Assembly (NCBI RefSeq): GCF_004116495.1
Contig: NZ_PDKC01000028.1
Span: 1-34,187, forward strand
Origin: Arcobacter sp. CECT 8985
GTDB taxonomy: Bacteria > Campylobacterota > Campylobacteria > Campylobacterales > Arcobacteraceae
Direction of reading: 5' to 3'
Length of the DNA stretch: 34,187 nt
Positions 1 through 34,187 of this stretch are shown here, piece after piece (position 1 is the first letter of the stretch; each line of letters begins with the position of its first letter). Made by a program: the position numbers and the translations under genes. The notes under the pieces were generated by a model that was not told the DNA's origin, did not search any database, and saw only the letters and a program-made list of their open reading frames with translations.

Positions 1-274
1 CTTCTAGTTCTTTACTTAATTCTAATTTTGCGTTTAATCCCACTTTGATAAATATATTTACTGATCCTGTATCTTGGCATAATGGTCTGTGCCCCATCGC
101 ACACATCTTTGAGTTTATTAGAATCTGTGCTATCGCATTTTTTGCTGCTTGTGATTCTTCTTTTTCATATGCTTCTACCATTGCTTTTACAAAATCTTCT
201 GGATGATAATATGATATATATTGACAGGCCCCTGCTATACTATCTATTATATCTTGCTCTTTTATTATTTTCAT
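1..274 (-). CDS. Class I fumarate hydratase, N-terminal part (runs off the left edge)
   Basis: This is the first 91 codons of an iron-sulfur fumarase of the FumA/TtdA class, which hydrates fumarate to malate in the TCA cycle. Reading leftward from the ATG at 274-272, the protein begins MKIIKEQDIIDSI and contains SKMCAMGHRPLCQDTG near residues 58-73. The family signature (R)P-(I/L)-CQDTG includes a cysteine that ligates the [4Fe-4S] cluster. A good ribosome binding site (AAGGTGAG) lies 3 to 10 bases upstream. The gene continues beyond base 1, so I cannot tell whether it is a single-chain enzyme or the alpha subunit of a two-gene enzyme. The reading frame is unbroken in the visible part. A -10 box and a structured leader lie upstream (see 304-382). 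Confidence 0.9.
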   Translation of the reverse strand, partial: MKIIKEQDIIDSIAGACQYISYYHPEDFVKAMVEAYEKEESQAAKNAIAQILINSKMCAMGHRPLCQDTGSVNIFIKVGLNAKLELSKELE

Positions 275-303
275 TTTCTCACCTTAAAATACTAAATGAT
301 TAA

Positions 304-336
304 CTCTACATCTATAGAGCGACTGGATTTTAATCC
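304..336 (-). other. Two small hairpins in the fumarase leader
   Basis: Within the putative 5' leader, bases 304-308 and 315-319 form a 5-bp stem (CTCTA/TAGAG), and 325-329 and 332-336 form a second (GGATT/AATCC). The 320-340 stretch is noticeably more G+C-rich than its surroundings. The stems are short. The rest of the gap up to the end of dsbD is A+T-rich and holds only the hairpin at 491-530. Confidence 0.3.
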
Positions 337-376
337 GCCCATTTTGACTCACATTTAAGTTATATGCAAAACCGCA

Positions 377-382
377 ATTATA
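377..382 (-). promoter_or_regulatory. Candidate -10 box for the fumarase gene
   Basis: The minus strand reads TATAAT here, about 100 bases before the fumarase ATG. No convincing -35 box is visible, which is common for sigma-70 promoters in Campylobacterota. It would give a transcript with a leader of about 95 bases. The call rests on one hexamer in an A+T-rich region. Confidence 0.35.
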
Positions 383-490
383 GTTAATTATTAAATCAAA
401 TAAATTAAAAATAAATATTCACTTGAGTTATATAATTGTTACCATAATTATAAAATTAAAATTTTATCGATAAAAAAATAATTATAACAG

Positions 491-530
491 TAAGAAAAGG
501 ATAAAAAAAGGACTTTAATATCTTTTCTTA
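491..530 (-). terminator. Possible terminator after dsbD
   Basis: TAAGAAAAG (491-499) is exactly complementary to CTTTTCTTA (522-530), a 9-bp stem with a 22-base loop. On the minus strand the stem is followed within about 15 bases by a T-rich run, and on the plus strand directly by TGTTTTTTTT. It lies just beyond the dsbD stop. The long loop makes it weaker than a classic terminator. Confidence 0.4.
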
Positions 531-557
531 TGTTTTTTTTAAGATTTTTAGAGTTTT

Positions 558-2327
558 TTATTTAAAATTTTGTTGTAAAATTCGTAAAAACTCTGCAGGA
601 TTTTTATAGCCAATTATTTTAGCTACTTTTATTTCATTGTTGTTTTTATCCCAGAAAATGATTCCTGGAGGTCCAAAGATTCCAAATTTTTTCTGTAATT
701 CTTTATCATCTTTTGTATTGTTTGTTACATCTGCTTTTAATAAAGTAAAGTTTTTTAATTTTGAAATAACCTCTTTATTTTTAAAAGTTACTTCTTCTAG
801 TTCTTTACAAGCAACACACCAATCTGCATAAAAATCTAAAATAACCGGTTTTGAAGAATTTTTAATTGCTTGATTTAACTCTTCAATATTTTTAACTTTT
901 TTCCATGATAATTCACTTGCAGTATAAGATATTGCTTTTGTTGATGTAAATTTTTCTAAAGGATTTAATACATTTTTTGCAGAACTAATTGCTCCAATAA
1001 AAGTAACTACTCCATAAACTAGAATCAACATAGATATTGTTTTTACTAAAATATGTTTGAACTGCTTTAAATACACACCAGTTGCAATAAATAATATTGC
1101 CCACAAATAAATCACATAATCTGAAATAACTCTATCTAACATCCAAATTGCAATTGCAAGCATTATTATTCCAAAAAGTTTTGAAATAGTATCCATCCAT
1201 ATTCCAGGTTTTGGCATAAATTTACCAGCACCTAATCCAATAAGAAGTAAAGGCATTCCCATACCTAAACTTAATACAAATAAAGCAAGCCCACCTAATA
1301 CAGCATCACCTGTTTGTCCAATATAAACTAAAGCTCCTGCAAGTGGTGGAGCAACGCAAGGACCTACAATTAAAGCAGATAAAAATCCCATTATTGCAAT
1401 ACCAATAATTCCTTGTTTCTCTTTTCCTTCAGTTGTTTTATTAATTTTATTTTGCAGAGTTTGTGGCAATTCTAATTTAAAATAACCAAACATTGATATA
1501 GCTAATAATACAAAAATTAAAGCAAATACAGTAAGAACATATGGATTTTGTAACATTACTTGTAAATTTGATCCAAATAATCCTGCAATAACTCCTGCAA
1601 TTGTATATGCTAATGCCATTGATAAAACATATACTAATGATAGAAAAAATCCTCCAAGGGCAGTAAGTTTTTGGGTATTCCCAGCTTTTACAATAATAGA
1701 AGATAAAATTGGAATCATTGGAAAAACACAAGGAGTTAAAGATAATAACAGTCCAAATGTAAAAAATGTAGCCAAAATAAATAGAAAATTTCCATCTTTT
1801 AAAGTACTTGTGATTAAATCTGTTTCACTTTTTTGTTCATTGTTTTTTGTTGAGACAGTTTGTTTTATAGAAGCTTGTTTTTCTACACTGCCTTTTTTTT
1901 CTATATTAGAAATATCTACATTATATTTTTTAACCATTGGTGCATAGCAAAGTCCTGCTTTTGAACATCCTTGAAAATGCAACTCTATTTCGTATGTTTT
2001 TGAATCAACTTTTGAAGATAATAAACTTTTTGGTACATTTATAAGCATATCATTTAAATGTACAATATACTCTTCATATTTTACTGGCTTAGGAATATTC
2101 AAATCTTTAGTAATTTCGATTTTTTCAGGTTTTGAAATAAAAACTTTTAATTTATTATCATATAAATAAATCCCTTTCCCAAGATTTATTAATATTTGTA
2201 CATCTTTTTTATTTTGTTCAAACTTTACTTTAAAAGCTTGATCAGGTTCTAAAAAATCATAATTAGCCGCAAATACAGAATAAGTTGCTAATAATAAAAC
2301 TAAAGCTATTTTTTTTAATATCATCAT
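558..2327 (-). CDS. dsbD: Thiol:disulfide interchange protein DsbD
   Basis: DsbD carries electrons from cytoplasmic thioredoxin across the inner membrane to periplasmic thiol proteins. All three domains are present in 589 residues: a signal peptide (about 1-20), a periplasmic alpha domain with C121 and C127 (GCSKAGLCYAP), a membrane domain of about eight helices (182-450) with C200 in LTPCVFPMIP and C324 in VGPCVAPPLAG, and a C-terminal thioredoxin domain with C504 and C507 in YADWCVACKE. These are the six redox cysteines expected of the family, so the protein should be functional. The first two codons are both ATG, and either could start translation. It lies 6 bases downstream of an exported thioredoxin and is probably cotranscribed with it, which suggests the small protein is a substrate or partner. 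Confidence 0.95.
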   Translation of the reverse strand: MMILKKIALVLLLATYSVFAANYDFLEPDQAFKVKFEQNKKDVQILINLGKGIYLYDNKLKVFISKPEKIEITKDLNIPKPVKYEEYIVHLNDMLINVPKSLLSSKVDSKTYEIELHFQGCSKAGLCYAPMVKKYNVDISNIEKKGSVEKQASIKQTVSTKNNEQKSETDLITSTLKDGNFLFILATFFTFGLLLSLTPCVFPMIPILSSIIVKAGNTQKLTALGGFFLSLVYVLSMALAYTIAGVIAGLFGSNLQVMLQNPYVLTVFALIFVLLAISMFGYFKLELPQTLQNKINKTTEGKEKQGIIGIAIMGFLSALIVGPCVAPPLAGALVYIGQTGDAVLGGLALFVLSLGMGMPLLLIGLGAGKFMPKPGIWMDTISKLFGIIMLAIAIWMLDRVISDYVIYLWAILFIATGVYLKQFKHILVKTISMLILVYGVVTFIGAISSAKNVLNPLEKFTSTKAISYTASELSWKKVKNIEELNQAIKNSSKPVILDFYADWCVACKELEEVTFKNKEVISKLKNFTLLKADVTNNTKDDKELQKKFGIFGPPGIIFWDKNNNEIKVAKIIGYKNPAEFLRILQQNFK

Positions 2328-2333
2328 AAATTA

Positions 2334-2696
2334 CTACTTTAGATATTTTTTTACATTTGCTTTTAATTCAGGAATTGTTTTAATTCCAACTTCTTGCTTA
2401 ATTAACTTTCCATTTTTAAAATAAAGTAAAGTAGGAATTGTTCTTATTCCAAATTTTTCAGATAATTCTGGCTCTTGATCAACATCTACTTTATAAATAG
2501 TCACATCAGGACTTTTTACTTTATCATATGCAATCATATTCTTTGTCATTATCTTACATGGTGGACACCAAGTAGCATAAAAATCCACAATTACATTTTT
2601 ATTTTCTAACTTTTCATCTATGTTCATTACATTTAAATGCTCAAATGCAAAAACAGAAACTACACTAAACATCATTAACATAAATATTTTTTTCAT
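2334..2696 (-). CDS. Exported thioredoxin-like protein
   Basis: This 120-residue protein has a signal peptide (MKKIFMLMMFSVVSVFA, about 1-17) followed by a single thioredoxin fold with the active site ATWCPPCK (C44, C47) and the cis-proline region RTIPTLLYF. It should act in the periplasm as a reductant for thiol substrates such as cytochrome c apoproteins or damaged proteins. It is the first gene of a two-gene unit with dsbD, which would keep it reduced. A ribosome binding site (AAGG) precedes the ATG. It could be classed with the TlpA/ResA group, but the sequence looks closer to a plain thioredoxin with a signal peptide, so no specific substrate is assigned. Confidence 0.9.
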   Translation of the reverse strand: MKKIFMLMMFSVVSVFAFEHLNVMNIDEKLENKNVIVDFYATWCPPCKIMTKNMIAYDKVKSPDVTIYKVDVDQEPELSEKFGIRTIPTLLYFKNGKLIKQEVGIKTIPELKANVKKYLK

Positions 2697-2725
2697 AGCA
2701 AAACCTTATTCTTTTTTTATTTACT

Positions 2726-2731
2726 ATTATA
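2726..2731 (-). promoter_or_regulatory. Candidate -10 box for the thioredoxin-dsbD operon
   Basis: The minus strand reads TATAAT 29 bases before the thioredoxin start codon, leaving room for a short leader with the AAGG ribosome binding site. TTTACA lies further upstream but too close (9 bases) to be a normal -35 box. The 149-base gap between the two divergent genes shows nothing else clear. Confidence 0.4.
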
Positions 2732-2845
2732 ATAAATTAATGTAAAGAGTTTGTTAATAGAATATTTTATTATTTAAATTAAATTTTATTTTATAAGTTT
2801 TATTAATAATTAATTGTTAAAATTCTAACCAAATAAGGGGATATT

Positions 2846-3202
2846 ATGCAAGAAGTAATTGACTTAATTCCAAGAAAAGTTGATTTTATGAATAAAGATA
2901 ATATTGTATTAATTGATGTTAGAACACAAATGGAATTTGAACAAACAGGAATTATTGAAAATTCACATAAGTTAACTTTTTTTGATGAATTTGGTAATTA
3001 TAATCTAGAAGAGTGGTTAAATGAATTTAAAAAACTTGTAACATCAAAAGATCAAACATTTATTTTAATCTGTGCCCATGCAAATAGAACTAGAAGGATT
3101 GGTAATTATTTAGTTCAACAAGAAGGTTATAAAAACTGTGCTCATTTACATGGTGGTATTGCTCAATGGCTACAAGAAGGAAGAAAAACTATTTTTAATT
3201 AG
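2846..3202 (+). CDS. Cytoplasmic single-domain rhodanese-like protein
   Basis: The 118-residue protein is a single rhodanese domain: LIDVRTQMEFEQTGII near the start, the persulfide loop CAHANRT with the catalytic cysteine C76 and R81, and the terminal HLHGGIAQW motif. Enzymes of this type carry sulfane sulfur as a persulfide on the cysteine. There is no signal peptide, so it should be cytoplasmic. A strong ribosome binding site (AAGGGG) precedes the ATG. Its last codon and stop overlap by 4 bases the stop of the opposing rhodanese-like gene, with which it shares the pattern TGII-x2-S-x-KL-x-F, suggesting common descent. The substrate is unknown. Confidence 0.9.
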   Translation: MQEVIDLIPRKVDFMNKDNIVLIDVRTQMEFEQTGIIENSHKLTFFDEFGNYNLEEWLNEFKKLVTSKDQTFILICAHANRTRRIGNYLVQQEGYKNCAHLHGGIAQWLQEGRKTIFN

Positions 3203-3576
3203 TTTTTCTTATATGAGCTAAATCCATTTTCTAAATATAATACTTTAGAAAATCCACTATTTTTTAATTTTAATGCTAAATCTTTAGCTTTTGTTCCATT
3301 GCTATCAACTAGTAAAAAGCTTCTTTTTGCACTTTTTAAAATCTTTAAAAGTTTAAATTTCCAAATTTTTAAAGACTTTTCATCATCTTTAATAAATGGT
3401 AATTTATAAGATTCTGGAATTATACCTGTTTTTTCTTGTGTCTGTTTTGAACGAATATCCACAACAATTCCGTTAAGAGATAGATATTTACTAATTTTTG
3501 AAGCTTTAAGTGATTTTACATCAGCAGCATTTAAAAAAACACTTGCAGATAAAAGAAGAAAAAGAATCCATTTCAT
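3199..3576 (-). CDS. Exported rhodanese-like protein lacking the catalytic cysteine
   Basis: The 125-residue protein has a signal peptide (about 1-17, ending LNAAD) and a rhodanese-like fold (VVDIRSKQTQEKTGII, later KVLYLENGFSSY). Where the active-site loop should begin with cysteine it has LLVDSNGTKAKDLA, and the mature protein contains no cysteine. It therefore cannot form the usual persulfide and is more likely a binding or structural protein in the periplasm. It converges on the cytoplasmic rhodanese gene and overlaps it by 4 bases, leaving no room for a terminator between them. Similarity outside the active site suggests the pair arose by duplication. The fold call is good; the function is not known. 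Confidence 0.75.
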   Translation of the reverse strand: MKWILFLLLSASVFLNAADVKSLKASKISKYLSLNGIVVDIRSKQTQEKTGIIPESYKLPFIKDDEKSLKIWKFKLLKILKSAKRSFLLVDSNGTKAKDLALKLKNSGFSKVLYLENGFSSYKKN

Positions 3577-3596
3577 CGTTTTTCCTTTAAGAATAA

Positions 3597-3618
3597 AAAG
3601 AGAATTGAATTCTCTTTT
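3597..3618 (-). terminator. Hairpin terminator after the 77-residue gene
   Basis: AAGAGAAT (3598-3605) pairs with ATTCTCTT (3609-3616) around a 3-base loop, flanked by A-run and T-run on the two sides, so it can work in either direction. It lies 10 bases past the stop of the 3626-3859 gene and before the exported rhodanese gene. Confidence 0.65.
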
Positions 3619-3625
3619 TTATAAA

Positions 3626-3859
3626 TTATTTTGTTTTTTTATACTCTTTATTTACTTTTTGAAGAACTTCAATTACTTCATCTAAGTTTTCATAAGGAAC
3701 ATGTGATTTCCATTCAATATCTTTACCATTTAATGCAATTCCAATACTTACAACATCAGCTGTTTCTTTACCATAAGGCTCAGTAAGATTAGAGATTATA
3801 ATTTTACCTTTTTTTGTTCCTGCTAAATCAAGAGTCGCAATTTCTGTAGTAACTGACAT
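3626..3859 (-). CDS. Small protein of unknown function (77 residues)
   Basis: I do not recognise a family. The protein has no signal peptide, no membrane segment and no cysteine. It has a beta-rich first part (IATLDLAG, GKIIISNL) and a helical, charged C-terminus (LDEVIEVLQKVNKEYKKTK), and looks like a compact soluble protein. Support for a real gene comes from ordinary amino acid composition, a purine-rich stretch (AAGGAATAAAA) before the ATG and a hairpin terminator just after the stop. It is separated from psd by about 78 bases. Confidence 0.7.
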   Translation of the reverse strand: MSVTTEIATLDLAGTKKGKIIISNLTEPYGKETADVVSIGIALNGKDIEWKSHVPYENLDEVIEVLQKVNKEYKKTK

Positions 3860-3937
3860 TTTTATTCCTTTTTTTTATTTGTATTCAATTTTGACAAAAT
3901 TTAACTTTTAGTTAAATAAAATTTTTATAGTTGTTTA

Positions 3938-4747
3938 TTATTTAACAGTAGCTATTTTTTGTCCAAATTTAACTTTCTGATTTAGAAGATTTTCTAATTC
4001 TATACTATTTTCTTCCCAAATCATAACAATTGTAGAACCCATTTTAAAATAACCCAAAGTATCACCTTTTCTTACATCAACACCATCATAATCAATATAC
4101 ATAATATCATTTGTATTTGTATTCGTTTGAACAGATGGTTCAAAATCAAAAACCATTTGTCCAACATTTAATGCTCCTACAAATACCATATAAAAAAGTT
4201 TGTCTTCATTTGATCTACACTCTAAAATAACTCTTTCATTTTGAACAAATAACTCTATCTCTTTTTTTAAATATTTAAAATTTACAGGATAAAGTTTACC
4301 TGGTACATGAATAAGTTTTTTTATTACAAAATCAACTGGAGCGTGATACCTATGATAATCACTTGGTGCTAAATAAAAATTAATGTAAGAACCATTTTTA
4401 ACTTTATCATAATTATCTGTACAATAATAAGTTAGTAACTCTTCTGCACTATATTCCATACCTTTTATTTGAAGAAGAGTACCTTCTTTTAGGTTTCCAC
4501 CCTGAGTAATAAAACTATCACAAGGAGATATTACGCTATCAACTGCTTCATCTATTTGTCTAGGGATTGCTAATTCTCTTGTAAATAAATCGGTTAATGA
4601 TTTATAATATTTTGCATTTCTAAATTCACTTAGGTCAATTTTAAAAATCTTTACATAAGTTTCATTTATCATTTTTTGAAAAAACGAAGGAAACTCTTTT
4701 TTTGCAAATTTTCCAAAATATTGAGAAATTAAATTCGTTATATGCAT
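3938..4747 (-). CDS. psd: Phosphatidylserine decarboxylase proenzyme
   Basis: Psd decarboxylates phosphatidylserine to phosphatidylethanolamine at the inner membrane. The 269-residue proenzyme has the self-cleavage motif GST at 237-239; cutting before S238 makes the small alpha subunit with its N-terminal pyruvoyl group and the larger beta subunit. The catalytic region YHRYHAP (H132, H135) and the conserved aspartate in ISPCDSF (D77) are present. The length is usual for the bacterial short form. The ATG is preceded by AAGGATAAAG. The upstream gap of 145 bases to the divergent small gene is A+T-rich without clear sites. Confidence 0.95.
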   Translation of the reverse strand: MHITNLISQYFGKFAKKEFPSFFQKMINETYVKIFKIDLSEFRNAKYYKSLTDLFTRELAIPRQIDEAVDSVISPCDSFITQGGNLKEGTLLQIKGMEYSAEELLTYYCTDNYDKVKNGSYINFYLAPSDYHRYHAPVDFVIKKLIHVPGKLYPVNFKYLKKEIELFVQNERVILECRSNEDKLFYMVFVGALNVGQMVFDFEPSVQTNTNTNDIMYIDYDGVDVRKGDTLGYFKMGSTIVMIWEENSIELENLLNQKVKFGQKIATVK

Positions 4748-4892
4748 CTTTATCCTTACTAATTCATTTATATATATTTTATCTAAATATCACTTGAATT
4801 TTAAAATTATCATATAAATTCTATTTATAAGTACTTTAAATAAATAGTTAAGATATTATTTAATTTAATAATAAAAAATAAGGAAATGATAT

Positions 4893-5132
4893 ATGCATAA
4901 AATCGTTGTTTCAAATCAATGTGGATGCTTTAAAAAAAGCGATTTAAAAAATAATATAAATTTTGAATCAAAAGATGAGGCTTTACAAAAAGCTTTAGAT
5001 ATGAAAAATACAATGAATACTGAATTCTGTGGCAAACATGAATTTCAAGTTGTTGAATTTGGAGATAATTTCATAATCTCTTTTGATACTGAACCTAAAA
5101 GTTCATGCTGTGGAAACGGATGTTGTAGTTAA
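4893..5132 (+). CDS. Small cysteine-rich protein with C-terminal CCGNGCC
   Basis: The 79-residue protein has seven cysteines in three groups: CGC at 10-12, a single C46 (EFCGKHEF), and the C-terminal CCGNGCCS. It has no signal peptide. The grouping suggests metal or iron-sulfur binding, but I cannot name the family. A ribosome binding site (AAGGAAA) precedes the ATG. The last codons (Cys-Cys-Ser) form the 5' arm of the downstream terminator, and the stop codon sits in its loop. Confidence 0.75.
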   Translation: MHKIVVSNQCGCFKKSDLKNNINFESKDEALQKALDMKNTMNTEFCGKHEFQVVEFGDNFIISFDTEPKSSCCGNGCCS

Positions 5133-5145
5133 ACAACATCCGTTT
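5114..5145 (+). terminator. Terminator embedded in the end of the CCGNGCC gene
   Basis: AAACGGATGTTGT (5114-5126) pairs perfectly with ACAACATCCGTTT (5133-5145), a 13-bp stem with a 6-base loop that holds the stop codon TAA (5130-5132). A short T run follows (5143-5146). The 3' arm ends on the stop codon of the converging mltA gene, so it may serve both genes. Confidence 0.75.
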
Positions 5146-6251
5146 TACTCAACTACTTGATCTTTAGGAATTAAAATATACAAAGTTCCTTTTTCTTTCA
5201 TTTTCCCAGCATACTTAAAAGCTTTATCACCATAACCCCAAAAAAAATCTGCTCTTATTTCACCTTTTATAGCTCCACCTGTATCTGCTGCAACCATAAG
5301 TTTATTTATTTTCTTTTTTGTAATAGGGTTTGATGTTGACAAAAATACAGGCATTCCAAGGGGGATATAGCTTCTATCAACTGCTAAATTTCTTTTTGCT
5401 GTTAATTCTACTCCTAAAGCTCCCGTTGCACCTTGTTTTGCTTCTCTAAAAAATACATAACTTTCATTATGATTTAAAATCTTATCCATCATTTCAGGAT
5501 TTTTATCAAAGTATGCTTTCATTCCTTGGATTGATGCATTTTTAGAAGTAATATATCCTTTTTTTAACATATATTTACCAATGGAATTATATTTTCTTCC
5601 ATTTTGATTTGCATAACCAACATTTATTATATCTCCATTTTTCAGTTTGACTTTTCCTGAACCTTGGATATGAAGTAAGAATAGTTCAAATTCATCATCA
5701 ACATAACAAATTGGCTCTAAATTTTCATTAGTTTCTTTTTGTAATTTTGCTCTACTATCATAAGGAATTAATCTATTACCTTTAATTTTACCTCTTAATC
5801 TATACTTTTTCAATGAAGGATAAACAGAAGATAAATCAACTGTAATCATATCTTTTGGTGTTTTATATATTGGATATTTGTAAGTATCATCTTTAGTTAA
5901 ACTACCATGAAGAAGTGGCTCATAATATCCAGTAATTACACCTTCATCATTTCCATTTTTATCAATTAGTTTATAAGGTTGAAAATTAGAAATAAAAAAA
6001 TCTCTTGCATTTTTTGCACTAGCTGCTTCTTCACATACATCTTTAAATAATGAAAATCTTTTTGATTTTTTACAAGCTTTTTTAAAAGTTTTTAATGCAT
6101 AATCAAAATCATCATTATAAAACTTATCAATGTCATAGAAGTTTACTTTTTCTAAAGATGCTTTTGAGATGTTATCATATTTTTCATACTCTTTAAATGC
6201 ACATCCGGTAAAAAGAAAAATAGGAAGGAAAATAGCAATTATATATTTCAA
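5145..6251 (-). CDS. mltA: Membrane-bound lytic murein transglycosylase A (MltA)
   Basis: MltA cleaves the glycan strands of peptidoglycan, forming 1,6-anhydro-muropeptides. The 368-residue protein begins with a lipoprotein signal (lipobox FTGC, lipidated C17), so it should be anchored in a membrane facing the periplasm. Family blocks in order are ITGYYEPLLHG, LLHIQGSGKVKL, GALGVELTAKRNLAVD with PLGMPVFLS, and VAADTGGAIKG followed by ADFFWGYGDKA. The aspartate in AADTGGAIKG matches the catalytic residue of the family. It is downstream of the heat-shock block but separated from it by about 50 bases, and a ribosome binding site (AAAGGAG) precedes its ATG. Confidence 0.92.
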   Translation of the reverse strand: MKYIIAIFLPIFLFTGCAFKEYEKYDNISKASLEKVNFYDIDKFYNDDFDYALKTFKKACKKSKRFSLFKDVCEEAASAKNARDFFISNFQPYKLIDKNGNDEGVITGYYEPLLHGSLTKDDTYKYPIYKTPKDMITVDLSSVYPSLKKYRLRGKIKGNRLIPYDSRAKLQKETNENLEPICYVDDEFELFLLHIQGSGKVKLKNGDIINVGYANQNGRKYNSIGKYMLKKGYITSKNASIQGMKAYFDKNPEMMDKILNHNESYVFFREAKQGATGALGVELTAKRNLAVDRSYIPLGMPVFLSTSNPITKKKINKLMVAADTGGAIKGEIRADFFWGYGDKAFKYAGKMKEKGTLYILIPKDQVVE

Positions 6252-6302
6252 ATTTACTCCTTTAAGTTTGCGTTATTTTAACATCTTAAAGTAAAAGTTT
6301 GA

Positions 6303-6602
6303 TTACATATTACAACTATTTGAAGGAACTTGGTGAACCTCTTTTAAATTACAATTTTTACATTTATATTCAATGTCGACAACACCTGAACAACCATGAT
6401 TTTTAAGTACTCTTTTTGTGATAACTTCATTTTTAAACATAGTTCTTGTATTTTCATCATAAAAAGTTCTAGTCTTTTCTTTACAATCTGGACACTCACC
6501 ACTATTAAGTTTACTAATTCTTTGATTTTTTAATTTAAAATATAAAAGGATAGAGAATACTACAAACAAAAAGCTTAGTAGTAAAAAAATAAGTGTTTGC
6601 AT
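6303..6602 (-). CDS. Small membrane protein with zinc-ribbon-like cysteines
   Basis: The 99-residue protein has one N-terminal membrane helix (about 3-23) followed by a cytoplasmic or periplasmic domain with CPDC (C37, C40), C71, CKNC (C81, C84) and C97. Two CxxC knuckles about 40 residues apart suggest a zinc ribbon. I do not recognise the family. It starts 11 bases after the dnaK stop with no terminator between, so it is probably cotranscribed with hrcA-grpE-dnaK and may be heat-inducible. Its topology cannot be settled from sequence; the basic residues after the helix favour the domain being cytoplasmic. Confidence 0.7.
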   Translation of the reverse strand: MQTLIFLLLSFLFVVFSILLYFKLKNQRISKLNSGECPDCKEKTRTFYDENTRTMFKNEVITKRVLKNHGCSGVVDIEYKCKNCNLKEVHQVPSNSCNM

Positions 6603-6613
6603 GAAGTAGAGTC

Positions 6614-8509
6614 TTACTCTACTTCTGCATCGATAACATCATCGTCATCTTTTTTAGATTTTTTATTTTGTTGTGCACCTGCTTGTCCACCTTGAGCTTG
6701 TTGCTCTTTAGCATACATAGCTTCTGCTAATTTATGAGATTTTTCAGTTAATGCTTTAACTTTTTCTTCAATTTGTTCTTTAGTTGCATTTTCATCTTTT
6801 AATAGCTCTTCTAAATCTGCTGCTGCATCAATAATTGCTTTTTTCTCTTCTTCTGAAACTGCATTTTCATTCTCTTCTAAAGTTTTTCTAGTTGAGTGTA
6901 ATAATGTATCAGCTTGGTTTCTAATTTCAATTACTTCTTTTCTTTTTGCATCTGCATCTTTATTTGCTTCTGCTTCATTTACCATTTTTTCGATTTCATC
7001 ATCACTTAATCCAGACGAACCAGAGATAGTAATTTTATTTTCTTTTCCAGTACCTTTATCTTTTGCACTTACATTTAATACACCATTTGCATCAATATCA
7101 AATGTTACTTCAATTTGAGGAACACCTCTTGGAGCTGCTGGGATATCTGAAAGTTCAAACATACCTAAAGATTTATTATCTTTAGCAAACTCTCTTTCAC
7201 CTTGTACTACATGAATTGATACTGCTGGTTGGTTATCTTCAGCTGTACTAAATACTTGAGATTTTTTAACTGGAATAGTTGTACCTTTTTCAATTAATTT
7301 AGTAGCAACTCCACCTAAAGTTTCAATTCCTAAAGATAATGGTGTTACATCAAGTAATAATACATCTTTAACATCACCTTTTAATACACCAGCTTGAACT
7401 GCTGCACCTGCCGCAACAACTTCATCAGGGTTTACACCTTTATTTAAATCTTTTCCAAAGTACTCTTTAACTACTTGATTAGCTTTTGGTAATCTTGTAG
7501 ATCCACCAACCATAATAATTTCGTTGATTTCATTTTTTTCTAATCCAGCATCTTTTAATGCAGTTTTAATGTGACCTAAAGTCTCTTCAATTAAGTGCTC
7601 AGTCATAGACTCAAATTTTGCTCTAGTTAATGATTTAACTAAGTGAATTGGTCCTGCATTACCCATAGAAATAAATGGTAAATTAATTTCAGTTGATTCT
7701 GCTGAAGATAACTCTTTTTTAGCATTTTCAGCTGCATCTTTTAATCTTTGTAATGCCATTTTATCAGTTTTAATATCAAATCCATTTTCATCTTTGAACT
7801 CTTTTGCCAACCAATCAATAATTGCATTATCAAAGTCATCACCACCTAAGAATGCATTACCATCTGTTGAAAGTACTTCAAATGTTCCATCACCAATTTC
7901 AAGAACAGTAACGTCAAATGTACCACCACCTAAGTCATATACTAATACTTTTTCTTCATCTTTTTTATCTAAACCATATGCTAATGATGCTGCTGTTGGT
8001 TCATTAATAATTCTTAGTACATTTAAGCCTGCAATTGTACCTGCTTCTTGAGTAGCTTTTCTTTGTGCATCATTGAAGTATGCAGGAACAGTAATAACTG
8101 CATCTGTTACAGTATCACCTAAATACTCTTCTGCATCTGCTTTTAATTTTCCTAAGATTTTTGCTGAAATTTCTTGTGGAGTATAAACTTTACCAGCAAT
8201 ATCAACTGCTGCTGCTCCATTTCTATCAACAATTTTATAACCAACTTTAGATTGTGCTTCTTTTGCATTCTCTTCGTTCATCATAAGACCCATAATTCTT
8301 TTTACAGAATAGATTGTTTTTTCTGGGTTTGTAATTGCTTGTCTTTTTGCTGGATCACCAACTAGTACTTCACCTTTATCTGTAAAAGCAACAATTGAAG
8401 GAGTAGTATTTTTACCTTCTTTATTAGAGATAACTTTTGCTTCTCCGCCTTCGTAAACTGCCATACAAGAGTTAGTTGTACCTAAATCGATTCCTATAAC
8501 TTTACTCAT
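6614..8509 (-). CDS. dnaK: Molecular chaperone DnaK (Hsp70)
   Basis: DnaK binds exposed hydrophobic stretches of unfolded proteins in an ATP cycle driven by DnaJ and GrpE. The 631-residue protein shows [12 protein letters not shown] at residues 5-16, the phosphate loop [10 protein letters not shown], the adenosine motif VGGSTRLPK, the interdomain linker [16 protein letters not shown], and a lid ending in a Q/G-rich tail and [10 protein letters not shown]. It follows grpE after 86 bases, with a good ribosome binding site (AAGGAAAAAA). The gap contains a small G+C-rich patch (GACCGGGATGTC) that could fold or be a processing site but has no T run. Regulation should come from the CIRCE site upstream of hrcA. 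dnaJ is not in the window. Confidence 0.98.
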
Positions 8510-8595
8510 CTTTTTTCCTTATCAAGTTTTAATTTTATTTTAAATAATTTTTGTCATCTATCTAGTTTAAAGACATCCCGGTCAAACAATTAGTT

Positions 8596-9174
8596 CTATT
8601 TTTTACAAATAGAAACCATTGCAGGTCTAAGTAATCTATCTTTTATCTTATAACCTTTTTGTAATTGTTGAACTATTTGTCCATCTTCATGATCTTCACT
8701 ATCAACTTGCATTACTGCATCATGAAAATTTGGATCAAAATCACCATCTGTATCAATTGTAGTAATTTCATGTTTTTCAAAAACTGTATAGAAGTTTTTG
8801 ATTGTTAATTCAACACCTTCTTTTAATTTTTTAAGAAGTTCTTGTGCATCTAAGTCTTTAGCACTTTCTTCTGCTGCTAAAGCCATCTCTAAAGTATCAA
8901 TTGGTGCTAATAAATCTTTTGCAAACTTTTCAGATGCATAATCAATAGCTTGATACTTCTCTTTTTCTAATCTTTTTTTAATATTCTCAAAATCTGCATG
9001 AACTCTTAAATATTTTTCTTGTTCTTCTTTTAATTTTGCTTCATATTCAGCTTTTACACTTTCAACAGTCTCTTCTTCACAAACCTCTTGCTCAGTACTG
9101 TCTTCACAAGTTTTATCTTCACAAGGTTGAACAACTTCTTCTTGGTTTAATTCTTCTTTTTTTTCTTCACTCAA
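8596..9174 (-). CDS. grpE: Nucleotide exchange factor GrpE
   Basis: GrpE releases ADP from DnaK. The 192-residue protein has a disordered acidic N-terminus, a long helix (VKAEYEAKLKEEQEKYLR) and the typical core (HADFENIKKRLEKEK, then FDPNFHDAVMQV and the beta-wing region KGYKIKDRLLRPAMVSI). It lies between hrcA (9 bases upstream) and dnaK, the standard order. An unusual point is three cysteines in the acidic tail (C18, C23, C32), discussed in the findings. Confidence 0.95.
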   Translation of the reverse strand: MSEEKKEELNQEEVVQPCEDKTCEDSTEQEVCEEETVESVKAEYEAKLKEEQEKYLRVHADFENIKKRLEKEKYQAIDYASEKFAKDLLAPIDTLEMALAAEESAKDLDAQELLKKLKEGVELTIKNFYTVFEKHEITTIDTDGDFDPNFHDAVMQVDSEDHEDGQIVQQLQKGYKIKDRLLRPAMVSICKK

Positions 9175-9183
9175 TTTTAACTC

Positions 9184-9975
9184 CTAAGACATACTAATTT
9201 GGTTATAAAAATATTCGTAATCTTTCGATAACTCGCCAACTACTAACATTTTTGAATTATACCCGTGAATATTGCAAACATTGCATATTCCCATATATCC
9301 AGTAGGTAATAACTCTTCATAATAAAGACCTTCTTCACACTTATCAATAACCTCTCCATTTAAAAATGAATTGATAAAACTTTCATCAAAGTCATATGTA
9401 AGTGCCAATCTTAAAAACTCTTTCGTATTATATATTGAAAGGTCTCTTTCTTTTACAAATTGGCTTAACTGTGCATAAAGTTCATATGCTCCAACATCTT
9501 TAGATATTTTTATAATATGATTGATTTCTAAACCTACCATATCAATTAAAAATCTATATAATGCAGAAGAGTACTTAATTGTAATTGGAAAATTATCAAA
9601 TTCTAAGATCATATATCTATCTTGGATATTTAATACATTAACCAACTTATCATTTTTAAGCTCTTTAATAAACACAGTTAAACCAACTCTTTGTGCTAAA
9701 TATTCTACTGTTTTTAAATCAACAAAAGAAAGTTTATAATTTAATTTACTACTCCAATACTGTTTTAATGCTTCAGTAGTTGGTGTTCTTCCACTACTTG
9801 CATGTTCTTGAGCTAAAAAACCTTCATCTCCTAACTTTTTAAAGTAACCTCTAATTGTTGCTGGAGAATATGCAATATCATACATAGTTTTTAATTGACT
9901 TGAACCAATTGGCTCACAATGCTCAATATATGCTTTAATAATAGACTGTAATAAAAACTCTTTTTTATCAATCAT
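9184..9975 (-). CDS. hrcA: Heat-shock repressor HrcA
   Basis: HrcA represses class I heat-shock genes by binding CIRCE, with activity that depends on GroE. I take the start at ATG 9975-9973 (MIDKKEFLLQSIIKAYIEH, 263 residues). An in-frame ATG at 10008 would add 11 residues but lies inside the CIRCE element, only about 12 bases after the probable transcription start, and the family usually has few residues before this helix. Visible parts are the winged-helix N-terminus (EPIGSSQL, SPATIRGYFKKL, SSGRTPT) and a shortened C-terminal regulatory domain; HrcA of Firmicutes is about 340 residues. The ribosome binding site is weak for either start. It is the first gene of hrcA-grpE-dnaK. Confidence 0.92.
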   Translation of the reverse strand: MIDKKEFLLQSIIKAYIEHCEPIGSSQLKTMYDIAYSPATIRGYFKKLGDEGFLAQEHASSGRTPTTEALKQYWSSKLNYKLSFVDLKTVEYLAQRVGLTVFIKELKNDKLVNVLNIQDRYMILEFDNFPITIKYSSALYRFLIDMVGLEINHIIKISKDVGAYELYAQLSQFVKERDLSIYNTKEFLRLALTYDFDESFINSFLNGEVIDKCEEGLYYEELLPTGYMGICNVCNIHGYNSKMLVVGELSKDYEYFYNQISMS

Positions 9976-9997
9976 AAAAAACCAATCTTTTAATTTT

Positions 9998-10024
9998 TTA
10001 GCACTCATTCTCTTGAACTGCTAA
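9998..10024 (-). promoter_or_regulatory. CIRCE operator (HrcA binding site)
   Basis: The minus strand has TTAGCAGTT, nine bases, then GAGTGCTAA. The consensus is TTAGCACTC-N9-GAGTGCTAA, so one arm is perfect and the other matches at 7 of 9 positions. It begins 3 bases after the -10 box and so covers the transcription start, the expected place for autorepression of hrcA-grpE-dnaK. Confidence 0.93.
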
Positions 10025-10027
10025 AAG

Positions 10028-10057
10028 ATTATAACTTATTGAGTCTATATTTGTCAA
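10028..10057 (-). promoter_or_regulatory. Consensus sigma-70 promoter of the hrcA operon
   Basis: On the minus strand TTGACA (10057-10052), an 18-base spacer and TATAAT (10033-10028) match both consensus hexamers exactly. Such a full -35 box is rare in this A+T-rich window. The predicted start is near 10020, inside CIRCE. Confidence 0.85.
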
Positions 10058-10165
10058 GTATTTTTTATAAAATTAATAAATTTTTTATTAAAACCCTATT
10101 TAAATTAGCTAATTATCTAGAAAAAGTGGCTAAAATTCTCATCTGAATTTTTTAAAAGGATAAAT

Positions 10166-11209
10166 ATGTATCAAAAGATAAATGAGCAGTTTGCAAGTGA
10201 CAACTACTCACAAATTTGTCCTGAAGTACTAGAAAAGATAATTGAATTAAATAATGACAATGCGTTAGCGTATGGTAATGATTATTACACAAAATATGCA
10301 GCAGATAAATTAAGAGAATTATTTGAAACAGATTGTGAAATTTTCTTTGTATTCACAGGGACAGCAGCAAACTCGTTAAGTTTAGCCGCACTATGTAGTT
10401 CATATCATAGTATTATATGTACAGATGTAGCACATATTGAAACAGATGAATGTGGAGCACCTGAGTTTTTTTCTAATGGATCAAAACTTCTTTTGGCAGA
10501 AGCAAAAAATGGAAAATTAACTCCAGATGATATTGTTCACTTAGCTACAAAAAGAGATGATATTCACTACCCAAAACCAAAAGTTGTATCTATTACTCAA
10601 TCAACAGAAGTAGGAACTGTTTACTCAATTGAAGAACTAAAGCAGATTCAAAAAACAGCAAAAGAGTATAACCTATACATTCAAATGGATGGAGCAAGAT
10701 TTGCAAATGCAGTTGCTTCACTTGGATGCAAACCAGCAGATATAACATGGAAAGTTGGTGTAGATGTATTATGTTTTTCTGGAACAAAGAATGGTATGGC
10801 AATGGGTGAAGTTATTGTATTTTTTAATAAAAAATTAGCTGAAGATTTTGACTATAGATGTAAACAAGCAGGACAACTTGCTTCAAAGATGAAATTTATA
10901 TCTGCACAATGGCTAGGATTATTGGAAAATGAGTTATGGAAAAAGAATGCAACCCATGCTAATAAAATGGCGAAATATTTTGAAGAGCAAATAAAAGATA
11001 TCAAAGGTATTAAAATAAAATTCCCTGTTGAGTCAAACAGTGTATTTATACAAGCCCCTCAAGAAGTATTAAATAACTTAGAAAAAAGAGATTGGATTTT
11101 TTATGGTTTCATTGGAGTTGGTGGAGGAAGATTTGTATTTTCATGGAATACATCTAAATCACGAGTAGATGAATTAATTAAAGATTTAAAAGAGTTATCA
11201 AATAGTTAA
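10166..11209 (+). CDS. ltaE: Low-specificity L-threonine aldolase
   Basis: This PLP enzyme splits L-threonine or allo-threonine to glycine and acetaldehyde in the cytoplasm. The 347 residues follow the threonine aldolase/beta-eliminating lyase family: TGTAANSLSL (phosphate binding), the cofactor-stacking histidine H90 in DVAHIETDE, D175 and R178 in QMDGARFANA, and the Schiff-base lysine K208 in CFSGTKNGMAMGE. ETDECGAPE is a family signature. It is divergent from the hrcA operon, with AAAAGGAT before its ATG and a possible -10 (TAAAAT) about 33 bases upstream of the start. A small stem-loop covers its stop codon. Confidence 0.92.
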   Translation: MYQKINEQFASDNYSQICPEVLEKIIELNNDNALAYGNDYYTKYAADKLRELFETDCEIFFVFTGTAANSLSLAALCSSYHSIICTDVAHIETDECGAPEFFSNGSKLLLAEAKNGKLTPDDIVHLATKRDDIHYPKPKVVSITQSTEVGTVYSIEELKQIQKTAKEYNLYIQMDGARFANAVASLGCKPADITWKVGVDVLCFSGTKNGMAMGEVIVFFNKKLAEDFDYRCKQAGQLASKMKFISAQWLGLLENELWKKNATHANKMAKYFEEQIKDIKGIKIKFPVESNSVFIQAPQEVLNNLEKRDWIFYGFIGVGGGRFVFSWNTSKSRVDELIKDLKELSNS

Positions 11210-11227
11210 TATAGGTTTTCTATATTA
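11207..11227 (+). terminator. Weak stem-loop after the threonine aldolase gene
   Basis: TAATATAG (11207-11214) pairs with CTATATTA (11220-11227) around GTTTT. The 5' arm includes the stop codon. It is A+T-rich and not followed by a T run, so it could be an mRNA 3'-end structure rather than a terminator. Confidence 0.35.
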
Positions 11228-11281
11228 GCTATTATTAAAAAACTTTTTATAAAATTAGCCAATTAATAATAAGGACTAAAA

Positions 11282-11668
11282 ATGAAATATCTAGTATCAA
11301 CTTCTAAAAGCATAAATGAGGCATATGAAGCATTACAACAAGCAATTAGTAATAATGGATTTGGTCTTCAATATACTCACAATATAGAAGAAAAACTTTC
11401 AAATAAAGGTGTAACTTTAGGAAGAAAATGTTTAGTATTAGATATTTGCCAACCTCATATTGCAAAAGAGATTTTGGATATTGATCCAAGTGTTAGTGCA
11501 CTTTTACCATGTAGCATATCTGTTTATGAAGATGAAAGTAAAACTAATATTTGCCTTGTTAAACCATCTTTTATTTTTCCACAATTAAATGAAAAATTAA
11601 AAGAGGTTATGCAAAGAGTTGAAAAAAGCATCTTTAAAATTATAGATGAAGCAGCAAAAGAAGACTAA
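11282..11668 (+). CDS. DUF302 family protein
   Basis: The 128-residue protein matches the DUF302 pattern: an N-terminal SINEAYEALQQAI helix, then CLVLDICQPHIAKEIL, and LLPCSISVYED. These small cytoplasmic proteins occur widely and have no established reaction. The ATG follows AAGGACT. Its stop codon overlaps by 4 bases the stop of the converging helicase gene. It sits 72 bases after the threonine aldolase gene and may be read from the same transcript. Confidence 0.85.
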   Translation: MKYLVSTSKSINEAYEALQQAISNNGFGLQYTHNIEEKLSNKGVTLGRKCLVLDICQPHIAKEILDIDPSVSALLPCSISVYEDESKTNICLVKPSFIFPQLNEKLKEVMQRVEKSIFKIIDEAAKED

Positions 11669-14424
11669 ACATTTAAAGTAAACTCATCATACAAATACTT
11701 AGGAAGTGCTTTTTCTAACTTCAAAGTTAAATTGATGGGTTTTTCTCCTTCATAATTTATTGTATTTGCTAAACCTAAATATATAAAATTTTGTGTTTTT
11801 TTATCTACAGTGATGAATTTTCTTACAAAAATATGTAATCGCACATCATATTTTTTATTTTGTATTAACTTTTCACCATCTCCTTTATTTATTGTTGCAT
11901 TTGGTTTTGTTTGCCAAGAAAAAGTATCATTTGAGAAAAAAGTATTACTATATCTTTTACTTTTAGGTGCATTTTGTTTATCCAAATTTATAAATAAAAA
12001 ATAATCATTTTTATATTTTAATTGTCCACTTCCTCTAAATGAGCTATGGATTTTATCAAGATTACAAAGAAGAGCAATATTCTTCATATTATACTTTTCA
12101 TAAAGTTTCAAAAATGGCAAACCATAGTTTTTCCTTCCAAACTCTTTTTCATATAAAAGTATTGCATACTCTATACTATCTTTTATAATCTCTTTTTCTT
12201 CACTATTTAATAAACTAGTTTTAAATATCTTAGTTATAATTAAAACCTCATCATTTAAATTTGTAAGCTTTGTATATCTTTTAAGTTGTGCACTATCAAA
12301 GAACTCCTGATTTAAATATCTAAAACTATGATTTACACTATTTATATCAACTTTATCTTGGTACTTTAAAATCTCTTTTCTTGCTGTTATTAAATCAATT
12401 GATTCATTATTTAAAAGATATTTTAATATTGCAAACTCATTTACTCTTTTTAATTTTATATGAGAATCAATAAATCTAATAATTTTTAAAAATTCTTCAG
12501 AAAATTTACTTTTTTGTTTATTTACTTTATATACAAACTCAATATATGATTTACTCTCATCAATAAAATCTTTTGGATTTATTGTTGTTTCATTTGTAAT
12601 AAAATCAATAAGTTTAGGAGTTTTATTTATACTATTTTTAAAATCAATAAATTGCTGTTTTAAATGTCTGAAACTATTAAAATTTTGTTCATCTAATTGT
12701 TTTAAAATACTTTGTTTTGATATTTCATCCATATAAATAAATGTATCATTTGAAATTGAAGCAAAGCTATTATTTAAAGCTAGTTTTACACTATCTTTAT
12801 CAATAATCTTATTTCCTAAAAGTGCAAATGCAATTAAGTAAGCTCTGTTATGATTTCCTATAAAATCTAATACAGTTAAAAACTGTTTATCTTTGCTTTT
12901 TCTAAGCCCTCTTCCTAATTGTTGAATAAAAATTGTTGAAGATGTTGTAGGTCTTAACATTAAAATAGTATTTACTTTAGGAATATCAACTCCTTCATTA
13001 AATATATCAACACTAAATATAACTTCTAAACTATTTTGTTCATCTTCAAGTTTTTTTATTGATATTTGTCTATTTTCAATTGAATCTTCACCTAAAAGAG
13101 TGGTTGAGACAATGCCTTTTTTATTAAACTCTTCACTCATATAAAGTGCATGCTCTTTATTTACACAAAAAGCTAAAACTCTTCTTTTATTATTATCATG
13201 GCCATAAAAATTTAATTTTTCAATTATAAAATCAACTCTTTTATTTACACTCAATATTTTTGCAACTTTTGAAATATCTTCTAAATTTATATCACTATAA
13301 TCAGTTACGATATCACTTATTCCAAAATAGTGAAAAGATGATACCAATTTTTGTTCCAAAGCACTATTTAGTCTTAAATCAATTGCAATATTATCATCAA
13401 ACATTTCATATATATTTTGATTATCTGTTCTATTAGGAGTTGCTGTTAAACCTAAAGAAAATTTTGGAGTAAAAAAGCAAAATACTTTTTGAAAACTTTC
13501 ACTTGCAATATGATGTGCTTCATCATATACTATATAATCAAACTCATCTTCTTTAAAAAGATTTAGATTTTTACTAATTGTTTGAATAGTTGCAAAAATA
13601 TAATCCCTATCCAATTGTTTTTTATTTCCTGTAAAAAATCCAAAAGTTTTAAAATCAATAACTTTTTCAAAACTAAATTTTGATGAAATTAAAATATTTT
13701 CTCTATGGGCTAAAAATAATACTTTCTTAGCTTTAAATTCTTTTATATCAAAAGCACTTAAATAAGTTTTCCCAGTTCCAGTTGCACAAATTGCTAAAGC
13801 TTTTTTTTGGTTATTTTTTCTAAGATTTTTTAAGTTTTTAAGTGCATAAATTTGCATACTATTTGGTTCAATTATATCTTTATAAATAAAATTTCTATTT
13901 ATTTTTATATTACTATTTATTAAAAATTGTTCATATGAATTTAAAAATTTCCCATCTACATCATAAGCTTTATCAAATAATAAATCAAATTCACTCAAAA
14001 CCTCTTTTGTAAAACTTTCATCTTTTTTACTAACTACTTTTAAATTCCATTCAATATTTGATTTAAATGCACTTGCAGTTATATTTGAAGAACCTATTAC
14101 TATTTTATAATAATCTTCATATTCAAAAATATAGGCTTTACTATGAAATCCCACATCACTACTATCAAAAACTTTAAGTTCTATATTATTAAATTCTTGA
14201 AGTTTTTTTAATGCTTTTACTTCTGTAAAATTTAGATAAGTTGAAGTTAAAACTTTACCTTTAACTGAGTTGTCTTGAGTTTTTTTCAAACAATCAAGCA
14301 ATAATTGTAAGCCACTATAATTTACAAATGCTACATTTATATAAAAACTTTTACATGAATTAAAAAGAGTTGTTAATAAATTATAAAAATTATCTGTTCT
14401 ATTATTTGTTATAAGTTTTTTCAT
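11665..14424 (-). CDS. PLD-like nuclease / SF2 helicase / DUF3427 fusion
   Basis: The 919 residues contain three parts. Residues about 1-150 are a phospholipase D-like domain with one HxK motif (H94, K96 in GFHSKAYIF) and GSSN at 111-114. Residues about 185-530 are a superfamily 2 helicase: ATGTGKT (214-220), DEAH (301-304), TATP (327-330), FNEGVDIP (475-482) and QQLGRGLR (501-508). The C-terminus from about 790 fits DUF3427 (FRGSGQLKYKN, FSWQTKPNAT, LHIFVRKF, FIYLGLA). This arrangement is known in bacteria; the parts suggest ATP-driven DNA processing or restriction, but the substrate is unproven. A single HxK motif implies dimerisation for catalysis. Its ATG directly follows the stop codon of the upstream MFS gene, so translation is probably coupled. 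Confidence 0.85.
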   Translation of the reverse strand: MKKLITNNRTDNFYNLLTTLFNSCKSFYINVAFVNYSGLQLLLDCLKKTQDNSVKGKVLTSTYLNFTEVKALKKLQEFNNIELKVFDSSDVGFHSKAYIFEYEDYYKIVIGSSNITASAFKSNIEWNLKVVSKKDESFTKEVLSEFDLLFDKAYDVDGKFLNSYEQFLINSNIKINRNFIYKDIIEPNSMQIYALKNLKNLRKNNQKKALAICATGTGKTYLSAFDIKEFKAKKVLFLAHRENILISSKFSFEKVIDFKTFGFFTGNKKQLDRDYIFATIQTISKNLNLFKEDEFDYIVYDEAHHIASESFQKVFCFFTPKFSLGLTATPNRTDNQNIYEMFDDNIAIDLRLNSALEQKLVSSFHYFGISDIVTDYSDINLEDISKVAKILSVNKRVDFIIEKLNFYGHDNNKRRVLAFCVNKEHALYMSEEFNKKGIVSTTLLGEDSIENRQISIKKLEDEQNSLEVIFSVDIFNEGVDIPKVNTILMLRPTTSSTIFIQQLGRGLRKSKDKQFLTVLDFIGNHNRAYLIAFALLGNKIIDKDSVKLALNNSFASISNDTFIYMDEISKQSILKQLDEQNFNSFRHLKQQFIDFKNSINKTPKLIDFITNETTINPKDFIDESKSYIEFVYKVNKQKSKFSEEFLKIIRFIDSHIKLKRVNEFAILKYLLNNESIDLITARKEILKYQDKVDINSVNHSFRYLNQEFFDSAQLKRYTKLTNLNDEVLIITKIFKTSLLNSEEKEIIKDSIEYAILLYEKEFGRKNYGLPFLKLYEKYNMKNIALLCNLDKIHSSFRGSGQLKYKNDYFLFINLDKQNAPKSKRYSNTFFSNDTFSWQTKPNATINKGDGEKLIQNKKYDVRLHIFVRKFITVDKKTQNFIYLGLANTINYEGEKPINLTLKLEKALPKYLYDEFTLNV

Positions 14425-15567
14425 CTAATTATTAAAATCTTTCCTATATTTAAAAAATATTGAATATACAACTATTAAAATAAAAATAAACATCACTAAT
14501 ACTATATTCCATCCAAATCTATGATATACCATTGCAGGAATTATAGAACCAACTGCTCCACCAATATAATAAAAAGTTAAATACATTCCTGAAGTTAATG
14601 ATTTTTGAGATTTTTTTAAAGAATTTGCTATTCCACTACTTACACTATGAACCATAAACATTCCTACACAAAAAAGAAAAACCATAAAAAATACAAAAAC
14701 CATATTATCACTGAAAAAACTTAAGTTTACAATAGTAAAAATTGCTCCCCCAATCAAAATCATATTTTGCTCACTTTTTAAAATTTTTACTATTTTTTTT
14801 GATAATAAAGAAACAACAATTCCCATCCCATATCCAAGATATAAAAGACCAATTTGAGTTTCAGTTGCATCTGGAATTATCTCTTTCATTCTAAAAGGCA
14901 AAATATTTAATAGCCCAGCAAATGCAAAAAATGTTGTAAACATTAATAAATAAATCAAGATGAATCTTCTATCACTTAAAATTTCAACAACATCTTTTAT
15001 TTTTGCTTTTGTAAGTTCCGTATCACCTTCAAACTTCAATTTATTAATAAAAAATATTGCAATAAACAATGCAATACTTAATGACAAGAATACGCTTCTC
15101 CAACCAAAATGCGTAGCAATTAAACCAGAAATTACCCTTCCAACCATTCCTCCAAATACTGTTGCTGCTACATAAATAGCCATATTGTATTTGACATTTT
15201 TTTTATCACTATTTGCTAATATACTCATACAAGAAGTAATAATTGCAGGGATTATTAAAGACTCAATTATTCTAATAAATAAAAACATCTCATAGCTTGT
15301 AGAATAAGACAAAAAGATATTTGTTACAAGAAGTATCAATGATGAATAAATTAACATTTTTTTAGGACAAATTGTTTCTAAAATATATCCATATATTATA
15401 GGTGCAATTGCCAAAGAAAACATTATTACAGCAGTAAACTGTGAAGCTTGAATCATATTGATTTTAAACTCTTTTGCCAATAATGGCTGTAGAGGTTGAG
15501 TTGCATACATTATTGAAAAAACCACCAAAATAATGTATATTATAATTATTAATTGTCTATTTTTCAT
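14425..15567 (-). CDS. MFS transporter, probable efflux type
   Basis: The 380-residue protein has about 12 membrane helices with the early ATQPLQPLLAKEFK segment seen in YnfM-like major facilitator transporters. The motif A region after helix 2 is YGYILETICPKK, and motif C-like glycines occur in VFGGMVGRVISGLIATHFGWRSVF. It probably exports a small compound by proton antiport; the substrate cannot be read from the sequence. The stop codon TAG is followed at once by the ATG of the PLD-helicase gene. There is no ribosome binding site before its own ATG; instead TATAAT lies 6 bases before it (see 15574-15579). Confidence 0.88.
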   Translation of the reverse strand: MKNRQLIIIIYIILVVFSIMYATQPLQPLLAKEFKINMIQASQFTAVIMFSLAIAPIIYGYILETICPKKMLIYSSLILLVTNIFLSYSTSYEMFLFIRIIESLIIPAIITSCMSILANSDKKNVKYNMAIYVAATVFGGMVGRVISGLIATHFGWRSVFLSLSIALFIAIFFINKLKFEGDTELTKAKIKDVVEILSDRRFILIYLLMFTTFFAFAGLLNILPFRMKEIIPDATETQIGLLYLGYGMGIVVSLLSKKIVKILKSEQNMILIGGAIFTIVNLSFFSDNMVFVFFMVFLFCVGMFMVHSVSSGIANSLKKSQKSLTSGMYLTFYYIGGAVGSIIPAMVYHRFGWNIVLVMFIFILIVVYSIFFKYRKDFNN

Positions 15568-15573
15568 TTAGCC

Positions 15574-15582
15574 ATTATAACA
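15574..15582 (-). promoter_or_regulatory. Extended -10 box immediately before the MFS gene
   Basis: The minus strand reads TGTTATAAT, then GGCTAA, then the ATG. The TG-N-TATAAT form is an extended -10. Transcription should start at or within a base or two of the ATG, implying a leaderless mRNA. Confidence 0.55.
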
Positions 15583-15703
15583 TATTTTGTACACTTATTT
15601 AAGTTTACATAAATAATACATATGCTAAATTTACAAGATTAATGTGACTTTTGAGTAATTAATATACAACTTTTATATTATTATTCTTTGGATTTATATT
15701 ATA

Positions 15704-15748
15704 ATCATATTATGATATAATCGTTATGTTGTAATAATGTCATTACAA
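15704..15748 (+). promoter_or_regulatory. Promoter and inverted repeats upstream of the TRAP genes
   Basis: TATAAT (15716-15721) is the likely -10 box, with a start near 15728. Two symmetrical elements flank it: ATCATA-T-TATGAT (15704-15716) just upstream, and TTGTAAT-N6-ATTACAA (15729-15748) at the start of the transcript. Either could be an operator. The second could also be a hairpin in the RNA leader. Confidence 0.5.
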
Positions 15749-15774
15749 AAATATAAAATCAACAAGGAGATTAA

Positions 15775-16719
15775 ATGAAGAAACTTGCTACAGCTGCTAT
15801 TATAGGAGCATTAACACTTCCAGCATTTGCTGCAGAATTTATTACTATTGGTACAGGTGGAGTTACAGGTACATATTACCCAACAGGTGGGGCTATTTGT
15901 AGACTAGTAAACCAATATAAAAAAGAGAGTAAAATTAGATGTTCTGTAGAATCTACTGGTGGTTCTGTATATAATATCAATACATTAAAAAACGGTGAGT
16001 TAGATTTTGGTATTGCTCAATCTGACGTTGTTTATCAAGCATCAAAAGGTACTGGTAAATATAAAGGTAAAGCAGTTAAAAAATTAAGATCTGTAATGGC
16101 AATATATCCTGAGTTATTAACTTTAGTTGCAAGAAAAGATGCAAATATCAATAAACTTATAGATATTAAAGGTAAAAGAGTTAATTTAGGAAATCCAGGT
16201 TCTGGCAATGAAGCTACTGCATTAGATTTATTTAAATATAGTAATATTAAAAAATCTGATTTAGCATTAGCAGGTGCATTAAAAGCTTCAGAAATGCCTG
16301 ATGCATTAAGAGATAATAAAATAGATGCATACTTCTATATGGTTGGACACCCAACTGCAAATATTAAAGATGCTTCAAATTCTGTTGATGTAAAAATTGT
16401 TCCTTTAGAAGGTAAAAATGTTGATAAACTAATCAAAACTCACCCTTACTTTGCAAAAGCAGACGTTCCTGGTGGAATTTATAAAGGTAATGATAAACCA
16501 ATTCCTACATTTGGTGTAAAAGCTGTATTAGTTACTACTACTGATGTAAGTGAAAAAGCTGTTTATACAGTTGTTAAAGCAATTTTAGAAAACTTTGATA
16601 CATTCAAAAAATTACATCCAGCATATGCTAACATTACTAAAAAATCATTATTAGATGGTTTAAGTGCTCCTTTACATGAAGGTGCTAAAAAATACTTCAA
16701 AGAAGCAGGTCTATTATAA
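15775..16719 (+). CDS. TAXI family TRAP transporter solute-binding protein
   Basis: The 314-residue protein has a signal peptide (MKKLATAAIIGALTLPAFA, 1-19) and the TAXI family N-terminus IGTGGVTGTYYPTGGAI, then QSDVVYQA and the GKRVNLGNPGSGNEATA block. It should bind an organic acid or amino acid in the periplasm and pass it to the permease encoded next. TAXI proteins have been tied to glutamate and other carboxylates, but the ligand here cannot be assigned. The ribosome binding site (AAGGAG) is the strongest in the window, in keeping with the high level needed for a binding protein. Confidence 0.93.
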   Translation: MKKLATAAIIGALTLPAFAAEFITIGTGGVTGTYYPTGGAICRLVNQYKKESKIRCSVESTGGSVYNINTLKNGELDFGIAQSDVVYQASKGTGKYKGKAVKKLRSVMAIYPELLTLVARKDANINKLIDIKGKRVNLGNPGSGNEATALDLFKYSNIKKSDLALAGALKASEMPDALRDNKIDAYFYMVGHPTANIKDASNSVDVKIVPLEGKNVDKLIKTHPYFAKADVPGGIYKGNDKPIPTFGVKAVLVTTTDVSEKAVYTVVKAILENFDTFKKLHPAYANITKKSLLDGLSAPLHEGAKKYFKEAGLL

Positions 16720-16725
16720 TAGAAA

Positions 16726-16752
16726 TTTTCGAAAGCTTTATGCTTTCGAAAA
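16726..16752 (+). other. Intercistronic hairpin between binding protein and permease
   Basis: TTTTCGAAAGC (16726-16736) pairs perfectly with GCTTTCGAAAA (16742-16752) around TTTAT, an 11-bp stem. It is followed by CTACATTTTG, not a T run. It may protect the upstream mRNA or partly terminate, giving more binding protein than permease. Confidence 0.65.
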
Positions 16753-16829
16753 CTACATTTTGTCATATTTCATTTAAATTATTCATACTTGTATGAACTA
16801 TGACAACATTAAATTAATAAGGTATTTAT

Positions 16830-18950
16830 ATGATAGAAAAAGATAAACATCATACACTCGATGAACTAGAAGTCGAGCAAGCAGATGAAACGGAAAATAT
16901 TGTAAATGATTTAGAAGGGCAAAGGGTTTTCGGAAGAGAACACTTTGAATTTTGGCTAATCTCTGCAATTGCATTGGCTTGGACACTATATCAATTATAC
17001 ATTGTAATTGAACCTGTAAATTCTACAATTTCTAGATCAATTCACTTAACTTTTGCATTAGTATTATCATTTTTAATATATCCAATGTTTAGAAAAAAAT
17101 ATTTTTTACAAAAGATTAGATGGTTTGGATATACATTTGCAACTTTAGGTCTTTGTACAGCTGGATATATAGCATTTTTCTATAATGATTTGGCATTAAG
17201 ACCAGGTGATTATAATATAATTGATATTACAGTTGCAGTTTTCGGTATGCTAATTTTATTAGAAGCAGGAAGAAGAGTTTTAGGTTTTGCTCTAAGTTTA
17301 ATTGCTATTGTTTTCTTAGCATATGATGTTTTAGGACCTTATATGCCTGAATTAATTATTCATAAAGGTGCTAGTTTAAATAAACTTGCAGGACATATGT
17401 TTTTAACAACTGAAGGTATATTTGGTGTACCATTAGGTGTTTCTACTGGGTTTGTATTTTTATTTGTACTTTTTGGATCTTTATTAGATAAAGCTGGTGC
17501 TGGAGAATATTTTATTAATTTAGCATTTGCTTTACTTGGCAAATATAGAGGTGGTCCAGCAAAAGCTTCTGTTGTGGCATCTGGATTTACTGGTATTATG
17601 AGTGGTTCTTCTATTGCAAATACTGTTACAACTGGTACTTTTACAATTCCTTTGATGAAAAAAACTGGATTTAGACCAGAACAAGCGGGAGCAGTTGAAG
17701 TTGCTGCTTCTACAAATGGACAATTAATGCCTCCTGTTATGGGTGCTGCTGCGTTCATTATTGCAGAATTTCTGGCACTTAGTTATACTGATGTAATTTA
17801 TGCAGCATTTATTCCTGCATTTGTTTCATATTTTGCACTATTTTATATAGTTCACTTAGAAGCATTAAAATTAGGATTAAAAGGTGCAAAAAAAGAGGAT
17901 TTACCTCCAAAATTTCAAACTTTTATAAAAGGTATTCACTATTTAGTTCCTATTTTCTTCTTACTTTATACCTTAATGATTTTAAGAGAAAGTGCAGCAA
18001 GTGCTGCTTTTAACGCAATTTCATTACTTATGGTACTTATGATTGTTCAACATCCTTTTAGAGCTATTTTATATAAACAAAAGATAACTAAAGAGGTTTG
18101 GGTAAGTGGATTTGTAGATATTTTAGCTGGATTTATTAGTGGAGCTAAAAATATGATTCCTATTGCAGTTGCTACTGCACTTGCTGGTATTGTTGTTGGT
18201 TCAATTACATTAACTGGACTTGGTCAAGTATTATTAGAAGTAATTGAGACTATTTCAGGTGGAAATATATTTATTATTTTATTACTTGCTGCATTTGTAT
18301 CTTTAATCTTAGGAATGGGATTACCAACTACTGCAAACTATATTGTAATGGCATCATTAACAGCACCAGTGATTTTATCACTTGCACATGATAATGGATA
18401 TTTAATCCCATCAATTGCAGCACACCTATTTGTATTCTATTTTGGTATTCTAGCAGATGATACACCACCTGTTGGACTTGCTGCGTATGCTGCTGCTGGT
18501 ATTGCAAAAGCAGACCCAATTAAAACTGGTATTCAAGGATTTAAATATGATATAAGAACAGCAATTTTACCATTTATGTTCTTCTTTAATCCAGATTTAT
18601 TATTAATTTCTGGAGTTGATGCATTAAATCCAGCAGATCCTCATGGATGGATTTGGATTACTAATCCATTTAGAATAGCAGAAATTTTTACAACTGCATT
18701 TATTGGAATGATGGCATTCTCATGCTTTACACAAGGTTATTTTGTTACATGGACAAATATAATTGAGAGATTACTTTTCTTAGTTGTTGTTCCATTTATG
18801 TTCTTACCTGAACTTATGGCAAAACATTTATCTTTACCTACATATCACTTATCTTATATGATTGGTATTGGATTATTTGTATTAATTTATATATTCCAAA
18901 AAGCTAAATTAAAAGCTAATAATACTTCAAAATACGAAGTTGAGATATAA
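16830..18950 (+). CDS. TRAP transporter fused permease (small plus large subunit)
   Basis: The 706-residue protein joins the four-helix small subunit and the twelve-helix large subunit of a TRAP transporter, the usual form in TAXI systems. After a charged 40-residue N-terminus come helices from about 43, then the large-subunit blocks GFTGIMSGSSIANTVTTG, ASTNGQLMPPVMGAAAFI, GMGLPTTANYIVMA and DDTPPVGLAAYAAAGIA. These polar, glycine-rich segments form the transport core. Uptake is driven by a sodium or proton gradient. It follows the binding protein gene by 110 bases with an RNA hairpin between, and has AAGG before the ATG. A bidirectional terminator follows. Confidence 0.95.
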   Translation: MIEKDKHHTLDELEVEQADETENIVNDLEGQRVFGREHFEFWLISAIALAWTLYQLYIVIEPVNSTISRSIHLTFALVLSFLIYPMFRKKYFLQKIRWFGYTFATLGLCTAGYIAFFYNDLALRPGDYNIIDITVAVFGMLILLEAGRRVLGFALSLIAIVFLAYDVLGPYMPELIIHKGASLNKLAGHMFLTTEGIFGVPLGVSTGFVFLFVLFGSLLDKAGAGEYFINLAFALLGKYRGGPAKASVVASGFTGIMSGSSIANTVTTGTFTIPLMKKTGFRPEQAGAVEVAASTNGQLMPPVMGAAAFIIAEFLALSYTDVIYAAFIPAFVSYFALFYIVHLEALKLGLKGAKKEDLPPKFQTFIKGIHYLVPIFFLLYTLMILRESAASAAFNAISLLMVLMIVQHPFRAILYKQKITKEVWVSGFVDILAGFISGAKNMIPIAVATALAGIVVGSITLTGLGQVLLEVIETISGGNIFIILLLAAFVSLILGMGLPTTANYIVMASLTAPVILSLAHDNGYLIPSIAAHLFVFYFGILADDTPPVGLAAYAAAGIAKADPIKTGIQGFKYDIRTAILPFMFFFNPDLLLISGVDALNPADPHGWIWITNPFRIAEIFTTAFIGMMAFSCFTQGYFVTWTNIIERLLFLVVVPFMFLPELMAKHLSLPTYHLSYMIGIGLFVLIYIFQKAKLKANNTSKYEVEI

Positions 18951-18951
18951 A

Positions 18952-18982
18952 AATAAAAAGCGTAATTTGCGCTTTTTATTTA
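18952..18982 (+). terminator. Bidirectional terminator between TRAP permease and response regulator
   Basis: AATAAAAAGCG (18952-18962) pairs with CGCTTTTTATT (18970-18980), an 11-bp stem with a 7-base loop and T-rich 3' side on both strands. It overlaps the stop codon of the converging response regulator gene (18976-18978). Confidence 0.75.
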
Positions 18983-19692
18983 ATAAAAGGTTTTTCGATT
19001 ATATATCCATAACCTTTGTGAGAAACAATAAAATCTTCATCTTTAACTTTATCTTTTAATCTTTTCATAACTGTTCTAAAAGCAGAATCATTAGTATGAA
19101 TATCGTTCCAAACTAATTTTTTAAATGTTTCTACTGAAACCACTTCACCAAAATTATCAATAAGTACTGATAAAATATCTGATTCTTTTTTTGATAACTT
19201 AACTATTTTTTCTTGATTATATAATTTATCATTTGCTTTATTATATGTATAAGTTTTATTTATTGTGATAAAATTATCAATTTTATACTCTTTTTTATCA
19301 GCAAGAACTTCATTCTTTGCTTTTTGAAGCATCTCCATCATATTATCTATATTTAAAGGTTTAACAAAATATCCAAGAACTCTAAGATTAATTAATTTTA
19401 ATAAATCATCTTCATTTTTATGTGCACTAACTATTATGAATCTTTGATTTGAAACTAAACTCAAAATATCATCAATCATTTCAATACCATTTTTATTTGG
19501 CATTTTTATATCTGTGAGGACTAAATCAAATGATTTATTTAAATTATAATTTTCTTTAAATTTCTTACTGCCCTCTTCTCCATCACAAGCAACTACTACT
19601 TCATCAAAAATTGTATTTAAATAAAAAGATAAAGTTTTTCTTGCTAACTCTTCATCTTCAACTAATAGAACTCTTGTATTCATATTATTCAT
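18976..19692 (-). CDS. OmpR/PhoB-like response regulator
   Basis: The 238-residue protein has a receiver domain (LLVEDEELA near the start, phosphorylated D61 in VLTDIKMP, S89 in IIVSAHK and K111 in GYFVKPL) and a C-terminal winged-helix DNA-binding domain (VKLSKKESDILSVL, then VWNDIHTNDSAFRTVMKRLKDK and HKGYGYII). It should regulate transcription when phosphorylated by the kinase encoded just upstream. The start could be M1 or M4; GGAAG eight bases before the first ATG favours M1. A TATAAT on the minus strand 21 bases before the ATG may give it a promoter of its own. The target is unknown; the adjacent TRAP operon is a candidate. Confidence 0.92.
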   Translation of the reverse strand: MNNMNTRVLLVEDEELARKTLSFYLNTIFDEVVVACDGEEGSKKFKENYNLNKSFDLVLTDIKMPNKNGIEMIDDILSLVSNQRFIIVSAHKNEDDLLKLINLRVLGYFVKPLNIDNMMEMLQKAKNEVLADKKEYKIDNFITINKTYTYNKANDKLYNQEKIVKLSKKESDILSVLIDNFGEVVSVETFKKLVWNDIHTNDSAFRTVMKRLKDKVKDEDFIVSHKGYGYIIEKPFIK

Positions 19693-19712
19693 TTTTATCT
19701 TCCTAATACTAT

Positions 19713-19718
19713 ATTATA
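19713..19718 (-). promoter_or_regulatory. Candidate -10 box for the response regulator gene
   Basis: The minus strand reads TATAAT in the 61-base gap between the kinase and regulator genes, with no clear -35 box. It suggests that the regulator can be transcribed separately from the kinase. Confidence 0.35.
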
Positions 19719-19753
19719 TTTTGAGATTAAAATAATAATAACAAATTTGCTCT

Positions 19754-22318
19754 TTAAATTGGTAAAATAATTGTAAATTTAACACCATTGTTTATATTTT
19801 CTACGTATATTTGTCCATTCATGTTCTTTTCTATAATTGTTTTTGCCATATAAAGTCCAATACCTGTTCCTTGGTATTCAAACTTTGTTGTAAAATAAGG
19901 TTCAAACATTCTATCTAAAACTTCATCTTCAACTTCACCACAATTATTACTTAGTTCGATCATTACATCTTTTTGTCTCAATGTAACATTTATATCCAAT
20001 GTAGGAGAGAAACTCTGTTCTTTTAACTTGATAATTGCTGCTTCACTTGCATTATTTAAAATATTTACAATAACTTGTTGAAATTCATTTTGGAAACCAA
20101 AAATATCTTTTTTGTCTCCTGAGATATTTACATTTATATTTGCTTTTTCAATCTGACCTTTAACAATTTTTATGCACCCTTCAATTGAACTTTTTAAATC
20201 AAAAGTCTCTTTTTCTTTTGTTGGTTTATAAAAGTTTCTAAAATCATCAATTGTTTGAGACATATAATCAATTTGCACTTTTGCACTTTTTATTGATTCA
20301 TTCAACTCTTCTTGAGTAAATTTACCATAATTATCCCTAATAAAATAAACAAGTAAATTGATGTTATTTAATGGTTGTCTCCATTGATGTGCAATACTTC
20401 CTAAGACTTCTCCCATAGATGCTAATTTATTTTGATGTGCAAGCATTCTATCTTTTTGGACATTTTTTTCAACTTCATTTGCAATTTTTTGTTTTAACTC
20501 TTCTTCTGTTAATTTCATTCTTGTTATATCATTAATATAACCATATAAATGAGTAACCTTACCAAAGTGATCTTTTAATAAAATTGTTCTATTAAATACC
20601 CATCTTAAAGAACCATCTTTATCTTTAACTCTGTATATTTTTACAAAAAATTTATCATCATTTTCAATAGCTTCTTTTATCTCTTCTTTTAAAGACTCGA
20701 TATCCTCGTCATAAACCACATCAAGATAATTAATACTATTTGAAAATTCTTCAATTTCATACCCATAAGAATTAATACTTTTTGATACATAATCAACACT
20801 TAGATTCTCATCATTATTCCATTTAAAAATAACAATTCGTCCCATTTCAACAAGAACTTCAACATTATTTAATTCATCAGCCAATCTTTTTTTCTGATCA
20901 ACATCCATTGACATCATCAACATTCTATTTGATTTTTGATTATTTTTAAAAGCTTTTCCTCTTACAAAAATCCATTTATAATGATTATCTATATTTTTTA
21001 TTCTATATTCACATAAATAATGTTCTGTTTTTCCATCTATATGTTCATTAAACTTATAAATTACTTTTTGTCTATCATCTTCATGAATTAAATTTAGCCA
21101 ATCATCAAAAGTTTGTATATCTCCTCTTGTATAACCAAACATCTCTAACCATTTATTTGAAAAGAATATTTTTTTTGTATCTAAATCTATATCCCAAAGT
21201 CCATCATTAGAAGCAATAATTGCTAATTCATATCTCTCTTTCCATTTTCTATATAAGGAGTTTTTTGTTTGCAACCTTCTATTGTAACGATTAAATAGTG
21301 TATTTACAAATCTTGCAAATGCAGTTGTCATAAATATCATAAATATTGCTATACAAATAATAATAAAAATATAAAGGATAAGTTTAGTGTTATACTCTTT
21401 TTTTATTTTTGCTATTTGAGAGTATATTTTATAACTTTTTACAGAGACTAAAAATTGATATTTTCTAAAATTATAAACATCATCTTTTTTATTTTTTATA
21501 TTTATATATTTTGAAAAAACAACTCTATCATTTTTTAAAAGATTCTTTTCTGCAATCTTATGACCTTTTCCATAATAATTAAATACAGATTTGTTTTGGT
21601 AATCATAAAACCAAAAATAACTATCTTCATAAGCTTTACTTTTTGCAAGAATAGAATTAAAAATTGCTTTTCTTGTTAATACTTCCATATCATCAATTTT
21701 TGAGAATGCTACTATTATCCATTTTTTTGAAGGTATTTTTTTTGAATAACTAAGTCTAATTTTTCTTCGTTGATTATCTATCCAATATATTAAGTTTTCA
21801 TCACCCATATAAATTATATTTCTTAGCATATGTACTCTAAAATAATCGTTTTTCATTTGAGAGTTTGTTAATTCTTGAAGATGAGTAATTACTTTTTTCC
21901 CTCTTAATATTTTAAAAGTTTTATAATTAAATATTACAAATTCAATATTTTTACTCTTCTCAAACTTAGTTAATACGTTTGAAATATCTTTGTATTTTAC
22001 TTGATGATTGTTTGAGTTTAAAGCTTTTATATGTCCATTGATTTCAAATACACTTCTATTTAAAATATTTTCAATAGAATCAAAACTTGCACTTGCATTA
22101 TATTTTATATCATTTATATAAGATTTTAAAATATTTTTTGTTCTATACTTATCTTTTTGCATAAGTAGTTGTATTTGATTACTCTTTTTATAATCAAGCA
22201 CCAAAGAAACTATAACACTTGAAAGAATTGCAGTGATTATTACAAAAAGCAAAGGAGTTAATATAATATGTTTTTTTATATCACTTAAAGTATTAAATCT
22301 TTTTCTTGAAAAAAGCAT
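19754..22318 (-). CDS. Membrane sensor histidine kinase with Cache-like and two PAS domains
   Basis: The 854-residue kinase has a first membrane helix (about 17-42), a 270-residue periplasmic region resembling a double Cache sensor (YWIDNQRRKIRLSYSK, then YFWFYDYQNKSVFNYYG), a second helix (about 313-333), two PAS domains (about 360-475 and 485-600) of the PAS_3 type, a coiled segment, and the catalytic core. The phosphorylated histidine is H644 in SIAHQWRQPLNN; the ATP-binding domain shows NILNNASEA and YQGTGIGLYMAK. Its start codon overlaps the truA stop as TAATG, so translation is coupled. The partner is the regulator encoded 61 bases downstream. The signal may be a small organic ligand, as is common for Cache domains. 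Confidence 0.92.
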   Translation of the reverse strand: MLFSRKRFNTLSDIKKHIILTPLLFVIITAILSSVIVSLVLDYKKSNQIQLLMQKDKYRTKNILKSYINDIKYNASASFDSIENILNRSVFEINGHIKALNSNNHQVKYKDISNVLTKFEKSKNIEFVIFNYKTFKILRGKKVITHLQELTNSQMKNDYFRVHMLRNIIYMGDENLIYWIDNQRRKIRLSYSKKIPSKKWIIVAFSKIDDMEVLTRKAIFNSILAKSKAYEDSYFWFYDYQNKSVFNYYGKGHKIAEKNLLKNDRVVFSKYINIKNKKDDVYNFRKYQFLVSVKSYKIYSQIAKIKKEYNTKLILYIFIIICIAIFMIFMTTAFARFVNTLFNRYNRRLQTKNSLYRKWKERYELAIIASNDGLWDIDLDTKKIFFSNKWLEMFGYTRGDIQTFDDWLNLIHEDDRQKVIYKFNEHIDGKTEHYLCEYRIKNIDNHYKWIFVRGKAFKNNQKSNRMLMMSMDVDQKKRLADELNNVEVLVEMGRIVIFKWNNDENLSVDYVSKSINSYGYEIEEFSNSINYLDVVYDEDIESLKEEIKEAIENDDKFFVKIYRVKDKDGSLRWVFNRTILLKDHFGKVTHLYGYINDITRMKLTEEELKQKIANEVEKNVQKDRMLAHQNKLASMGEVLGSIAHQWRQPLNNINLLVYFIRDNYGKFTQEELNESIKSAKVQIDYMSQTIDDFRNFYKPTKEKETFDLKSSIEGCIKIVKGQIEKANINVNISGDKKDIFGFQNEFQQVIVNILNNASEAAIIKLKEQSFSPTLDINVTLRQKDVMIELSNNCGEVEDEVLDRMFEPYFTTKFEYQGTGIGLYMAKTIIEKNMNGQIYVENINNGVKFTIILPI

Positions 22319-23037
22319 TAATAATATACCCTAGCTAAATACAAGCCATATGGGCTTGCTGGTGTTTTATATATATGTTTTTTTTTCTTTAGTTGTAAAA
22401 GTAAATCTTCTTTTGTTAATTTACCATCATTTATTTTTAATAAAAAACCAACCATTAGCCTTATTTGAGATCTTAAATATGAGTTTGCAACAAATTTAAA
22501 TACATAGATATCTTTATATTTATAAAATGAAGTATCAAAGATTTCTCTTACTAGATTCTCTTTTGCACTTCCTTTTTTATGAAAATATTCAAAATCATGA
22601 ATTCCAATAAATAGCTTTATTGCCTCTTTAATTTTATTTTCATCTATATTATCAATTGCTGTTAAATATTTAGAATTAAAAGCAGTTGGTTTTGTTGTTA
22701 AAACATATCTATAAACTCTTTTTTTTGCATGAAATCTTGAATGAAATTCATCACTAACAAAATTTATTTTATTTACCCTAATAGATAAAGGAAGATGTCT
22801 ATTTAAAATCTGTTTTAATTTGTCTAAATTAGTCCAATAATCTGGCAATACTGCATTAAAAACTTGACCTGTTGCATGAACATCTTTATCAGTTCTTCCA
22901 CTTAGAATTATTTTACTATTAATATTAATTACTTTAAAAACTTCTAAAATTTTATCTTCAACACTCAACCCATTTGGCTGGGTTTGAGAACCTTGGTAAA
23001 GTGAACCATCATAAGATATTACAAATTTTGTATTCAT
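22318..23037 (-). CDS. truA: tRNA pseudouridine synthase A
   Basis: TruA makes pseudouridine at positions 38-40 in the anticodon arm of tRNAs. The 239-residue protein carries the catalytic motif SGRTDKDVHATGQ with nucleophile D50, and the downstream FHSRFHAKKRVYRY and FVANSYLRSQIRLMVG blocks. The usual motif is GRTDxGVHA; here an aspartate replaces the glycine, but the catalytic residue is intact. It lies one base after the LptF/G-family gene and overlaps the kinase start by one base. Confidence 0.95.
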   Translation of the reverse strand: MNTKFVISYDGSLYQGSQTQPNGLSVEDKILEVFKVININSKIILSGRTDKDVHATGQVFNAVLPDYWTNLDKLKQILNRHLPLSIRVNKINFVSDEFHSRFHAKKRVYRYVLTTKPTAFNSKYLTAIDNIDENKIKEAIKLFIGIHDFEYFHKKGSAKENLVREIFDTSFYKYKDIYVFKFVANSYLRSQIRLMVGFLLKINDGKLTKEDLLLQLKKKKHIYKTPASPYGLYLARVYY

Positions 23038-23038
23038 T

Positions 23039-24055
23039 TTAATATAATTTTTTTGTCATTTTTGAATATAAATAATATGTACCTAAAATCCAAATAGGAG
23101 GAGCAATAAATAAAGAGTATAACTCTACATTTTTTGTAAGGTATTTTATAATTACATAGTAAATTACCACAGCAATTAAAGATAACCCAACTGCCCTATT
23201 TTTTTCATATCTTGGATTATAGTATCCAAATGCAGCAACTAAAAATAGTGAAATCAATGGAAATATTGATGTCAAAATATAAAAAGTAAAATCATCAATA
23301 TCTTTGCCATTTGATAAATAATATTTCCAATAATCATATGATGTTGTAAATTTATACTCATTTTTATTAGTTATCGAATCATTTATAACCATTGTTTTAT
23401 AATCAATTTGATTTAATTCATTAGGTTCGATATAAAATGCTTTCCCCTTTATTAAAATAAAGTTCAAATCTCCATCATCATTTTTTAATACTGCTTTATC
23501 AGAAATAATAAACTGATCAAGATTGTTTTGTGTTTTAAATAGTTTTACATTTTTATATTTTTTTCCATTTTTTTCATCTATATAAATTAGCCAATCACCA
23601 AATTTTTGTCCAAACTCAGAAGCTTTAATATTGAAATTTGCCTCTTTTTGTTTCTTTTGTAAAAAAGTATCCATTAAATATTTTGTCTTTGGAATTAAAC
23701 CAACTGAAACAATCATTAAAGCAATTGATAAAAAAAGTGTTGGAAGAAAAAATATTTTTAAAATTTTCAAAGGGTTAAGTCCAAAAGATGTAATTACTAT
23801 TAATTCATATTCACTAGATAGTTTAGCAAGTGTAATAACTAATGAAATAAAAAAAGATATTGGCATTGTAAAAAATATGATTTTAGGCATATTATATGCA
23901 TACAATTTTAAAAGTTCATATGCATCAATTGTAATTACTGATGTTAAAGATGCAATTTTCACTAAAAAGATAATTGAAGTGATAAAATATAAACCTAAAA
24001 AAATAGGTAAAAAGGATATTGATAGTTGTGAATACAAATAACTTTTTATTTTCAA
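23039..24055 (-). CDS. LptF/LptG family permease (YjgP/YjgQ)
   Basis: Proteins of this family form the inner-membrane part of the LptB2FG exporter that extracts LPS toward the outer membrane. The 338-residue protein has the typical layout: membrane helices at about 12-35, 55-75 and 100-122, a periplasmic beta-rich domain (about 135-250), and three C-terminal helices. The FTMPISFFISLVITLAKLSSEYE segment is characteristic of the coupling-helix region. The start is TTG at 24055, overlapping the previous stop as TTGA, with AAAGG at a good distance. I cannot decide between LptF and LptG from this alone; its partner is not in the window. Confidence 0.88.
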   Translation of the reverse strand: MKIKSYLYSQLSISFLPIFLGLYFITSIIFLVKIASLTSVITIDAYELLKLYAYNMPKIIFFTMPISFFISLVITLAKLSSEYELIVITSFGLNPLKILKIFFLPTLFLSIALMIVSVGLIPKTKYLMDTFLQKKQKEANFNIKASEFGQKFGDWLIYIDEKNGKKYKNVKLFKTQNNLDQFIISDKAVLKNDDGDLNFILIKGKAFYIEPNELNQIDYKTMVINDSITNKNEYKFTTSYDYWKYYLSNGKDIDDFTFYILTSIFPLISLFLVAAFGYYNPRYEKNRAVGLSLIAVVIYYVIIKYLTKNVELYSLFIAPPIWILGTYYLYSKMTKKLY

Positions 24056-24840
24056 GAAAAAACCTTTGATGATATATTAATAAAAAACTCAAATAAAAAT
24101 CCTAGAACTAAAAAAGGAATAAAAGGTATTTGAGTATCTTTTTTTAAAATTAAATTATAAATTGATGGTATTATAGCAAAAATTCCCGCTAAAAATATAG
24201 CTACAATTCCTGCTTTTAATCCTAAAATAACTCCAATTAAAGCAACAATAGGAATATCCCCTTCACCTAAAGCTTTTTGAGTCTTTAAAGTTTCATCATT
24301 TAAAATATAGGATTTTATATTTTGTACATAAAAACTAAGAATAAAATCTAATAAAATAAAAAAGCCTGCAAAAATTGATGCATTTTTAAAAGATTCTAAA
24401 AAAGGATAATTTGTACAAAAAAATGATATTAAAAATGCAAGTAACAATAAATAATCAGGTACAGCTTTATACTCAAAATCAATAAATGACAATACTATTA
24501 AAATATAAAATAATAAAGAAAACAATATAAAATCAACAGAAAAAGAGAATTGTAAAAAAAGAAGAATACTTAATAATCCACACATAAATTCAACAGTGAA
24601 ATATAAATAAGAAATAGAAACTTTACATGAAGAACACTTTGCTTTCAAAAACAAGTATGAAAGTAAAGGAATATTTTCATACCAGCTTATTGGGTGTGAA
24701 CATTTTGGACAAGTTGAGTTTATTAATAAAGAGACCCTTTTAGGTAATCTATAAATTAATACATTTAAAAATGAACCAAAAACAACTCCAATAATAAAAC
24801 TAAATACCACCAAATCGTCTCTCTCTATTTCTATAATCAC
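24052..24840 (-). CDS. Prepilin peptidase (A24 aspartic protease)
   Basis: The enzyme cleaves the leader of type IV pilin-like proteins and may methylate the new N-terminus. The protein shows GSFLNVLIYRLP, the CPKC...CSSC cysteine pairs of the cytoplasmic loop (with HPISWYENIPLLSYL), and both catalytic aspartates in SFIDFEYKAVPD and GEGDIP, among about seven or eight membrane helices. The start is uncertain: the open frame begins with GTG at 24840, overlapping uppS by 41 bases, but TTG at 24813 or GTG at 24810 would leave the usual 10-15 residues before GSFLNV. No pilin genes are in the window, so its substrates are encoded elsewhere. Confidence 0.88.
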   Translation of the reverse strand: MIIEIERDDLVVFSFIIGVVFGSFLNVLIYRLPKRVSLLINSTCPKCSHPISWYENIPLLSYLFLKAKCSSCKVSISYLYFTVEFMCGLLSILLFLQFSFSVDFILFSLLFYILIVLSFIDFEYKAVPDYLLLLAFLISFFCTNYPFLESFKNASIFAGFFILLDFILSFYVQNIKSYILNDETLKTQKALGEGDIPIVALIGVILGLKAGIVAIFLAGIFAIIPSIYNLILKKDTQIPFIPFLVLGFLFEFFINISSKVFS

Positions 24841-25495
24841 TAATTATGTCATCTAATTCATTAGTAGAAAATTCTGGCCAATATGTATTTACAAAAAACA
24901 TCTCTGCATACGCATTTTGCCAAAGTAAATAATTTGAAAGTCTTACTTCACCACTTGTACGAATAAGAAGGTCAACATCAGGAAAACCTGCAGTATCTAA
25001 GCAGTTTTCAAAATTTTGTTTTGTTACATCTAAATTATTTTTATTTAACTTCTTTATAGCTCTTAATATCTCATCTTGTGAGCCATAATTTAATGCTAAT
25101 ACTTGAGTAAGCCCCGTTGCTTCTTTTGTTGCTTCTTCTGTTTTATAAATAATTTCTTGTAAAGATTTTGAAAATTTTGAAATATCACCAATTGCTTTAA
25201 ATTTTACATTATTATCTAAATATATATTTAATTCATTTTTTAAATATTTTTCTAAAAGTTTCATCAAAAATTCAATTTCTAACTTTGGTCTACTCCAATT
25301 TTCTGTTGAAAATGCATATAATGTTAAATATTTTATTCCAATATTATTACAATGTTTTGTAATTTCTCTAACTATTTTAGCACCTTCTTCATGTCCCGCA
25401 GTTCTTTTTAGGCCGCGTTCATTAGCCCATCTTCCATTTCCATCCATTATTATAGCAATGTGACTTGGTAACTGTTTTTTATTATTAATATCCAT
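24800..25495 (-). CDS. uppS: Undecaprenyl diphosphate synthase
   Basis: UppS adds isopentenyl units to farnesyl diphosphate to make the C55 carrier used for peptidoglycan and LPS assembly. The 231-residue protein has IAIIMDGNGRWA with catalytic D18, TLYAFSTENWSRP, and the C-terminal LLIRTSGEVRLSNYLLWQ and RNRERRFGG motifs. Its start overlaps the end of coaBC by 11 bases and its end overlaps the prepilin peptidase gene. The cytoplasmic enzyme works at the membrane surface. Confidence 0.96.
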   Translation of the reverse strand: MDINNKKQLPSHIAIIMDGNGRWANERGLKRTAGHEEGAKIVREITKHCNNIGIKYLTLYAFSTENWSRPKLEIEFLMKLLEKYLKNELNIYLDNNVKFKAIGDISKFSKSLQEIIYKTEEATKEATGLTQVLALNYGSQDEILRAIKKLNKNNLDVTKQNFENCLDTAGFPDVDLLIRTSGEVRLSNYLLWQNAYAEMFFVNTYWPEFSTNELDDIISDYRNRERRFGGI

Positions 25496-26711
25496 TAAAC
25501 TCTTTTTTCAAACAATTTAAAAGTTCCATTGATAACTCAAATTTTGGTGCAGAAAAAGAAAAAGATTTATCTTTTAGTACTAATTCTATTTTATTATTAT
25601 CTGAACCAAAGTTGTTGTTTTCATCTATAATATTTAAACACACACCATTGATTTTTTTATTTATCAACATTTTTTGTGCATTTTCATTTGCAACAGTTTG
25701 ATCTAGTTCTGCTTTAAATCCAATTGAGATAATTTCACTTTTTTCTAAAGTATTTAAAATATCAATATTTTGCTTTAATTTCAAACTCCAAGAAGTTCCT
25801 ATTAACTCTTTTTTTAATTTTCCTTCTTCTTTTATATTTGGTAAATAATCACTAACTGCTGCAACCATAAATAAATATGTTTTTTTATTTAAATTTTGTT
25901 TTTTTTCAATACTTAAGGAATCAACTAAACTTTCATACATATCTTCGCTTGATTGAACAGGTATAAGATTAATTGATGAAGGTAAGTTTTCATATCCTCT
26001 TGTTGAAACTAAAGTAACATTTGCACCTTTAAAATATAAAGCTTTTGCTAATGATGCTGCCATTTTACCAGAGGAGAAATTTGAAATATATCTTACATCA
26101 TCTATTTTTTCAATTGTTCCTCCCCCACTTAAAACAACACTTCTATTCTCCCAATACTGCTCTTTTAGTAACTCTCTTGCTGTTACATTAAAAATCTCTT
26201 GAGGCTCTGCCATTGCTCCATCACCAACATCTTTACATGCTAATTCTTTTACTTGTGTATGTACAATTTTAAAATTTGATAATTTTAAATTTTCTATACT
26301 TTTTAAAGTTATAGGATTTGTAATCATATTCGTATTTGCTGCAGGTGAAAGAATCTTTAATTTTGGGTATGCTAATACAGTTTGAGTTAATAAATTATCT
26401 GCAATTCCATTACTTATTTTGTTTATTGTATTTGCACTAGCAGGAGCTATTACAAAAATATCTGCCCATTTTCCTATATCAATATGATTATAAGTTGATT
26501 GCTTATCCCAAGATTCATTATCTTCATCTAATACTTTATTTTGAGATATTGCTTCAAAAGTTATTGGATTAATAAATTTTTTTGCAGACTCTGTCATTAA
26601 TACTTTAACAACTGCACCTGCTTTTATATATAATCTAATCAACTCTAAAGATTTATATATTGCAATAGAACCTGTAACTGCAACTAAGATTTTTTTATTT
26701 TTTAGTAACAT
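25485..26711 (-). CDS. coaBC: Bifunctional CoaBC (coenzyme A biosynthesis)
   Basis: The protein joins phosphopantothenate to cysteine and decarboxylates the product, two steps of CoA synthesis. The 408 residues comprise the flavin-binding CoaC half (VAVTGSIAIYKSLEL, active-site H76 in YNHIDIGKWAD, SPAANTNM, and conserved C159 in ELACKDVGDGAM) and the CoaB half (SGGGTIEKIDDVRYISN, SSGKMAASLAKAL). Both halves look complete. It lies 6 bases after glmU and overlaps uppS, in an operon of envelope and cofactor genes. Confidence 0.95.
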   Translation of the reverse strand: MLLKNKKILVAVTGSIAIYKSLELIRLYIKAGAVVKVLMTESAKKFINPITFEAISQNKVLDEDNESWDKQSTYNHIDIGKWADIFVIAPASANTINKISNGIADNLLTQTVLAYPKLKILSPAANTNMITNPITLKSIENLKLSNFKIVHTQVKELACKDVGDGAMAEPQEIFNVTARELLKEQYWENRSVVLSGGGTIEKIDDVRYISNFSSGKMAASLAKALYFKGANVTLVSTRGYENLPSSINLIPVQSSEDMYESLVDSLSIEKKQNLNKKTYLFMVAAVSDYLPNIKEEGKLKKELIGTSWSLKLKQNIDILNTLEKSEIISIGFKAELDQTVANENAQKMLINKKINGVCLNIIDENNNFGSDNNKIELVLKDKSFSFSAPKFELSMELLNCLKKEFNGY

Positions 26712-26717
26712 AACTTT

Positions 26718-28007
26718 TTACTTTTTAAAAAATTTATAAAAATAGTCTTTTATTATTTTCATTGGAGCTCTATTAATTGCTAAAGAGCCTTTTTTTATAT
26801 CTTTTGTTACACAAGTTCCTGCAGCTAAAATAACATCATCTTCAATTGTTACAGGAGCTACAAGTTGTGTATCTGAACCAATAAATACATTTTTCCCTAT
26901 TTTTGTTTTATGTTTATTTACACCATCATAATTACAAGTAATTGTACCTGCACCAATATTTGTTCCTTCATCTATCTCACAATCTCCAAGATATGATAAA
27001 TGCCCCGCTTTTACAGCAGTTAATTTTGCTTTTTTAGTCTCTACAAAATTTCCTATATGAGTATCAATTAGATGACTATTTGGTCTAATTCTAGCCATTG
27101 GTCCAACATCTGAATTTTGTAAAATTGAATCTTCTACAATAGAGTTTGCTTTTACAACTGAATTTACTATTTTTGTATTTCCCAATAAACACACACCATT
27201 TTCAAGAACTGATTCACCTTCTATTTGAACACCTTCTTGAATATATATAGTATCTGGTAATCTCATAATTACACCATTTTGCATAAATGCTTTTTTAATT
27301 CTATTTTGATGAATTACTTCAGCTTGTGATAATTCATATTTAGAATTCACACCTTTAAAATTTTCAACATTTACAACTAGTGGTTTTAATACTTTATTAT
27401 CATTTATTGCAAGTTCAATTAAATCTGTAATATAGTACTCTTTTTGAGCATTATCATTTGATAATTTAGGTAAATACTCTTTTAAAAATTGTGTTTGAAA
27501 AAGATATACACCTGCATTTGCACTATTTACTTTTAATTCTTCTTCACTTGCATCTTTTTGTTCAACAATTTTTACAACATTTCCATCTTTTACAATTACT
27601 CTTCCATATCCATTTGCATCTTTTAAATTTAAAACTGACATTACAATTGTTGCATCAATATTAAACTTTTGTAATTCTTCAGATTGAATAAGTGGCATAT
27701 CTGCATTTAAAACCAAAGTTTTTTCATACTTTGGTTCAATATTCATAACGGCCCCACCAGTACCTGGATAATTTTCATGATCTTGAATTACAAAATTTAT
27801 ATTTTCAAAATATTTTTCAACTTCTTGTTTTACTTTTGAAGATTGATGATATAAAACAACAGTAATATCATCACTTAGTTTAGAAGCCTCTTTTATCGAG
27901 TAATATAACATTGGCTTACCAGAAATTTCATGTAAAACTTTTGGTTTTGAAGATTTCATCCTTGTACCTGCACCAGCTGCAAGTATAATTATTGATAATT
28001 TATTCAT
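26718..28007 (-). CDS. glmU: Bifunctional GlmU (UDP-GlcNAc synthesis)
   Basis: GlmU acetylates glucosamine-1-phosphate and then makes UDP-GlcNAc, the precursor of peptidoglycan and lipid A. The 429-residue protein starts with the nucleotidyltransferase motif [19 protein letters not shown] (9-27), has VLNADMPLI and YPGTGGAV in that domain, and a C-terminal left-handed beta helix with the catalytic histidine region [12 protein letters not shown] and [13 protein letters not shown]. It is slightly shorter than the E. coli enzyme (456), mainly at the C-terminus. It lies 9 bases after the ankyrin gene. Confidence 0.96.
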
Positions 28008-28016
28008 ATTTATTTC

Positions 28017-29954
28017 CTATTTTAATGCTTCATTTATTTCTAATCTTAAATTTCTTATTACTTGTTTTATTGCACTAATCATCTTTGGATCAGTTATATT
28101 ACCTTGTAATAATTTAGCTAAGTTTTTTTCTCTTTCTTTAAAAAACTTTGCTACTGAACGACTTTTTTTAGTGTAATTAAACATCAATACACCAGAAGCA
28201 ATTAAAATTACTACTAATTTTGTATGCCCTAATATTGCTGCATAATTAAGTATTGAAAAACCTGCATAATCCACTGCATTCATATCTGCACCTGCAGCTA
28301 TTAATAATCTTGCAATTTTATAATTACCTTTCCATTGAGTATGATGAAGAGCAGTTCTTCCTTGTTTATCTTTTATATTAAGATTTGCTTTTTTAGAAAG
28401 AAGTTTTTCTACAACCTCTATATCATCTGCAATAACAGCTTTGTGATATACAGTTCTTCCATCACTATCTGCAACATTCACATCAATTCTAAATTTTAAT
28501 AAATAGACTAATCTTTCTAAAAATTGTTCTTTATCTCTAATCTTTTTTACTTTTAGACCATTATCAACAAGAACAGTTAAAGGAGAATTACCTTCATCAT
28601 CAACAATATTAGGCTCTGCACCTGCACTAAAAAGAAGTTTTAATAAATCTAAATTATTATAACTAATAACATCAAAAATTATCGTTTTTCCATTTGAACG
28701 TGGTCTATTTAATCTTGGTCTATAACTTATCATTCGTTTTAATAAAGTAAAATAATCTTCTTCATCATCAATATTTAAATATCTTCTTGAGCTTGCTCTT
28801 TTATTATTTCCTTGAACAAGTACAATTTCACATAATTCATCAATTATTGTTTTTTCATGTATATCTCGGTGATCAATATCTGCACCTTTTATTAATAGAT
28901 ATTCAATCATAGGCATATTTTTTAATCCAGCAAAAATAGCTTCAAATAAAACTGTTCGGCCTTCTTTATCTTCTGCATTTATATCTGCACCTGAATCAAG
29001 TAAAAAATCAATTGTGTCATAATTTTTTCTCTCTACTTCTTTATAAAGTGCAGTTTTACCACTTTTATCAATTCTATTAACTGCAAGTCCATGCTCTATT
29101 AAAACAGAAGTTAATTTTAAATAATCATAATTTTTATTTATAAGTTTATAACGACCTTCTCTATTTTGTTTAGGATCTTTTAATAATGAAATTATTTTTA
29201 ATATTTCATCTAAAATTGTTTCATTGTCAAGATTTTTAATATTAAGTTTTATTCCTTTTTCTAATAAAAGTTCGATCAATTCAATATTTGAAGCACCCAT
29301 AATTACTGCATTAAACAATACGTTTTCTCTATGATCATCTGTGATATGAATATCACAACCATTTAGTACAAGAAATTTTGCTACTTCAGGTGAAGATTTT
29401 AAAGCAGCATAAAAAAGAGCAGTTTGTCCATTATTATCTAGTACATTTGGATCATCAATATTATTCATAACTTCTCGTACAATATTGAGATTTCCACCAT
29501 CAACTGCATCAAAAAGAACAGTTTTGCCATAACTATCTTTTATATTCAAATCAGGATTATGTTCCATTAGAACTTTAAATACTTTATAATTTTCCTCTAA
29601 AGCTACATCTTGAAGTATGGTTCTTCCTGAACTATTTACATAATTTAAAGAAGAGCCATTATCAATTAAAAATCTAATCATTACTCCATCAGCACGCTCA
29701 ACAGCCTCACTTAAAACTGTTTTTCCAAAATTATCCTCATGATTTATATCAATTCCATTTTTTATTAAAATTCTAATAGATTCAATTCTTCTTTTTTTAA
29801 CTAGTGGAAACAATAAAGTTTGACCTTTATCATTTAATTTATGAATATTTGCTCCATTATCAATTAATTTTTGAACTTTATCAACATTTATATAATCTTT
29901 TAGTAGTTCTTTTTGAAAACTTTCTGTAACATTTTGTTTAAATAAGTTCAACAT
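28017..29954 (-). CDS. Ankyrin-repeat protein
   Basis: The 645-residue protein is almost entirely ankyrin repeats, about thirteen or fourteen, recognisable by units such as GKTVLFDAVDGGNLNIV and GRTALHHTQWKGNYKIAR with intervening (G/N)xD(I/L)N. Two central repeats are followed by similar inserts of about 40 residues. It has no clear signal peptide; a hydrophobic stretch near the end (KLVVILIASGVLMF) belongs to the last repeat or could be a membrane segment. The C-terminus is charged and helical. Ankyrin proteins bind other proteins; no enzyme domain is present. It lies directly upstream of glmU, an unusual place. The function is unknown. Confidence 0.88.
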   Translation of the reverse strand: MLNLFKQNVTESFQKELLKDYINVDKVQKLIDNGANIHKLNDKGQTLLFPLVKKRRIESIRILIKNGIDINHEDNFGKTVLSEAVERADGVMIRFLIDNGSSLNYVNSSGRTILQDVALEENYKVFKVLMEHNPDLNIKDSYGKTVLFDAVDGGNLNIVREVMNNIDDPNVLDNNGQTALFYAALKSSPEVAKFLVLNGCDIHITDDHRENVLFNAVIMGASNIELIELLLEKGIKLNIKNLDNETILDEILKIISLLKDPKQNREGRYKLINKNYDYLKLTSVLIEHGLAVNRIDKSGKTALYKEVERKNYDTIDFLLDSGADINAEDKEGRTVLFEAIFAGLKNMPMIEYLLIKGADIDHRDIHEKTIIDELCEIVLVQGNNKRASSRRYLNIDDEEDYFTLLKRMISYRPRLNRPRSNGKTIIFDVISYNNLDLLKLLFSAGAEPNIVDDEGNSPLTVLVDNGLKVKKIRDKEQFLERLVYLLKFRIDVNVADSDGRTVYHKAVIADDIEVVEKLLSKKANLNIKDKQGRTALHHTQWKGNYKIARLLIAAGADMNAVDYAGFSILNYAAILGHTKLVVILIASGVLMFNYTKKSRSVAKFFKEREKNLAKLLQGNITDPKMISAIKQVIRNLRLEINEALK

Positions 29955-30015
29955 TAAGTTTTAGTCCTTGACAATTTGTTATGTAGTATTTTTTTACATT
30001 TTATCAAAAGTTTTA

Positions 30016-31548
30016 TTAAAATCTTTTTCTATGTTTTGTAAACTTTTTTCTTTCAAAGTTTTTATTATTATTTCTTTTTTCATCAATTAAATTTGATTTT
30101 AATGACTTTTCTATAAAGTTATTAAAAGTTGCTCTTGTTATACTTGCTTTTACATTATCTGGAAATAATTCAGGTAATTTATATGACAACCAAAGATATA
30201 ATGATATTTTTTTTACTTCATCCTCGACAAGCAATAAATCCCGATATGTTAATGCTTTTTTAGGTAACGTAATTGAAGGTTTATATCTTATTACCTTGTT
30301 TTTTATTATTGCTGCGATATATGAATCATATGCTTGTAAAATAATTGTTGATTTTATAGTAATAGGAGCTTGAGAAAGCATATATTTTTCTTCCATCTTT
30401 AAATTATTTTTTCTATCAAGTATCTTTGCAGCTTCAATCATAGAACCAATATTTGAAGCTATAAAAGGTCCATCAAAATACATATTTTCATTGAAAAATT
30501 TAAGTACTTTTGTTAATGAATTTGTCTTAATATGAGAACTTAATCCTTCCAATTGAGGAGCACTAATTTTTACTTTAAATGGTGGTTTTATTGTTTTTAT
30601 TGGTTTTTCATACTCTTTTTGAATATGTTTTAAAGACTCCCTTGAAGTTGCACCTAAATAACCCTCTTCATGAAAACCATATCTTCCTGCTCTACCTGCT
30701 ATTTGAATTATTTCATTAATATTTAATGTTCTTCTTGATATCCCATCAAATTTTTTATGTGTAGTAAAAAGAATTGTTTTAATAGGAAGATTTAATCCCA
30801 TTGCAATAGCATCTGTTGCAATTAAAATATCACTTTGACCTTCTCTAAACTTTCGTGCTTCTTCTCTTCTTACTTCTGGTGATAAATTTCCATAAATAAC
30901 TGAAACTTTATGAAATTTTTGCAATTTCTGTTTTAATCTTAACACATCAGTTCTACTAAATGCAATTAGTGCAGTGTGTGGTTCTAAATCTCTTAAAGAA
31001 GTGTGTTTTTCCATAAGATGAAGTCTATTTTTTCTTTGAAATTTAACAACTTCTAAATCTTCATTTAAATATTTTGCAATTTTTTTTACTGCATCTAATG
31101 CATTAACAGAACCTGTCATAATTATTTGTTTAGCAGGACAACCAATAATAGCATTTACCCATGCCCAACCTCTTTCATCATCATCTAACATTTGAACTTC
31201 ATCAATTACTGCAACATCTACATCTAAATCATAATCAATCATCTCGATTGTTGAACACACATGTGCAGCATCTTCATTTAATATTTGTTCTTCACCAGTG
31301 ATTAAAGTTGCATCAATATTTGAAGATTTCAAATCTTCAAAACCTTCTAATGCTAACAGTCTTAAAGGTGCTAAATATAATCCACTATTTGATTTTTTAA
31401 GTTCACTCATTGCGCTATGAGTTTTGCCTGAATTTGTAGGTCCAACAAAAAATTTCAATTTTCTTTTTAAACTTCTTGCTAGAGGAAATTGTGATTTTAG
31501 ATCACAATTCAATAAATTTTGTAATTGTTTTTGCCAAGTATCTTTCAT
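30016..31548 (-). CDS. SUV3-like DEAD/DEAH-family RNA helicase
   Basis: I start this gene at ATG 31548 (MKDTWQKQL, 510 residues). The frame is open further upstream to 31737, but that part is antisense to trmA, and residues before this ATG show no family pattern. The helicase core has VGPTNSGKTHSA (35-46), DEVQ (116-119), MTGSVNA, a second RecA-like domain with IATDAIAMGLNLP and QIAGRAGR, and a C-terminal SUV3-like region. The tail (about 490-510) is rich in Lys, Arg and Asn, fitting RNA binding. Mitochondrial SUV3 acts in RNA decay; a similar role here is inferred. No ribosome binding site precedes the ATG, but TATAAT lies 6 bases before it. Confidence 0.85.
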   Translation of the reverse strand: MKDTWQKQLQNLLNCDLKSQFPLARSLKRKLKFFVGPTNSGKTHSAMSELKKSNSGLYLAPLRLLALEGFEDLKSSNIDATLITGEEQILNEDAAHVCSTIEMIDYDLDVDVAVIDEVQMLDDDERGWAWVNAIIGCPAKQIIMTGSVNALDAVKKIAKYLNEDLEVVKFQRKNRLHLMEKHTSLRDLEPHTALIAFSRTDVLRLKQKLQKFHKVSVIYGNLSPEVRREEARKFREGQSDILIATDAIAMGLNLPIKTILFTTHKKFDGISRRTLNINEIIQIAGRAGRYGFHEEGYLGATSRESLKHIQKEYEKPIKTIKPPFKVKISAPQLEGLSSHIKTNSLTKVLKFFNENMYFDGPFIASNIGSMIEAAKILDRKNNLKMEEKYMLSQAPITIKSTIILQAYDSYIAAIIKNKVIRYKPSITLPKKALTYRDLLLVEDEVKKISLYLWLSYKLPELFPDNVKASITRATFNNFIEKSLKSNLIDEKRNNNKNFERKKFTKHRKRF

Positions 31549-31554
31549 GTTGGT

Positions 31555-31560
31555 ATTATA
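31555..31560 (-). promoter_or_regulatory. -10 box immediately before the helicase gene
   Basis: The minus strand reads TATAAT, ACCAAC, ATG. The geometry equals that of the MFS gene (15574) and predicts a transcript starting at the ATG. Confidence 0.45.
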
Positions 31561-31570
31561 ATGATTTAAA

Positions 31571-31576
31571 TATAAT
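31571..31576 (+). promoter_or_regulatory. Candidate -10 box for trmA
   Basis: TATAAT lies 28 bases before the trmA ATG, leaving space for a leader with the AAGGT ribosome binding site. The trmA and helicase promoters are back to back in a 55-base gap. Confidence 0.45.
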
Positions 31577-31603
31577 ATAGTATTAAAAACATAAGGTAAA
31601 TTA

Positions 31604-32725
31604 ATGGATTGTACATATTTTGGTAAATGTGGTAGTTGTACTTTATTTGATAAGTCATATGAAGAACAGCTTTTATTTAAACTAAATAGAGAAAAACAAA
31701 GATTTAGTGATTTAACAAATTTAGAATTTGATGTCATTAAAAGTCAAGAAAGTAATTTTAGAAATCGTGCAGAGTTTAGAATTTGGAAAAGTTTTAATGA
31801 ACATGAGCAACCAACAATTTCTTATGCTATGAATGACTTTGATAAGAATGCATTAATAATTAACAAATGTCAAATTGTAAGTAGCCATATACAAAATGTT
31901 ATGCCAAAACTTTTGGAAAAAATTCAAAAAAGAGATGTGTTAAAAACAAAACTTTTTGCATGTGAATTTTTAAACTCTAAAAAACAAGATATGCTAGTAA
32001 CACTAATTTATCATAGAAAACTTGAAGAAGATTGGATAGAAGAAGCAAAAAAGTTAGAAAAAGAATTAAATATCAAAATAATTGGAAGAAGTAGAAAACA
32101 AAAAATTGTTTTGAGTCAAGACTTTATAGAAGAAGAACTAGTAATAGAGAATAAAACTTTCTATTTTGAATATAAAGAAGGTGGTTTTACTCAACCAAAC
32201 ACAAACGTTAATATCAAAATGATAGAATGGGTTTTAACAAAACTTGAAAAAAGCAAAACTGATCTTTGCGAATTATACTGTGGAGGTGGTAACTTTACTA
32301 TTCCTTTATCTACAAAGTTCAATAAAGTTTTGGCAACTGAAATTTCAAAAACATCAATTAGATCTGCTTTAAAAAATTGTGAATTAAACTCAATTTCAAG
32401 TATTGATTTTATAAGAATGAGTAGTGAAGAGTTTGTAGAAGCATTAGAAGAAAAAAGGGAATTTAGAAGATTAAAAAATGTTGATCTAAAATCATATAAT
32501 TTCTCTACAATTTTTGTAGATCCTCCAAGAGCAGGACTTGATGAAACAACAACAAACCTTATTAAAAATTTTGAAAAAATAATTTATATATCGTGTAATC
32601 CAGAAACTCTTCATAGAGATTTAATAGAACTTACAAAAACACACAAAATTGAAAACTTTGCATTATTTGATCAATTCTCTTATACAAAGCATATAGAAAG
32701 TGGTGTAATCTTAAAGAAACTTTAA
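31604..32725 (+). CDS. trmA: tRNA (uracil-5-)-methyltransferase TrmA with four FeS-type cysteines
   Basis: TrmA uses S-adenosylmethionine to make ribothymidine at position 54 of tRNA. The 373-residue protein follows TrmA closely (FRNRAEFRIWK at 52-62, FTQPNTNVN, ELYCGGGNF, VDPPRAGLD at 305-313, catalytic C331 in YISCNPETLHRDL, ending in DQFSYTKHIESGVIL). Unlike the E. coli enzyme as I recall it, it has CTYFGKCGSC at 3-12 and C89 in INKCQIV, matching the spacing of the [4Fe-4S] ligands of the relative RlmD. The ribosome binding site is AAGGT. The assignment to TrmA is firm; cluster binding is inferred. Confidence 0.93.
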   Translation: MDCTYFGKCGSCTLFDKSYEEQLLFKLNREKQRFSDLTNLEFDVIKSQESNFRNRAEFRIWKSFNEHEQPTISYAMNDFDKNALIINKCQIVSSHIQNVMPKLLEKIQKRDVLKTKLFACEFLNSKKQDMLVTLIYHRKLEEDWIEEAKKLEKELNIKIIGRSRKQKIVLSQDFIEEELVIENKTFYFEYKEGGFTQPNTNVNIKMIEWVLTKLEKSKTDLCELYCGGGNFTIPLSTKFNKVLATEISKTSIRSALKNCELNSISSIDFIRMSSEEFVEALEEKREFRRLKNVDLKSYNFSTIFVDPPRAGLDETTTNLIKNFEKIIYISCNPETLHRDLIELTKTHKIENFALFDQFSYTKHIESGVILKKL

Positions 32726-32778
32726 TTTTTTCTTAGATAAAATTTAAAAATGATGAAAGTATTGATAAAAGGGTAAAT

Positions 32779-33639
32779 ATGAGAATTAATACAAACACTG
32801 CTTCACTTATGGCACAAGAAGCAAATACTAATACAAATAGGAAACTTACAACTTCTTTAGAGAAGTTAAGTACAGGTCTTAGAATTAATAAAGCAAGTGA
32901 TGATGCTTCAGGACTTGCAATTGCTGATAAACTAAGAACTCAAGCTAGTTCTTTAGGTCAGTCAATTTCAAATGGAAATTCTGCAATATCTCTAACACAA
33001 ATTGCTGATAAAGCAATGGCAGAACAATCTAATATTTTAGATACTATTAAAAGTAAACTTATCCAAGCATCAACTGATACTACTTCAGATCAAGGTAGGG
33101 AAGCTATTGGAAAAGATATATCTAAACTTTTATCACAACTTGATAACATAGCAAATCAAACTAACTATAATGGAACTTCTTTATTACAAGGTGCTAGTGC
33201 TGGTTCTGCAGCAATTCAATTAACATTCCAAATGGGTGAAACAGCTGCAGATACTATTAGTACAACTCCGGGCGTAAGATCAAATGTTTCTGGATTAAGT
33301 TTAACTGATTTAAAAAATGCTGCTAGTGCAGGTACATCAGCAGCCGGCTTTAATGCTTCTGGAGCAAGAGGTTTCATGGATGATGTTGATAGTGCATTGA
33401 ATACATTAAATAGCTGGAGAGCAGATTTTGGTTCTACTCAAAATCAATTAGAATCAGCAGTTAGAAATCAAATGACTCAAAAAACGAATATTAAAGCTGC
33501 TGAATCTGTAATTAGAGATGTTGATTATGCACAAGAAAGTGCAACATTTAATAAACAAAACATTATTTCACAAGCTGGTACTTATGCTATGAGTCAAGCA
33601 AATAATGTACAACAAAATATATTAAGACTACTTCAATAG
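32779..33639 (+). CDS. Flagellin (short form)
   Basis: The 286-residue protein is a flagellar filament subunit. It has the conserved N-terminal coiled region (MRINTNTASLMAQEANTN, then LSTGLRINKASDDASGLAIA) and the conserved C-terminal helix ending ANNVQQNILRLLQ. Between them only about 60 residues are non-conserved, so the surface domains D2 and D3 are missing, giving a thin, smooth filament. It lacks a signal peptide because it is exported by the flagellar type III apparatus. It starts 53 bases after trmA, with AAAAGGG before the ATG, and is followed by a strong terminator. Confidence 0.95.
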   Translation: MRINTNTASLMAQEANTNTNRKLTTSLEKLSTGLRINKASDDASGLAIADKLRTQASSLGQSISNGNSAISLTQIADKAMAEQSNILDTIKSKLIQASTDTTSDQGREAIGKDISKLLSQLDNIANQTNYNGTSLLQGASAGSAAIQLTFQMGETAADTISTTPGVRSNVSGLSLTDLKNAASAGTSAAGFNASGARGFMDDVDSALNTLNSWRADFGSTQNQLESAVRNQMTQKTNIKAAESVIRDVDYAQESATFNKQNIISQAGTYAMSQANNVQQNILRLLQ

Positions 33640-33681
33640 ATAGTTTTTAATATTTTTACCCTCTTAAAACCACTATAAAAT

Positions 33682-33713
33682 AAGGCCTAGACATTAAGTT
33701 TAGGCTTTTTTTA
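33682..33713 (+). terminator. Rho-independent terminator after the first flagellin
   Basis: GCCTAGAC (33685-33692) pairs with GTTTAGGC (33698-33705), one G-U pair, loop ATTAA, followed by seven T. This is the clearest intrinsic terminator in the window. Confidence 0.9.
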
Positions 33714-33739
33714 TAATTTATTACTAATTAAGCTAATTT

Positions 33740-33765
33740 TAAGAATTGGTATGTCATAATTCTTA
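33740..33765 (+). promoter_or_regulatory. Inverted repeat over the promoter of the 64-residue gene
   Basis: TAAGAATT (33740-33747) and AATTCTTA (33758-33765) are perfect inverted repeats with a 10-base spacer. The right arm overlaps a possible extended -10 box (TGTCATAAT, 33752-33760), so it could be a repressor site. Confidence 0.45.
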
Positions 33766-33791
33766 TGTAACTTGAAAAAAAAGGAATTAAA

Positions 33792-33986
33792 ATGACAAAG
33801 CAAATTTCAATACCAAACAACATTTTAAAAATCCAAAAAAAGTTATGTACTTTTGAAAAAGGGTCTAGAAACTATATCAAATATAGTAAAATATTAGAAA
33901 AACATATTAAAAAAAATAATATGAAAAGAAGAGTTAATAGCAATATAAAAACTATAGAAGCTATTCAAAATATTAGTAAAAACTAA
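33792..33986 (+). CDS. Small basic protein between two flagellin genes
   Basis: The 64-residue protein is very rich in Lys, Asn and Ile, strongly basic, with one cysteine (C19 in KKLCTFEKGS) and a mostly helical prediction. It has no signal peptide or membrane segment. AAGGA lies 7 bases before the ATG, and an inverted repeat covers its promoter. I do not recognise the family. Its place between two flagellin genes hints at a flagellar role, but A+T-rich DNA gives Lys/Asn/Ile-rich frames by chance, so it could be spurious. Confidence 0.55.
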   Translation: MTKQISIPNNILKIQKKLCTFEKGSRNYIKYSKILEKHIKKNNMKRRVNSNIKTIEAIQNISKN

Positions 33987-34000
33987 AATAAATAAAAAGA

Positions 34001-34110
34001 ATAGGTATCAATTGATACCGAAGAGTAAAACTCTATGCTTGGTAAAACAAGAAGTGTTAATAGGCTCCCAGTGTCATGGGTAAATCTTTTAAAGATAAAA
34101 AGGATTTATT
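34001..34110 (+). promoter_or_regulatory. Structured leader of the second flagellin gene
   Basis: Within 110 bases there are four stem-loops: GGTATC/GATACC (34004-34019, a 16-base perfect palindrome), AGAGT/ACTCT (34022-34034), CTTG/CAAG (34038-34051) and CCCA/TGGG (34067-34080). They are followed by two competing hairpins: ATCTTT/AAAGAT (34084-34096), which leaves the ribosome binding site AAGGA free, and AAATCTTTT (34082-34090) with AAAAGGATTT (34098-34107), nine pairs that bury it. This resembles a translational switch. It matches no riboswitch class I know. Confidence 0.55.
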
Positions 34111-34187
34111 ATGAGAATTAATACAAATGCTGCTTCATTAGTTGCACAAGAAGCTTCAACAAATACAACAAAAAACTTAAATAGCTC
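34111..34187 (+). CDS. Second flagellin gene, N-terminal fragment (runs off the right edge)
   Basis: The visible 25 codons read MRINTNAASLVAQEASTNT and continue, closely matching the N-terminus of the first flagellin (MRINTNTASLMAQEANTNT). It is therefore a paralogue arranged in tandem, about 470 bases downstream. The ribosome binding site AAGGA (34100-34104) lies within a possible sequestering stem. Nothing can be said about the rest of the protein. Confidence 0.93.
   Translation, partial: MRINTNAASLVAQEASTNTTKNLNS

Follow-up and report, generated by a model that had tools for sequence, protein, structure and literature searches.

A structured leader before the second flagellin gene

The window analysed in this study is the whole stretch of 34,187 nucleotides from Arcobacter sp. 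CECT 8985 (Malaciobacter), and two flagellin genes lie toward its end. The first (32779–33639) starts 53 bases after trmA, which ends at 32725, and has no structured leader, as an earlier note on this DNA had observed; the trmA-linked first flagellins of relatives likewise have none. A probable promoter follows at 33728–33760 on the forward strand, recognized from its sequence and from comparison of upstream regions, with a TTAAGCTAATTTTAAG direct repeat and an extended −10-like TATGTCATAAT. It stands upstream of a 64-codon ORF (33792–33986, forward strand) for a basic protein with a pI of 10.4 and a charge of about +13. Fifteen bases after this ORF begins the leader (34002–34110, forward strand), which lies between the small ORF and the second flagellin gene and, in alignment with four paralogues, runs from a conserved UAGG up to the last base ahead of the flagellin ATG (34111–34113). 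Only the 5′-end of the second flagellin gene (MRINTNAASLVAQEASTNTTKNLNS..., 34111–34187, forward strand) is present, and contig C20 ends at 34187. Since the window contig and contig C59 (G000:C59:1-185) end in the same flagellin start, the repeat of a flagellin array probably broke the assembly at 34187.

A DNA search of the same assembly found four further copies of the leader on a 3.7-kb contig of tandem flagellin genes, each directly preceding a flagellin start. The genome thus has five copies, and a flagellin gene immediately follows every one of them. On C59 (L009) and in the genomes G091 (L076), G036 (L077) and G079 (L078), flagellin genes form tandem arrays with a separate leader for each gene copy, up to 11 leaders per array (G091), and several leaders are identical between copies within these arrays.

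The earlier note had described a chain of four stem-loops in this region, and all four are found where it placed them (forward strand). P1 (GGUAUC-AAUU-GAUACC, 34004–34009/34014–34019) has six pairs and a RAUK loop. P2 (AGAGU-AAA-ACUCU, 34022–34026/34030–34034) varies in length among relatives and is joined by the linker AUG (34035–34037) to P3 (CUUG-GUAAAA-CAAG, 34038–34041/34048–34051), after which comes a conserved AA (34052–34053). In some leaders of the genome G051 (L081 3421–3519 and 4517–4602) the P3 loop has a large insert, indicating that long extensions of P3 are tolerated. P4 (CCC-AGUGUCAU-GGG, 34067–34069/34078–34080) was delineated from the sequence and from an alignment of the two platform types described below. 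Finally, the hairpin P5 (UAAAUCUUUU / AAAGGAUUUA, 34081–34090/34099–34108, forward strand, −6.2 kcal/mol) pairs the Shine-Dalgarno (SD) sequence AAGGA (34100–34104) within its stem. The fold of 33987–34115 has a free energy of −27.9 kcal/mol (z = −3.6), which was equalled in 1 of 200 shuffled sequences.

Covariation of P1–P3

The three hairpins P1–P3 covary among relatives. In an alignment of 34 sequences, 98.3% of pair cells were standard pairs, 11 of 17 pairs changed on both sides, and the covariation score was 0.336 compared with 0.126 in shuffled alignments (0/500 as high). With 106 distinct sequences the score rose to 0.419 against 0.158 after shuffling (0/500), and it fell to 0.03–0.08 when pairing partners were slid; overall, 96–98% of pairs were kept. 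All six pairs of P1 and three of four in P3 change on both sides among the 106 distinct sequences, as do all five pairs of P2 in the alignments of 34 and 106 relatives. Moreover, the top nine pairs of a mutual-information scan that assumed no structure were all in P1–P3.

Unpaired bases are conserved too. Among 100 distinct sequences the bases between stems (UA, GA, AUG and AA) were invariant or nearly so, the AUG linker being 100% conserved, and the P1 loop followed RAUK. At the flanks of P1, which are conserved together with its loop, the bases U34002/A34021 and A34003/G34020 vary little or not at all and probably lengthen the stem. This pattern of bases suggests additional pairs in two stems, U-A and A.G for P1 and U-A and G.A for P3. 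The invariant and near-invariant linker and loop bases in the 100 distinct sequences do not fit an RNA thermometer, in which occlusion would depend on the stem only.

P1–P3 form a conserved, covarying domain of the kind expected of a riboswitch receptor. The earlier note had read the leader as an array of upstream stems with an expression platform that can bury the ribosome binding site, and a conserved and covarying structured leader is indeed what relatives carry; conservation and covariation of stems across Arcobacteraceae, the check that it had proposed, turned out decisively in favour. Its second check gave no family: no Rfam covariance model matched the window at gathering score, relaxed E-values gave nothing credible there, and 20 relatives had no match.

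A leader family confined to Arcobacteraceae

DNA similarity searches first revealed the leader in several genera, and a covariance model of P1–P3 was then built. In a search of its own genome, the window leader (34002–34065) matched this model with 73 bits and an E-value of 2e-16. Among 104 Arcobacteraceae genomes, 82 had matches at E 0.1 or better and 75 had strong matches, so that the leader is present in at least 75 of 104. In samples of the order and the phylum, strong matches were confined to Arcobacteraceae. Weak matches outside the family were about as many as chance gives; those in G435, G219 and G408, together with L131–L132, had no adjoining flagellin gene and were judged to be chance.

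The regions surrounding the matches were retrieved and scanned a second time, and all matches of >35 bits with a readable start precede flagellin genes. The automated reading left out three matches that either lie at a contig end or have a variant N-terminus; L122, one of the three, does encode flagellin. Only some flagellin genes carry the leader. Its restriction to one gene type, with all readable strong matches before flagellin, is the property expected of a protein-responsive leader. We conclude that the leader is a new, family-specific structured RNA family on flagellin mRNAs.

Two platforms over the translation start

Two types of platform follow P1–P3. Type I, in Malaciobacter and relatives, consists of the CCC/GGG hairpin P4 with a GURUCA loop motif and then the SD-pairing hairpin P5, which is present in nearly all type I leaders. 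Type II leaders, those of most other genera, contain a variable P4 and then AAUGUGUCAUAA, of which CAUAA is complementary to the start region UUAUG; they too have the GURUCA motif. In type I leaders, the mean predicted unpaired probability from the SD to the AUG was 0.16 versus 0.46 with the platform shuffled, and in type II leaders that of the AUG was 0.10 versus 0.44. CAUAA occurs in most type II leaders and is missing from both leaders with a start other than UUAUG (L098 and L111). Hence, two lineage-specific and unrelated platforms are predicted to converge on occlusion of the start; because sequence variation is scarce in P5 and in the CAUAA/UUAUG pairing, this prediction comes from energy models and not from covariation.

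According to the earlier note, the platform can form either of two mutually exclusive hairpins. Both can be drawn, and the SD-burying one is stable and widespread in type I leaders as described above; however, the hairpin that leaves the SD free (34084–34096) has only −1.1 kcal/mol, is not conserved, and occurs only in the window copy and one near-identical paralogue. No switching conformer was conserved across leaders, though predicted occlusion exceeded that of shuffled sequences in both types. The invariant UAUG at the P2–P3 linker could pair with CAUA of type II platforms; because both sides are nearly invariant, this pairing is beyond the reach of covariation.

Eleven bases, TGTGTCATAAT, are found in the upstream promoter and again inside type II leaders just before the SD (L019–L036, L081–L129), which gives the impression of a duplication flanking the structured domain.

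A small basic protein co-occurs with the leader

The 64-codon ORF beside the leader is a candidate for a leader-binding protein. It belongs to a family of basic proteins of 64–75 residues (homologues L195–L214), normally one per genome, with the near-invariant core IlKIQKKLatFEkgSRNYkKY.KILaKHiKk..Mk.RvnShIkTIE. Comparisons of the ORF with Pfam, NCBIfam, PHROGs, PDB sequences and PDB folds gave nothing above chance. A two-helix model was predicted for the protein with fair confidence, at a pLDDT of 86 and a pTM of 0.60, and the PDB fold search with this model returned no informative structural relative.

The small protein was found in 81 of 104 family genomes and in 72 of the 75 that bear the leader; the leader-bearing genomes without it (G020, G025 and G077) are 74–87% complete. 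Nine genomes, mostly fragmented assemblies, have the protein and no detected leader. In the genus g20 flagellins are present and both leader and small protein are missing, while g8 comprises two genomes with both, one with a protein fragment alone and five with neither, two of which also have no flagellin match. Fisher tests of co-occurrence, uncorrected for phylogeny, gave p = 1e-11 for all genomes and p = 6e-7 for flagellin-bearing genomes. When small gene and leader were on one contig, they were on the same strand in 62/62 cases and within 60 kb in 61/62. In 12 cases the small ORF immediately precedes the leader, and in most genomes the distance is 10–60 kb; six distant small-gene loci that were read adjoined recA and mostly sugar-nucleotide genes.

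In many relatives the promoter element of 33728–33760 is located just upstream of the leader, and a conserved flagellin promoter region, TTAAGCTAAT.TTAAGAATTGGTRTGTCATAATT, is seen in the window and at L187, L188, L076 and L077. Its spaced TTAAG repeat looks like a regulator site accompanied by an extended −10. The repeat also occurs in genera that have neither leader nor small protein; because leader-free genera keep this promoter, the small protein tracks the leader and not the promoter. Co-occurrence and linkage, both uncorrected for phylogeny, are thus those expected of a leader-binding protein, and since co-inheritance is confounded by shared ancestry, they constitute a strong lead rather than a demonstration.

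DISCUSSION

We consider it probable that the leader is a cis-acting element of translational control whose start site is occluded by default and which responds to a trans-acting factor, most likely a protein. In this model, P1–P3 with their invariant linkers would be the receptor domain of Arcobacteraceae flagellin mRNAs, and the platform would occlude the translation start by default, through P5 on the SD here and through CAUAA/UUAUG pairing in most other genera. A factor acting on P1–P3 would change or hold this occlusion and thereby set flagellin output, by activation or by repression. That regulation takes place at translation, that a factor binds P1–P3 and that this factor is a protein are inferred. 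The best candidate for the protein is the small basic family of 33792–33986. Taken alone, the step to this particular protein is tentative, and we would sooner expect it to fail than to hold.

Alternatively, the leader may be an undescribed metabolite riboswitch class, in which P1–P3 would be the aptamer and the ligand might be cyclic di-GMP or some other signal for the motile-to-sessile transition. Its compact covarying domain, invariant unpaired bases and platform over the start site are all compatible with this reading, and flagellar genes of other bacteria are known targets of cyclic di-GMP riboswitches. However, a riboswitch class is usually found at several different genes or operons, whereas this leader is found only before flagellins and only in one family, and Rfam riboswitch models had no match at gathering or relaxed thresholds. 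Like the cyclic di-GMP riboswitches GEMM-I and GEMM-II of Rfam, it combines a receptor and a platform ahead of motility genes; unlike them, it has a different architecture and a single-gene association. We prefer a protein-responsive leader to a metabolite riboswitch, since one gene type only is involved and a small basic protein is co-inherited, and we regard the riboswitch as rather unlikely. Less probable again is a ligand-free leader that stabilizes a very abundant mRNA or fixes its translation rate. In other bacteria, mRNAs are shielded by stable 5′ stems, flagellin mRNAs are abundant and the leaders of a tandem array are nearly the same in sequence, but mere stability does not need the invariant linkers AUG, GA and AA.GU or the RAUK loop, nor does it explain why two different platforms converge on start occlusion.

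At the level of DNA, TGTGTCATAAT of type II leaders might be a second promoter from which many transcripts start after the structured part, as the upstream flagellin promoter has the same 11 bases as its probable −10 region. Covariation of P1–P3 as RNA stems speaks against this, as do the lack of the motif, apart from GURUCA, in type I leaders including that of the window and the way in which its CAUAA part follows the start codon context; we give this explanation very little weight. Control by CsrA, suggested by the earlier note from the GGA in the buried SD, is the least credible of all. In Campylobacter jejuni CsrA represses flaA via GGA stem-loops (PMC4894983), and 98 of 100 leaders here have an SD with ANGGA. 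However, no csrA was found over the curated cut-off in the own genome or in any of 104 family genomes, with control genomes positive, compared with 152 positive genomes in a sample of 249 from the order, family members among them. A CsrA-regulated leader would have at least two conserved GGA sites in its hairpin loops, a pattern not seen here: GGA occurs in P1 in only 32 of 100 leaders, and the single GGA of the window leader is within the SD. CsrA is excluded on two grounds, the absence of its gene from all 104 genomes and the lack of conservation of GGA sites; barring an unrecognizable CsrA, this explanation is already refuted.

Our leader resembles that of C. jejuni flaA under CsrA–FliW (PMC4894983) in being a stem-loop flagellin leader with translational control in the same phylum. 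It differs in its covarying three-hairpin architecture, its unconserved GGA loops and the absence of CsrA from Arcobacteraceae, where FliW is present in only 66 of 104 genomes. FliW is not an obligatory partner of the leader, being missing from 20 of 75 leader-bearing genomes, and its association with the leader among flagellin-bearing genomes is not significant (p = 0.14). In Malaciobacter FliW is kept in two copies (G000:C33:74825-75154 and G000:C82:26043-26354) despite the absence of its partner CsrA. In Caulobacter and Brucella, FlbT targets the 5′ UTRs of flagellin mRNAs (reviewed in PMC4347634), and our model shares with FlbT systems a dedicated protein proposed to bind the flagellin 5′ UTR. 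Unlike in those systems, flbT is absent from all 104 family genomes, which rejects FlbT as the binder, and the candidate protein does not significantly resemble FlbT or any other Pfam family. Ribosomal-protein autoregulatory leaders are similar in that one leader class serves one gene type in one lineage and is presumably read by a protein; here the target is flagellin and the binder is a candidate only.

It is known that Arcobacteraceae have lost all of the familiar flagellar regulators, and this leader RNA was previously uncatalogued. A family-wide flagellin leader and a co-inherited small protein of no known family make flagellin control testable by reporter assays and gel shifts. If the full model is true, leader and small protein took over flagellin control in Arcobacteraceae after the loss of CsrA, FliA and RpoN. 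Such an undescribed circuit of flagellin homeostasis, with a dedicated helical basic binder of 64–75 residues, is possible, and we put it forward with considerable doubt.

According to its main text, the scan of Stav et al. 2019 (PMC6429828) included Arcobacter sp. L and left several genus-confined intergenic motifs unnamed; flagellin is not mentioned in that main text. The Arcobacteraceae leader could be among these motifs, and its detection in that scan is possible. Public MAG records labelled Helicobacter pylori (L140, CAMCYD010000019.1; L141, CAMCYD010000053.1) and Sulfurospirillum (L168, JAKZMJ010000030.1) have Arcobacteraceae-type flagellin loci and look mislabelled; the contigs of L140 and L168 carry the leader and that of L141 carries the small basic ORF.
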